NCBI GenBank assembly: GCA_030323885.1
Contig: CM059190.1
Location: 89,743,989 to 89,807,988 of the forward strand
Source of the DNA: Branchipolynoe longqiensis
Taxonomy: Eukaryota > Annelida > Polychaeta > Phyllodocida > Polynoidae
DNA length: 64,000 bases
Reading direction: 5' to 3'
The notes below the pieces were generated by a model that did no database searches, had not been told where the DNA came from, and saw only the letters and a program-made list of their open reading frames with translations. The stretch's first letter is position 1. Every line of letters starts with the position of its first letter. Of the stretch, positions 1 through 64,000 are shown piece by piece. The position numbers and the translations under genes are program-made.

Positions 1-34
1 CTTGTCTTGTCTTGTCTTGTCTTATCTTGTCCCA
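1..34. repeat. (CTTGT)n microsatellite
   Basis: Five to six CTTGT units open the window. The array probably continues to the left of it. Confidence 0.85.
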
Positions 35-215
35 CCCCACACTTGACTGGCGGACACTGTGTGCCTACAGGCAGTGGGTGTGTGCCAATAGAACTTAACC
101 CATTTCACTCAGCTGCCTGCCACTCGCCGAGGGCCGTGTCGTGTGTGGCCTGTTCCCCGTGCACAGGACTTACAACAGTATTCTCGCTCACTCGCTTACT
201 CGCTCACTCGCTCAC

Positions 216-335
216 TCTTTCACTGAACAGTGAATTTAATAGAACCTGTCACTGCTGAAGCCTATGGTGTATGAGTTTTGCCATGCTTGCCAAAATTAAT
301 TTGTGCATGTTGTAATGTAATACCAAAATTAAAGT
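216..335 (+). mobile_element. Fragment of TTAA-type MITE
   Basis: An internal stretch (GAACCTGTCACTGCTGAAGC, then a CATGCTTGCCAAAATTAATT-like part) matches the middle of the full MITE copies at 54100-54446 and 61538-61941. Neither terminal repeat is present. It is flanked by CT-rich simple sequence. Confidence 0.55.
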
Positions 336-339
336 CACC

Positions 340-566
340 TCTATCACAGTATCACTATCACTCGCTCTATCGCACGGCTACCCTAACTCTGCCAGTCTCA
401 CTCCCACTGTCACGCTCACTCTCACTCTCACTAAACTCTCACGCTCGCTCACTCACTCGCTCGCTCACTCACTCTCTCACTCTCTGTCTCTATCATAGTA
501 TCACTCTCACTCGTTCTACTCTCTCATTCACACTCACTCTCTCACTCACATGTGTGTGTATGTATG

Positions 567-598
<32 letters not shown>

Positions 599-604
599 TG
601 TATG

Positions 605-633
<29 letters not shown>
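340..633. repeat. CT-rich tract followed by (TATG)n
   Basis: Positions 340-550 are degenerate CACTCT/CACTCG units. Positions 556-633 are almost pure TATG. The open frames here are low-complexity and not genes. Confidence 0.85.
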
Positions 634-635
<2 letters not shown>

Positions 636-1329
636 GCCTATATAGAACTCCCTTAAAACTGTCACCCAGAAGAAAGCTTTGGTTGAACTCCTTTGACGTG
701 AAGAGAAGCAGTGAAAGAGCTGGAAGAGAACGGCGAACTCTTCTCTTGATTTGATCTACATACCCAAAATTGTCTTTATGTCATATTAGTATCTCAATGT
801 GCCCTTTTATGTCTTTCATATTAGTATCTCGTGCATGGTCTTGAAGAGCTCTTCTCCCAGCTACTGTGCGCGTGTGTGCGCGTGTGCGTGTGCGTGTGGG
901 TGTGCGTGAGCAATGTGGTGTGTAGGACCGGGGGGGGGGGGGTGCGGAGGGACAGGGGCGGTCCAGACTATTTGCACCAATTTATTTCTACTAACTTTCT
1001 GTGGACAAGCTTTACGGGAATATTATTAGATAGTTACATCCTCACGTCCAGCAAGTTATTAAGCAAGACCAACAAAACTGCAGTTTTAACACATGCCTAC
1101 AAGTTGTAGCAAAGGCCGCTTATAAAGTTATACTTATACTAGATGTTTATGACATCGTACACAGCGGTTTGGACGGTGGTCCGTTAGTTCAACATGGCCA
1201 ATGGACGCTGATCAACCCAGGGACGCCCAATCGATGCCGGCCTCGGGCTGTAATCAAGACAAATCGATGGTTCCGAGCAGTCTGGGTAGCCAAGGAAACC
1301 GTTACCCACCTTTCACCTAAATTGCCAAG
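634..1329. other. No recognised gene
   Basis: Contains a short TG-rich tract (about 866-910) and a run of 13 G (about 931-943). No domain, tRNA or known repeat is seen in the rest. Confidence 0.5.
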
Positions 1330-1666
1330 ATGATGTGTTATATTTCTTCTCTTTCTTCTTCTCTTTCTTTTTCTTCTCTTCCGCCTTCTTTTTTTCGTTT
1401 TCTTCTTTTCGTTTTCTTCTTCTTTTCTTTCTTTTTCTTGTCTTCTTTTTCTTCTTGTCTTCTTTTTCTTCTTGTCTTTTTTTTTCTTGTCTTATTTTTC
1501 TTGTCTTCTCCTTTTTTCTTTCTTTTTCTTGTCTTCTTTTTCTTCTTGTCTTCTTTTTCTTCTTGTCTTTTTTTTTTTCTTGTCTTCTTTTTCTTGTCTT
1601 CTCCTTTTTCTCCCTTTCTTCTCCTTCTCCATCTCCTTATCATTCTTAATCTCATTCTTGCTTTTC

Positions 1667-1697
<31 letters not shown>

Positions 1698-1705
1698 TTA
1701 TCATC
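1330..1705. repeat. Polypyrimidine tract and (CAT)n
   Basis: Positions 1345-1625 are built from TTCTTG and TTCTTTTTC units on the plus strand, with almost no purines. A run of about ten CAT units follows at 1672-1700. The Phe/Leu-rich and Lys/Arg-rich frames are artefacts of composition. Confidence 0.9.
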
Positions 1706-1862
1706 GCACCGATATGACCTTACATGTTGCTGCACGTTAAACCCCAACAAGCATTATCACTATTGCGTAGCATTGAGTGACTTACAAACTCCCTTTCTAG
1801 AATCCATAACTACTCGCCAATTAATTTAAAGAAGTCAACGTAGAACCTGACCAAAAGTTTAA

Positions 1863-2214
1863 AGTCGCTTAGTCCAATGTTTTAGGACTGCTTGTCATTT
1901 TCTGAGATGAATATATTAGGTTGGTTGTTATAATCTACCTTACTTTTAGCTTGAAATGACTTTGATTTTAAGTGGCTAACTTTTGTGATATTTGAAGTGC
2001 AAACATGCTAAATTAATTTTGCCAAGCATGCCAAAACTCATGACCCCATATGTTTCTGCAGTAACATGTTCTATTAAATTGCCTCAGTATTTCCGTCTAT
2101 GTGGTGACAAATGTTTAATAAGTGCACCAGTATCCAAGTTTGATATGTAGAATCAAATCTAGATAATTATATTGGGGTTTTGACAATTTCATATTTTCAG
2201 CGCACTATGAAGCG
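1863..2214 (-). mobile_element. TTAA-type MITE, full length
   Basis: Starts AGTCGCTTAGTCCAATG and ends with a diverged inverted copy. Both ends are flanked by TTAA (1859-1862 and 2215-2218), the presumed target duplication. The interior matches 54100-54446 in reverse orientation. TTAA targets are typical of the piggyBac and Kolobok superfamilies; no transposase is present. Confidence 0.7.
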
Positions 2215-2218
2215 TTAA

Positions 2219-2262
2219 TTATAATAATAACAATAATAATAATAACAATAACAATAATCATA
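2219..2262. repeat. (AAT/AAC)n microsatellite
   Basis: Imperfect ATA/ACA triplets directly after the MITE. Confidence 0.7.
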
Positions 2263-2479
2263 AGCAGTTATGTAAAAATAACACAATATTCAACAATAAG
2301 AATTCTGAAAAGGCGAAGCCTTAGTTTGTGCGCATCCCACACTGTCAGCTGAAGCAGCCCAGGGGCACCAGTCGCACCCCGCTTAGCCGATATGTTCATT
2401 TGGCGTTCTATAAATACCTCATTGTGAATAGGAACGCTGAGTGACTCGAGCCGGAGGGGTGGGATGCACGCCAGTGGGT

Positions 2480-2800
2480 TGGTTGTTGGAGTTTTATGTC
2501 CTGGCAACATCTAAGGTCATATCAGGAGGGCTACAGAGACTGTGCACACTAATGGCGACTTTATAGTGCTGCCCATTGTGAAATCAGGCCACCGGCACCA
2601 TGACCCGATATCCCACTCAGTCGCAATATTCTGACACTGAGCTAACCAGTCTTTGCCCATTCCTATTAATGCTGAGCGCCAGGCTAGGGAGTGACAAGCA
2701 TCAATTTTATAAGTCATTGGTTTGACTCGATCTGGAAACAAACTCCCGACCTTCTGCACGTGAGGCCCGCGCTCTACCGATTTGGCCACCGCGCCCGGTG
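2480..2800 (-). mobile_element. tRNA-derived SINE, head type B
   Basis: Reads in reverse from a GGCCAAATCGGTAGAGCG box-A region, through the body common to all copies (CTCAGTGTCAG...GACTGAGTGGGA, ACTATAAAGTCGCCAT), to a tail in (AACC)n. Imperfect 12-bp flanking repeats (2468-2479 and 2801-2812, two mismatches) look like an aged target duplication. Confidence 0.85.
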
Positions 2801-2911
2801 ACGCTGGTGGGTGGATGGGTGGGTGAGAGGGTGTATATATGGGTATGTGGGTGGGTGGATGTGTAGGTCGGTTCATACCGACCTCTGGACCCTCTGTCTT
2901 CTTCCGTATTT

Positions 2912-3231
2912 TTGGACCAGACAGGATGGCCGAATTAGTTAGACCGTCCGTCTCCCTTGCTGGTAGATTGTGGGTTCGAACCCTGGTTGAGTGAAACCAA
3001 TGACCTAAAAATTGATACTTGTTGTTTCCTAGCCAGGCACTCGGCATTCTTAGGACAGGGCAAGGACTGGTGTGCTCAGTGTCAGGATAATGTGACTGAG
3101 TGGGATACCAGGTCATGGTGCCAGTGGGACAGCACTATAAAGTCGCCATGAGTGCACACTGTCACAAGTCGGTACCCGTCCTGCTATGACCGTAGATGTT
3201 GCTAGGATGTAAAACAACAAACAAACAAAAA
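2912..3231 (+). mobile_element. tRNA-derived SINE, head type A, with exact 12-bp TSD
   Basis: tRNA-like head (GGATGGCCGAATTAGTTAGA for box A, GGGTTCGAACCC for box B), shared body and (AAAC)n tail. TCTTCCGTATTT occurs at 2900-2911 and again at 3232-3243, an exact target-site duplication. The body has a small internal deletion before GGGACAGCACTATAAAG. Confidence 0.93.
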
Positions 3232-3243
3232 TCTTCCGTATTT

Positions 3244-3625
3244 GTTTCAGAATCGAACACTGAATACAGAAATGCACATTTGTTTGTTTCATTATGGAAT
3301 CACCGGTCTCAAAATACTTTATTATGCGTAGAAGGAATAATAGTCAATTACAAAGTAAAGTCAATAGAATCTGTCACCACTGAAGCCAACGGTGTTTAGC
3401 AATTCGGCCTGCATGTCAAAATTAATTTGGGCATGTTTTCAGTTCAAATAGCTCCAAAGTTGTTAGCGTTGTCTTTGGTGTGGGATGTATGGAATTATTA
3501 TGTAATTATGTAATTATTGATTTTTCATGCTTAAGTTTTAGTGAAAGTCATTTAATAATACGGAAATTAGGTTTGACATTGCTGAAAGATGTGAGACATA
3601 CTGAAAGTTGTGTGCATGGGTATAT
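3244..3625. other. Decayed TTAA-MITE fragment and unassigned sequence
   Basis: Positions 3340-3475 resemble the interior of the TTAA MITE (CACTGAAGCC, CATGTCAAAATTAATTT). Nothing else is recognised before the hAT end at 3626. Confidence 0.45.
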
Positions 3626-3894
3626 CAGGGGCGGAGCCAGGATTTTCTAAGGGGTTTGGCTGAACTTTTTTAGATGATATAGTCGCCCCACCCCCACCCC
3701 CCACCCCCGTGTCTGTTCGTGTTAGCGTCATGTCGCTTCATTCATGTCTACCTCTTCCCACACCGCCGTGTCAATCAAGGACAACAAATATACACATTTT
3801 ATTTTTACTCTTTATTCATATAAATATATATTAATACATTACACATTCATTTCATCAATTCATGTCATATTCATGCAATGTATGCCATACAATG

Positions 3895-3929
3895 GTGTCT
3901 GATTGTCTATCACATAGACAATCAGACAC
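3895..3929. repeat. Perfect 16-bp hairpin
   Basis: GTGTCTGATTGTCTAT at 3895-3910 is followed by the loop CAC and its exact reverse complement at 3914-3929. Confidence 0.95.
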
Positions 3930-4021
3930 GATAACAGAAAAAAATAATAACTACACTACATTACAGTCATGGCTTGAGTTCATTGTGAATTGTTCTTAGT
4001 GTCTATATTGGTAATGTATTA

Positions 4022-4527
4022 CAGTATAACCCCCTTAAACCAAACTTGAAGGGACACTAGAAATTTGTTTCGATTAACCGATCATTGGTTTAACCGAGCT
4101 TTGTCTTTGACGTTGACTTTGAGTAAGAGTGTATTGCACATGTAATATACAATGTATGTGGACACTTTGATTATTGTTTTTTATGTACATACAGTATAAC
4201 CCCATTAAACCAAGCTCAGTTAAACCAAAACGATTGGTTAATCCAAACAAATTTCTAGGGTCCCTTCAAAACACTACCATTTATCATATACAAAAGTCGG
4301 TGGGGTCTCAGATGACCTTATAACCACATGAAAGTTTGGTTTACCTGTACCGGAACTGGCCTGGGGCCTGAAATTCTGTTTGGATTAACCAATAATTTGG
4401 ATTAAACGACTTTGGTTTAAGCAACTTTTTTATATGATAAATGGTAGTATATTGCCGGGCTGCCAACAAAAGTTTGGATTAACCGATCATTTGGTTTAAC
4501 CGAGCTTAGTTTAATGGGGTTGTATTG
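4022..4527. mobile_element. Foldback MITE with CAGTATAACCCC ends
   Basis: Starts CAGTATAACCCCCTTAAACC and ends with the inverted motif (TTTAATGGGGTTGTATTG), each next to TA. A second CAGTATAACCCCATTAAACC end lies at 4192. The interior contains further inverted pairs, for example CTACCATTTATCATATA near 4275 against its complement near 4430. The ends resemble pogo/Tigger (Tc1-mariner) elements, which also duplicate TA. No transposase is seen. Confidence 0.65.
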
Positions 4528-4746
4528 TATAGCATTCAGCATTCTGTTAGTATGTGCACCAGCTCCAGCCTCCTTGCATGCCTGCGTGCAAATTCATTCA
4601 CCATTTCTGCGGGGATGACCTCAATATCACTATGGATATATGCATGAGAGCTAGCCTTAGGCAGGACTTGATCATCTTGAGGCTGCTATGTGACCTTTCT
4701 GAAGTACATGTAGTGACTGGCAGCACACACATGATGGTCAGTAATG

Positions 4747-4888
4747 TCTTCATGGTGGGGAATGACACACTTGTTGCTTCTTGCAATGCCATGGCCGGTG
4801 TTTTGCGCAGACTGGTGGGCCCGTGTATGTCCATCTGTTTTTGCTATTTGTGCTGCCAGCAGTGGAGCTCACTATTGATGCTGCCTGG
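4747..4888. repeat. Left copy of 141-bp duplication flanking a SINE
   Basis: Begins TCTTCATGGTGGGGAATG and ends GATGCTGCCTGG. It matches 5216-5356 with two substitutions and one single-base indel. Confidence 0.95.
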
Positions 4889-5215
4889 TTTGTTTGTTTG
4901 TTGTTTTACGTCCTAGCAACATCTAAGGTCACCAGGACGGGTACTGACTTGTTACAGTGCACACTCATGGCGACTTTATAGTGCTGTCCCACTGGGAAAC
5001 CAGGCTGCTGGCACCAGGACCTGATATCCCACTCAGTCACATTATCCTGACCCTGAGCTAATCAGTCCTTGTCCTATCCTAATAATGCCGAGCGCCAGAC
5101 TAGGAAGCGACAAGTATCAATTTTTAAGTCATTGGTTTAACTCGACCAGGGCTCGAACCCACGATCTACCAACACGGAAGAAGGGTGCTCTAACTCATTC
5201 GGCCATCCTGTCTGC
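4889..5215 (-). mobile_element. tRNA-derived SINE, head type A
   Basis: Reverse orientation: (GTTT)n tail at 4889-4905, shared body, box B (GGCTCGAACCC on the plus strand) and box A region ending GGCCATCCTGTCTG at 5214. It sits exactly between the two copies of a 141-bp duplication within the hAT remnant. Confidence 0.92.
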
Positions 5216-5356
5216 TCTTCATGGTGGGGAATGACACACTTGTTGCTTCTTGCAGTGCCATGGCCGGTGTTTTGCGCAGACTGGTGGCCCATGTATGTCC
5301 ATCTGTTTTTGCTATTTGTGCTGCCAGCAGTGGAGCTCACTATTGATGCTGCCTGG
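5216..5356. repeat. Right copy of 141-bp duplication flanking a SINE
   Basis: Near-identical to 4747-4888. It continues directly into the upstream hAT peptide, as the left copy continues into the downstream peptide. Confidence 0.95.
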
Positions 5357-5397
5357 AGATGGGAGGTCATCTTTGTAGAACTCCAGAAGGGCTGAGG

Positions 5398-5660
5398 ATA
5401 TTGGGCTGAGGTGGGGGGGCACGGAGGATAATGGTACTGAGGTGGGGGGAGGCTGAATATATGGGGCTGAGGTGGGGGGGGGCGGCGGAGGATAGATGAC
5501 TGAGGTGGGGGGCTGAATATATGGGGCTGAGGTGGGGGGGCGGAGGATAATGGTACTGAGGTGGGGGGCTGAATATATGGGGCTAAGATGGGGGGCGGAG
5601 GATAATGGTACTGAGGTGGGGGGCTGAATATATGGGCCTGAGGTTGGGGGGGGGATGAAT
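5398..5660. repeat. G-rich minisatellite, about 55-bp unit
   Basis: About five units built from CTGAGGTGGGGGGCTGAATA, then TATGGGGCTGAGG and GGAGGATAATGGTA. Pro-rich minus frames here are not genes. Confidence 0.85.
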
Positions 5661-5763
5661 GCAAAACATTTTATATCTTTTTTCTTTCTCTTTCCTTTTC
5701 CTACTCTTTTATTATTTGGGGGGGGGGGCTGTATCCCCCACATCCCCCTTGGCTACACCCCTG

Positions 5764-6135
5764 TATATATATAGGTGGGTGGGTGGTGGATGACTGGTTG
5801 TTGATTCTAGATGAGTGTTTGGGTACATGCGTGTGTGTAAGTGTGTGCATGGTTATGTATGTGTGGCTATATGTAGGAGTCTGCCCCTCTAATGATATAC
5901 TAGTTATGCCGCCACATCCCCACAGTCGGTTTGATTGCTGTATAGACACGAGGGTGAAAGAAATGTGCATATGGATTTCCGGTCGATGTGGCGCATGCGC
6001 GTGTGGGCGTTCGGGTAGCAGGAGGAGCCAGTGGCTGGCACCAGAGTTATACCGGCTTGATTGGTATAGCCTATAGGTGACTTGCGTAAACCACCACAAG
6101 GACCACGTGGTCATGTGCTGCTGGTTCCCAGCAGT
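5764..6135. other. No recognised feature
   Basis: Short TG-rich stretch at 5826-5880. No coding or repeat family signature is recognised. Confidence 0.5.
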
Positions 6136-6663
6136 CAGCAGCTTTCACCAACAGCTCACCAACAGCTCACCAAACAGCTCACCAACAGCTCATGAAACAG
6201 CTCATGTAACAGCTCACCTAACAGCTCACCAACAGCTCACCAAACAGCTCATCAAACAGCTCACCAAACAGCTCACTAAACAGCTCACCAACAGCTCACC
6301 AAACAGCTCACCAAACAGCTCATCAAACAGCTCACTAATAGCTCACCAAACAGCTCATCAAACAGGTCACTAAACACCTCACTAATAGCTCACCAAACAG
6401 CTCGCTAATAGCTCACAAAACAGCTCACTAACAGCTCACCAAACAGCTCACTAAACAGCTCACCAACAGCTCACCAAACAGCTCACTAAACAGCTCACCA
6501 ACAGCTCACCAAACAGCTCACCAAACAGCTCACAAACACCTCACTAACAGCTCACCAACAGCTCACCAACAGCTCATCAAACAGCTCACTAAACAGCTCA
6601 CCAACAGCTCATCAAACAGCTCACAAAACAGCTCACCAAACCGCTCACTAACAGCTCACCAAA
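6136..6663. repeat. Minisatellite of CAGCTCACCAA(A) units
   Basis: About forty 12-13-bp units with C/T and A/G variants. The mixed unit length keeps no frame. Confidence 0.95.
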
Positions 6664-7016
6664 TCACACTTAGTCCTTAGTCTAATCAATACACATATAT
6701 GTAAGTAAAGTATGTATGTATGGAATATATAATTATCATCTCATATATATGAATTGTCAAACTATACCATATGTAAGTGTTGGAATGATTAATATTGTTA
6801 TTTCAGCTGACTTGAGCTAGCTGCTGACAACAATATAAGACCACATATATACATATATTGTAAATAACTGCATTGTCACATGGCTGGAAGACCAGTGCCA
6901 AGGCACTGACAAAGGTCTTTATTCAATGAATAAATTATATTCACAAACAATAAACCCAGCTCACCCAGCAGGGAAACACAAGTTTACTCAGCATCAATTG
7001 GCTCCTTCTCCCACAC
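6664..7016. other. No recognised gene; AT-rich
   Basis: AT-rich sequence ending with GTGCCAAGGCACTG and a FATTCAATGAATAA-like stretch; a similar GGAAGACCAGTGC phrase recurs near 24884. Probably the end of an unidentified repeat. Confidence 0.4.
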
Positions 7017-7025
7017 TGCATGCAA

Positions 7026-7367
7026 CCAGTTTGTTGGATGGTTGTTGGAGTTTTACGTCCTGGCAAAATCTAAGGTCATGTCAGGATGGGTACCGACTTG
7101 GGACAGTGCACACTCATAGTGACTTTATAGTACTGTCCAACTGGGAAATCAGGCTGACAGTAAATACCATGACCCGATGTCCCACTCAGTCACATTATCC
7201 TGGCACTGAGCTAATCAGTCTTTGACCTATCCTATTAATTCCGAGCGCCAGGCTAGGAAGCAACAAGTATCAATTTAGTAAGTCAGTGGTTTGACTTGAC
7301 AGGGAATCGAACTTCCAACCTTCCGCATGGGAATCTTGCGCTCTATCGAGTTAGTCACCGCGTCCGG
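7026..7367 (-). mobile_element. tRNA-derived SINE, head type B, with 9-bp TSD
   Basis: Reverse copy with (AACC)-type tail and diverged box B. TGCATGCAA at 7017-7025 and 7368-7376 is an exact target duplication. Confidence 0.9.
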
Positions 7368-7376
7368 TGCATGCAA

Positions 7377-7744
7377 GCCGGGATTGGGATATTGACCAGA
7401 CTGCCTCACAGTTTACAGTGTCGTATTGTTAGATATTAACAATTTGTAGGATTTCTAATTTTGTGGGAAACACATTTTGGGGTTCTGTGCCCAGGGCTCA
7501 TGGGAATTATCGGTAGCGGTTAAGAAAAACAAAAAAAGGTTCCGATGGGAAGCGAGTCTTGATAGAATATTTATGGGAACCGAAATTTTGGTTCTGTTGT
7601 TTTTCCAGCGCTGTAACGACACGCTACCGGAAACGATCATTATTGTGAAATCCTATGAGTTAGTGTCTATTTGCCTGGAATGGAAAATCTCAAAGTTTTT
7701 AATGTTTTTTCTGTTGTGGTTTTATTTCTCGCCAAAAAGTTAAC
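7377..7744. other. No recognised feature
   Basis: Overlapping open frames on both strands (up to 88 codons) have no recognisable domain and no convincing splice context. Confidence 0.5.
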
Positions 7745-7757
7745 CCTTGGTAGGCTT

Positions 7758-8103
7758 TGTTTGTTTGTTTGTTTGTTTGTTGTTGTTTTACGTCCTAGCA
7801 ACATCTAAGGTCATATCAGGACGGGTACCGACTTGTGACAGTGCGCACTCATAGCGACTTTATAGTGCTGCCCCACTGGAAGACCCTGTCGCCATCACCA
7901 TGACCTGATATCCCACTCAGTCACATTATACTGACACTGAGCCAACCAGTCCTTGCCCAATCCCTAATAATGCCGAACGCCAGGCTAGGAAGCAACAAAT
8001 ATAAATTTTTAAGTCATTAGTTTAACTCGACGAGGGTTCGAACCCACGATCTACCAACACGGGAGACAGACGCTCTAACTCATTCGGCCATCCCGTCTGG
8101 TCC
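7758..8103 (-). mobile_element. tRNA-derived SINE, first of a tandem pair
   Basis: Reverse head-type-A copy with an expanded (GTTT)n tail. It is flanked by CCTTGGTAGGCTT at 7745-7757 and 8104-8116. Confidence 0.92.
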
Positions 8104-8116
8104 CCTTGGTAGGCTT

Positions 8117-8453
8117 TGTTTGTTTGTTTGTTGTTGTTTTACGTCCTAGCAACATCTAAGGTCATATCAGGACGGGTACCGACTTGTGACAGTGCGCACT
8201 CATAGCGACTTTATAGTGCTGCCCCACTGGAAGACCCTGTCGCCATCACCATGACCTGATATCCCACTCAGTCACATTATACTGACACTGAGCCAACCAG
8301 TCCTTGTCCTATCCTAATAATGCCGAACGCCAGGCTAGGAAGCAACAAGTATAAATTTTTAAGTCATTGGTTTGACTCGACCAGGGTTCGAACCCATGAT
8401 CTACCAACACGGGAGACAGACGCTCTAACTCATTCGGCCATCCCGTCTGGTCC
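8117..8453 (-). mobile_element. tRNA-derived SINE, second of a tandem pair
   Basis: Near-identical to the preceding copy and flanked by the same 13-mer at 8104-8116 and 8454-8466. Three copies of one target sequence around two similar SINEs indicate tandem duplication of SINE plus flank rather than two insertions. Confidence 0.92.
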
Positions 8454-8609
8454 CCTTGGTAGGCTTAGCACCACCAGTGAATCAATCATAGGAAAATTTA
8501 CCCGGAGGCAAATTTCGCCTTTGTTATCCCACTCCACCACCCTTTTACCCCCGTCAGACTAACCTTGAATCCTTGATTTGAACAGAAGCTACGATTTATA
8601 GTTATAGAG

Positions 8610-8931
8610 CTTGGTGCCCTAATCGGTAGAGTGCGAGCCTCATGTGCGTAAGGTCGGGAGTTAGCTTCCCGGTTGAGTCAAACCAATGCCTTTAAAATTG
8701 ATACTTGTTGCTTTCTAGCCTGGCACTGGCATTAATAGGATAGGGCAAGGACTGGTTAGCTCAGTGTCAGGATAATGTCCGTGCGAGGGATATCGGGTCA
8801 TGGTACCGGTGGCCTGATTTCCCAATGGGGCATCACTATAAAGTTGACGCGAGTGCGCACTGTCACAAGTCGGTACCCGTCCTGATTTGACCTTAGATGT
8901 TGCTAGGATGTAAAACAACAAACAAAAGAAA
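8610..8931 (+). mobile_element. tRNA-derived SINE, head type B
   Basis: Head CCTAATCGGTAGAGTGCGAG, body with TCAGTGTCAGGATAATG, tail AAAACAACAAACAAAAG. No clear target duplication. Confidence 0.85.
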
Positions 8932-9224
8932 CTATTAATTATAGTAGCAATTGACATTTACAACAATTTGATGGCAGTAAATTTTGGCAGATGTGTGAAA
9001 ATGATTTACTTGTGGCGGTTAAGGAATGAATGCCGCCGCACTGCAGCCCCCCGCCCCGCATGGATGGTGGGTGTAAGTAAGTAGGGGCGTTTGTAGTCGA
9101 GGCTGCTCTGAGCAGCTCGGGGCGATTTGCAGCTTGCTGCTGTGCTCTCATTACGACGCCTGGTGAGGGATTGGCACCGGCTCACACAGACGGGAAATGA
9201 GAGCAATGGCACCGGGAACACCGG

Positions 9225-9915
9225 GCAGGGTGCGCCGGGGGCAGGTGGGGCGGGGGTGGAGGGGGGGGGAACACGGGTAGGATGCTGGGGAGGGGTGCGC
9301 GCCGGGGAGGGGGGGCACACGGGTGCGGGAGGAATGGCAGGCCGGGCAGGGGTGCGGCGGGGCGCGGGGGGCACACCGGATAGGGATGAGGGGAGCCACC
9401 GGGCAGGGACGCGGGGAGGGCGGGAGGGTGGCGGGGAGGGAGAGGCGGGGGAGAAGGAAACACGGGCAGGGTGCGCCGGGGATGGGGGGCACACCGGGGT
9501 GGGTAGCGGGGGCGGTGGCGCCCGGGGGAGGGCGGGGAACACCGGGGCAGGGCGTGGGGTGGGAGGGGAGGCGGGGGGGAGGGCAGGAACAAACACCGGG
9601 CATCGGGGCAGGGGAGGCGGGGGGGGGGGCAACGACAGGGTGCGCCAGGGGAGGGGGGAGGCGTGATAGCACCGGGAACCCCGGGCAGGGTGCGCCGGGG
9701 AGGGGGGGTGGTGGGAACACCGGGCAAGGGGGGGAAGGGGGGGGGGGTGGGGAGGGTGGGAACACCGGGCAGGGTCCGCTGTGGGAGGGGGGGGGGGGGG
9801 GAAACCGGGCATGGTGCGCCAGGGAGGAGGGAGGCGTGATAGCACCGGCGGGGGAGGCGTGATGGCACCGGCAACACATGGCAGGGTGCGCCGGGGAGGG
9901 GGGAGGGGAGGCGTA
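9225..9915. repeat. G-rich minisatellite block
   Basis: Degenerate units around ACACCGGGCAGGGTGCGCCG followed by long G runs. Strong G/C strand asymmetry. The long Pro-rich minus frames and Gly-rich plus frames come from this composition. Confidence 0.88.
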
Positions 9916-10036
9916 AAGAAACCACCAATCAATCAATCAAAACCGGTTGCGCCGCTGTGTCATTCGCGCTTGAGAATTTATATAGATATATCGACATATA
10001 CATACACATACATGCATACACACCTATATACCTACT

Positions 10037-10368
10037 GGACGTGGTGGCCGAATCGGTAGAGCTCAGGCTTCCCGTGGGGGAAGGTCGGGAGTTCGAATCC
10101 GGGTCGAGTCAAACCAATCACTTACACAATTGATACTCATCGCTACCTAGCCTGGTGCTTGGCATTGTTAGGATAGGGCAAGAACTGGTTAGCTCAGTAT
10201 CAGGATAATGTGACTGAGTGGGAATTCATGTCATGATGCTAGTGGCCTGGTCTCCCACTGGGACAGCACTATTAAGTCGCCATGAGTGTGCACTGTCATA
10301 AGTCGGTAACCATCTGGATATGACCTATGATGTTGCCAGGACATAAAATTCCAACAACCGACCGACTC
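10037..10368 (+). mobile_element. tRNA-derived SINE, head type B
   Basis: Box A GGTGGCCGAATCGGTAGAGC and box B GAGTTCGAATCC are well preserved. The tail is CCAACAACCGACCGAC. Confidence 0.88.
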
Positions 10369-10451
10369 ACTTGGCAGGTCACTCAGTATTTTCCCACGGA
10401 CATATCATAGCACGGACACCAAATATGATGGAGCTGTTGCCAGGACATCAT

Positions 10452-10766
10452 CATCATCATCATGCTGTCGGTCGCGATGTGACAAAGACTGCTTTCATTA
10501 CTTGACTGTCGCTCTCCATTTAGCTCTCTGCTGTGAGAGTGATGTCCATGAGTCGGTCTTAATGTCTCTCATCTTCAGGTTTCTCTTGATGGTATCCTTG
10601 AACCAGAGACGAGGGCGCCCTCTCTATCTGTAACCAGAAGACAGTTGAGAGTAGAGGGTCTGCTTTGGTAGCCCGTCTGATGACATCCTCATGAGGTGTC
10701 CAGTCCACCGGAGATTCTTTTTGATCAGAAGATCTTCCATAGAGGGCAGCCCTGTCCATTACTCCA
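10452..10766 (-). mobile_element. LINE 3' end with (TGA)n tail, family 1
   Basis: The minus strand encodes LPSMEDLLIKKNLRW, TGHLMRMSSDGLPKQTLY, SQLSSGYR, an in-frame stop (10624-10626), then RGRPRLWFKDTIKRNLKMRD and a C-terminus ending ATVK. This is the tail that follows the reverse transcriptase in RTE/CR1-like non-LTR elements (RW.GH..RM...LPKQ...L..G.R.RGRP). After the TAA at 10498-10500 a short 3' UTR ends in ATG/TGA triplets. Imperfect direct repeats of about 80 bp (10369-10450 and about 10765-10855) flank the fragment. Same family as 56759-57105. Confidence 0.82.
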
Positions 10767-10855
10767 ACAACCAACCAATTAACCAACCAACCTACCTCAC
10801 TGGGCACATCACTCAGTGTTTTCGCATCATAACATGGAGACCCAATTTGCTGGAG

Positions 10856-11280
10856 CCAGTTTCAGAGAAGACTCAGTCCGAACGCAGGTGGCATTCTTAT
10901 AATGTAGCCTATGCACAGTATGCGATAATTGGCTGTAAAGTAGAGACCCATTGTGTATTGATGCTACTTGCAGGAGACAGAGAGTGTACAGCAGCAGCAT
11001 GTGATACATTTTTGGGTGGACGGGGAAAATCGCATGACACTAGACGGTTTCATGATCTGATGCGGGCGTACTGCTTGGAGAAGAACTCACCAGCTATATA
11101 TATATAGACCGAATACGAGACTCGCTCAGATGGCAACGGATACATGCCTGAGCGAATACTGACTGGAGCGGCGCTTTACATAGCATTAGATCCCTATGTT
11201 GCAGCTCTTGTCACCTCACTTTAACATGTATTCCTTATTTGAATATACACTCATTCTATCCTAACAAAATATTTTCCTAT
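10856..11280. other. No recognised feature
   Basis: Open frames up to 138 codons on the plus strand extend from the LINE flank; no domain is recognised. Confidence 0.45.
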
Positions 11281-11780
11281 TGTTGTGGTCTGCATTGCCC
11301 TCTCAGGTAAAGGGGCTGTCAGTGTCACATTATGACGCATCGCGCCGACGTATGTGATTTTTGGCCGCTACGTCGGGATACGTCGTTATGCATTACGCGT
11401 GCATTAGGCGCTCATTGGTGTATGTCAACATTCGTCGGGATACGGCGTCGCACGTCAAGGGGTCAGCAAAGTTTTGTGCATGCCCAAAACTTTCCGTGAG
11501 CGTAATGCGAGCATTTTTCGCCATGAGGTACGTTAGCCATACGTTGGCCATACGCTATGCATACAGTATGTATACATCCAACTTTGCCCCCCATGCCGAA
11601 AAGTTAGACGCTTCTCGACATAAAAAAAGTGATTTTACACGTTGGACGCACGCTTGCGAGATGCGTCGTAATGTGACAGGGCCTTAAGTAGCCACATGGA
11701 CGGGCAGGCATGGATCGGGTGACTGCATTAGGGAGTTTAGGTGGTGTAATGGTTAGCTGTCAGGTAGTGAATTTAAAATG
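11281..11780 (+). mobile_element. TRIM LTR fragment split by a MITE
   Basis: 11281-11310 matches the LTR start (TGTGGTCTGCATTGCCCTCT). 11685-11780 resumes the LTR (CCACATGGACGGGCAGGCAT, then box A GGTGGTGTAATGGTTAGC) and decays before box B. The MITE 11311-11684 lies between. Confidence 0.7.
11311..11684. mobile_element. Harbinger-like MITE, 374 bp
   Basis: Terminal inverted repeats AGGGGCTGTCAGTGTCACAT and, from the other end, AGGCCCTGTCACATTACGAC. The 3-bp duplication TAA at 11308-11310 and 11685-11687 fits the PIF/Harbinger superfamily. No transposase. Confidence 0.75.
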
Positions 11781-11856
11781 TTTTTTTGTTTTTTTTTGGG
11801 GGGGGGGTTACCTGTGCGCTGGCTTATTCCAGAATGCACGGTATTCGACACTATGC

Positions 11857-12125
11857 ACGTGCACGCACATACACACAGCCACACCTGCATAAACACACAG
11901 CCACACCTGCATACACACACGCAACCAAACATACAGCCATACACAGCCACACACACAACCACACACACAGCCATGCACGCAACCACACATGCAACCATAT
12001 ATGCAACCATATATACAGCCATACACACAACCATACACACAGCCATAACACAGCCATGCACACAGCCATAACACAGCCATGCACACAGCCACGCACACAG
12101 CTACGCACACAGCCACGCACACAAA
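11857..12125. repeat. CACACAGCCATG-type minisatellite
   Basis: CA-rich units (CACACAGCCAYGCACACAAC and variants). Open frames in several phases are artefacts. Confidence 0.9.
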
Positions 12126-12136
12126 CAATCAGACAC

Positions 12137-12477
12137 GTATAGCTCAGGCGGTAGAGTGTCCACCTATGAAGGAATTGATCATGATCCTATCGATCCTACT
12201 CAGTGGACCCATTTGCAGTTTGGGCTATTTTCCGTTCCAACCAGTGGTCCACAACTGGTTCATCAAAGGATGTGGTATGCGCTTTCCTGTCTGTCGGAAA
12301 GTGCACATAAAAGACCCCTTGCTGCTTATCGGTAAGAGTAGCCCATGTGGCGGCAGCGGGTTTCCTCCAAAGAAATATATCAGAATGACCATATCTTTGA
12401 CATCCAATAGCCGATGATACAAAATTCAATGTGCTCCAGAGGTGTCGTTAAATAAAACAAGCTTTACTCTACTTTAG
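12137..12477 (+). mobile_element. Second SINE family (mollusc-type), full length
   Basis: tRNA-like start (TATAGCTCAGGCGGTAGAGT), then TAAAAGACCCCTTGCTGCTT, TTTCCTCCAAAGAAATAT, TTTGACATCCAATAGCCGAT, ATGTGCTCCAGAGGTGTCGT, ending GTTAAATAAAACAAGCTTT. I recognise this 3' body from many mollusc genomes (established knowledge, not checked here). A shorter copy lies at 48478-48695. Confidence 0.85.
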
Positions 12478-13042
12478 TCCATTCATCCATAGCAACTATC
12501 GTCCCGGAAAGTCCTCTACCAGCCTCGTTTTCGATCACCAGTGAATAAGGTCTATGGCTTTCCAAAGCTAAAGTTATGTGGTGGGGGCTATTGTGTTGCC
12601 TCTTGTGAAGCCTTGCTATGGATCTCCGGCGAACCCATTTAGTCGAGGTGGGTGTGTGGGGGTGGGGTGGGGGTGTCTTGTGTTTGTGTGTTAGAGCTGA
12701 AAAGCGGGTGCACTTGCTTGCTTTCTTTTCAGATCTATTTGGCCATTTGTCATGGAACTATATATTCTAGTGATTTTGTTGTTGGTGATTTTTTTTTGTT
12801 AGTGATTGTTTGTTTATTCTGCTCATAACGGTTAAGTGCATGCACTTGTATTTACGGCTGTGCAGTAGTGGTCATAATCCATACTGATTGATTTCCTTTA
12901 TCAATAATTTCTGTGAACTTGTTTGGTGTAAAATCGGGGAATTTCCAATTTTTGGTTTTCGATTATATTTGTGTGCATAGTTAACATTTGTAGTACCTTC
13001 TACCAATGCAATTAGTGTTTTAATTTAGATATATATATATAT
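12478..13042. other. No recognised gene
   Basis: Contains a TG/GGGTG-rich patch near 12645-12690. Nothing else is identified. Confidence 0.5.
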
Positions 13043-13236
13043 AGTAAAACCTCCCGAAATCGACCGACCATGGGACTGACTTTAAATGGTCCATTAAGGG
13101 AGGTGGTCGGTTTAGGGATTTAAAAAAAATATCATTACAATGGTATTGTATGGACGACCGTTTGGGACCCAAATAAAGCATTCGATAGAGGGGAGTGGTC
13201 GATCTGTGGAGGTGATTGGTTAGAGAGGTTTTACTG
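13043..13236. mobile_element. pogo/Tigger-like MITE (AAACCTCTCTAAATCGACC family)
   Basis: Starts AGTAAAACCTCCCGAAATCG and ends GGTTAGAGAGGTTTTACTG, next to TA on both sides. Internal landmarks GACCATGGGAC and CCCAAATAAAGC are shared with four other copies in the window. Confidence 0.8.
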
Positions 13237-13239
13237 TAC

Positions 13240-13767
13240 TACGTTAGATTTTTGTAATTTTTGTTGGGGGGGGGGGGGTTAGTGACACCTTTGAGGGTTA
13301 GGTGTGTGGATAATTTGTATGGGTTTCAAGTACTCCATTTTGTATGGTACTAGTGCCATTCGGCTAAACAGAAGGTACCCCATGCATCGAAGTAATACAG
13401 GTGAAATAGTCACTCACTGCATCAACTCGTTGCTACACTTGGAAATTAAAGCATGGTTCATTACATGTTCCGGAAATCCTAGAAACTCCTTGAATTTCAT
13501 GATTTTAAAATCCGGCCTGGAAAAATGCATCCGATGTCTTAGAAACATGATTGAATTTAACCAACAACAATCAGATTAATATTAATAATTAAACTTCCAA
13601 GCGAGTGGGGTGTCACGCCCTGCGCAGGGGGGTGGAGAGGTGCATGCCGGTACCCCCACCCCCCACCCCCCGGATACGGAGATGGGGGGGGGGGGACAGG
13701 ACACTACATAGATAGATCAGTTGTGATCCTGATTAAAAAACAAACACTCAAATTATTGGAGGTACAT
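13240..13767. other. No recognised gene
   Basis: Includes G runs (13265-13277 and 13686-13696) and a 91-codon plus frame without recognisable domain. Confidence 0.5.
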
Positions 13768-14035
13768 CGTCATTTAGTGCTTACAATTACATACATACAT
13801 GCAATGCACTATACACACATAGTAGGTTCAACAACCATACAGGGTGTAGCTTGTACAGGATCATGGTCATGGCAACCAGTGTCGTGGGGGGGGGGTGAAA
13901 ATGGGAAATATTGTGCCTAGATTCCTGGCCAGAGTGCTAACCATTACACCCCCTGGGCTCCCTGATGTCACCACCCTACCTATGCCTACCTGTCTATGTG
14001 GCTCCTTGCCTGAGAGGTCAGTGCAGACTACTACA
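13768..14035 (-). mobile_element. TRIM element, partial (internal part plus one LTR)
   Basis: Reverse orientation. 13768-13879 is the internal region up to the primer-binding side (GGCAACCAG, the complement of CTGGTTGCC). 13880-14035 is an LTR with a deletion inside the tRNA-like part. The other LTR is missing. Confidence 0.75.
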
Positions 14036-14050
14036 CATGCAATCCATAAA

Positions 14051-14320
14051 AACTGCTTGCAAAGTGTTGAAGTGCTGCTGGCTTTTGCAAGTTTCTAGCT
14101 GCACTCTCTCGGGAAGCAAATAGAGGTCTCACACCGGCAAGAACACGTCAAGACCACCACAAACTATTTGTCCCTGCAGTGGCTGGTCAGGAGATGTTGG
14201 GAGTTCCATTCATCACCGCCCTTAATGTTGCCACGGGAACATGGTTTTCTGTTAGGGTTTGCTCCCTTAGCCTTTGGTTCTATCAAGAACCTGTACCACA
14301 AATGCCGCCTTTATCATGCT
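14051..14320 (+). repeat. Dispersed repeat, unknown class
   Basis: GTTGAAGTGCTGCTGGCTTT ... TCACACCGGCAAGAACA ... GGGTTTGCTCCCTTAGCC is found again at 38217-38467 at clear similarity. No coding capacity or ends are recognised. Confidence 0.75.
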
Positions 14321-14336
14321 TGAGCTTGAAGTCACC

Positions 14337-14734
14337 TAGATAAAGGATTCACCCGGTACTCGCAGTACACGGGTGAATACCAACCCTATATAAAAATGGT
14401 CGAAAATGCGGGGGAAATGAAATGAGAGCCTAATTTCACAATTATTCTTTACATATGTCTTATTATTTCCTCGTTACCTTTGAGTTGAAAAATATAATAA
14501 AATAGCTAGTTTAATATGATTTAAAAGTGAAATCGATGGCGTTCTATGGCTGCCATCTTGTCTTTTTGCATTCTTTCCCATTTCACCAGACAAATCTGGG
14601 CCAATATATGTAGCCATTTGATCCTGGAACCACAGTTTCTACTTCCTGTTCCGTACTAAAGCTATTTTTGCCCGTATTTACACTATGCTGTCGTTCACCC
14701 GTGTACTACAAGTACCGGGTGAATCTTTTATCTA
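14337..14734. mobile_element. TAGATAAAAG MITE, 9-bp TSD, copy 1
   Basis: Terminal repeats TAGATAAAGGATTCACCCGG and, inverted, TAGATAAAAGATTCACCCGG. The exact 9-bp duplication GAAGTCACC is at 14328-14336 and 14735-14743. Next to each end lies a hairpin pairing TTCACCCGGTACT with AGTACACGGGTGAA. Length 398 bp, no coding capacity. Confidence 0.92.
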
Positions 14735-14743
14735 GAAGTCACC

Positions 14744-15180
14744 CCCCCCTTCTTTATTGTATTTAGTATGTGTGTGTGTTTTCATAGTTTTTTTGTGTGT
14801 GTGGTTCTTTTTAATGTGTGTATAGGTTTTATTCCATGCGGTAGGTGGTGGTGGTCACTCACAGAATATTCTACCTAGTACTACATTACAAATAAACAAC
14901 AACAACGTCTGTTGGCAATGTTCAATGATATATACGGTGTGGATGATCTATATTTGAGGTGGGGGGCGAGATCTGCTGCGCATGTTGTTTCGTAGGGAGG
15001 TCTCAGGGGACCCTGTTTGTGAGGGGGTTGGGGTGGGAGTGGACGGCAGGGGACAGATTGGTGGGAGTAGTGGTGGTGGGATTGTCATTGATCCTGTCGT
15101 AAAGAAGACTGCGTCCGCCTCACGTCACTCTAATGACGCTCCCCAACCAACCCACTGCCCAGGCTCCTCGCGCACCCACC
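14744..15180. other. No recognised gene
   Basis: TG-rich patch at 14766-14825 and AC/AAC tract near 14888. Composition becomes GC-richer towards 15180. Confidence 0.45.
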
Positions 15181-15196
15181 CCGGAAGTGACGTCAC
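15181..15196 (+). promoter_or_regulatory. ETS-CRE-like composite motif
   Basis: CCGGAAGTGACGTCAC joins an ETS core (CCGGAAGT) to a CRE (TGACGTCA). This arrangement is known from promoters of housekeeping genes in animals. No adjacent first exon was identified, so promoter function is only a possibility. Confidence 0.35.
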
Positions 15197-15211
15197 ACGC
15201 CTCCTAGCGGG

Positions 15212-15555
15212 GAGACCAGACGGGATGGCCGAATGAGTTAGAGCGTCCGTCTCCCGTGCTGGTAGATCGTGGGGTCGTGGGTTCGAGTCCCGGTCGAGTC
15301 AAACCAATGACTTTAAAATTGATACTTGTCGCTTCCTAGCCAGGTGCTCGGCATTATTAGGATAGGGCAAGGACTGGTGTGCTCAGTGTCAGGATAATGT
15401 GACTGAGTGGGATACCAGGTCATGGTGCCGGCGGCCTGGTTTCCCAGTGGGACAGCACTATAAAGTCGCCATGAGTGCGCACTGTCACAAGTCGGTACCC
15501 GTCCTGATATGACCTTAGATGTTGCTAGGACGTAAAACAACAACAAACAAACAAA
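15212..15555 (+). mobile_element. tRNA-derived SINE, head type A, near-consensus, 12-bp TSD
   Basis: Box A GATGGCCGAATGAGTTAGAG, box B GGGTTCGAGTCCC, intact body and (AAC)(AAAC)n tail. CCTCCTAGCGGG at 15200-15211 and 15556-15567 is exact. It serves as the reference copy for this family. Confidence 0.95.
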
Positions 15556-15567
15556 CCTCCTAGCGGG

Positions 15568-15987
15568 AACGCCCAGCGCCTCGCACGGCAGTGTCCCGCT
15601 TAATGCTGAGCGGTGACCAGACTGACCACACGGTTCAAACCAGTTAGGTGTAAAATGATTCACACTTTTGTGTGTTTGTTTGTACCCAGGTGTTTGTGGA
15701 TATCTTCCGATTGAAGTAGAGGCAGTTGTATATGATACTGATAGAGGTGTAAATTGTCATTTACAAAATACAATGTATTGGGTTCCCTTTTCACTGCTGC
15801 TCTATCCTCTTTTGCTGCGTATCTCCTTTTTTCCTCCTCCCTCCTCTCCAACACCATTAGTTACTGGACTCAAGTGCTTCAGCTAAAATCGGAACGATTT
15901 ATCAGTGCTGATTCGACGGCCTTTCGGCGAACCGACTCAAGTACTTTGTACTCCTGACTACTCACAGAAGTTTACACTTCAGCCAAA
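15568..15987. other. No recognised feature
   Basis: Short frames on both strands with no domain. No repeat family is recognised. Confidence 0.5.
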
Positions 15988-16250
15988 ATCGTGACAGTGC
16001 ACACTCATGGTGACTTTATACTGCTGACCCACTGGGAGACCATGCTGTCAGCATAATGACCCGATTTCCCCCTCGGTCACATTATCCTGATACTGAGCTA
16101 ACCAGTCCTTGCCCTATCCTATTAATGCTGAGTGCCATGCGAGGTAGCGACAAGTGCCAATTTTCTATGTCATTGGTTTGAATCGGCCGGGATTCCCGAC
16201 CTTCCGCATGGGGAGCCTGCACTCTATCTATTCGGCCATTGCGTCCGGTT
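15988..16250 (-). mobile_element. tRNA-derived SINE lacking its 3' tail
   Basis: Reverse copy from GTGACAGTGCACACTCATGG to the head (GGCCATTGCGTCCGG). The last 80 bp or so of the usual 3' end are missing at 15988. Confidence 0.85.
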
Positions 16251-16274
16251 TGTTGGGGAGGTGAAGGAGTGCCG

Positions 16275-16762
16275 GTGTCGCAGTTTCCGCCCTCCGCCAG
16301 TTTCTGCCGTCCGCATACACTCAAATGCATTGTCAATGGCCGTGAGCAATCTTCATACAGAAAAAGTGAAATATCTCTAAAACCACACCACCTAGAAACA
16401 AATAGCTTGGTACACATATAGAAAACATCTTTACCAAAAAGATTATATTAAATTTATACGGTTAGGGTTCTTGATTTCTATTAATTTTGAATAAAACAAA
16501 TGTTTTGCACTGAGCATACCGTCAAACTCAAGGCATTGTCAATGGTGGTGAGCAATCTTCATACAGAAAATACAGAAAAAGTGAAATATCTCTAAAACCA
16601 CATCACCTAGAAACAAATCGCTTGGTACACATATAGAAAACATCTTTACCAAAAACATTATATTAAATTTATAAGGTTAGTGATGATGCTGTTCGATTTT
16701 GACGCATGCGCAGAAGCGATGCGGATGGCGGAAACTGGTGGAGGGTGGAAACTGCGACAGCG
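16275..16762 (+). mobile_element. MITE with 42-bp inverted ends and two internal repeats
   Basis: TCGCAGTTTCCGCCCTCCGC near 16278 is complementary to the sequence ending GGAAACTGCGA near 16757. Between them two about 215-bp repeats share GAGCAATCTTCATACAGAAA and GTGAAATATCTCTAAAACCA. The same internal repeat occurs in elements with other ends (30269-30724 and 50978-51752). Confidence 0.75.
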
Positions 16763-16974
16763 GGTTGCAGGAATAACGCGTCTGGTGGACACAGCCTCTG
16801 CAAACAGTCGGCAGGTCTGAGCCCCTACAAACGAGGCTAAGTTGACAGCCAATTCCTTTGTTTCAGCTGGCGATCTGTATTCCTCACACCAACACCACCA
16901 CGACACATACACACATACACACATACACACGCGCACACGCACGCACACTCGCACACATGCACCTATCTATCATA

Positions 16975-17292
16975 CACGGTGGCCCAATCGGTAGAGTGCA
17001 GGCCTCCCCTGTGGGAGATCGGGAGTTCCATTGCTAGTCGAGTCAAACCAATGACTTACAACATTGATACTTGTCACTCCCTAGTCAGGCGCTTGGCATT
17101 ATTAGGATACGGCAAGGACTGGTTGGCTCGGTGTCAGGATAATGTGACTGAGTGGGAGATCGGGTCACGCTGCTGGCGGTGTGTTCTCCCAGTGTATCAG
17201 CATTATAAGGTCGCCATGAGTGTGCACTATCACAAGTCGATACCTGTCCTCATATTACCTTAGATGTTGTTAGGTGAAACAACAAACAAATA
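16975..17292 (+). mobile_element. tRNA-derived SINE, head type B
   Basis: Head GTGGCCCAATCGGTAGAGTG with diverged box B. The tail is GAAACAACAAACAAATAAT. Confidence 0.87.
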
Positions 17293-17320
17293 ATACAATT
17301 ATACATGCATACATGTGTAT

Positions 17321-17545
17321 ATACATACATACATACATACATACATACATACATACATACATACGTACGTACGTACGTACATACATACATACATACATAC
17401 ATACATACATACATACATACATACATACATACATACATACATACATACATACATACATACATACATACATACATACATACATACATACATACATACATAC
17501 ATACATACATACATACATACTTCCATACATACTTCCATACATACA
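17321..17545. repeat. (CATA)n with a (CGTA)n patch
   Basis: About 220 bp of near-pure CATA with an internal CGTACGTACGTA patch. Tyr/His/Ile frames here are artefacts. Confidence 0.97.
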
Positions 17546-18150
17546 CACACACACATGCCTTATCCAATTTTTTAAAGCTTGAATATTTGCTATATTTAAC
17601 AAATATTGAAATTCTTGAATTATTAATTGTGGCATAGCAATTAAAACTACTTAAAAACTAGCTCTAAGTTCTAACAGCTGAGAAGTGCCATGCGGGCTGA
17701 ATGACACAAATAGTTATAGGTTGACTGATTGATTGATTGATTGGTGGTTGCTTTATGCCGTGTTGGCAGCATAGGCCATATTCACGGCAAGAAATGTTTG
17801 TTATTTGTTCAAACCATCGCTTTTAGATGTAAAGGCAGAAAATCAATTATGTGCCAATAGACACTCATTAAATTAGAAAGCTCATAATCATATATTTGTG
17901 GTCATGGGAAACAAATTCCCATAGAAAAAGAAAAGTTTTATAAATAATTGATAGAATCTATTTAGTAAACTATATGAGGTGGTACAGTCCAGCTGCCCCT
18001 CAAAAATGCTAAAATGTTTTCCTATTTTACCGTAGTAAAAAGGTCACGCATACTGTCTGCAGGTTGACTACAGCAGCCTTCAACCTTGTTTGGGCCTTCA
18101 ATAACTCACAGAGGATATGTTGTTTCAGGATAAACTAAACTATATAAATA
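17546..18150. other. No recognised feature
   Basis: AT-rich sequence with a (TTGA)n patch at 17723-17742. No coding or family signature. Confidence 0.5.
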
Positions 18151-18329
18151 CAGTAGAACCTCTCTAAATTGTGCACACCTTGGGACCGACTTTATGTGGT
18201 CCATTTAGGGAGGTGCTCGGGTTAGGGAGTTAGAAAATGGTTACAATGGTACTGTTGGGACCCAAATAAAGCGATCGATTTAGGGAAGTGGTCGATATGT
18301 GGAGGTGGTTGCTTAGAGAGGTTTTACTG
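18151..18329. mobile_element. pogo/Tigger-like MITE (AAACCTCTCTAAATCGACC family)
   Basis: Begins CAGTAGAACCTCTCTAAATT, ends TTAGAGAGGTTTTACTG, flanked by TA on both sides. Confidence 0.85.
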
Positions 18330-18819
18330 TAGTCACATTCGATCATGATAATTGTGAATAAGGCCAATTTAAGAAAACGTTGGTGGTCATCCTTTTTGAT
18401 CACACAAATCAGGGTCGGGCGAGCGGTTTTAATTTTTTTATTTGTCTGGCCTATGACGTAGACGTAATACATATCGATGTTGATCATGTTGCATAGAGTG
18501 TGTTTCTGAAAGTTTAATTGCTGCTAGCCCGACATATTTTGAATAGTTTTTGTATTAAAAAAAACAAACACATTAAATAATGAACAAAAATCAGGGTTGA
18601 GCGATTTTTCAGGCCCCTCGGGTCGGAACACAATTGGTTGTGGGGGGAGGGGGGCTGAGGTAAAGCTGCGTTGGTCATGTTACTGGTCCTTTAATGCTGA
18701 GGATAGGCTGAAGGATTGTCAGCTGGGTGAGTGGAGAGGGGGGGCGGGGGTATTCTTCTTGAAGATTTATACTGCCTATCATGGATAAGTCTGAATAGAC
18801 TTGTTTTCACCATTAGACA
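18330..18819. other. No recognised gene
   Basis: CAGGGTCGGGCG at 18411 and a related CAGGGTTGAGCG at 18592 recur near 40100 and 40752, so an unnamed repeat end is probable. Otherwise nothing. Confidence 0.4.
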
Positions 18820-19052
18820 GTTTGTCGATAGAAAGCCCGAGCCTACACTTTTACCAACTCAAGGGATTTTTAACCTCCCACACCACCTAGACATGGTATG
18901 AGAGCAACTGGCCTTTAATGACACTGTAAGTTATACACAGCGGTGGAAATCCAAATTGGCAGAGTTGGGGGCACAGGGAATTGAACCACTGACCTTCAGA
19001 TTAGGAGTCCGACCTAGAAAAAAGGCTGACACTCTAACCACTCTACCACAGG
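18820..19052 (-). mobile_element. Third tRNA-headed SINE-like repeat
   Basis: On the minus strand CTGTGGTAGAGTGGTTAGAG resembles box A and AGTGGTTCAATTCCC resembles box B, about 60 nt apart with the inter-box part slightly expanded. The body towards 18820 is not shared with the other SINEs here. Only this copy is seen. Confidence 0.5.
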
Positions 19053-19200
19053 GTATTGTCGTGTGTCAGAGTGGGGGGAGAGCGGGGGCCGGGGTTGGGG
19101 CGACGGCGGGGCGGGGCGGGTGGGGGAGGGCGGGGGTTGGTCGGGGACGGCGGGGGTTGGGGGCCTTTTGGGGGGATTGGGGGGGGGTGTTGTCGGGTGT
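19053..19200. repeat. G-rich tract
   Basis: GGCGGGG/GGGGGTTGG-type sequence; gly/pro-rich frames are not genes. Confidence 0.7.
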
Positions 19201-19375
19201 CATGGTCATTACAACCGTTCAGAAAGCGGTCTATTGATATTATACGGTTGGATGCTTCTCTGACAACCCGGGAGATCCTTACATAAGTAAAAGTGGGTGC
19301 TGCCACCGCGCGGGCTGTTGGCAAACTACGGCTGCGTGGTGAGAGGCAATCTGCGATAACGCATAAAAGTTGCAC

Positions 19376-19490
19376 ACCCTAATGGTTTTTAATTTTTGTC
19401 ATATTTATTAGATGAATATAGTGGGTTTGATCATTATAATCTGGTTTACTTTAATTTGAAGTAACTTCTATTTTAAGGGGTTAATTTCGG
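19376..19490 (-). mobile_element. Fragment of TTAA-type MITE
   Basis: ATTATAATCTGGTTTACTTT and neighbouring AGTAACTTCTATTTTAAG match the family in reverse orientation. Termini are absent. Confidence 0.5.
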
Positions 19491-20608
19491 CTTGATTTCC
19501 GCGACTTTTGCCGGATACCACTTTCATCCCTGATTAAGGGGGCCGTCCAGAGATGTCTGTCAACATTTTCACTGTCGTGAAAAGCGTAAAACGGGGAGGG
19601 GGGGGGGTAAATAACTTCCACAGAATACGATGGTTCAAGACCATGAGTAGTCAAACTCAACAATGGTGATGATTAATAAGTTGTGTTGGTCACGTGATTG
19701 CTCCCTTAAGCTAACATTCTGTAAAAAATATATGGTCTTTTGGTCATGTTAGATGAGCTTGGAATTATATCAATATCTCAGGCGATGGAGTCGGGGACCA
19801 TTGTTATGTTATAGTGACGCAATGGGTGCCCACTCACTGTGTGACATATGAATGCTATGTGGAACTGTTATGACGCACAGTGACCGTGATTGCGATATTA
19901 TATCCAGATATGAAGATGCTGTTACTAATTACAGAAATGTGCCCTCCATGCACCAGGAAGAGTGAGTGCAAACAGAGTGAGACCATGGATTAATGTTTAT
20001 TGTAACTGTATGATGACTACTTGTTACCATGGGACTGCTGGGTAAGCACACCCAGGCATTCTGCATACATTATGGACACCACCTGCAGTGGGGTTGAGTG
20101 ACAGGTGCCCGTCTTAGGCACCGCCCCTCCCAGGCTGCCTTATACTCCTTGCACTTCCTATGCAGACACACACTCACTCTAGAGATACCAAAAGAAGCAG
20201 TTCACCACTGGGCTGTGTGTAACACCCATGGGACTCAGGTTCAATGGGCTGTAGGCACTGATTTTTATTGAGCAAGCAGGAACCATGTGGGTCTGTGTAG
20301 CAGGTTGTAAGTGAGTCAGGGTGGCAGGTCACTAGTAGGTGAACAAGAGTTGGACTCTGAGCAATAAACCTCTACCTTATCACTGTCAATCTTGCATGAC
20401 TTGTCTTCCCTTTCTTCCTTATGAGTTCTTTATGGTATTTGATAGGTGGAGACTGGCAGACAGTTGCCAGGATCCGCCTGAATAGTAGTGAGTAGAAGAG
20501 TTGTTGAGACGGCCATCGACATACTTTACAATTCGATAGGCTCGGGAGAAACCCCTCAGTGTATGTAATATACTACTAGCGATACACATCTAGCGTATGT
20601 GGTTGTCT
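19491..20608. other. Unassigned; possible LTR remnant
   Basis: From about 19806 (TGTTATGTTATAGTGACGC) to about 20440 the sequence is unique. It contains GAGCAATAAACCTC, a polyadenylation-like signal, about 90 bp before a TGGAGACTGGCAGACAG motif. This arrangement resembles the 3' part of an LTR plus a primer-binding site. There is no second LTR or polymerase, so this is only a possibility. Confidence 0.25.
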
Positions 20609-21318
20609 TGTTTGTTTGGTGTATTATGTCCTGGTCAACATCTATGGTTATATCAGGATGGGTACCGACTTGTGACAATACACACTCATGGTGACTGTAT
20701 AGTGCCGCACCACTGGTAGACGAGGCCACTGGCTCCTAGATAAAAGATTCACCCCATACTTACTGTACAGGTGTGAATGACAACGTAGTGTAAATACGGG
20801 CGAAAATAGCTTTAGTAGGGAACAGGAAGTAGAAATTCTGGTTCCAGTATCAAATGGCTACCCATATCGGCACAGAGTTGGTGAAATGGGAGAGAATGCA
20901 AAAAGACAAGATGGCGGCCATAGAACGCCATCGATTTCACTTTTAAATCTGATTAAACTAGATGTTTTATTATATGTTTCAACTCAAAGGTAGCAGGGAA
21001 ATATGAAGACATATATAAAGAATATATTTTGCTTCTTAAATTAAGAATTTATTCGCTCAGTTAATTTTCCCAACATGTCAAAATTCTTCGCCCGTTTTTC
21101 TAATATGTTGGTTTTCACCCCTGTACTGGATGTACGGGGTGAATCTTTTATCTAACTGGCTCCATGACCCAATTTCCCACTCAGTCACATTATCCTGATA
21201 CTGAGCTAACCAGTCCTTGTCCTATCCTAGTAACACAGAGTGCCAGGCTAGGTAGCGACATGTATCAATTTTGTAAGTCAACGGTTTGACTCGGCTGGGT
21301 TCCGAACTGCGGCACTGG
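20609..21318 (-). mobile_element. tRNA-derived SINE split by a MITE
   Basis: The 3' half (20609-20736) and 5' half (21155-21318) of one reverse SINE are separated by the TAGATAAAAG MITE. The nine bases ACTGGCTCC are repeated on either side of the MITE. The head is truncated where the next SINE begins head-to-head. Confidence 0.88.
20737..21154. mobile_element. TAGATAAAAG MITE, 9-bp TSD, copy 2
   Basis: Perfect 19-bp terminal inverted repeats (TAGATAAAAGATTCACCCC). ACTGGCTCC at 20728-20736 and 21155-21163 is exact. Length 418 bp. Confidence 0.95.
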
Positions 21319-21650
21319 GCACGGTGGCCAAATCAGTAGAGAGCGGGCCTCGCATGTGGAAGGTCGGGAATTTGGTTCCTGGTCGATTCAAATCAATGAC
21401 TCATAAAATTGATACTTGTCGCTTCCTAGCCAGGCACTCGGCATTAATAGGATATGGCAAGGACTGGTTGGCTCAGTGTCAGGATAATGTGACTGAGTGG
21501 GATATCGGGTCCTGGTTCTGGCAGCCTGATTTCCCAGTAGGGCAGCACTATAAAGTCACCATGAGTGCGCACTGTCACAAGTCGGTACCAATCCTGATAT
21601 GACCTTAGATGTTGCCATGATGTAAAACTCCTAACAACCAGCCAACCAAC
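21319..21650 (+). mobile_element. tRNA-derived SINE, head type B
   Basis: Head GTGGCCAAATCAGTAGAGAG, intact body, tail CTAACAACCAGCCAACCAACC-like. It lies head-to-head with the preceding reverse copy. Confidence 0.9.
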
Positions 21651-22737
21651 CTTCTGCACAGGATGTGCTCTTCGTGTTTCGGTTGCTGCGTCCAGTATAT
21701 CCGGTGGTCACATTCTACAGGTGCATGATAAGTGCCTGCGTGTAAAATTCTCTGATTAAGTATGTAGTGGGTATCGACAAGCTGGATGAGAAACAGTACT
21801 CCCTTTAAAATGTTTCTCACTGGGGGAGGGAAGAGGTGCACCTTTAATCATGATCCCCCCCCCCCCCCCCCCTTATCTCGCCCAGCCACACGTCACCGCT
21901 GTGGTCCGTGGTAATCCCACGATAGCTGGGCAGTGGCCAGCTCTGGGTGGGAGGGTGGTGAGTCATGAAGGCAGCCAATGAGGAGCTATGTCAGGGAGGG
22001 ATCATGCAGGCTAGCAATGGCTAGGAATGACTGGTGTGCATGGGTGTAAGAGCTAATAAGAATGTTGGTGCCATCCACCATTGTATGTGTCTAGTAAACA
22101 TTATATAGGTGAATAAAACCAGGTATTCAGTCTTCTTCTGGCTGGTGCTGAGCTCAGTGTTGTGTTGTGTTGTGTCTGTTGTGGGGCAAGCTCTTAATTT
22201 AGGCTCCATATAAGGAAACGGGGAAGAAAAAGGGAGGTACGCTGAATCTTCGGCCTTAAGTGGATAGGGGCAGTATAGCCCTTTTGGCAGTACAGCCGAC
22301 AACATGGGTGACGAGTGGGAAAGAGTCATAACCTCGGATGTCATAACCTTGCGGGAACGGCCACTTCTATCTTTCTGGACCAAGCATTGTTGGGGTTATC
22401 CTGGCAAACACAGGATTTCATATGCGGTCAACCCCGGCCCCTCCTTATTCTATGCGTATAAGTGGCGTTTCAGAACGCACTGGTTGCTGCACGACGCGAT
22501 GTCCTGAAATGGTCCATGAATTCATACATACCGGAGGGTCCCCGTAGTACCACCACCTTTTCCACTTTTTAACCTGTGTCGTCATATACAGTCGTGCATC
22601 TGGAATCTAAGCTTTTTTGGGGGCGGGGGGGGGCTTTTTGCTTCTTTTTTTTTTCTTCTTTTTTCTTTTTTTTCCCTTCTTTTTTCCCCCCCTTCTTTTT
22701 TGTTGTTTTTCTTTTGCTTTTTAAAGGGACAAAAAGT
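21651..22737. other. No confident gene; LTR-like and simple-sequence patches
   Basis: A run of 18 C at 21855-21872 and a T/C-rich patch at 22640-22710. At 22090-22200 GGTGAATAAAACCAGG is followed by TTGTGTTG repeats, and an ATG opens MGDEWERVITSDVITLRERP at 22304. It could be an LTR end plus leader or an unrelated first exon; no domain is recognised. Confidence 0.3.
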
Positions 22738-24010
22738 AAATTCTTTACTAACATGATGGGTGGATTGTTAATAATTCAGGTCGAGTGCTGGCATCCATGG
22801 GGGAGCAGTAAGGAATGTGAGAGTTGTGTTTTTTGTTTTTTTTTAATTTAAAAAAAACCCAACAAATTGACAATTTATTGATTTCTTTAAGAACATGATT
22901 GGTGAATTGTTGGTAATTCATGTCCAGTGCTGTCAACCATGGGAAAAGTGTATGGAATGCGAGTGTTAGGCTTTAAAAAAACAAACTAAGTAAAAATGTA
23001 TTAATTGTTAGAAATTCAGGTCCATTGCTGGAAGTCATGGGGGGCAGTATGGGAGGTATGTGTTATGCAGCAAAATATAAAATATCTCTATTCTTTACGA
23101 ACGTGATGGGTGAATTGTTAGCAATTCAGGTCATGGGGGAACATGGTGGAAAGTATGTGTAAAGCTGAGATTCCTTATACGTGGTATGCGGCATGCGAAT
23201 GCGAATGTGGCAAAAAATCAAAAAGCATGTAACTGAATAGTGGTGTTTCCATTCGTCCGAATGCGAATGCGAATGCGGCAACTGAATCGGTCCATGGACC
23301 GATCGGTGCGGCATGTGAATGCGAATACTGGTGCATTTGCCATAGAAAACAATACTGTTCCTTCACAAATGTGGAGGAAAAACCCCAACAAATGTTGGGG
23401 GTTAGCATATATGTATGCCGCATATATCTATGCCATGACATTCAGTGATTTTCACAAATAGTTTTGAGCTTGATTTAATGAATTTCACCTGTTGGTATAT
23501 TGAATTTAAAATAAAATGACACTTCATTTGTGAAAATCGCTCTAATAGTAAGGAAAATATGGACTTTTTAAAGTTGTTACTGTAAAGATCAAACCAAATC
23601 GTTGCATGCTGCATGCCGCATGGGTGGAATCAACCCATTTGCATGCCACATGCCACATTCGCATGCTGCATACCGGAATCTTAGCTTTATGCAGCAAGAT
23701 ATAAAATATCTCTATTCTTTACGAACATGATAGGTGAATTGTTAGAAATTCAAGTCCACTGCTGTCAGTCTTCGAACACTATGGAAAGTAGGTGTATTGC
23801 AGCAAATTCTTGTTAATGGATGAATTCTTTACGAACGTAATACTAATGGGTGCCTCTTTGGTAATTCAATCCCGGTGCTGCAGTCATGGGGTACCAGCGG
23901 GAAATGTTACCTTTAAACCATGAAAAAAAACAAAAAACTAATGTGAAATATACAAATTCTTTACGGCCATGATGGGTGGATTGTTGGTAATTCGGTGCTG
24001 GCAGTCATTG
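22738..24010 (+). repeat. Diverged tandem array, unit about 130-160 bp
   Basis: Six to seven units share ATTCTTTACGAACATGATGG, GTGAATTGTTAGAAATTCAG and GGTGCTGGCAGTCATGG. Divergence between units is high, so the array is old. It is interrupted by the MITE 23162-23697. Confidence 0.8.
23162..23697. mobile_element. MITE with AAGCTNAGATTCC ends
   Basis: Begins AAGCTGAGATTCC and ends GGAATCTTAGCTT, flanked by TA on both sides (23160-23161 and 23698-23699). Inside both ends are GCATGCGAATGCGAATG-type subterminal repeats. The host array resumes seamlessly afterwards. Confidence 0.8.
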
Positions 24011-24263
24011 GACAGAACTAGAGTGGAGGAGGGATGGGATGAGGTGAGTTGTGTTGGGGGAGGGGGGGGGGGTGATTCCACTTGCTTGCCAAGCCTGAAA
24101 ATGTCACTTTTGAATGGATATTAACGAAAGAAAATTGGGTATTATAGTGTGCAATCAAAGTGCAGTTGAAGGACTGGGCTGTGTAATGTCATTCTGTTTT
24201 TGTTAATACGACCGAGTCGGCTTTACCGCCCTCACCTCTCGCGCGCCTCAGTGGATGGCCTTA

Positions 24264-24590
24264 CCAGGCGCAGTGGCCGAATCGGTCGAGCGCGGGCCTC
24301 GCGCGCGGGAGATCAGTAGTACGGATTCCCGGTCAAGTCAAACCAATGGCTTATCAAATTGATAATTGACGCTTCCTAGCCTGGCGCTCGGCATTAATAG
24401 GATAGGGCAAGGACTGGTTAGCTCAGTGTCAGGATAATGTGACTGAGTGGAATATTGGGTCATGGTGCCAATGGCCTGATTTCCCAGTGGGGCAGCACTA
24501 TAAGGTCACCATGAGTGTGCACTGTCAGTAGTCGGTACCCGTCCTGATATTACCTTAGATGTTGCTAGGACGTAAAACAACAAACAAATA
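24264..24590 (+). mobile_element. tRNA-derived SINE, head type B
   Basis: Head GCAGTGGCCGAATCGGTCGA, GC-rich inter-box part, full body, tail AAAACAACAAACAAATAG. Confidence 0.9.
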
Positions 24591-24596
24591 GATAGT

Positions 24597-24770
24597 GTCA
24601 CCAGGCTGCCTGCACCATGACCTGATATCCCACTCAGTGACATTATCCTGACATTGAGCCAACCAGTACTTGCCCTATCCTAATAATTCCAACGCCTGGC
24701 TAGGAAGCGACAAGTATCAATTTTTAAGTCATTGGTTTGACTCGACCAGGGTTCGAAGCCACAACTTACT
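24597..24770 (-). mobile_element. tRNA-derived SINE, 3' part missing
   Basis: Reverse fragment from CACCAGGCTGCCTGCACCAT to box B (GGGTTCGAAGCC on the plus strand), tail-to-tail with the preceding copy. Confidence 0.82.
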
Positions 24771-24995
24771 ATTACGACGAATATTCAATTTATATTATGC
24801 TTCTATTATCGAACAGGTTTTTCATGTGGTTATTATTGCAACTGATATTGTCATTTATGTACCAACAAATTGTAATGAACGGCCGGAAGACCAGTGCTCT
24901 GTCGCTGATAAAAGACATTATTCGCTGAATAAAATACATTTAGTAAAAAAAGAAAAACACAAACTGACACTATCTGGCACTATATGACATGGGGT
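24771..24995. other. No recognised gene
   Basis: AT-rich; contains GGAAGACCAGTGC, also seen near 6884, so probably part of a dispersed repeat. Confidence 0.35.
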
Positions 24996-25445
24996 TGACA
25001 TAGGTGACACTGGCTGACACCAAGTGACACTGTCTAACACTATGTAACAGTGGGGTGATAGAGGTGACACTGGCTGACACTGTGTGACACCGGGATGACA
25101 GGGGTGACACTGGCTGACACTCTGTGACACGGGGATGACAGGGGTGACACTAGTGACACAGGGGTGGCACAGTTGACACTATTTGACACGGGGGTGACAC
25201 TCCCTGACACCATGTGACACTAGCTGACACTATGACACAGGGTTGACCGGTGTGACACTGGGGTGATAGGGGTGACACTGGCTGACACCATGTGACACTT
25301 GCTGAAATCGTGTGACACTGGGGTGATAGTGGTGACACTGCGTGACACTGGGGTGATAGGGGTAACAGTGGCTGACACCATGTGACACTGGCTGACACTA
25401 TATGCCATGGGGGAGGGGGGAGGTGACAGGGGTGACAGTGCCTGA
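24996..25445. repeat. TGACAC minisatellite
   Basis: Units around GGTGACACTGGCTGACAC followed by CATGTGACAC and GGGGTGATAG, period roughly 45 bp with variants. Confidence 0.92.
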
Positions 25446-25534
25446 CAGCACAGCTTCAGTGTCCGTCCAACTGGTTGCCACGGTCGGCTTCCACTGCGAG
25501 TCGCCGGGCAGGGAGCAAGCACACTCGGGTGATG

Positions 25535-26262
25535 GCACTTGCTACTCCTACTCCTACTCCTACTCCTATTCCTACTCCTACTCCTACTCCTACTCCTACT
25601 CCTATTCCTACTCCTATTCCTATTCCTACTCCTATTTCTACTCATACTCATTCTCCTACTACTCCTTCTCCTCCTACTCCTCCTCCTACCCCTACTCCTC
25701 CTACTACTCCTAGTCCCACTACTCCTACTCCGCCTACTCCGCCTACTCCTACTACTACTCCTACTACTCCTACTCCCCCTACTCCTACTACTACTCCTAC
25801 TACTCCTACTCCTCCTACTACTCCTCCTACTCCTACTCCTCCTACTACTCCTACTACTCCTAGTCCCACTACTCCTCCGCCTACTCCTACTACTCCGCCT
25901 ACTCCTACTACTACTCCTACTACTCCTCCTACTCCTACTCCCCCTACTCCTACTACTACTACTCCTACTACTCCTACTCCTCCTACTCCTCCTCCTACTC
26001 CTACTACTCCTCCTACTCATACTCCTACTACTCTTACTACTACTACTCCTACTCCTACTACTCCTCCTACTCCTACTCCTCCTACTCCTACTCCTATCTC
26101 CTTACTCCTACCCTCCCTACTCCCCCCTCCTACTACTCCTATTCCTACTAGTACTACTACTCCTACTCCTCCTACTCCTACTCCTACTACTCCTACTCCT
26201 ACTCCTCCTACTCCTACTACTCCCCCTACTCCTACTACTCCTACTCCTACTCCTAGTCTATC
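25535..26262. repeat. (CCTACT)n polypyrimidine-rich array
   Basis: About 730 bp of CCTACT hexamers and ACTACTCCT variants with few G. All three plus frames and one minus frame stay open, giving Thr/Pro, Leu and Ser/Arg proteins that are artefacts. Confidence 0.97.
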
Positions 26263-26389
26263 TTCCGGATACTGCTTTAGAGAAGGGGATGGAGCCTGGA
26301 ACCAGAATAGCTTATTGACTCTTAAATAGCCACTAGAGTGTGGTCTGTGTGAGACGGGTGTGCTTAAACTTAAAGGCCAGATTCCACTG

Positions 26390-26700
26390 TGCGCAGTGCG
26401 GCATGCCACATGCCCCAGTGATGTACGGCTTGCATAAGTGACTTGCGGCATGCATAAGCGACGTGCGGCATGCATAAGCGATGTGTGGCATGCGTAAGCG
26501 ACGTGTGTAAGTGAAGTGCAGCATGCTTATGCGACGTGCGACATGCATATATGCGAGGTGCAGTTTGCGTAAGCTATGTGCGGCATGTGTAAGCAACATA
26601 CATAATCCATGTGTGACATGCATAAGTAGTGTGTGGCATGCGATATAGTGCGTGCGATAGATACGTGCAGTATGCGATGTGCGGTATGCAGCATACAATA
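26390..26700. repeat. GCGGCATGCATAAGCGACGT-type tandem repeat
   Basis: About fifteen diverged 18-22-bp units containing GCATGC. The first unit follows AGGCCAGATTCCACTG, which may be an element end. Confidence 0.8.
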
Positions 26701-26906
26701 TGTCTAAGCTTACAAGTAATTACTATTGGCTGACATGTGGGGTTTTATTCTTATGCAAAATAAAGGGTGATATAACAACAGATGCAAGTCGGTTCCCGTC
26801 CTTATCTGACCTCACATCTTGAGAAAGTTGTGTGTGAATTGAGACTGGACTCTTTGTCACTGTGCGTCAAACACCATGGTAGTCGCGCGTATTCTAACAG
26901 GATTCC

Positions 26907-28390
26907 CACCGGGCGCAGTGGCCGAATCGGTAGAGCGCAGGCCTCCCATGTGGGAAATCGGGAGTTAAATTCCCGGTTGAGTCAAAGACTCAAAGCAATG
27001 ACTTACAAAATTCGATACTTTTCACTTCCTGGCTTGGTGCTTAGCATTAATATTGTAGTGGTCTGCACTGACCTCTCAGGCAAGTAACCACATAGACAGG
27101 TAGGCGTGGGGAGTGTATTGATATCAGGGAGCCTAGGTGGTGTAATGGTTAGCACACTGGCCCGGAATGCAAAGAGATGTGGGTTCGAGTCCCGCTCTAG
27201 GCACAGTATTTCCCATTTTCATCACCCCCACGACACTGGTTGCCGTGATCAGGATCCTGTACAAGCTTTGCGCTGTATGGTTGTTGAACCTACCCTGTGT
27301 ATGTATGTGTTAGTGCATTGCCTGTATGTATGTAATTGTAAGCATTACAAGACTTACAATTCCAGGGGGACGAGTGTAGTGGTCTGCACTGACCTCTCAG
27401 GCAAGTAACCACATTGACAGGTAGGCGTGGGGAGTGTATTGATATCAGGGAGCCTAGGTGGTGTAATGGTTAGCACACTGGCCCGAATGCAAAGAGATGT
27501 GGGTTCGAGTCCCGCTCTAGGCGCAGTATTTCCCATTTTCATCACCCCCACGACACTGGTTGCCGTGATCAGGATCCTGTACAAGCTTTGCGCTGTATGG
27601 TTGTTGAACCTACCCTGTGTATGTATGTGTTAGTGCATTGCCTGTATGTATGTAATTGTAAGCATTACAAGACTTACAATTCCAGGGGGACGAGTGTAGT
27701 GGTCTGCACTGACCTCTCAGGCAAGTAACCACATAGACAGGTAGGCGTGGGGAGTGTATTGATATCAGGGTGCCTAGGTGGTGTAATGGTTAGCACACTG
27801 GCCCGGAATGCAAAGAGATGTGGGTTCGAGTCCCGCTCTAGGCGCAGTATTTCCCATTTTCATCACCCCCACGACACTGGTTGCCGTGACCATGATACTG
27901 TACAAGCTATGCGCTGTATGGTTGTTGAACCTACCCTGTGTATGTATGTGTTAGTGCATTGCCTGTATGTATGTAATTGTAAGCATTAAAAGACTTACAA
28001 TTCCAGGGGGACGAGTGTATTGGTCTGCACTGACCTCTCAGGCAAGTAACCACATAGACAGGTAGGCGTGGGTAGTGTGGTGATATCTGGAAGCCTAGGT
28101 GGTGTAATGCTTAGCACACTGGCCCAGAAGGCAAAGAGATGTGGGTTCGAGTCCCGCTCTAGGCACAATATTTCCAATTTTCATCACCCCCACGACAATA
28201 GGATAGGGCGAGGACTGGTTATCTCAGTGTCAGGATAATGTGACTGAGTGGGATATCAGGTTATGATCCTGGTGGGCTGATTTCCCAGTGGGGCAGCACT
28301 ATAAAGTCGCCATGAGTGCACACTGTTACAAATCAGTACCCATCCTGATATGACCTTAGATGTTAGTGGGATGTAAACCTCCAACAACCA
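26907..28390 (+). mobile_element. tRNA-derived SINE split by a TRIM array
   Basis: The 5' part is 26907-27053 (GCAGTGGCCGAATCGGTAGA to CTTAGCATTAAT) and the 3' part 28198-28390 (AGGATAGGGCGAGGACTGG to CCAACAACCAACTA). Joined, they give one SINE with no loss at the junction. Confidence 0.9.
27054..28197 (+). mobile_element. TRIM tandem array, four LTRs and three internal segments
   Basis: LTRs: 27054-27235, 27375-27555, 27695-27876 and 28016-28197 (181-182 bp each). Internal segments: 27236-27374, 27556-27694 and 27877-28015 (139 bp each). LTRs start TGTAGTGGTCTGCACTGACC and end CACCCCCACGACA. Each internal segment begins C-TGGTTGCCGTGATCAGG, a primer-binding-site position, and ends AGGGGGACGAG, a purine-rich tract. 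Inside every LTR lies a tRNA-like sequence with box A GTGGTGTAATGGTTAGCAC and box B GGGTTCGAGTCCCG. The array is inserted in a SINE; flanks read ATAT and ATAG, one mismatch from a 4-bp duplication. There is no open reading frame of significance. The TRIM assignment rests on architecture; a tRNA-derived tandem SINE is the alternative. Confidence 0.8.
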
Positions 28391-28710
28391 ACTAGTCACT
28401 ATCTTAAGCCCACCTCATGTCACACGACAATCTGGCTTGACCCCCCTACAGATCGCAGATGTTGGCGCTTTAGGGTTAACAATAACACGGTTAACGAGAT
28501 AAATCGTGTAGGTAGGTAGTCGATTGGTTGGTTAGTCCACCAGTATCTAAGTGGAATGTATCGCATCAACTCTACAACCAACCAGCGTTCCCGACTGGCG
28601 GCGAGCTCTGGTCAAGCGACGGCCATCAAGTTGAGCTACTCGGTGAGCACGTCTCATTCTGAGCTGGCAGTCCATGGTGACAGCCCGCTCAAATGTGTAG
28701 AAAATGGACC
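28391..28710. other. No recognised feature
   Basis: Mixed unique sequence between the SINE and a CA-rich array; no coding signature. Confidence 0.45.
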
Positions 28711-29122
28711 CCCCCCCCCACCCACATACATACACCCCTCCCCACACACACATACCACAGACACCACACACACCACACACATCACACACACCACACACAT
28801 CACACATACACCCCCCCCACACACACCACACGCATACCACACACACAGCACACATAACACACACATACACACACCACACACACATACCACACCCCCACAT
28901 ACACACAACACACATACCACACAACACACACATATCACACACCACATACACACCACACACATACCACACATGACCCACATACCACACACCCATACACATA
29001 CCACACATGACACACATACCACACACATGACACACACCGCCCACCACACACACGACACACCAAACACACGCACAAACACACACAAACACACACACCACAC
29101 CAAACACACACACCACACACGC
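28711..29122. repeat. CACACA/CACC-rich array
   Basis: Degenerate CACACATACCACA and CACCACACA units. Cys/Val and His/Thr frames are artefacts. Confidence 0.93.
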
Positions 29123-29346
29123 GGCGCGGCCTCCGTCTGATTCACACTGATGCCCGTCTGATTGTGATGGAAGGTTTACTTCCCTGACGCCACCAAATGG
29201 GTATTGTCGAGTGTTAATGGCATTACTTGTGTTTAAAAAGAAATTCCACCAAAGACAGCGATAACAAATCATGTTAAAATCTCTATTTACGTTCTGTGCT
29301 TTCACCCGCGCGCGCGTGCGCCCCTAAATAACATACACTCCAATAC

Positions 29347-29400
29347 ATTTGTTTGTTTAACGACCCTCCAGCACAAAAAGTAGACATCGGCTATTGGGGG
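29347..29400 (-). mobile_element. SINE-like 3' end with (AAAC)n tail
   Basis: On the minus strand CCAATAGCCGATGTCTACTT leads to GGGTCGTTAAACAAACAAA. The same end is at 62855-62945 (+). Confidence 0.65.
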
Positions 29401-29402
29401 CC

Positions 29403-29702
29403 ACTCCCATACATATACCCATACATATACCATATACCCATACATATACCCATACATATACCCATACATATAAACATACATATACATACATGCACCCATA
29501 CAATGATACAAGACATGCACCCATACAATGATACAAGCATGCATACATACACACATACATGATACATACATGATACATACATACGTACGTACATACATAC
29601 ATGCATGCGTGCGTGCGTACATACATACATACATACATACATACATACATACATACATACATACATACATACATACATACATACATACATACATACATAC
29701 AC
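29403..29702. repeat. CATATACC and (CATA)n arrays
   Basis: 29403-29475 is CCATACATATA-type, 29575-29700 nearly pure CATA with CGTA and CATGCGTG patches. Confidence 0.95.
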
Positions 29703-29893
29703 AGCAAAAAGAAATTAAATTACACCAGGTGCAGAACAGAGCCTTCAGAATAAAATTCAAAGGAAAAATACTATGCATGCAGGAAATGCACAAAAGGCCA
29801 AATATCGACCTACTTAAGACACCAAGGAATGCCCATTTACTATACTTTTGCTATCACTATTTTAAATGTACAAAAGGGATCCACAAAACATAG
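29703..29893 (+). pseudogene. LINE-like C-terminal scrap
   Basis: Reads KEIKLHQVQNRAFRIKFKG, then HKRPNIDLLKTPRNAHLLYF and CYHYFKCTKGIHKT. The order QNRAxRI..., a short gap, then LxxxRxxHLLxFxYxxF is the pattern after the reverse transcriptase in several non-LTR elements. Nothing upstream survives because the CATA array abuts it. Confidence 0.55.
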
Positions 29894-30268
29894 AGGGAAA
29901 AAATAGCTAATTTTTACTGTTTGAAGAAGGGGAGGAGGCGGAGAAACTCACGACAAATGATATTATTAGGGTATATTACAATGGCGGTGGACCTTTTTTT
30001 ATACAGGTCTGCGTGATCCCGTCTGGCAGTATGGGCCTGACCAAATAGCGCCATATAATAATGCTGACCTTGATTCCTCAATTATACTGTTTGAAGAAAG
30101 GGGGGGGGGGGGGGGCGGAGCTCAAAGGCAACTCATGACAATTTTTTAAACACAAAAAAACCCACAAACAACAACCCAAATCACCCAACCCTAAAATGCA
30201 ATGGAGGGCGGGGTCGGGGGGGGGGTGAGGCAAAGAAGAATTGTAGTAGGTGTGGCGGCGCTTGAGAA
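29894..30268. other. No recognised gene
   Basis: Contains G runs at 30101-30114 and near 30210 and the repeated phrase TACTGTTTGAAGAAGGGG (about 29918 and 30086). Unassigned. Confidence 0.4.
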
Positions 30269-30724
30269 TAGACCCCTTTCAATGTTTACAGACATCGTGT
30301 ATGCGCGCGCACCTTGGCTGTAGAACGAAGGCACACTGCCATTGAGTTTGCCGATACGCGCAGTGCAAAACGTTAGTTTTATTCAAAATTTATAGAAATC
30401 CTGATACATTTAATATAATCTGTTTGATAGGCATGTTATCTGTTTGTGTGCCAAACGGTTTGTGTCTAGACGGTGTGGTTTTAGAGATATTTCACTTTTT
30501 CTGTAAGAAGATTGCTCGCGGCCATTGACAATGCATTGAGTTTGCCGATACATGCAGTGCAAAATGTCTATTTTATTCAAAATTAATAGAAATGTAGAAT
30601 CCTAACCTTATAAATTTAATATAATCTGTTCATTGAGTATGTTTTCTATGTGTCTTCCAAGCAGTTTGTTTCTAGGTAGTGTGGTTTTAGAGATATTTCA
30701 CGTTTTCTGTATGAAGATTGCTCA
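30269..30724 (-). mobile_element. MITE, TAGACCCCTTTCAATG end, truncated
   Basis: Left end TAGACCCCTTTCAATGTTTA matches the end of 50978-51752. Two internal about 215-bp repeats (ATATTTCACTTTTTCTGTA, GAAGATTGCTC) are in reverse orientation. It stops in mid-repeat at the retroposed poly(A) tract; its other end would lie beyond the gap. Confidence 0.72.
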
Positions 30725-30885
30725 TTTTTTTTTTTTTTTACTAAATGCTAGTATCTTTATTGGCAGCTGATTCATGTTTGTCGTCGTCGTTCTCGTGCGC
30801 CTCGTCATCTACGCCTTCGAGCCGCTGCTCTTCACGTCCAACAACCCGTTTGACACGTTCCGCGTCACCGAGTGCAAGGTGCTCG
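30725..30885 (-). pseudogene. 3' end of a retroposed polyadenylated transcript
   Basis: On the minus strand a reading frame ends LHSVTRNVSNGLLDVKSSGS, KA, stop (30809-30811). A 69-nt 3' UTR follows with AATAAA at 30756-30761 and then 15 A residues (30725-30739). The codons are strongly GC-ending, unlike the surroundings. This is the layout of a reverse-transcribed mRNA end inserted into the MITE repeat. The protein is not recognised. The opposite strand also has an open frame (MFVVVVLVRLVIYAFEPLLF) that I consider less likely. The assembly gap removes the rest. Confidence 0.55.
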
Positions 30886-31385
30886 NNNNNNNNNNNNNNN
30901 NNNNNNNNNNNNNNNNNNNNNNNNNNNNNNNNNNNNNNNNNNNNNNNNNNNNNNNNNNNNNNNNNNNNNNNNNNNNNNNNNNNNNNNNNNNNNNNNNNNN
31001 NNNNNNNNNNNNNNNNNNNNNNNNNNNNNNNNNNNNNNNNNNNNNNNNNNNNNNNNNNNNNNNNNNNNNNNNNNNNNNNNNNNNNNNNNNNNNNNNNNNN
31101 NNNNNNNNNNNNNNNNNNNNNNNNNNNNNNNNNNNNNNNNNNNNNNNNNNNNNNNNNNNNNNNNNNNNNNNNNNNNNNNNNNNNNNNNNNNNNNNNNNNN
31201 NNNNNNNNNNNNNNNNNNNNNNNNNNNNNNNNNNNNNNNNNNNNNNNNNNNNNNNNNNNNNNNNNNNNNNNNNNNNNNNNNNNNNNNNNNNNNNNNNNNN
31301 NNNNNNNNNNNNNNNNNNNNNNNNNNNNNNNNNNNNNNNNNNNNNNNNNNNNNNNNNNNNNNNNNNNNNNNNNNNNNNNNNNNNN
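30886..31385. other. Assembly gap (500 N)
   Basis: Exactly 500 N, so probably a placeholder of unknown true length. GC-rich coding-like sequence is on its left and a tandem repeat on its right. Confidence 0.99.
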
Positions 31386-31615
31386 CACTCTCCACCCAGT
31401 CTCCACCCACTCCCCACCCACTCCCCACCCACTCTCCACCCACTCCCCACCCACTCCCCACCCACTCTCCACCCAGTCTCCACCCACTCCCCACCCAGTC
31501 TCCACCCACTCCCCACCCACTCCCCACCCACTCTCCACCCACTCTCCACCAATCTCCACCCACACTTCACCCACATTCCACCCACATTCCACCCACATTC
31601 CACCCACACTCCCCC
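31386..31615. repeat. CCACTCCCCACC minisatellite
   Basis: 12-bp units (CACTCTCCACC/CACTCCCCACC), turning into CACATTCCACC at the end. It probably extends into the gap. Confidence 0.95.
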
Positions 31616-32059
31616 CACCACCCATTCTCTCCCTCCGCCTATACGCCTTGCCACAATTGTCATTATTATCCACCCGATTGATCAACAGCGAGAACAGTGA
31701 AACATTTTGGACAAACCTATTTTAAGTATTTACACAAGCGCATGTCAATAATCCCCCATATACACACACTCGTGTAGATATACAATCCTGCACCTTGCCT
31801 GGTGTACTGGTAGCTACGAGTCCGACTATTTACACACCTGCATGAGTTTGTGGGATGTTATTCTTCTAGTATAACCAGGTTAGTACTTACTCCAACGAAT
31901 GTAAGTAACCCCAAACTCGTGTAAGCAAACTATTGTTGACATAAATAAAGCTTTCTTAACATGAACTAGAATCATCTAATTACGTTACAAATGACATAGA
32001 TTAGATTGCTTGAGCTGCATGCTCAGGCCAAGTCGGTGACTCCAGCATCAGGGCTCACT
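31616..32059. other. No recognised feature
   Basis: Unique, moderately AT-rich sequence without coding signature. Confidence 0.5.
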
Positions 32060-32070
32060 ACATGTGATGA

Positions 32071-32129
32071 ATCCCGTCCTGATATGACCTTAGATGTTGC
32101 TAGGACGTAAAACAACAACAAACAAACAA
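32071..32129 (+). mobile_element. 5'-truncated SINE tail, 59 bp, with 11-bp TSD
   Basis: Only the last part of the SINE (CCCGTCCTGATATGACCTTA to (AAAC)n) is present. ACATGTGATGA at 32060-32070 and 32130-32140 is exact. Confidence 0.93.
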
Positions 32130-32882
32130 ACATGTGATGAGGATGCTCTGATTAGAATAGTGTGTTTGAGCTGTATCCTCAAGCCAACTTGGTATATATG
32201 TGGTGATAGCTAGGTGTTAGCTAGGTGCATCCAGGAATCTGAGGTTCATCTGGTATTGCTGTTAACACCTTGTCAAGCTGCCTCTTGAATGATTGCACAT
32301 TGCAGTTTGATTGGTTTCTTATTTAAGCTGCCATTGTGTATTGAATATCAAACGTTATCTAATTATTAGGAATAATAGTTGTGACTCTGAAAATTAGTGG
32401 TTAATGGTTGTTGGAGTTTTATGTCATGGCTACATCTAAGGTCATGTCAGAACGGGTATCGACTTGTAGCAGTGCTCACTCATGGTGACTTCATACTGCT
32501 GCCCCACTGGGAAATCAGGCTGCCAGCACCATGAACTGATATCACACTCAGTCTCATTATCCAACCAGTCCTTGCTCTATCCTATTCCCCCCTTCCCTTA
32601 TAAGGCCGCCCGCCGGCCTCCCTCAGGCACTCACCCTCCTGCCGCCTTCCAGCTCCCTGCTGGGCGGTGACAGCAGCTGAGGTGTGAATGCTGGCGGCCC
32701 GGGGGAGGGCGAGAGGTGGCGAGCAGCGGGCGTCGGGTGAGGCGCGAGGGCTGCGCGACCCGGGGGGCGGGGGAGGTGGCGACGCGCCGCGCCATCTGCC
32801 GAGGTGAGTAGGCAGCGCGACACGGGGCGGGGGAGGGTCTCTTCCTCTCCTCGCATCAAACGTAATGCTTCGCATTACGACC

Positions 32883-32959
32883 GATGCGCGAAAAGGAAGA
32901 AGGGAAGGCGGGGGTGGAAATAAGGCGTTTTATTCTACGCCTCAACAGAGAACATACAG
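32883..32959 (+). repeat. 77-bp inverted repeat, left arm
   Basis: Identical over its full length to the reverse complement of 33674-33750. Confidence 0.97.
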
Positions 32960-33673
32960 AGTAAACAGTGGATAAGCTCCAGGGAGCAACAGTGAGAGAA
33001 CTCATAAGGAGCAAGAGTAAGGTCAATAAGGCTCCGGGGAGGAGTGAAGACCTCAGAAGGAGGAACAAATGTATATAGTAAGGATGAAGGTAAAGAAGCT
33101 CATGAGGAGCGGATAAATGAATAATGTTCGGAAAATTAAATGTCAGTAGAGTGAGGGGGTGCCGAGGAGCCCTCCACCAAAAAAGGCGGAGAGGGCTCGC
33201 GGCGCGCCCGAGGGGAGAGGCGGGGCAGCAGGGTGGGGCGGCAGGGGGGGGCACTGCGTCAGGGGCCAGGTTCCCTCTGGGGGCGGCGAGTGTCCGTGGC
33301 CTGCGTCGACAGGGAGCGGGCGGCCAAAAAGGAGGAGGCCCGCTCCTTGGCGACATCCGGTGAGGAGGTCCGACGAGGGTGGAGCAGGGGGGCAGCGAAG
33401 TCCTCAGGGCTGGGCGGGGTGGCGGTTGGGGGTGGGTCAGGTGGGTCGCTGAAGGCGGTGTCGTGGGGGTCGGCGGCTGTGATGTCTGCGGAGGGTTCTT
33501 GGTGAGGCTGGGCTGGGCTGTGGCCTGAGGCGTGAGGTCCGAGGTGATGGTCCCCGGCTGTGACTGGGCGGCGCTGCGATCGGTGGTCGCTGGGAGGATG
33601 TCGGTGGACGGCGGTGTCGATAGGGTCGGCGGCTGTGAAGTCGGCAGAGGGTTCCTCGTGGGGCTGGGCTGGG

Positions 33674-33750
33674 CTGTATGTTCTCTGTTGAGGCGTAGAA
33701 TAAAACGCCTTATTTCCACCCCCGCCTTCCCTTCTTCCTTTTCGCGCATC
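33674..33750 (-). repeat. 77-bp inverted repeat, right arm
   Basis: Ends CCTTTTCGCGCATC directly at the resumption of the host SINE. Confidence 0.97.
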
Positions 33751-34426
33751 AATGCAGAGTGCCAGGCTAGGAAGTGACATGTATCAATTTTGGTTTGACT
33801 GGACCGGGAACCAAACTCCTGACCTTCTGCATGTGAGACCCGCGCTTTGTCGATTATGCCACTGCACATGGTGTGAAAATTAGTGGGGATATTGGATCTG
33901 TTCGGAAAGGATTGTAATCCGCTAACCAAACCTTGGCTAATATCAATCACCAATCAGACTGCATGTTATAAAATAAGTCGGGGTCAGTCCTCTGATTCAA
34001 TACTGTTAATATAAGAACCCTTAATCCATTTGACTTAATTCTTACTGATGGCAACTTTATTGGAATTGCTGGAACTTCTGGCACTGACTCAACCCGTGTG
34101 AAAGGCTTTGGATGGTGGTGTTATGAGGGTGATTAAAATGGGAAATATTGCGCCTATAGAAGGATTCGAACCCACAACTCTTGAATTCTGAGCCAGTGTG
34201 CTAACCATTACACATCCTAGGCTCCCAGATGGCACCACCCTACCCATGCCTACCTGAGTACCTGTCTGTACCTACCTGAGAGCTCAGTGCAGACTACTAG
34301 ACTCGCCCCCCTGCAATTGTAAGTCTTTGGTATTGTAAATCTTTTAGATGTTTTACATCCATAAATTGTTTTAATGCTTACAATAAACAGGCAATGCACA
34401 TACATACTTACTTAATACATACCTAC

Positions 34427-34473
<47 letters not shown>

Positions 34474-34511
34474 CATACATACTTACTTACATACATACAT
34501 ACATACTTACA

Positions 34512-34878
34512 TGTTGTGAGCGCAGGCAACGAGGATAATAGAGGGCGGATACAGCATTTTATTCATGAACACAACCGTTATATAATGAATTACCGTATCT
34601 GACTCGGCAAGGTACCCTACCGAGTTAAATGTGAAAATAAAATAGTCAAATAATCAAAAAATCAACAAAAAATCGGCGAAGCCAGTGGTTCGAGCAACGA
34701 CCGGGGTGGAAGTGGGGCTTGGTCTGGGACCGGAAGGGCGAAGTAGGGAGGCACCGGGGCGCCACCTGATGGATTCGAACCCAAGCATTAGTTCCAATTC
34801 AAACAGTACTACCCGTCAACATCAGGGGGGTCACTGCGCTCCAACTACACCGGCATATCCAAGATATACGCGTGTACA
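34512..34878 (-). mobile_element. Possible solo LTR nested in the TRIM
   Basis: The minus-strand sequence starts TGTACACGCG and ends GCGCTCACAACA, with GAATAAAATGC about 50 bp before the end. TACA flanks both sides, but this lies in CATA repeats and so is weak. A box-B-like GGGTTCGAATCC is present on the minus strand. Only one copy is seen. Confidence 0.4.
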
Positions 34879-35136
34879 TACATACATACATACATACATA
34901 CATACATACATACATACATACATACATACATACATACATACATACACACACACATACATACATACATACATACACACATACACACTTACACACATACATA
35001 CATACACACGTACACACATACACACATACACACATACACACATACACATACACACATACACATACATACATACACACATACATACACACATACACACACA
35101 TACACACATACACACACATACACACATACACACACA
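34866..35136. repeat. (CATA)n and CACATA array
   Basis: Pure CATA followed by mixed ACACATACAC units. It belongs to the expanded internal region of the surrounding TRIM. Confidence 0.95.
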
Positions 35137-35383
35137 GAGGGTAGATTCAACAACCATACAGTGCGTAGCTTGTATGGGATCCAGGTCATGTCAACCAGTG
35201 TCATAAGGGTGATGAACATTGGAAATATTGCACCTAGGACAGAATTTGAACCAGCACATCTAGCATTGGAGGCTAGTGCGCTAACCATTACACCACCTAG
35301 GCTCCCTGATGTCACCACCGTATCCATGCCTACCTGTCTAGGCGGCTCCTTGCCTGAGAGGTCAGTGCAGCCTACTACAGTGG

Positions 35384-35685
35384 TTTACAGTGACCGGCCA
35401 TTCCGGCTGGACCGGCCTCAGGCGTTTGTCCACTGATTAGTCATACGGTTTGCACTTTGGTTTGACGAAGGTGGTTCTCCTGACCCACCCACCTATTGGT
35501 GAAGTCTGACAGAAAAAAACCCAGCAACTATAGTTACTTGGAAAAAAGCACCCCTTATTTAAAAACTGTGACCTCAATAAATTCTGACTGTAATTGGTTT
35601 ATGGAGACTGGGTGAGCAAGTTTCTAGCACTCGGGCAGTATTGCACACACGGGTATTTACTGTGCCTTTGCACAATGGGGACAGC
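35384..35685. other. No recognised feature
   Basis: Unique sequence with no coding or repeat signature. Confidence 0.45.
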
Positions 35686-36375
35686 TAGTGACTTGCACAG
35701 CTAGTGACTTGCACAGTGGTGACTAGATAAAAGATTCACTCCGTACTGACAGTACAGGGGTGAAAACCAACCCATTAGAAAAGCTGGCGAAGAATTTCGA
35801 CATGCTGGGGAAATTAATTGAGTGAATAATGTCTTAATTTAAGAAGCAATAATTATTCTTTATGTATGTCTTCATATTTACCTGCTAGTTTTGAGTTGGA
35901 AAATATAATAAAACATATACTCTAATGCAGTTTATAAGTGAAATCGGCAGTGTTTTATCACCGCCATCTTGTCCTTTTGCATTCTTTCTGATTTCATCAA
36001 CTCTGCACCGATATATGTAGCCATTTGATCATGGAATGAGAGTTTCTACTTCCTGTTCCATACTAAAGCTATTTTCGCCCGCATTTACACTACGTTGTCG
36101 TTCACCCATGTACTACAAGTACATGGTGAATCTTTTATCTAAGTGGTGACTTGCACAGTTGGTGACTTGCACAGTTGGTGACTTGCGCAGTGGCGACTTG
36201 CGCAGTTGCGACTTGCACAGTGGGTGACTTGCACAGTGGGTGACTTGCACAGTGGTTGTTTTGCACAGCAAGTGAATTGCACAGCAAGTGAATTGCACAG
36301 CAAGTGAATTGCCTCAGTGGGCAGCTTGCATAATAGGTGGCTTTTCACAGTGACTTGCACAGTATCTGACTTTCA
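35686..36375. repeat. GACTTGCACAGTGGT minisatellite, split by a MITE
   Basis: 14-16-bp units (GTGACTTGCACAGT and variants) at 35686-35723 and 36142-36375. The MITE 35724-36141 inserted into a unit and duplicated nine bases of it. Confidence 0.9.
35724..36141. mobile_element. TAGATAAAAG MITE, 9-bp TSD, copy 3
   Basis: Ends TAGATAAAAGATTCA at both termini. AGTGGTGAC at 35715-35723 and 36142-36150 is exact, although the host is itself repetitive. Subterminal hairpin near 35737-35766. Length 418 bp, as in copy 2. Confidence 0.9.
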
Positions 36376-36402
36376 TGTGTTGACCCCACACTCTGTCAAG
36401 TA

Positions 36403-36580
36403 CAGTAAAACCTCTCTAACCGACCACCTCCACGGATCGACCACTCCCCTAAAGTGATCGCCTTATTTGCGTCCCAAACGATCACCCATACAATATCATT
36501 GTAATGATTTTTTTGTAAATCCCCAAACGACCACCTCCCTAAATGGACCATTTAAAGTAGGTCCCATGGTCGCTCAATCC
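36403..36580 (-). mobile_element. pogo/Tigger-like MITE, one end lost
   Basis: Begins TA-CAGTAAAACCTCTCTAACCG and carries the family interior in reverse. The other terminal repeat has been replaced by a SINE tail. Confidence 0.75.
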
Positions 36581-36584
36581 CATA

Positions 36585-36648
36585 TCCTGTCCCGATATGA
36601 CCTTACATGTTACTAAGTCGCTAAACCACAACAAACAGGCGAACTACT
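36585..36648 (+). mobile_element. 5'-truncated SINE tail
   Basis: TCCTGTCCCGATATGACCTT to AACCACAACAAACAGGCG; about 60 bp of the SINE 3' end joined to the truncated MITE. Confidence 0.7.
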
Positions 36649-37144
36649 CACAGAGGGAACCAGTGACGCATTTTGCGAGGGGGCGGGGGAGGTGACATTT
36701 GGTGTCACTGCACTGACAGGGCAGAATCACCATTCCCACATGCAGGGTGTGATGGGTGTCGCCACCTGGTATCAACTAACAGAACTAGCGGCGCATCTCT
36801 ATTTAACAAGAAAATGGACTAAGTGTGAGAACTGTTTTGAAGAGCAGGTCATGGCATATATATATATATATACGGACACATATTTATACGTATACACATA
36901 CACATATATGTATACACGTACACATACACATATATGAATATATATAAAAGAGTGCCCTTTTTCAAAACCCGATATTGCAAACTCATTTTTTTGACCAGCG
37001 CTTATCACGCTTTGGAATCTGTGTATGTGTGTATGTGTGTATACATGTATATGTGTGTATATCTGTTCATACGTGTATGTACGTTTATATATGTGTGCTA
37101 TGTGTGTACATATGTGTGTATATGTGTATAACTATAAGGGCCAC
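36649..37144. other. No gene; TA/TG dinucleotide-rich patches
   Basis: 36857-36950 and 37020-37130 are built from TATATA, TGTGTATA and ACACATA. The rest is unassigned. Confidence 0.55.
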
Positions 37145-37147
37145 TAA

Positions 37148-37599
37148 GGCCGTAATCGATTAACACGACCCGGGCGACTCGGCTCACCCGAGTCGTCAGA
37201 ATTTCAAATAGAACACCGCGAGTGGAGTCGACAAATACACATGCCATGTGCAAAACGACCCGACCCCAGTAACCCACCTCTTGGCTTGGGTTTGCTAGGA
37301 GCGATGATGTCACATTTGTGCTGGTACCTGTAAGATAACGACTACCAGTACAACTCCTATGTGTTGTTTTAATGCTCTTTTTTTTAATAACCCAGATTGT
37401 CAGCTTCTACAATCATAAAATACTTTAAATCCTATTTTGCTGTACATATATCGGTTATTGAAAAAAAATATTAAGTTTTAGATGAAGGCACCATTTTGTC
37501 CACCCCGGGCGTATTCGTTTAATCAACCCGAGTCTGTAGGATGTGCGCATGCGCCAAAAAGTGGCTCGGGTGACCCGAGTTGATTAATCGATTACACCC
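37148..37599. mobile_element. MITE with GGCCGTAATCGATTAA ends, copy 1
   Basis: Ends GGCCGTAATCGATTAACACG and, inverted, GGGTGTAATCGATTAATCAA. The 3-bp duplication TAA is at 37145-37147 and 37600-37602. Inside both ends are CACCCGAGTCG-type subterminal repeats. A 3-bp duplication suggests a Harbinger-like element. Confidence 0.82.
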
Positions 37600-37602
37600 T
37601 AA

Positions 37603-38126
37603 GTGACAATGAAGAACCAGTGTGGATAATACCGTTCATTGAAGTGAACAGAGCCATATCCGGCTGGGAAAACCGCCCAACCGAATCAAAGTAAAAGAAA
37701 AAATTGTGGGTCAGATACAGTGCCAAATGCAATAGGGGCTGTCTGGGCACACGTAGGCGCCTTAAATACCGTGATCAAAGCGCCACCTGGCAGATCACCC
37801 CAAGTAAGAATGGGCACCATCAGTCTGATATATATAATCTCAGCGACGCAGCGCTGACTACCAGTTTAGTCTTTGTAGGAAGTGACACCATAGTGGGAAT
37901 ATAAACAATGGTAGTAGCGGTAATAATAATAATAATTAGCAGTAATAATGATTAAAACAGAGAAGGAGCCCGTGGCTCCTTTACACCTGCATATACATGT
38001 ATATGGGTTGTTCTCAGAACAGGTGGTCCATGATGCGTTACTCAGTTTGAAATCTCATAATATTCTTGTCTTTCATGAAATCGACCAATTTGCATTTGTA
38101 TCATCATGTTGGTATGACAAGGACAT
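37603..38126. other. No recognised gene
   Basis: Includes (TAA)n at 37923-37936. Short frames have no domain or splice support. Confidence 0.45.
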
Positions 38127-38205
38127 CATCATCATCATCATCATCATGCTGTCAGTCGCGATGCGACAAAGACTGCTTTCATTACTTGACTGCCAGTCTC
38201 CACAT
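38127..38205 (-). mobile_element. LINE family 1, 3' UTR fragment
   Basis: (CAT)n followed by GCTGTCAGTCGCGATGCGAC and AGACTGCTTTCATTACTTGA, the 3' end of the LINE also at 10452 and 56759. It ends just inside the coding part. Confidence 0.75.
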
Positions 38206-38216
38206 TTCATGAAAGC

Positions 38217-38467
38217 TGCCTGCAAAAGTGTTGAAGTGCTGCTGGCTTTTGCAAGTTACCAGCGGCACTCTCTCGGGGTCAAATAGAGGTTTCACACCGG
38301 CAAGAACATGTCCAGACAGGTGCAAAAGTATTTGTCCCTGCAGTGGCTGGTCGGGAGATGTTGGGAGTTCCATACATCAACCGCCCTTGATGCTGCCATA
38401 GTGACATGGGTTTCTGTTCAGGGTTTGCTCCCTTAGCCTTCGGTTCTGTCAAGAACCTGTACCACAA
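38217..38467 (+). repeat. Dispersed repeat, second copy
   Basis: Matches 14051-14320 from GTTGAAGTGCTGCTGGCTTT to GAACCTGTACCACAA, with scattered differences. Confidence 0.78.
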
Positions 38468-38779
38468 GGCAGTGGTTTACAACTCTGCAGGGCAGGGGCG
38501 TCAAACTCCTTGAGGTATTGCAATACCTGCATACCTATCTGCTGATCGACATAGTATAAGCAAAATCATACACTTTGGTGGTTTTGTTTCTTTGTATACT
38601 GAAAAATTAGGCAAAAATGAAGTGCCAAAAGCGTGCCCAATTTATGACACGCTGAATGGTGTGTTAAGCACATTGCAATTACATATAAAGAAATGCTATG
38701 ATTTGGGATAAGTGCATTAGTAAACACTCTGTAAGACTTGTTTCTATTATTTAGGATACAAATTATGCCTTCTCTCTTG
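38468..38779. other. No recognised feature
   Basis: Unique AT-rich sequence. Confidence 0.45.
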
Positions 38780-38783
38780 ATAT

Positions 38784-39286
38784 TGTAGTGGTCTGCACTG
38801 ACCTCTCAGGCAAGTAACCACATAGACAGGTAGGCGTGGGGAGCGTGTTGATATCAGGGAGCCTAGGTGGTGTAATGGTTAGCACACTGGCCCGGAATGC
38901 AAAGAGATGTGGGTTCGAGTCCCGCTCTAGGCGCAGTATTTCCCATTTTCATCACCCCCACGACACTGGTTGCCGTGATCAGGATCCTGTACAAGCTTTG
39001 CGCTGTATGGTTGTTGAACCTACCCTGTGTATGTATGTGTTAGTGCATTGCCTGTATGTATGTAATTGTAAGCATTACAAGACTTACAATTCCAGGGGGA
39101 CGAGTGTAGTGGTCTGCACTGACCTCTCAGGCAAGTAACCACATAGACAGGTAGGCGTGGGGAGTGTGTTGATATCAGGGAGCCTAGGTGGTGTAATGGT
39201 TAGCACACTGGCCCGGAATGCAAAGAGATGTGGGTTCGAGTCCCGCTCTAGGCACAATATTTCCCATTTTCATCACCCCCATGACA
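38784..39286 (+). mobile_element. TRIM element, complete two-LTR copy, TSD ATAT
   Basis: LTRs 38784-38965 and 39105-39286 (182 bp each, about four differences). Internal 38966-39104 (139 bp) with TGGTTGCCGTGATCAGG one base after the 5' LTR and AGGGGGACGAG directly before the 3' LTR. ATAT at 38780-38783 and 39287-39290. The tRNA-like core of the first LTR is 38861-38932 (72 nt): seven acceptor pairs (GCCTAGG with TCTAGGC), a paired D arm (GTGT/GCAC) and a paired T arm (GTGGG-TTCGAGT-CCCGC). The anticodon stem does not pair. No protein is encoded, so mobilisation would need another element's enzymes. This is the type copy of the family in this window. Confidence 0.85.
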
Positions 39287-39290
39287 ATAT

Positions 39291-39820
39291 CTATTAAATT
39301 ATTGAGACATTAAACTTGTTGTAACGGTCATTACACTTCTTCATGTCCACTTTGAAGAGAAACTTTCAAAATTGCTTTTTACTGGCAGAAGATGTGCGGG
39401 GAACTATTTGTAAACACTATTGTCAGCAGGGACTCCTCAGAAGTGCACTCATACAATTTTTTTAGATTAACATTGCCAATATAATCATATTTTATAAGAT
39501 TAAAATGTGTTTAATTTGAGTGTGGTGTCCATTGAAACGACAGCACATAAGAAATAATCAGTAATTTCCTGCTAGCTCCTACCAGCCTAGTTCCATGACC
39601 CCTTGCAAAAAAAGTGAGTGGGTCAACTATCTTTTTTCCCTCAAAATATGTTGTGGAGGGATTATGTATTTAACTTGTGTCATTAGGGCGTCATTTGTAG
39701 AAAGTTTATTTTTAACCCACCATGTCACATATTTGAACCACATTTTCCGAGAACAACCCATATACAGTCTATATATGTGTATATATTTGTATACAATTGT
39801 TGTTCTTATCTCCTCCTCAG
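39291..39820. other. Presumed ferlin intron, unassigned sequence
   Basis: No feature recognised except the pyrimidine-rich end (CTTATCTCCTCCTCAG) serving the exon at 39821. Confidence 0.5.
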
Positions 39821-39923
39821 GTTACTCAGCCAGGCCACTGTCTCCCTGAAGGAAGTCGTCAGAGGACAAAGGAGTCAGAAGCTCAGCCTCAGCATGGTGG
39901 ACAGCAACAACCGGAAAACAGAC
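39821..39923 (+). CDS. Ferlin-family exon, end of first C2 domain (part 1)
   Basis: 103-bp exon between a good acceptor (CTCCTCCTCAG) and a GTACGC donor, which is weaker than consensus. One leading base completes a codon from an upstream exon, then 34 codons follow: LLSQATVSLKEVVRGQRSQK, LSLSMVDSNNRKTD. In dysferlin, myoferlin and otoferlin the first C2 domain has the same succession: a GxATVxLK(E/D) strand, a variable loop, then a strand ending in D/N-rich residues before the last strand. Ferlins are large C-terminally anchored multi-C2 proteins acting in calcium-dependent membrane fusion and repair. The exon joins in frame to 41830-41932. The upstream exon, which should end in the 'GRN(R)' part, was not found in the window and may lie near the gap or further upstream. 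Assignment to a specific ferlin is not possible. Confidence 0.72.
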
Positions 39924-40301
39924 GTACGCATGCGCACTTACACTAAAATGTCGTCTGCTCTCAAACTCACTGGAATGTCAAATTTGTGTAATTGTTTTCA
40001 CTGAATATGGCGCGTTTATATGACACAAACGGGTCGTGTAGTTCACCATTAGGAAAATTACAAATTAAAAAGTTGGTGATCGTTCTTTTGAAATAGAAAT
40101 CTGGGTCGGGCGGGTAGATTTTATTTTACATTTTTTTATTTTTTCCCTCCACTCTCGATCCTGCTCCCCTCCCCTTCCCAGATCTCTCCCTATAACCCTT
40201 CAAATCCTTCTCCATTCCATTTCCCGACTGCCCTGTCCATTCCCCTCTCTTCACCCCCCTTTCTATTTCTCACTCCATCCGCCCACTCCATTTAACAGTA
40301 T

Positions 40302-40734
40302 GGCCGTAATCGATTAACACGACCCGGGCGACTCGGGTCACCCGAGTCGTCAGAATTTCAAATAGAACACTGCGAGTGGAGTCGACAAATACACGTGCCG
40401 TGTGCAAAACAACCCGACCCCAGTGACCCACCTCTTGGCTCGGGTTTGCAAGGAGCGATGACGTCACATTTGCGCTGGTACCATCCTGCATGGTAACAGC
40501 CACCGGTACCAGTCATACATATTTTTTTTTGGTAATAACATAGATTAATTAAATGGAAATATCACTAAACTATGCCATCATAAAAATAGTTAAATCATAT
40601 TTTGCTGTAATTATATCGGCTACTAAAAAAACTAATAAAACGGCGACCATTTTTGTCACCCGAGCACGGAGAAGCTTATTCGATTATTCGACCCGAGTCT
40701 GCAGGTGACCAGAGTCGATTAATCGATTACGCCC
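40302..40734. mobile_element. MITE with GGCCGTAATCGATTAA ends, copy 2
   Basis: Ends GGCCGTAATCGATTAACACG and, inverted, GGGCGTAATCGATTAATCG. TAT at 40299-40301 and 40735-40737 is the 3-bp duplication. It lies in the intron between the two ferlin exons. Confidence 0.85.
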
Positions 40735-40737
40735 TAT

Positions 40738-41312
40738 CTGAACAAAAAGATTCAGGGTTGGGGAGATTTGTCAGGTACGAGCAGGGACGATCACCAATTT
40801 CTTTTTCTTTGGCCTTAACTCTCCAATATTAGCCTTCTAATTAGTTATATTTACTTGTGTATTGTGATAGTGATTGATAAGTAATGCTGCTGTTATTATA
40901 GCATTGTAATAGTGGTGTTCATTAGAGTGTTTGTATAATTATACCGTAGGGTGTTTATTTTGTATTGAATCAAGTTAGTTGAAATATTATGACCATAGTA
41001 AGTTTACTTTTTGTGGTGTCATTTTTGTTAGGATTTAGAAAGCCTTATTGGTAACAACACACAGTGAGTGATTTGTGTGTGTGGGCGGTGGGGGGGGGGG
41101 CGGGGTTCTACGCCATGTTAGTAATAGAACGGTGTAGACATGCGGGGGTGAGGCCAGACATTGTCGTAAACTTGTTGCATTTTAGCAGCTACACACATTA
41201 GTTCTTGCCACTGCCGTCAGAGGGCGCCATGGTGGCGGAAATCATCGCTTTGTTTACTCATGCCTTACTATGGGTTATAATATATATGTGGTGTTGTAGC
41301 CAAACACCAACT
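40738..41312. other. Presumed ferlin intron, no feature
   Basis: AT-rich sequence with a G run at 41090-41100. The phrase GCCGTCAGAGGGCGCCATGG at 41213 precedes a short frame without recognised domain. Confidence 0.45.
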
Positions 41313-41620
41313 CCGATCTCTCACCCCACATGCCTCACCCTCACCCCACATGCCTCACCCCACATGCCTCACCCTCACCCCACATGCCTCACCCTCACCC
41401 CACATGCCTCATCCTCATCCCACATGCCTCACCCTCATCCCACATGCCTCACCCCCCACCTTCACCCCACATGTCTCACCCCCCACGTTCACCCCACATG
41501 CCTCACCCCTCCCCCTCCCCCATCGCTCACCCCCGACCCTCAACCCCCACCGTCACCCCCATCCCTCCCTCTCCCCTCACCCTCACCCTCACCCTCACAC
41601 CCGCCCAACCCAGAACCCAT
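41313..41620. repeat. CCCCACATGCCTCACCCTCA minisatellite
   Basis: About ten units of 20-22 bp, then C-rich degenerate sequence. Pro/His frames here are artefacts. Confidence 0.93.
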
Positions 41621-41829
41621 CCACACTTCATTGCCATTTACCAACCTTGTTTATTAACTCATTGCCCACTTCCAAAGGTGATTTTATTTTCAGTTAAGAT
41701 ATATATGGATGTATTGCACCAGTTTGTGTTCTTAATGTACCTAATCTGTAATCACGTAGCACCTATGAATAACAAATCCAACTGACAAGCTAAAAATAAC
41801 AACCGATGTAATTTTCCCATTTACTGCAG

Positions 41830-41932
41830 TGTGTGCTGAACATACAGCTGACATACAAGCCTCCTCCAGGCGCCAAGGATACAGGAGGTGGAGGCGGAGG
41901 CCGAGTGATCACTGTGGACTATGACGATGAAG
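41830..41932 (+). CDS. Ferlin-family exon, end of first C2 domain (part 2) and linker
   Basis: 103-bp exon: acceptor TTTACTGCAG and strong donor GTATGTGT. It starts in phase 0, which fits the preceding exon, and encodes CVLNIQLTYKPPPGAKDT, a six-glycine run, and RVITVDYDDE, ending one base into a codon. VLNIQLTYKPPPGA corresponds to the last strand of the ferlin first C2 domain (for example the QVSYTPLPGA-type end in dysferlin). The Gly-run and acidic residues fit the disordered linker before the second C2 domain. A polypyrimidine tract of more than 1 kb begins about 85 bp downstream in the intron. Confidence 0.75.
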
Positions 41933-42017
41933 GTATGTGTAGGCTCTCATTATGTTGATCGGGTCGAATTGAATTTCAGGAATTAGACACTTCTTAGAAA
42001 CATTTGTTTCTACCAAT

Positions 42018-43200
42018 TTGAGCTTTTTTATTTCCCTTTTTTATTTCCCTTTTTTATTTCCCTTTTTTATTTCCCTTTTTTATTTCCCTTTTTTATTTCC
42101 CTTTTTTATTTCCCTTTTTTATTTCCCTTCTCTCTCACTTCTCTCTCCTTTCTTCTCCCCTTTGCTTCTCTCTCCTTTGCTTCTCTCTCCTTTGCTTCAC
42201 TCTCCTTTGCTTCACTCTCCTTTACTTCTCGTTCCTTTACTTCTCTCTCCTTTGCTTCACTCTCCTTTGCTTCTCTCTCCTTTGCTTCACTCTCCTTTAC
42301 TTCTCGTTCCTTCACTTCACTCTCCTTTGCTTCTCTCTCCTTTACTTCTCTCTCCTTTACTTCTCGTTCCTTTACTTCTCTCCTTTGCTTCTCTCTCCTT
42401 TATTTCTCGTTCCTTTACTTCTCTCTCATTTGCGTCTCTCTCCTTTAGTTCTCGTTCCTTTGCTTCTCTCTCCTTTGCTTCTCCCTCCTTTACTTCTCGT
42501 TCCTTTACTTCTCTCTCCTTTACTTCTCGTTCCTTTCCTTCTCTCTCCTTTACTCCTCTCTCCTTTACTTCTCTCTTCTTTACTTCCCTCTCCCTTTCTT
42601 CTCTCCCTTTACTTCTATCCCATTTCTCCTATCCCGTTTTTTTCTCTCACTCTCCTTCTCCCTTTCCTTCTGTCCATTTACTTCTCGCTTTCCTTCTGTC
42701 CCTTTACTTCTCCCTTTCCTTCTCTCCCTTTCCTTCTCTCCCTTTCCTTCTCTCCCTCTCCCTTTCCTTCTCTCCCTCTCCCTTTCCTTCTCCCTTTCCT
42801 TCTCTCCCTTTCCTTCTCTCCCTTTCCTTCCTCCCTTTTTTCCCCTCTCCCCTTTCCTTCTCCCTTTCCTTCTCCCTTTCCTTCTCCCTTTCCTTCTCCC
42901 TTTCCCTTCCTTTCCTTCTCCCTTTCCTTCTCGCTTTCCTTCCTTTCCTTTCCTTTTCTCCCTTTCCTTCTCCCTTTCCTTCTCCCTTTCCTTCTCCCTT
43001 TCCTTCTCCCTTTCCTTCTCCCTTTCCTTCTCTTTCTTCTCCTCTTCTTCTCTTTCTTCCCCTCCCTTTCCTTCTCCCTTTCCTTCTCCCTTTCCTTCTC
43101 TCCCTTTCCTTCTCCCTTTCCTTCTCCCTTTCCTTCTCCCTTTCCTTCTCCCTTTCCCTCTCCGCTTTCTTCCCATTTTCTTCTTTATATTTGTTTCCTT
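42018..43200. repeat. 1.2-kb polypyrimidine tract
   Basis: Successive blocks: TTTTTTATTTCCC (42028-42130), CTTTGCTTCTCTCTC (42130-42600) and TTCTCCCTTTCC (42660-43165). The plus strand has almost no purines over long stretches. Frames of 192-427 codons here are Ser/Phe/Leu or Lys/Arg/Glu low-complexity artefacts. It lies in the presumed ferlin intron. Confidence 0.97.
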
Positions 43201-43523
43201 TCATTTCGTCCACCCCATTTTCTTTTTTCCCCTCTTTCTCTTTCTCCTCTCCCTCTTCTATTTTCTTCTGGCTTTTCTTCATCCTGTTTCTCCTTTCTTG
43301 ACCTACCTTTTGTCTTCTTCACCCCCTTACCCAATTGAAGGAATTTGAAGCTTTTACCGAAACATCTGCTGATACAATTGACTGCGAAGCGTCTGTGTCC
43401 TCAGTCTTTGTGTGTGTGAGGGGGGCGAGGGGGTAGATGTTCAATAGTTGCCACTTTGTGCGCATGCGCGTGAGTATGTCACTGCGCATGTCCCGACTGT
43501 GCTTTGTTTGCCTCTGGATAAAG

Positions 43524-43583
43524 TCCCCCTTGGATACATTGTCTTTAAAGATAAAGACGCTGCCGATGTTGCTGATGAGGCTG
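43524..43583 (+). CDS. Candidate ferlin linker exon
   Basis: 60-bp candidate: acceptor GCCTCTGGATAAAG, which is mediocre, and strong donor GTGAGTTTG. If it starts with two bases completing the codon left open at 41932, it reads V-PLGYIVFKDKDAADVADEAG and again ends one base into a codon. Phase on both sides is consistent and the acidic Ala/Asp content fits a linker. There is no conserved domain to prove it. Confidence 0.35.
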
Positions 43584-44231
43584 GTGAGTTTGCGCACTCT
43601 TCAAGCACACCTGTGTACATCATTAGTGTACAACTAACATAGTAATAAGAATAGAACAAAAATTCAATGCCAAGAGGGCCCAAAAAAACTAACATAGGCT
43701 ACTAAAAGTACCAACAGACTATCTATCTGCTACTGAAATGCAGACAATCAAATAACTTATCAGCAGCTACTGCTTGGTAAGACAACACCAACACTACAGC
43801 TGGCCAGCATTGAAAACAAACCTGGGTACCCGGGCTTACATGCCATGGACAGTATAAATTCAGCCTCAATAATAACAAATTTTAAAATTTTAAAAACCCT
43901 GTTAGCCATTACTAAGCAGATTTAAGTTACTTAAAACCATATTAACTTAATCTTGGTGGACAACCATTGAAATGTAGAGCGCTAATCCATCCGACCCTAA
44001 TCAACCTATGTTACAACACCAGAGCCATATTATATAATCAATATGACAAGTGCATAGCCATCTCAAGACTAACATTCCTTGGGAACTTTGTGTTAGGTTG
44101 TTAAGGAACTTAGGAGGCTGCGTGAATATGCAGGTATGGATTTCATCGCATGAAGTAGTAGCACACGTCTCCATGGGGGCACATGCCAGCCTAGTTGCAT
44201 AGCAACCATAAAGCCATTCCGTAGCCCTTCT
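43584..44231. other. No recognised feature
   Basis: Presumed intron. Unique sequence; no further exon was recognised. Confidence 0.45.
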
Positions 44232-44566
44232 TTGAGCGGGATGGCCGAATGAGTTAGAGCGTCCGTCTCCCGTATTGGTAGATCATGGGTTCGAATCCTG
44301 GTCGAGTCAAACCAATGACTTAAAAATTGATACTTGTTGCTTCCTAGCCAGGCGCTCGGCATTATTAGGCTAGGGCAAGGACTGGTTGGCTCAGTGTCAG
44401 GATAATGTGACTGAGTGGGATATCAGGTCATGGTGCTGGCAGCCTGGTATCCCAGTGGGGCAGCACTATAAAGTCACCATGAGTGCACACTGTCACAAGT
44501 CGGCACCTGTCCTGATATGACCTTAGATGTTGCTAGGATGTAAAACAACAACAAACAAACAAAAAC
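44232..44566 (+). mobile_element. tRNA-derived SINE, head type A
   Basis: Near-consensus: GGATGGCCGAATGAGTTAGA, box B GGGTTCGAATCC, full body, (AAC)(AAAC)n tail. The flanks share only CTTTG, so the target duplication has decayed. Confidence 0.93.
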
Positions 44567-45514
44567 CTCTTTGGAATATTTTACACTGGATTATTGTGGC
44601 CAAATATACTTTGACCTGCCATAGTTATGTGATATATAACGCATTATACAAGTATAAATGCTAGGGGAACATATCTCACTATATTCCTCCAAAGGCACCG
44701 TGGTCGAGTGCCCCCCCCCCCCCACCATCTGCTGGGTTAATGTATACGGGTGCCCCCCCCCCCCCTCCTCGCGCCGCACACACTGGAGGAATATATAAGG
44801 GTTGCAATAATCCTGTGAACTGCAACTATGTTTAATATTTACTCATGAACCCCAAACACATATTAACCCAAATATTCCAAATACCTGTCCTTCACGCCAT
44901 GGTTCCCCATAATACACGAAAGTACACACCCTTACTGATAACTAATTGTTTTATTCTTCACAGCGCAACATACAATAATTAACAACTGTATTTTGTTGTA
45001 AATTGACATGGTAGATAATCGCAATGAGGAGAGTAATAACACAGGGTCATAATACAGCAATATTAATCATTACTAAAATGCAAACTGTACCAGCATGTCA
45101 ATATGCTACTAAATACAGCCTAGTGCAAATGTCGGATTAAGTTAAGGGAGAGTGAAAAGTATTAAGTTGAATTTTGAGTTAAAATACTTGTATAAATCCT
45201 CTTAACTTCCAAGGTAACATGATTTCTTTTTAAATGCAGTCAATCCTGGTCCATGATTTAAGTAATAGTATTGATGTGTTTCGATCCTAGGCCACAATAA
45301 TACATATTCTTGAGTTATATAGCCCTTAGTTAAACGACTGTCACATTAGTAACCTATCTGTTTTTTTCTTAATCTTGGTCAATCTATAAGGGAGAAAAAT
45401 TACAGATAACACAGTTTTGTTATTGAAAAATACCTACCAAATAACTCGTCCAATAATAAAGACACAATTTTACCCTGGATGTAAATATCCCAACTTTGAG
45501 GCCATTATCCTAAC
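44567..45514. other. No recognised gene
   Basis: C runs at 44711-44722 and 44754-44765 are separated by a 30-bp spacer. The rest is AT-rich and unassigned. Confidence 0.45.
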
Positions 45515-46205
45515 TCTGAAGGTCACTGCCTCATCTGTGGAGGTCATTTCCCCAACTGTGGAGAGCATTGTCCCAACTGTGGAGAGCATTGCCCCAATGT
45601 CTGGAGGTCATTGCCCCAATGTCTGGAGGTCATTGCCCCAATGTCTGGAGGTCATTGCCCCAATGTCTGGAGGACATTGCCCCAATGTCTGGAGGTCATT
45701 GCCCCAATGTCTGGAGATCATTGCCCCAATGTTTGGAGGTCATTGCCCCAATGTCTGGAGATCATTGCCCCAATGTCTGGAGGTCATTGCCCCAATGTCT
45801 GGAGGTCATTGCCCCAATGTCTGGAGGTCATTGCCCCAATGTTTGGAGGTCATTGCCCCAATGTCTGGAGATCATTGCCCCAATTTCTGGAGGTCATTGC
45901 CCCAATTTCTGGAGGTCATTGCCCCAATTTCTGGAGGTCATTGCCCCAATTTCTGGAGGTCATTGCCCCAATTTCTGGAGGTCATTGCCCCAATGTCTGG
46001 AAGTAACTGCCTCAACTCTGAATGTTAATATCCCATGGTCTGGTGGTTAATATCTCAAGGTCTGGAAGTCTATTCCTCAACTGTGAAGGTCATCGCTCTA
46101 ACTGCGAAGGTCATTGTTCCAACTGCGAAGGTCATTGCTCCAACTGCGAAGGTCATTGGTCCAACTCTGGAGGTCATTGCTCCAACTCTGGAGGTCATTG
46201 ACCCA
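45515..46205. repeat. 22-bp minisatellite (GCCCCAATGTCTGGAGGTCATT)
   Basis: Core of about twenty units of GCCCCAATGTCTGGAGGTCA-TT with a block of ATTTCTGG variants (45890-45985), edged by diverged units (GCGAAGGTCATTG, ACTCTGGAGGTC). As 22 is not a multiple of three and the unit lacks stops, all plus frames stay open (131-203 codons). These are not genes. Confidence 0.97.
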
Positions 46206-46208
46206 CTG

Positions 46209-47748
46209 TTGATTGCTAGGACGTAAAACCCCAATATACCTTTCAGTCATTCAGTTCTTTGCCATAGCCGTAGATGTTGATTGCTAGGACGTAAAACCCC
46301 AATAAACCTTTCACTCATTCCGTTCTTTGCCATGACCTGAGATCTTGATTGCTAGGACGTAAAACCCCAATAAACCTTTCAGTCATTCAGTTCTTTGCCA
46401 TAACCGTAGATGTTGATTGCTAGGACGTAAAACCCCAATAAACCTTTCAGTCATTCAGTTCTTTGCCATAACCTTAGATGTTGATTGCTAGGACGTAAAA
46501 CCCCAATAAACCTTTCAGTCATTCAGTTCTTTGCCATGACCTTAGATGTTGATTGCTAGGAAGTAAAACCCCAATAAACCTTTCAGTCATTCAGTTCTTT
46601 GCCATAACCTTAGATGTTGATTGCTAGGACGTAAAACCCCAATATACCTTTCAGTCATTCAGTTCTTTGCCATAACCGTAGATGTTGATTGCTAGGACGT
46701 AAAACCCCAATAAACCTTTCAGTCATTCAGTTCTTTGCCATAACCTTAGATGTTGATTGCTAGGATGTAAAACCCCAATAAACCTTTCACTTATTCAGTT
46801 CTTTGCCATGACCTTAGATGTTGATTGCTAGGATGTAAAACCCCAATAAACCTTTCAGTCATTCAGTTCTTTGCCATGACCTTAGATCTTGATTGCTAGG
46901 ATGTAAAACCCCAATAAACCTTTCAGTCATTCAGTTCTTTGCCATAACCTTAGATGTTGATTGCTAGGACGTAAAACCCCAATATACCTTTCAGTCATTC
47001 AGTTCTTTGCCATAACCGTAGATGTTGATTGCTAGGACGTAAAACCCCAATAAACCTTTGACTCATTCCGTTCTTTGCCATGACCTTAGATGTTGATTGC
47101 TAGGACGTAAAACCCCAATAAACCTTTCACTCATTCCGTTCTTTGCCATGACCTTAGATGTTGATTGCTAGGATGTAAAACCCCAATAAACCTTTCAGTC
47201 ATTCAGTTCTTTGCCATAACCGTAGATGTTGATTGCTAGGACGTAAAACCCCAATAAACCTTTCACTCATTCCGTTCTTTGCCATGACCTTAGATGTTGA
47301 TTGCTAGGACGTAAAACCCCAATAAACCTTTCAGTCATTCAGTTCTTTGCCATAACCGTAGATGTTGATTGCTAGGACGTAAAACCCCAATAAACCTTTC
47401 AGTCATTCAGTTCTTTGCCATGACCTTAGATGTTGATTGCTAGGATGTAAAACCCCAATAAACCTTTCAGTCATTCAGTTCTTTGCCATAACCTTAGATA
47501 TTGATTGCTAGGATGTAAAACCCCAATATACCTTTCAGTCATTCAGTTCTTTGCCATAACCTTAGATGTTGATTGCTAGGACGTAAAACCCCAATAAACC
47601 TTTCAGTCATTCAGTTCTTTGCCATAACCTTAGATGTTGATTGCTAGGACGTAAAACCCCAATAAACCTTTCACTTATTCAGTTCTTTGCCATGACCTTA
47701 GATCTTGATTGCTAGGACGTAAAACCCCAATAAACCTGTAACTCATTC
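46209..47748 (+). repeat. 68-bp satellite related to the SINE 3' tail
   Basis: About 22-23 units of 68 bp, each with TTGATTGCTAGGACGTAAAA, CCCCAATAAACCTTTCAGTC and ATTCAGTTCTTTGCCATRAC, ending CNTAGATG. The stretch CCTTAGATGTTG...GCTAGGACGTAAAAC equals the end of the SINE body except for an inserted ATT. Variants (AATATACC, GTCATTC or CTCATTCC, CGTAG or CTTAG) recur at intervals, suggesting amplification of multi-unit blocks. It follows the 22-bp array almost directly. Confidence 0.95.
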
Positions 47749-47764
47749 GGTTATCTGCTGCAAG

Positions 47765-47800
47765 CCGGAGACAAGAGTAAGGCTGCGAGTGTGACTTCAG
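47765..47800 (+). CDS. Candidate micro-exon, possibly ferlin linker
   Basis: 36 bp between ATCTGCTGCAAG and a strong donor (CAG-GTAGGT). With the phase left at 43583 it reads A-GDKSKAASVTS-G and preserves phase 1. Ferlin linkers have Gly/Lys/Ser-rich stretches of this kind, but 12 residues prove nothing. Confidence 0.25.
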
Positions 47801-47892
47801 GTAGGTTCGTTTTGCAGGTATCCCAGAATCCCCAGTGTGTGGCGGGCAATTTGAAGGCAGTGGTGGTGTTATTCTAATTCTATGTATAACTA

Positions 47893-48183
47893 CACTAAAA
47901 CCTCTCTAAATCGACCGACCATGGGACCGACTTTAATCGGTCCATTTAGGGAGGTGGTCGGTTTAGAGCTAGAATATGGTATTGTTGAGGCCCAAATAAG
48001 GCGATCGACATAGGGGAGTGGTCTATGTATTGTATAACGAGTTATGCCCATATTATTTAGGCTGCAGGGCCTTAGTATCACCTGCCAGGGTATGGCTGGT
48101 GCGCGCTGTGCCACCTTGACTCACCCGGCTGGCTTGGCCCTGGACCACTCGACACCAGATGGTCGGCTAGAGAGGTTTTACTG
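47893..48183. mobile_element. pogo/Tigger-like MITE with internal insertion
   Basis: Begins CACTAAAACCTCTCTAAATC and ends GGCTAGAGAGGTTTTACTG, flanked by TA. It is about 110 bp longer than sister copies because of GC-richer sequence at about 48035-48160. Confidence 0.8.
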
Positions 48184-48477
48184 TATCAATCCGGTTCTAT
48201 TATGCATATCTTTATACCTATCAAATCTTTTCCCTCTTCATTATATACAACATTTCAACACCTATGTTGTGTATAATTTCCAATTCTCATGTGGTGTTGT
48301 AAGGTTGGACTTTGTTATGAGTGCCTTATTTATGACATTTTTGTTTTTTAATAAAAAAAAAAGGTTGTTGCATTCATTGATTAAACAGGTGAAATTTCAA
48401 TCACGGACAATTGGTATTTTGTTTTTCAGCAGACTTAATTTTCTTGAATTCATTGGAGCTGTTTCTGTATACCAGGA
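48184..48477. other. No recognised feature
   Basis: AT-rich, includes an A run at 48352-48362. Confidence 0.45.
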
Positions 48478-48695
48478 GTGGGAACCAGTGGTCCACAACT
48501 GTGGTATGTGCTGTCCTGTCTGTGGGAAAGTGCATATAAAAGACCCCTTGCTGCTTATCGGAAAGAGTAGCCTATGTGGCCGCAACAGGTTTCCTCCAAA
48601 GAAATATGTCAGAATAACCATATGTTTGACGTCCAATAGCCGATGATAAAAATCAATGTGCTCTAGAGGCATCGTTAAATAAAACAAACTACTTT
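48478..48695 (+). mobile_element. Second SINE family, 5'-truncated
   Basis: Starts in the body (GTGGGAACCAGTGGTCCACA) and runs to AAATAAAACAAACTACTTT. About 85% like 12137-12477 by eye. Confidence 0.85.
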
Positions 48696-49163
48696 ACCAG
48701 GAGTGGTAGTCGGCCCACTTTCCTCTACGTTAATATAAAGTCAGGCTAAGTGAAAGGAAGAGGACGAGATGGAAGGTTGGTGAACAGCCTAATTTATTGA
48801 TAAGGCTCTTGGCCGAGTAAAAATAGGTGTGTAGTGTGCAAAGCAAACAGCAGAAGTGAGCAGTGTAGAAGGTGGGGGGAGGGGAAGCAGCATAGAAGAG
48901 TGCTGGCCCGCAGCAAATATATATCATGGACAAGAAATGATCATCAAGTCGAGGATAATAAATAATATTATAAGATCATAGGATAATAAATAATATTATC
49001 AATAAGTTCACCCGCCATTTTATATTTATATAATAGATTATATCGCACATACATGTGTTGTTAAATTTATGACACCTTGATGGGTCAGAAAGCCTCATTC
49101 TCTCGTCAATCAGCTTTACGTATTTGCAATAGCATTTAATATCCAGGTTGGTTTTTATTTTCG
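48696..49163. other. No recognised feature
   Basis: Contains an imperfect ATAATAAATAATATTAT duplication (48955-49000). No gene. Confidence 0.45.
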
Positions 49164-49173
49164 ATGACATGGG

Positions 49174-49521
49174 ACCAGACGGGGTGGCCCAATGAGTTGA
49201 GAATCCATCTACTCTTTTGGGAGACCGAACCCATGGGTTTGTGGGTTCGAACCCTGGTAGAGTCAAACCAATGACTTAAACATTGATACTTGTTACTTCC
49301 TAGCCAGGCGCTCGGTATTATTAGGCTATAGCAATGACTGGTTGACTCAGTATCAGGATAATGTGACTGAGTGGGATATCAGGTTATCGTGCTGGTGGCC
49401 TGGTCTCCCAGTGGGGCAGCACTATAAAGTCGATATGAGTGTGCATTGTCACAAGTCGGTACCCGTCCTAATATGACCTTAGATGTTGCTAGGAAGTAAA
49501 ACAACAACAAACAAACAATAC
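49174..49521 (+). mobile_element. tRNA-derived SINE, head type A, 10-bp TSD
   Basis: Head GGGTGGCCCAATGAGTTGAG with a lengthened inter-box region, box B GGGTTCGAACCC, (AAAC)n tail. ATGACATGGG at 49164-49173 and 49522-49531 is exact. Confidence 0.92.
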
Positions 49522-49531
49522 ATGACATGGG

Positions 49532-50552
49532 CAATGCGTGTACATTACTCTTGGGTGATTTACTTTTGATTGGTGACTATTGTAGTTTAATTCTGCATAA
49601 TAATGCCTACATATATACTACTACTTACTACTACGCACATATATATATGTGCTCTATGAACCATTAATATATACTATGAGAATATAGACGAGGACACTGC
49701 CACCATCATCTTCTTCCATCTCCTTAGAACCATCGTATGATGCACTTATTATAGACATACATCATAACAGGCTCTAGTTCCCTCTTCAGCCACGGTGGCA
49801 CCACCTGCGCCACTAAATATTCTCTATTCGACTTTTAAAGTTTATCAATCGACATGATTTCATCATTTCTTTCATTCCAAAAGTAGCGGAGTTTGATAGA
49901 TAAGTGTTTGAACATTGCATTTGGCGTGTTATATTGCAAATTCATGTAATGTCCACAACCCAGTCTACTGACACTTTTTTTTGTATAAAATAGTTTAGCA
50001 GCCCTGCCACAGGACTGCGGGAGTAGGCCTAACTAGCAAGCATGATGCTGAACATTCTTTTGTTGTTGGAACATTTTCAGATAGCTACATGTTATAGCTT
50101 GTCATTACTATTAAAAATAATGTAAACAACAATATAACTATCCGTTTAATTTATCACTATTTATGATGTGACATTGTCAATAAAATATGGACCATTTACA
50201 TGCTATGGGACGCCTGACCTAACACCACACATGGTGTGAATTCGTTGCATACCAGCGATATGACGTCAAAACATGCTGTATATATATCATGTTTTTTTGT
50301 GTGTACGTTCGACACCTTTTATACTTACTTTTACTTATCCTATTCCGTTTATTTAGGCATAATAGCCTGTTAACAGATTCGGCCTGTCTATATATGACCG
50401 TTCATAATTATAGTGGTCATGCAGCGAGGACTGATTATATCGATACTGAGTCCAACATTTATCAAGGCTATTTTTCGATGCATTTTTTGTTGTTGGTAGA
50501 TTAGTTGATTAAGCAGGGGAAATTTCAATCGTGACCGATTGGTCTTCCACAT
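49532..50552. other. No recognised gene
   Basis: About 1 kb of AT-rich unique sequence. CATATATATATG at 49638 and a 71-codon frame at 50289 carry no signature. Confidence 0.5.
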
Positions 50553-50662
50553 TCCACTGCTCCTTGCCCTATCCTAATAATGCTGAACGCCTGGCTAGGA
50601 AGCGAGAAGTATCAATTTTCAAATCATTGGTTTGACTCGACCAGGGTTCGAACCCACGTTTA
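50553..50662 (-). mobile_element. tRNA-derived SINE fragment
   Basis: Central part to box B (CTTGCCCTATCCTAATAATG to GGGTTCGAACCCACG), both ends missing. Confidence 0.8.
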
Positions 50663-50977
50663 GTGATGGAGCTTCGACTATTAATGGATTGCTGCCGTGT
50701 ATACTGTAGACAACCTATTAGCCTCCTATTTACGGGCTGCGAGAGTAAGCCTAACTATGGTCATTGCTGATGCTTCATGGAAGTTCAGTTTCATGTCAAC
50801 AATCCCAGTCTTCTCCCAGACAGGCAGAGGTTTCTACAACTGCAACTTAACGTATAGTTCATTGAAATAACACCAGGTAGCAGCACTGATGGCAGGACTT
50901 CTACTGTTAGACGTCACTGTCACGTGACTCGCACTGCAGAATCGTGTTGTTGGCAAAACAAATACGAGTAGTTTTAT
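50663..50977. other. No recognised feature
   Basis: Unique sequence without coding signature. Confidence 0.45.
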
Positions 50978-51752
50978 ATAGACCTATTTCATATGACGTC
51001 AGCACAGGTATTTAGGTCAGTGCACATGCACCTTGGCTGCAGGACAACATCCGGTCACACTGCAAACTTAATGGCAGTGAGCAATCTTCGTACAGAAAAA
51101 GTGAACTATCTCTAAAACCGAACAACTTAGAAACAAACAGCTTGGCATACAAACAGATCAAATGTTTACCAAGCAGATTATATTAAATTTATATGCTTAG
51201 TCTTCTGTATTTTTATTAATTTGGAATTAAACTGACGTTTTTCACTGCGTGTACCAGCAAACTCAAGGCACTGTCAATGGCCGTGAGCAATCTTCATACA
51301 GAAAAGGTGAAATATCTCTATAATTGCACAACTTTGAAACAAACCGCTTGGCACACAAACATATCAAATGTTTAACGAACAGATTATATTAAATCTATAT
51401 GCTTAGTCTTCTGCATTTCTATTAATTTGGACTAAAACTGATGTTCTTCACTGCCCGTACCGGCAAACTCAATGCATTGTCAATGGCCGTGAGCAATCTT
51501 CATACAGAAAAAGTGAAATATCTCTAAAACTGCACAACTTAGAATCAAACCGCTTGGCACACAAACGGATCAAATGTTTAACAAACAGATTATATTAAAT
51601 TTATTTGCTGAGTCTTCTGTATTTCTATTAATCTTGAATAAAACTGACGTTTTGCACTGCGCGTATCTGCAAACTCAATGGCAGTGTGCCTTGGTTCTGC
51701 AGCCAAGCTGCGCGCGCAGACACGATGTTTATAAACATTGAAAGGGGTCTAT
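50978..51752 (+). mobile_element. MITE with TAGACCCCTTTCA ends and three internal repeats
   Basis: Left end TATAGACCTATTTCATATG, right end (inverted) ATAGACCCCTTTCAATG. CTTGGCTGCAG lies inside both ends. Three about 210-bp internal repeats (51075, 51285, 51490) share GAGCAATCTTCATACAGAAA and AGATTATATTAAATTTAT. Confidence 0.8.
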
Positions 51753-51962
51753 ATCCATAAGTAGAACAATACCTTATTAAATGTATTGTATCTGGGTTTA
51801 GAGTAAGGTTAGCATTCTGTTATTTTTAATTCATAAGTCTACATGTACAAAATAAGGAATATTAGTGAAGAAGGAAAGGGCTTCAGGGAAATTCATGGCA
51901 TAACTGAAACAGCAGGGTTTGAAAAGGGGTAGGACTTTGTGTATATATATACTTTGTGTGTA

Positions 51963-52005
51963 TGTATGTATATATATATATATATATATATATAGATATA
52001 TATAT
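51963..52005. repeat. (TA)n microsatellite
   Basis: TATATA run ending at the TTGA tail of the following LINE fragment. Confidence 0.9.
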
Positions 52006-52007
52006 AT

Positions 52008-52350
52008 CAATCAATCAATAGTTCCGTCCTCTAGTCGAGGGTTGGATGCAATGGTTCTCCACTTGTCCCGACGGTGTGCTGTTCTGATAGACTGTGAATA
52101 ATTCAAGCCTGTCCACTGTGAAATATTTGTAAACCATGATGTTCCTAGTCTCCCTCTCCCTCTGCTGCCCTTCACCTTCCCTTCCAGCAATGTACGGTAT
52201 ATTGAACTCTGACGAATGATGTGGCCAAAATAAATAAGTTTTGTTGTCTGTATAGTGGCAAACAAGCTTTTCTTATTTTTAATTTTTCTGAGAACTTCTT
52301 TGTTGGTGATCTTCTTTGTCCATGATATTTTCATCATCCTTCGATCCTAT
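52008..52350 (-). mobile_element. LINE 3' end with (TTGA)n tail, family 2
   Basis: The minus strand encodes RRMMKISWTKKITNKEVLRK, then TTKLIYFGHIIRQSS, LLEGKVKGSRGRGRLGTSW, TNISQWTGLNYSQSIRTAHR and RDKWRTIASNPRLEDGTID before a stop at 52011-52013. This order (ISW...V, K..YFGH..R, LLEG...G.RGRGR, W..W.G, A..R..WR) is the post-reverse-transcriptase region of a common invertebrate non-LTR element. The frame is intact. The tail is a TTGATTGATTGA repeat followed by TA repeats. The 5' part is absent. Confidence 0.85.
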
Positions 52351-52790
52351 GGTGAAATCAATACAGACAAAGAGAAAGGAAGAGTATATAGTGTAAAGAA
52401 GAAGAGAGAGTCAAGCCCTCTGGTTTATTATTTATATGGTTACATGAGTTCATTGTACAGTATCGCCCCATCCCTTTCCCCCAATGGGAAACAAGCATTC
52501 TTGGCCCTACCAATAGGGATCCAGCATTCCTGCTCCCGATGGATGGTTTGTCCACCACCACAAGCTGTATGGCCCCATGGCCACCACCAACCTTGACCTT
52601 TGAGTGTGGTGATCCCTATCCCAGCAGAGGGGGTGGGGGTGGCAGACCTGCCAGCATCACTGTCTATTTACATCCCACTCAGGCACCACCAACTTATACA
52701 TTTATATATACATACATGCACCTGGTCACATACGCCGATCAGTAAAAGAACATTTGCATTCCCCCCTATGCCGAATATCGGAATATTTTA
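52351..52790. other. No recognised gene
   Basis: Frames of 67-113 codons show no domain. The sequence just upstream of the LINE fragment may be its pre-insertion flank. Confidence 0.4.
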
Positions 52791-53225
52791 CTTTTGTAAT
52801 CTTACCTCGTTTATGGCTAACAGTTTGACAGTCATTTGGTGCCCCGTAATCTTAGTTCATCTATCCTTGACAGTATGACAGTGAGTGCTTCGTAATCTTA
52901 CTTACCTCATCGGACAGTGTGACAGTGAGTGGGTATCTTGTAATCGCAGCTCATAACATTGTATGGCTGACAGTTTGACAGTAAGTTGCATGGTGCTCGT
53001 AATCTTAGTTCATGACAGTATGATGAGTGCTTCGTAGTCATACCTCTCTCTAAAAGTAAGGCAGTATGACAGCGAGTGGATATCTTGTAATCTTAGCGCG
53101 TTAGACTGAAAGTGTGACAGTAAGTTGGTGCCCTGTAACCGTAGCTCATTTTCCCCTGACATTGTGACATGAGTGTTTTGCAATCTTACCTCATTTATCG
53201 CTGACAGTGTGACAGTGATTGCATA
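52791..53225. repeat. Diverged minisatellite with GTGACAGTGAGTG
   Basis: Units of roughly 60-65 bp share TGACAGTNTGACAGTGAGTG, TCGTAATCTTA and CTCAT. About seven units, strongly diverged. Confidence 0.75.
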
Positions 53226-53256
53226 CCAGACAATATTGTACTCAGCCAGCACCATC

Positions 53257-53540
53257 TGTCGTGGTGACCGAATCGGCAAAGCATGGGCCTCATGTGCGGG
53301 AGATCAGGAGTTCGGTTCCCGCTCAAGTCAAACCAATGACTTATAAAATTGATACTTGTCACTTCCTAGCCTGGCGCTCGGCATTAATTGGGATATCAGG
53401 TCATGGTGCAGATGGCCTGATTTCCCAGTGGGGAAGCACTATAAAGTCAGCATAAGTGTGTACTGTCACAAGTCGGTACCTGTCCTGATATGACCTTAGA
53501 TGTTGCCAGGATGAAAAACTCCAACAACCAACCAATCTAT
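53257..53540 (+). mobile_element. tRNA-derived SINE, head type B, internal deletion
   Basis: Head GTGGTGACCGAATCGGCAAA, body lacking about 55 bp between GGCATTAAT and GGGATATCAGG, tail CCAACAACCAACCAATC. Confidence 0.88.
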
Positions 53541-53881
53541 GGTGGTGAGCGGGTAGGAGGGAATTGTAAAGTTTCGTCATGGTCTGCAATTTGTCGAGTC
53601 CACAAAGTCTGTTCTTAGTACAACTTTGTTAATTAGAAACCATTTACAGTTGGCTGTCCACCACCCCTATGATATCTGCACACATATTGCTCACTGCCAA
53701 CAACATATATGGGTAATTGATTGTGGCTGTCCATTGCGAATGCAATATTAACACCCTGGTATGTCATCAGGCAAAATTATAAATTTAACAAGTGTGCTAT
53801 AAATTACTTCTCCAGGGGAACAGGCTTAACCTTACACCTGCATATTCCGATGCAATCGCCACATTTTCTAAATCAAATTAA
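53541..53881. other. No recognised feature
   Basis: Unique sequence; nothing identified. Confidence 0.45.
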
Positions 53882-53885
53882 ATAT

Positions 53886-54750
53886 TGTCATGGGGGGGTG
53901 ATGAAAATCGGAAATATTGCGCCTAGAGCGAGACTCGAACCCACATCTCTTTGCATTCCGGGCTAGTGTGCTAACCATTACACCACCTAGGCTCCCTGAT
54001 ATCAACACACTACCCATGCCTACCTGTCTATGTGGTTACTTGCCTGAGAGGTCAGTGCAGACCACTACACTCGTCCCCCTGGAATTGTAAGTCTTTTAAA
54101 GCTACATTGTCCGATGAAGCATCAAATTTTCAAAACAAAAATACTCACCTAGATTTCATTCTACACATCTAACTTAGATATTGGTACACTTATTAAACAT
54201 CTGTTGCCACATAGATGGGAATACTGAGTCAATTTAACAGAACTTGTTACTGTATCAGCCTATGGTGTTAGACTTTTGGCGTGCTTGTCAAAATCAATTT
54301 AGGATGTTTGCACTTCAGATATCTCAAAAGTTGGCCATTTAAAATGAAAGTTACTTCAAACTAAAGTAAGGTAGGTTATAACAATCTATTTAATATATTT
54401 ATCTCAGAAAAATGGCAGAAATTCAAAACCATCGGACTATGCAACTTTAAATGGTCATTTAATGCTTACAATTACATACATACAGGAAATGCACTTAGAT
54501 ACATACACTGTGTAGGTTCAACAGCCATACAGCGCTTAGCTTGTACAGGATCATGGTCATGGCTCCAGTGTCATCGGGGTGATGAAAATGGGAAATATTG
54601 CGCCTAGAGCGAGACTCGAACCCACATCTCTTTGCATTCAGGGCTAGTGTGCTAACCATTACATCACCTAGGCTCCCTGATATCAACACACTACCCATGC
54701 CTACCTGTCTATGTAGTTACTTGCCTGAGAGGTCAGTGTAGCCTACTACA
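53886..54750 (-). mobile_element. TRIM element interrupted by a MITE, TSD ATAT
   Basis: Reverse orientation. LTRs at 53886-54069 and 54569-54750. ATAT at 53882-53885 and 54751-54754. The internal segment is split by the TTAA MITE 54100-54446. Both LTRs keep box A and box B. The primer-binding position reads TGGAGCCATGACC here rather than TGGTTGCCGTGATC. Confidence 0.85.
54100..54446 (+). mobile_element. TTAA-type MITE, full length, nested in TRIM
   Basis: AGCTACATTGTCCGATG at the left, CCATCGGACTATGCAACT at the right, TTAA at 54096-54099 and 54447-54450. Confidence 0.85.
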
Positions 54751-54844
54751 ATATCTAGATGTTATTCTACATATCTAACTGAGATACTGATGCCCTCATT
54801 AAGCATTTGTTGCCACATAGAAGCGGGATCCTGAGTCAATTTAA

Positions 54845-55191
54845 AGCTGCATAGTCCGATGAAATATCAAATTTTCAAAACCAAACCAATTATCTAGATT
54901 TGATTTTACATATCTAACTTAGATACTGATGCACTTATTAATCATTTGTTTCTGCGTAGAAGGCAATACTGAGTCAATTTAACAGCACCTGTTACTGCAG
55001 AAGTCTATGGTGTCAGAGTTTTAGCAAGCTTGCCAAAACTAATTTTCCATGTTTGCACTGAAAATATCTCAAAAGTTTACCATTTAAAATAAAAGTAACT
55101 TTGAACTAATGTAAAGTAGATACTAGTGATCGATCTAATATATTTATCTCATAAAAAATACAGAAATTCAAAACCATCGGACTATGCAACA
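54845..55191 (+). mobile_element. TTAA-type MITE, full length
   Basis: AGCTGCATAGTCCGATG at the left and CATCGGACTATGCAACA at the right. TTAA at 54841-54844 and 55192-55195. 347 bp, the same length as 54100-54446. Confidence 0.85.
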
Positions 55192-55674
55192 TTAATAGAA
55201 GCTGTTACTGCAGAAACCTAAGACATGCTTGCCAAAAATAATTTTGCATGTTTGCAATTCAAGCAGCTAAAAAACTGGCCATTTAAAATGAAATTTACTT
55301 CAACTAAACTAAGGTAGATTGTAATAATCAATTTGATAGCTATATCTCAGAAAAATGACACTTTAAACCATCGGACAATGCAACTTTAAGCATTTCTTGC
55401 TGCAGAGAAGGGAATGCTACTTTTGTGCATAAGGGAGCAACATTTCGATGTGCACACCAAATTTAATTTGATATTTTTTCACTTCAAATATCTCCAATGT
55501 TAACCATTTATAATAAATTACTTAAATCGAAGGTAAAGTAGATTATAACATATTTATCTTATTAAAAATAATTCACAGAAACCCCAAACCATCGAACTGT
55601 CTTTAGAAAAAGCAGAAACTCAAAACGATCAAACTATAAAAGTTTAAATTTGCATACTGCATACTGCGATTTAA

Positions 55675-56247
55675 GCGCCAGTCACACCTTACCGGATTGA
55701 GCAACGGACATAAACCGGACAAAGAATTGTCTAGTCCGCTGGTGTTCGGTATCAAAATCTATCGAAATGTATCGAAATGTTATGCTATCGCGTCAACGGA
55801 CGCTCGGCGAATGGACATGAAATGGACATGAAACAGACATGAACGGATATCCACCGGACGATAACCGCATGATAACCGGACGACAACCGAATGTCAAACG
55901 GACGGACCAAACACTAAATGGACACTTACCGGACTGTCACGGACACGCCGGAAACATATGCTGACCAAATTCCTGCAACACCATCAATGGACTCTGCAGG
56001 AAGCAAGGCGGAGATGTAACGGATGGGTAACGGACATGAACTGGACACAACGGACAAAACGGACTTAAAACGGACACCAACCATACACGTCAGTCTGACG
56101 GTGTCTGGTACAAGTTTTGTGCATGTTCAAAACTTCCCACCGGACACCACCGGACAGAGAACAGACACACTGGATGCGTACCGTATATAAAACAAACAAT
56201 GTCCGGTTTCTATCCGTTTCCCCAGTCCGGTAAGGTGTGACGGGGCC
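55675..56247. mobile_element. Harbinger-like MITE rich in CGGAC
   Basis: Ends GCGCCAGTCACACCTTACCG and, inverted, GGCCCCGTCACACCTTACCG. Flanked by TAA and TGA, a one-mismatch 3-bp duplication. The interior repeats ACGGACA/ACCGGAC motifs many times. Confidence 0.72.
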
Positions 56248-56572
56248 TGAAAGCATCATATTTGTTAAAAACCAAAACACTTCTCTAAATTTGATTTTGC
56301 ATACCAACTTAGATACTAAGGCACTTATTAAGCATTTGTTTCTGCCATGTAAATTTAACAGAACAGATTACTGCTGAAGCCAGGCTAGGGTGTCTATATG
56401 TGCATGTCAAAATTAACTTAGCATATTTGCCCGTCAAATATATTGAAATGTAACCATTGAAAATAAGTTATTTCAAACTAAAAGTAAGGTAGATTATAAC
56501 GATCGACCTAATATATTTATCTCAGTAAAACAAATTGATTTCTGATTGGACGAATGATGAGAATCGAATCAG

Positions 56573-56576
56573 AAAA
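56573..56576 (-). terminator. Pol III terminator (TTTT)
   Basis: On the minus strand TTTT begins about nine bases after the tRNA-Ala 3' end, the usual position. Confidence 0.6.
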
Positions 56577-56584
56577 GAAAGCTT

Positions 56585-56657
56585 TGGAGAACCTGGGCAT
56601 CGATCCCGGTACCTCTCACATGCTAAGCGAGCGCTCTACCATCTGAGCTAGCTCCCC
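56585..56657 (-). tRNA. tRNA-Ala (anticodon AGC)
   Basis: 73 nt on the minus strand. The acceptor stem GGGGAGC pairs with GTTCTCC over seven positions including two G-U pairs. D arm: GCTC-AGATGGTA-GAGC. Anticodon arm: CTCGC-TTAGCAT-GTGAG with AGC at the centre. T arm: CCGGG-ATCGATG-CCCAG with one C-A mismatch. Discriminator A. Box A (TAGCTCAGATGGTAGAGC) and box B (GGGATCGATGCCC) are intact and a T4 terminator follows. No SINE body is attached, which favours a true gene over a SINE head. The T-stem mismatch leaves some doubt about function. Confidence 0.85.
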
Positions 56658-56758
56658 ATTGGCTGAAAGTGAGCATGGTTATGCCGAATCTGTTGTAATA
56701 GATTAACTGTTTCAATAGTTGAAATGGTTTAAATGAGTTGTCACAGTTTGGTTTGGTC

Positions 56759-57105
56759 ATCATCATCATGCTGTCGGTCGCGATGCGTCAAAGACTGCTT
56801 TCATTACTTGACTGCCACTCTCCATTTAGCTCTCTGCTGTGAGAGTTGCGTCCATGAGTCGGGCTTAATGTCTCTCAGCTTCAGGTTTCTCTTGATGGTA
56901 CCCCTGAACCGGAGACGAGGGCGCCCTCTCTTTCTGTAGCCAGAAGACAGTTGAGAATAGAGGATCTGCTTTGGTAGCCTGTCTGATGACATCCTCTTGA
57001 GGTGTCCAGCCCACCGGAGATTCTTTTTGATCAGAAGATCTTCCATAGAGGGCAGCCCCATCCGTTTGAGTATTTCCTTCATTTCCTTTATTTTGGTACA
57101 GGGTC
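56759..57105 (-). mobile_element. LINE 3' end with (TGA)n tail, family 1
   Basis: The minus-strand frame is open: KEMKEILKRMGLPSMEDLLI, KKNLRWAGHLKRMSSDRLPK, QILYSQLSSGYRKRGRPRLR, FRGTIKRNLKLRDIKPDSWT, QLSQQRAKWRVAVK, stop at 56804-56806. The family is as described at 10452-10766, without its internal stop. The 3' UTR is about 35 bp and ends in (TGA/ATG)n. 5' truncated near 57105. Confidence 0.85.
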
Positions 57106-57229
57106 ATTATATAAGGTTATGTCAAGACAATCTAAAAAAAAACTAACATTGCACTTCCCAACCAACTAATTGCCTGAAGTGATATTCAACAACCTGCCCA
57201 TTCTGTTCAAAAGGGCCCAATCCGTTCAG

Positions 57230-57445
57230 AACTAACAGGTCAAAGTGCGAAGTGGAGAGGTGGGAGCATGGTTTGTCCAGTCTTGGGATATTATGACTGA
57301 GTGGGATATCGTATCAATGTGCCAGCGGGACTGTGCCTCAGTAGGGCAGCACTATGAAGCCATGAGAAGCGCACGCTGTCATTGTCAGTATCACGAGTTG
57401 ACATCCAACTTTCTATGATCTCAGATTATACTAGCGCACCAATCA
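57230..57445 (+). mobile_element. Decayed tRNA-derived SINE fragment
   Basis: TTATGACTGAGTGGGATATC and GGGCAGCACTATGAAGCCAT belong to the body; the head and clean tail are missing and the sequence is strongly diverged. Confidence 0.65.
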
Positions 57446-57448
57446 ATC

Positions 57449-57449
<1 letters not shown>

Positions 57450-57504
<55 letters not shown>

Positions 57505-57541
57505 TATATATATATATATATAATATAATATAATATAATAT
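57450..57541. repeat. (AT)n microsatellite
   Basis: TATATA followed by TAATATAATA; it provided the TA target for the MITE at 57543. Confidence 0.95.
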
Positions 57542-57542
57542 A

Positions 57543-57723
57543 CAGTGAAACCTCTCTAAATCGACCGACCATGGGACCGACTTTAAGTGGTCCACCATTT
57601 AGGGAGGTGGTCGGTTTAGAGAGTTAGAATATCCTTACCGTGCTATTTTTGGGACCCAAATAAAGCGATCGATATAGGGGAGTGGTCGATCTGTGGAGGG
57701 GTCGGTATAGAGAGGTTTTACTG
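57543..57723. mobile_element. pogo/Tigger-like MITE (AAACCTCTCTAAATCGACC family)
   Basis: Begins CAGTGAAACCTCTCTAAATC and ends TATAGAGAGGTTTTACTG, flanked by TA. Near-consensus interior (GACCATGGGACCGACTTTAA). Confidence 0.88.
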
Positions 57724-57770
57724 TATGCATACAGTTAATGTGTGTTTTGTAGACTTGCAGCTGCACAGCC

Positions 57771-57771
57771 C

Positions 57772-57816
<45 letters not shown>
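57771..57816. repeat. (TA)n microsatellite
   Basis: Pure TATATA, followed by CATACACATA-type sequence to 57870. Confidence 0.95.
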
Positions 57817-57820
<4 letters not shown>

Positions 57821-58090
57821 CACATATACATACATACATTCACACATACCTACACATACATACACACATCGTCCACCTGGGGAAACGATCAATACGACAA
57901 ACAGATGGTTAGACCATCATCGTGTGGATGCGTTCGGAAATTTTACCATGTTCGATCGATTGAATTTATTCGATAAAATTGCCATAAAATTTGTGGAAGA
58001 ATATATTAACCAAATGTTGCACTTGAGCTCCCTCCTCCTACATCCCCTCCCCAACATGGTCTGTACACACATAAGGAACAAGTAACACAA

Positions 58091-58172
58091 TGGTTGGTTG
58101 GTTGTTGGAGTTTTACTTCCTAGCAACATTTTAGGTCATATCAGGATGGGTACCAACTTGTGACAGTACACA
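58091..58172 (-). mobile_element. 5'-truncated SINE tail
   Basis: Reverse tail: GGTTGGTTGGTTGTTGGAG, ACTTCCTAGCAACATTTTAG, GGGTACCAACTTGTGACAG; nothing beyond about 80 bp. Confidence 0.85.
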
Positions 58173-58234
58173 CTGTTTGGGGTGGGATGTCAGTGAGCGT
58201 TTATTGCACGTGTACAGAGTAATGAACCCCAGGT

Positions 58235-58974
58235 CTGGGGCCATATGCAGGAGTCAGTGTTAGCGAGCCAAAACGCGTTTAGAGCGGATTTCTGGTTTAG
58301 CGCCGAAAAGGTGGTATGCACGAGTCAGTGATAGGCCTAACACCGCTCGTTTAAGGTCCGCGACACTAACCCCGTTTCATATGATGTTTAAGGGCGGTGT
58401 TAGCATAAGGTTGTGGCCAAATCTATTCAATGCTATCATATTTAACTGAATTAAATACGCAATAAGTGAAATTTCATGAAATTAACCCTAAATTCGAAGC
58501 AATTTTAACGCTGCCGCCGTAACGGCGGCGATATTAATATTAATATTTTCGAATCGATGAACATAAAGTAAACAAATGGCCGCCGCTGACAGTATGGAAA
58601 GCGACGTCGATGCGGCGGCTGCGGCGATTTGTTTACTTTACATTCGTCGATTCGAAAATATAACTATTAATATCGCCGCCGTTACGGCGACAGCGTTAAT
58701 ATTGCTTTGAATTTAGGGTTAAATTGATCAAATTTCACTTATTGCATATGTAATTCTGTTAAATATGACAGCATTTAATATATTTAAGCCTAATATATGG
58801 GTACAGACGCAGAGGGATTTCCCAAATCTATAAATAAATTCAGGTTTAGCTATAATGTACGTGTTACGCGCTCCTGCATATGACTTGACACAGTTCCCGA
58901 CGTCGGTGTTAGCTAAACGGTAACAGGCTCTAACACCAAACCCCGCTAACACTGACTCCTGCATATGGCCCCAG
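58235..58974. mobile_element. 740-bp foldback element
   Basis: Starts CTGGGGCCATATGCAGGAGT and ends with the exact inverse. The two halves are inverted copies nearly to the centre at about 58605. Landmarks in both arms are TTTCGAATCGATGAACATAA, GCCGCCGTAACGGCGGCGA and AGTGAAATTT. A short frame starts at 58576 in the centre (MAAADSMESDVDAAAAAICL) and may be the remnant of a transposase N-terminus or captured exon. No reliable target duplication was found. Confidence 0.8.
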
Positions 58975-58975
58975 G

Positions 58976-60143
58976 TCATTAGGGGTATTCCAGAAATGAT
59001 TGTTTGGGGGTGGGGGTGGGGGTGGGGGGGATATGACACCCATCTATTCCCCTCTCACACCCAACACCCATATTTGCTTTGTTTAAATGTTTTTCCACCA
59101 CCCATTATTTTATTTGTTTAAATCTTGTATTACATGCCAGCCGATATTTACATCATCCGAGTACTATAATATTTCTTCTAAAGCATAATTTAATAAAGAA
59201 GGAATAAGTTTAATACAAAAAAATATATGTCTGCCTGTGCATTATTAATTACAATTATATAAAGGTATATTTGCAGTTGCCACTCGATAAATTCTTAGAT
59301 GTATATTCAATGTCAGAAGATTTAGGGCAACGCACATGAATTTCTTTATTTTTCAACATTTCGGTTTTCTTTACACCCAGCCACACATATATTAAATGAA
59401 AGAAACTGTCCCCCGTGGTCCCCATACAGTTATGTGTGTAATAACCCTTAGGGAAGAACTATAAAATATTATTTGCCCCCCACTGTGACACTTAACGTGT
59501 CATTTTCATTATGTCCTGACAATTGTCACGTGACGCTGGTAGCCCCTCCCCTCCCACTCCTGACAAAACTATTTTGTTCACTCTGGTTCCATTCAAGCAG
59601 CCCAGAACAGGACGAGTGCCATTCAGGCACTGTCACATTTATATAGCGTGCCTCTTATGTAGTATTAAAATATACTCAGCCGCACTAATATTTTCAGCGG
59701 TACAGTGAGTGGCAGTTACAGTGTGCAGGGGTCGTGGTGCCACCATCGGAGCTGGGGTTTTGGGAGGCTGGAGCAGTAGATGACTAGGACAGACTCCATC
59801 AGTCCATGGAGCTGAGTGAGTGATGAGGGAAAGGAGGGATATTCCGGGTTATTATACTCGTATAATTCTTATACAGCATATATATATATAAAAAAATATA
59901 TATATATATAATTTCTAGAAGAAAAATTATACTACTCAGATGATGTAAATATCGCCTTACATGTAATAAAAGATACAACAATAATAACAATAATATCGGG
60001 TGGTGGGATGACATTTAAACAACGTCAAATATGGGTGTTGCGTGTGAGGTGGGGGGGGGGGGGAATAGGTGAGGGTGAACAAAATACTGACATATCCCCC
60101 CCCGTTCCCCCCAATCATTTCCCCAGTTTACCCCTAATGATAG
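58976..60143. mobile_element. Element with about 125-bp inverted ends
   Basis: 58976-59098 (TCATTAGGGGTA, GAAATGATTG, GGATATGACACCCA, AACACCCATATTTG) is an imperfect reverse complement of 60012-60143. The 0.9-kb interior is AT-rich and includes TATATA runs at 59879-59910. No transposase is recognised. It abuts the foldback element on the left. Confidence 0.6.
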
Positions 60144-60326
60144 CAGAACTGGGGATCATCACTCAGTGCATGCGCAATAAAGCCTGACTTACGGGATATA
60201 TGATATATAATCTAAGTAAAACTATAAAAAGATGCTTTTCAAGTTTTTAATTACAGTTGTTTACCTTTGCGCTTATAGCGGTCACGGTCGATTGGTTAAT
60301 TCACGAACGCTGCCGCATTATACCGT

Positions 60327-61495
60327 CGTGTGCAAGAGGCGTGTGGTGTGGTGTGTGGTGGTGTGTGAGGGGTGTGGTGGTGTGTGAGGTGTGTGGTGGT
60401 GTGTGAGGCGTGTGGTGGTGTGTGAGGTGTGTGGAGGTGTGTGGTGGGTTGTGTAATGTGTGGTGATGCGATGTGAGTTAGGGCGGATTACAATTTAAAG
60501 TGGAGTGGGAGTGTGTTGCATTGTGATGTGGTGAGGTCTATTGTGTGGTCTAGTGTGAGGCGGATTGCGTGGGTGTGATGTGTGCGTCATGTGTGGCTGT
60601 GATGTGGGTGTGATGTGTGGGTGTGATGTGTGTGTGATGTGTGGGTGTGATGTGGGTGTGATGTGGGTGTGGGTGTGATGTGGGTGTGGGTGTGATGTGG
60701 TTGTGATGTGTAGGTGTGATGTGTGGGTGTGATGTATGGGTGTGATGTGTGTGGCGTGTGTGTGGCGTGTGTGTGGCGTGTGTGTGACGTGTGTGTGACG
60801 TGCGTGTTGTGTGTGGCGCGTGTGGGCGACGTGTGTGTGACGTGTGTGTGACGTGTGGACGTGACGTGTGTGTGGTGTGGGTGTGACGTGTGGGTGACGT
60901 GGTATGACGTGTGGGTGACATGTGTGTGGTGTGACGTGTGTCTGACGTGGGCGTGACGTGTGGGTGTGACATGTGGGTGTGACGTGTGGGTGTGGTGTGT
61001 GGGTGCGACGTGTGGGTGTGATGTGTGAGTGCGATGTGTGGGTGCGATGTGTGGGTGCGATGTGTGGGTGCGATGTGTGTGATGTGTGTGTGACGTGTGT
61101 GTGACGTGGGTGTGACGTGTGGGTGTGACGTGTGGGTGTGGTGTGTGGGTGTGACGTGTGGGTGTGGTGTGTGGGTGCGATGTGTGGGTGTGATGTGTGA
61201 GTGCGATGTGTGGGTGCGATGTGTGTGTGTGATGTGTGTGTGACGTGTGTGTGACGTGGGCGTGACGTGTGGGTGTGACGTGTGGGTGTGGTGTGTGGGT
61301 GTGACGTGTGGGTGCGATGTGTGGGTGCGATGTGTGGGTGTGACGTGTGAGTGCGATGTGTGGGTGTGATGTGTGAGTGCGATGTGTGGGTGCGATGTGT
61401 GGGTGCGATGTGTGTGTGATGTGTGTGTGACATATGTGTGACGTGTGGGTGACATGTGGGTGTGACGTGTGGGTGTGGTGTGTGGGTGTGATGTG
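60327..61495. repeat. GTGTGGGTGTGATGT minisatellite array
   Basis: GTGTGGTGGTGTGAG units (60335-60450), then GTGTGGGTGYGATGT units with GACGTGTGTGT variants arranged in higher-order blocks of about 150 bp. Long His/Thr/Pro minus frames (over 300 codons) are artefacts. Confidence 0.96.
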
Positions 61496-61537
61496 AGTCA
61501 GTTCGCTAGGGGAGGAGGAGGTTGGTGAGTGGGTTAA

Positions 61538-61941
61538 AGCTGCATAGTCCGATGATTTAAAATGTAGCTTACTTTTGTTTGGGGTAACTTTGCTTTAAAA
61601 TAACTAACTTTGGAGGAGATATTTGAAGTGCGAACATGCAGAATTTATGTTGGCATGCTTGTCAAAAGTCTGACTCTAGGCTTCAGCAATTCATTCATTT
61701 AGTGTGTCCTATGTACGATCCCATAGGCTTCACCAATGACAGGTTCTATTCAATTGACTTAGTGTGTCCTATGTAGTGGTCCCCTATGCTTCATCAGTAA
61801 CATGTTCTATTAAGTTCACTTTAATGCAAGTCGTATGTTTCTGTGCAATAAGTTCATCAGTAGATACGTTGGATATGCAGGCTCAAATCTAGATAGTGTT
61901 CTGCTTATGAAAAATGTATGCTTTTATCGGACTATGCAACT
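61538..61941 (-). mobile_element. TTAA-type MITE, full length
   Basis: AGCTGCATAGTCCGATG at the left, ATCGGACTATGCAACT at the right. TTAA at 61534-61537 and 61942-61945. The interior is reversed relative to 54100 and carries an internal duplication around TTAGTGTGTCCTATGTA. Confidence 0.85.
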
Positions 61942-61945
61942 TTAA

Positions 61946-62229
61946 TTGTGGGTCTGTCGGGGTTGGAGGGGGGGGGGGGAGTCGGGCGGGAGTTGGTGGG
62001 TGGGTGGGTGGCGAGTGAGGCTGGGGGGGGGGGTGGCTGGGTGGCGAATGGGTGGGTGGGTGTGGAGAGGTGGAGGGGGGGAGGTTCAACTGCCCATATG
62101 TTGCTGTATGTAGAAGTGATTGGTTATTGGGACAAATGTGGGCGATAATACAGCACATAGGGAGACATTAACACCGCCTGGAGCGTCCTCGACATAACAT
62201 GCTCCAGGGTGATCCATCCCGAGGCTTAC
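61946..62229. other. No recognised gene; G-rich patch
   Basis: 61960-62085 is GGGTGG-rich. The rest is unassigned. Confidence 0.5.
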
Positions 62230-62313
62230 TTTAAGTCCACCTCCATGACTGCTCCTCATCCTCCTCAACTCCAGCATCACAACATCAACAGGAGGATATT
62301 TAGCAGCACTAGG
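62230..62313 (-). CDS. Candidate exon, unknown protein
   Basis: 84 bp on the minus strand between a good acceptor (TGTCCTATCCTCAG) and a GTAAGC donor. Phase 0 on both sides; it reads PSAAKYPPVDVVMLELRRMR, SSHGGGLK. The composition is coding-like and unlike its repeat surroundings. No neighbouring exon was found and the protein is not recognised. Confidence 0.3.
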
Positions 62314-62334
62314 CTGAGGATAGGACAACTGTGG

Positions 62335-62745
62335 GTTTTTCGTGTGTGTAAAAACTTGATTTCTGACCATTGGAATATCGTTTGAGAAGCTTGATTTCTG
62401 ACTATTGGAGTGTTGTTGGAGAAGCTTGATTTCTGACTATTGGAATATCGTTTGAGAAGCTTGATTTCTGACTATTGGAGTGTTATTGTAGAAACTTGAT
62501 TCATGACCATTGGAATATCGTTTGAGAAGCTTGATTTCTGACTATTGGAGTGTTGTTGGAGAAGCTTGATTTCTGACCATTGGAATATCGTTGGAGAAGC
62601 TTGATTTCTGACCACTGGAATATCGTTTGAGAAGCTTGATTTCTGACCATTGGAGTATCATCTGAGAAGCTTGATTTCTGACCACTGGAGTATCGTTGGA
62701 GAAGCTTGACTTCTGACCATTGGAGTATCGTTGGAGATACTAAAA
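62335..62745. repeat. 35-bp minisatellite with AAGCTT
   Basis: About twelve units of GAAGCTTGATTTCTGACYAT plus TGGAATATCGTTTGA. Two variant types (ATATCGTTTGA and GTGTTGTTGGA) alternate at first, then become uniform. Confidence 0.95.
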
Positions 62746-62854
62746 GTAGTAATTATTATTAATAAACATGACGGGATTAATTAGACGTGCGGATAACATA
62801 GACCGGGCCAACCCCAGTAAGTGTGATTTTTTATTATCAGATTATTCGATTTTT

Positions 62855-62945
62855 TGTTGGAGAAACCCCAATAGCCGATGTCTACTTTCTTTTGCTGAGG
62901 AGGGGAAGGGGGAGGGGGGGGTCGTTAAACAAACAAACAAACAAT
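62855..62945 (+). mobile_element. SINE-like 3' end with (AAAC)n tail
   Basis: CCCCAATAGCCGATGTCTAC, a G-rich patch, then GTCGTTAAACAAACAAAC; same as 29347-29400 in reverse. Confidence 0.65.
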
Positions 62946-63122
62946 TTCTTTTACATGATTATTGCCTTAGTTGCCGACAAGTCGCTAGGCCATCACCAAC
63001 CAATCAGCAATCTAGTTATAAACTATTTACTTGGGTGAAAAAAAAACGAGGAAAAAAACGAAAAGCACATGAGCAAGTGAAGAAATGGCAAAACATGTAT
63101 TGCGTTAAAGCAGGATCATTAC

Positions 63123-63528
63123 TAGATAAAAGATTCACCCGGTACTTGTAGTACACTAGTGAAGGACACCGTAGTGTAAATACGGGCGAAAATAGGTTTA
63201 GTATGGAACATGAAGTAGAAACTGTGGCTCCAGTATCAAATGGCTACCCATATAGGCATAGATTTGGTGAAATGGGAGAGAATGCAAAAAGACAAGATGG
63301 CGGCCGCAGAACGCCGTCGATTTCACTTTTAAATCTTATTAAACTAGATATTATATTATATTTTTCAACTCAAGGTAGCAGCCTATCAATAAGACATATG
63401 CAAAGAATAATTGTTGCTTCTTTGATTGTGAAATTAGGCTCACAATTCATTAACCCGCTTTTTCGACCGTTTTTATGTAGGGTTGGTATTCACCCGTGTA
63501 CTGCAACTGCGAGTACTGGGTGATACAG
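63123..63528. mobile_element. TAGATAAAAG MITE, copy 4, right end decayed
   Basis: Left end TAGATAAAAGATTCACCCGG. The right subterminal hairpin (CACCCGTGTACTGC...GAGTACTGGGTGA) is present but the terminal TCTTTTATCTA is replaced. No target duplication remains. Confidence 0.85.
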
Positions 63529-63949
63529 ATATTATTGGTGCTTTACCATTGATAGCTTCATAGTCAGTTAGTAATATCTTGAATGGACTATGCTGGAATT
63601 TTGGAAGAACTGGCATGACATGATGATATTTTTTAGTATTTGTTACTATGCAAGCAGCACTGCTCTGAATTTGTTGAAGGCGATTAATGTTTTATTCTAA
63701 TTTACAATAATTAATGTATGATCATGATATAATGAAAACATGAACTACTTTAATAACTTCTTTTTTGTTACAGGAATGGCTTTTGACTGCAATTTTTTTT
63801 TATATGGTAGTAGCCTTATGTATTTACCTATTCATGTATGCATTTTGCCATTATGTTGTAAGCAAATGCTCAAATACTAGACGAAGCTCATCTTTTATTG
63901 GATTAGGTCAGGCAGGAATAAAGTCTGTTATCCCATTAGGTCAGTGTAG
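63529..63949. other. No recognised gene
   Basis: AT-rich. A consensus-like acceptor (CTTCTTTTTTGTTACAG) at 63774 opens a hydrophobic frame, but its composition is that of random AT-rich DNA. Confidence 0.4.
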
Positions 63950-64000
63950 CCAGGCAAGATGGCCTAATTAGTTGAGCCTTTCTTTCCCATGTGGGAGGTC
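63950..64000 (+). mobile_element. tRNA-derived SINE, 5' part, cut by window end
   Basis: CAGGCAAGATGGCCTAATTA matches the type A head with box A. The remainder lies outside the window. Confidence 0.75.

Follow-up and report, generated by a model that had tools for sequence, protein, structure and literature searches.

The closest described systems are the Helenus elements, TRIMs that contain a tRNA-derived sequence in their LTRs. According to the naming paper, they occur in fungi, in a plant and in animals of six phyla (Kojima, 2024, PMC10886601). The same text gives animal Helenus elements a 4-bp TSD, reports a length range of 311-1263 bp for Helenus, uses 75% identity over 75% of the length as its clustering threshold, names tRNA-Lys, His, Ile, Pro, Glu or Ser as primers in bivalves, and mentions tandem arrays for one fish family (LTR-11_DR). 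Isotype disagreement of the tRNA-like unit is reported there for many, not all, Helenus families. Insertion of a SINE into an LTR is proposed as the origin, and a working Pol III promoter is considered not to be concludable without experiments. Kojima (2024) also builds on the comparison with Cassandra, for which multi-element transcripts have been reported, presumably formed by read-through of intervening LTRs (Kalendar, 2020, PMC7215508). The term Helenus was repeated in a 2026 meeting report (PMC12859917). The remark of the original prediction that no description of such a family was known does not hold, as the Helenus paper names the class and covers six animal phyla.

In the window (the whole 64-kb stretch of DNA that was analyzed), one element of 503 bp, with LTRs of 182 bp and an interior of 139 bp, served as the reference and is called element A. 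Its features are:

38784-39286 (+), element A, complete
38780-38783 (no strand), left copy of the TSD, ATAT
38784-38965 (+), left LTR (A1), 178/182 bases the same as in A2, 4 differences
38861-38933 (+), tRNA-like unit of A1, RF00005 score 47.1 bits, box A at LTR position 85 and box B at LTR position 129
38946-38949 (+), TTTT that may act as a Pol III stop (LTR position 163)
38966-39104 (+), interior of element A, 139 bp
38967-38980 (+), PBS-like stretch TGGTTGCCGTGATC, starting one base 3' of the left LTR, His-like with one extra T
39094-39104 (+), PPT-like purine-rich stretch AGGGGGACGAG, abutting the right LTR, by direct reading
39105-39286 (+), right LTR (A2), 178/182 bases the same as in A1
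39182-39254 (+), tRNA-like unit of A2, RF00005 score 48.4 bits
39287-39290 (no strand), right copy of the TSD, ATAT

The direct repeats with TG...CA ends, the interior and the ATAT on both sides, as originally predicted, were confirmed, and the two stretches expected one base past the left repeat and before the right repeat were found at these places. Element A is short, has two LTRs and lacks coding capacity (the longest stop-to-stop frame overlapping it has 106 aa), as described for Helenus.

Eleven LTRs and one split fragment were detected in the 64-kb window, distributed over six loci (A-F) and both strands. In addition to element A, the loci are:

27054-28197 (+), locus B, tandem array in which 4 LTRs alternate with 3 interiors, about 321 bp per unit, flanks ATAT and ATAG
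53886-54750 (-), locus C, full element whose interior carries a MITE-like insert (about 54104-54453), flanks ATAT and ATAT
34119-35379 (-), locus D, diverged element whose LTRs differ at 42/181 bases, flanks CCAC and CCAC
13769-14035 (-), locus E, LTR deleted through the tRNA-like unit, plus a partial interior
11281-11776 (+), locus F, LTR fragment interrupted by an insert with inverted ends

All four loci that have both ends (A, B, C and D) share the outer ends TGTAGT...ACA; the right LTR of locus E was not found in the 64-kb window. The 4-bp TSD, which is also a feature of animal Helenus, is exact in three of these four testable loci (ATAT at A and C, CCAC at D; ATAT/ATAG at B). Based on chance alone, two random 4-mers in the window would agree with a probability of 0.0045, and flanks as far apart as those of A, B, C and D with probabilities of 0.0082, 0.0043, 0.0054 and 0.0043, respectively. 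Neither a poly(A) nor a simple-repeat tail was present at the right ends of loci A, B, C and D. Identical ends, 4-bp duplications and the lack of a tail had been set beforehand as the check on the TRIM boundaries, and within the window they bear the prediction out. The left flank is ATAT in three of the four loci, compared to 0.94% of all window positions, which hints at a target preference for ATAT, a matter for which four loci are too few.

The tandem array at locus B combines units of different age. Its interiors 1 and 2 are identical to the interior of element A (0/139 differences) and its interior 3 shows 5 differences. The last LTR is 11-13 aligned positions off from the other three, which mutually differ at 2 and share an A at LTR position 64, found in 0/8 of the other LTRs. 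Together, these differences indicate that younger duplicated units are combined with an older one in the array, and we infer that a younger copy recombined into an older resident via the LTR, followed by local duplication.

Several copies have been altered by other sequences. The insert of locus C (54104-54453) is bounded by inverted repeats of the TTTAAAG...CTTTAAA type, and a similar stretch lies just upstream, at about 54830-54900; by reading, the two probably represent a MITE family. Locus F is split by an insert at 11311-11685 with the inverted ends GTGTCACATTATGACGC and GCGTCGTAATGTGACAG, which is MITE-like, again by reading. The interior of locus D is enlarged by (GTAT)n-type tracts and by an insert. 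This insert (34512-34880, -) is located between GTAT-rich tracts, contains the box-B-like motif GGTTCGAATCC and may be a SINE, judged by reading.

The tRNA-like units of A1 and A2 matched the Rfam model RF00005 with 47.1 and 48.4 bits, respectively (E-values 6.4e-7 and 2.7e-7, with the 64-kb window as search space). As these scores are above the gathering score of 29, the segments are no chance matches. Of the 11 LTRs, 10 scored above this threshold (30.9-52.6 bits); only the LTR of locus E, with its deletion, did not. Both box A and box B fit the consensus in place in five of the 11 LTRs (A1, A2, B1, B2 and B3), so a tRNA-derived LTR sequence with boxes A and B, another Helenus feature, is present here as well.

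The predicted stems were recovered in A1 and A2 for the acceptor (7/7 pairs), D (4/4) and T (5/5) arms, and the description of the anticodon stem as unpaired was nearly right, as 3/5 pairs can form. The value of 3/5 applies to loci A, B and C, and the anticodon stem is weak in nine of the ten LTRs that retain the unit. An old LTR in locus D (D2; 35199-35379, -) has a complete five-pair anticodon stem, CTAGC/GCTAG; a count on the A1 columns gives 2/5 for D2, because D2 is one base shorter there and the pairing is hidden.

The original prediction also spoke of a folded unit. This is borne out insofar as a cloverleaf is compatible with A1 and A2, in addition to the covariance model scores, but the cloverleaf is not their minimum-energy fold and the folding energies are ordinary. 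Energies were computed for four of the 11 LTRs. Relative to shuffled sequences, A1, A2 and C2 had z-scores of -1.29, -1.21 and -1.15, and 20/200 (A1) and 23/200 (A2) shuffles folded as well. D2 had a z-score of -3.39, equaled by 0/200 shuffles, with a fold that is a long hairpin and no cloverleaf.

ARAGORN interpreted the units in the LTRs as five tRNA-Ser (GGA), one tRNA-Ser (AGA) and one tRNA-Trp (CCA; in D2), and three of its tRNA gene calls are inside locus B. The anticodon reads Ser, and the long variable arm is absent. Among 17 tRNAs in the form that we assume for them, a panel without Ser, Leu, Tyr and elongator Met, Gln was nearest to A1 and D2. A separate tRNA-Ala (AGC)-like sequence at 56585-56657 (-; 43.1 bits), either a gene or a SINE head, is located outside the element family.

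Other structured RNAs were not found by Rfam. At gathering scores, 5S rRNA was absent from the whole window, and up to E = 1 it was absent from the region 38700-39400. Retrozymes carry a hammerhead ribozyme in the LTR. In the region 38700-39400, no ribozyme family was detected up to E = 1, and a ribozyme reading of the element was rejected on this basis. Sub-threshold matches in the same region to Plastid-ycf2 (-; 24.8 bits versus a gathering score of 65.7), skipping-rope and snR58 were attributed to chance or to the antisense strand of the tRNA-like unit.

With regard to transcription signals, a TTTT is found at LTR position 162-164 in nine of the ten LTRs with a tRNA-like unit, D2 being the one that lacks it. 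On the strand of the element, AATAAA, ATTAAA and TATA[AT]A were present in 0/11 LTRs, and ATTAAA occurred in 3/9 interior pieces. Three interiors (A, the third unit of B, and E) were compared for primer binding. For A and the third B unit, the PBS best fits what we take to be the human tRNA-His sequence, with a one-base bulge (the extra T), and in locus E tRNA-Glu, likewise as we assume it to read, scored one point better than His. The PBS is damaged in locus C. The window contains 17 matches to the PBS motif with at most 2 mismatches, compared to 1.72 expected. The six exact or one-mismatch matches are all within the element family; of the other 11, two are single and nine belong to a 68-bp tandem repeat. 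The 68-bp repeat itself covers 46207-47752, with 22.7 copies and 95% matches.

The 106-aa frame, which runs through LTR and interior, matched 54 metagenomic proteins, 18 of which were aligned and 4 read; P0033 and P0034 are, by reading, translations of relatives across an LTR, an interior and an LTR again, in favor of the element reading. A search with an ORF derived from the repeat gave 28 metagenomic proteins. LTR pattern scans of viral and prokaryote contig collections yielded nothing, although absence there says little, and translated scans produced 5 pattern stretches in viral contigs and 305 in prokaryote contigs, with 0 relatives in either. Five stretches of element letters had no match in the full-text literature. 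Of the 47 ORFs with at least 120 aa in the window, 8 were compared with Pfam and gave no family (E-value threshold 0.01), and an autonomous partner was not identified in the 64-kb window.

Together, the above observations make it very probable that the family belongs to the Helenus (TRIMp3) type of non-autonomous LTR retrotransposon. The terminal repeats, the common ends, the TSDs, the PBS- and PPT-like stretches and the boxes of A1 and A2 all support the prediction of a TRIM whose LTR contains a tRNA-type Pol III unit. Use of this promoter by Pol III is likely, judging from the sequence.

Pol III would bind the tRNA-type promoter of the left LTR and start near the 5' end of the tRNA-like unit (about LTR position 78). 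As TTTT is present in both LTRs, the first one has to be read through; a part of the transcripts may run past the left TTTT (LTR position 163) and terminate at the one in the right LTR. The R region would then comprise roughly LTR positions 78-166, leaving only about 16 bases for U5. Proteins would be supplied by an autonomous LTR element, probably of Gypsy type, a cellular tRNA would prime the first strand at the tRNA-His-like site, and the purine tract would prime the second strand. Integrase would insert the copy and thereby generate the 4-bp duplication, and recombination between LTRs could give rise to tandem arrays. The tRNA-like unit would act as promoter cargo and not as a working tRNA.

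A further elaboration, which we regard as quite doubtful, is that the tRNA-like unit and the following TTTT make up the R region, placing a near-cloverleaf at both RNA ends, and that the weakening of the anticodon stem in loci A, B and C is adaptive, retaining Pol III recruitment and weakening the tRNA processing that would cut the genomic RNA, with the family perhaps stemming from an animal group without reported Helenus.

Alternatively, the family could be a TRIM that is transcribed by Pol II and whose LTR just carries a fossil SINE insertion, so that the tRNA-like segment has no present role. We consider this unlikely. It would agree with the origin proposed for Helenus (Kojima, 2024, PMC10886601), with the ordinary fold energies of A1, A2 and C2, and with ATTAAA, the weaker poly(A) signal, in three of nine interior pieces, whereas the LTRs contain neither this signal nor AATAAA or TATA[AT]A (0/11). 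The copies that are most alike (A1, A2 and B1-B3) have retained the box consensus, and the diverged locus D also has a tRNA-like unit, which suggests that the unit was present through a long active period.

The comparison of alignment columns is relevant for the same question. In the ten LTRs used (E was omitted for its deletion), 8/22 columns were variable in boxes A and B and 41/109 in the LTR flanks (Fisher p = 1.0), so the boxes are no more conserved than the flanks, as would be expected for a fossil insertion. For the other parts of the unit, the variable columns numbered 3/14 in the acceptor stem (p = 0.37), 8/17 in the anticodon arm and 8/19 in the remainder. In the same ten LTRs, two-sided pair changes were not observed in any stem, and the covariation score was 0.081 versus 0.085 in shuffles. 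Paired cells amounted to 88.5%, the same as in column shuffles; the slid versions reached only 31.9-55.8%, a gap that is to be expected when the structure is derived from the same sequences. The original prediction of a retained promoter and end structure alongside lost decoding, taken as a statement on selection, is therefore not demonstrated here, also in view of the fully paired anticodon stem of D2. These results speak against a strong functional claim for the unit, but dead copies mostly record decay: selection in active copies can be neither proven nor disproven from them, and conservation among them says little on selection acting on source copies.

It is very improbable that the window contains a satellite or a cluster of genuine tRNA genes and no mobile element. 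The 321-bp tandem array of locus B and the three ARAGORN calls within it would fit such an arrangement, but the six loci are dispersed on both strands, four of them have the same two outer ends and three an exact TSD, and a Ser anticodon without a long variable arm, combined with an anticodon stem that is weak in 9/10 LTRs, is not as expected for genuine tRNA genes. A tRNA-headed SINE or SINE dimer, spread by a LINE and with terminal repeats due to tandem duplication, is hardly credible in spite of the A and B boxes and the array at 27054-28197, because the TG...CA outer ends are identical at 4/4 loci and the 4-bp TSD is exact at 3/4, the tRNA-like unit of element A begins only after 77 bp of LTR, PBS- and PPT-like stretches are properly placed, and neither a small-RNA head at the start, nor a poly(A) or simple-repeat end, nor TSDs of variable length were found.

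For genome annotation, the Helenus-like family carries a warning, as seven of the eight ARAGORN tRNA predictions in the window (6 Ser, 1 Trp) fall inside LTRs of the element.

Among known systems, retrozymes are similar in being small non-autonomous retrotransposons with a structured RNA, but this RNA is a hammerhead ribozyme instead of a tRNA (PMC4918200). The biv-TRIM elements of bivalves are animal TRIMs that also form tandem arrays of terminal repeats and interiors; they differ in that no canonical PBS was identifiable and, in the sections of the paper available to us, no tRNA-like unit is mentioned for the terminal repeats (Satovic, 2019, PMC6934838). The conserved interior segment TGATCCCAAAGGAC given there for biv-TRIM is absent from the window (exact match, both strands). 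Cassandra shares with the present family the TRIM organization, a Pol III promoter in the LTR and tandem LTR-interior arrays, but is a plant element with 5S rRNA sequence in its LTR, in contrast to the tRNA-derived unit here (PMC7215508). The likeness to Helenus (PMC10886601) extends to the tRNA-derived LTR sequence with boxes A and B, the 4-bp TSD and the tandem arrays; the PBS- and PPT-like stretches are candidate counterparts of the Helenus PBS and PPT, and the His-like site may correspond to the use of tRNA-His among the bivalve primers. Differences are the one extra T in this site and the ATAT at three of four left flanks, as opposed to the lack of a noted target preference in the same text. 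Of seven listed Helenus features, three were found here and none was contradicted. Placed by described features and not by comparison of consensus sequences, the family may be a new, or possibly an already listed, Helenus family. It adds an independent example to a class that was named only recently, and several of its generations are present together in the 64 kb.
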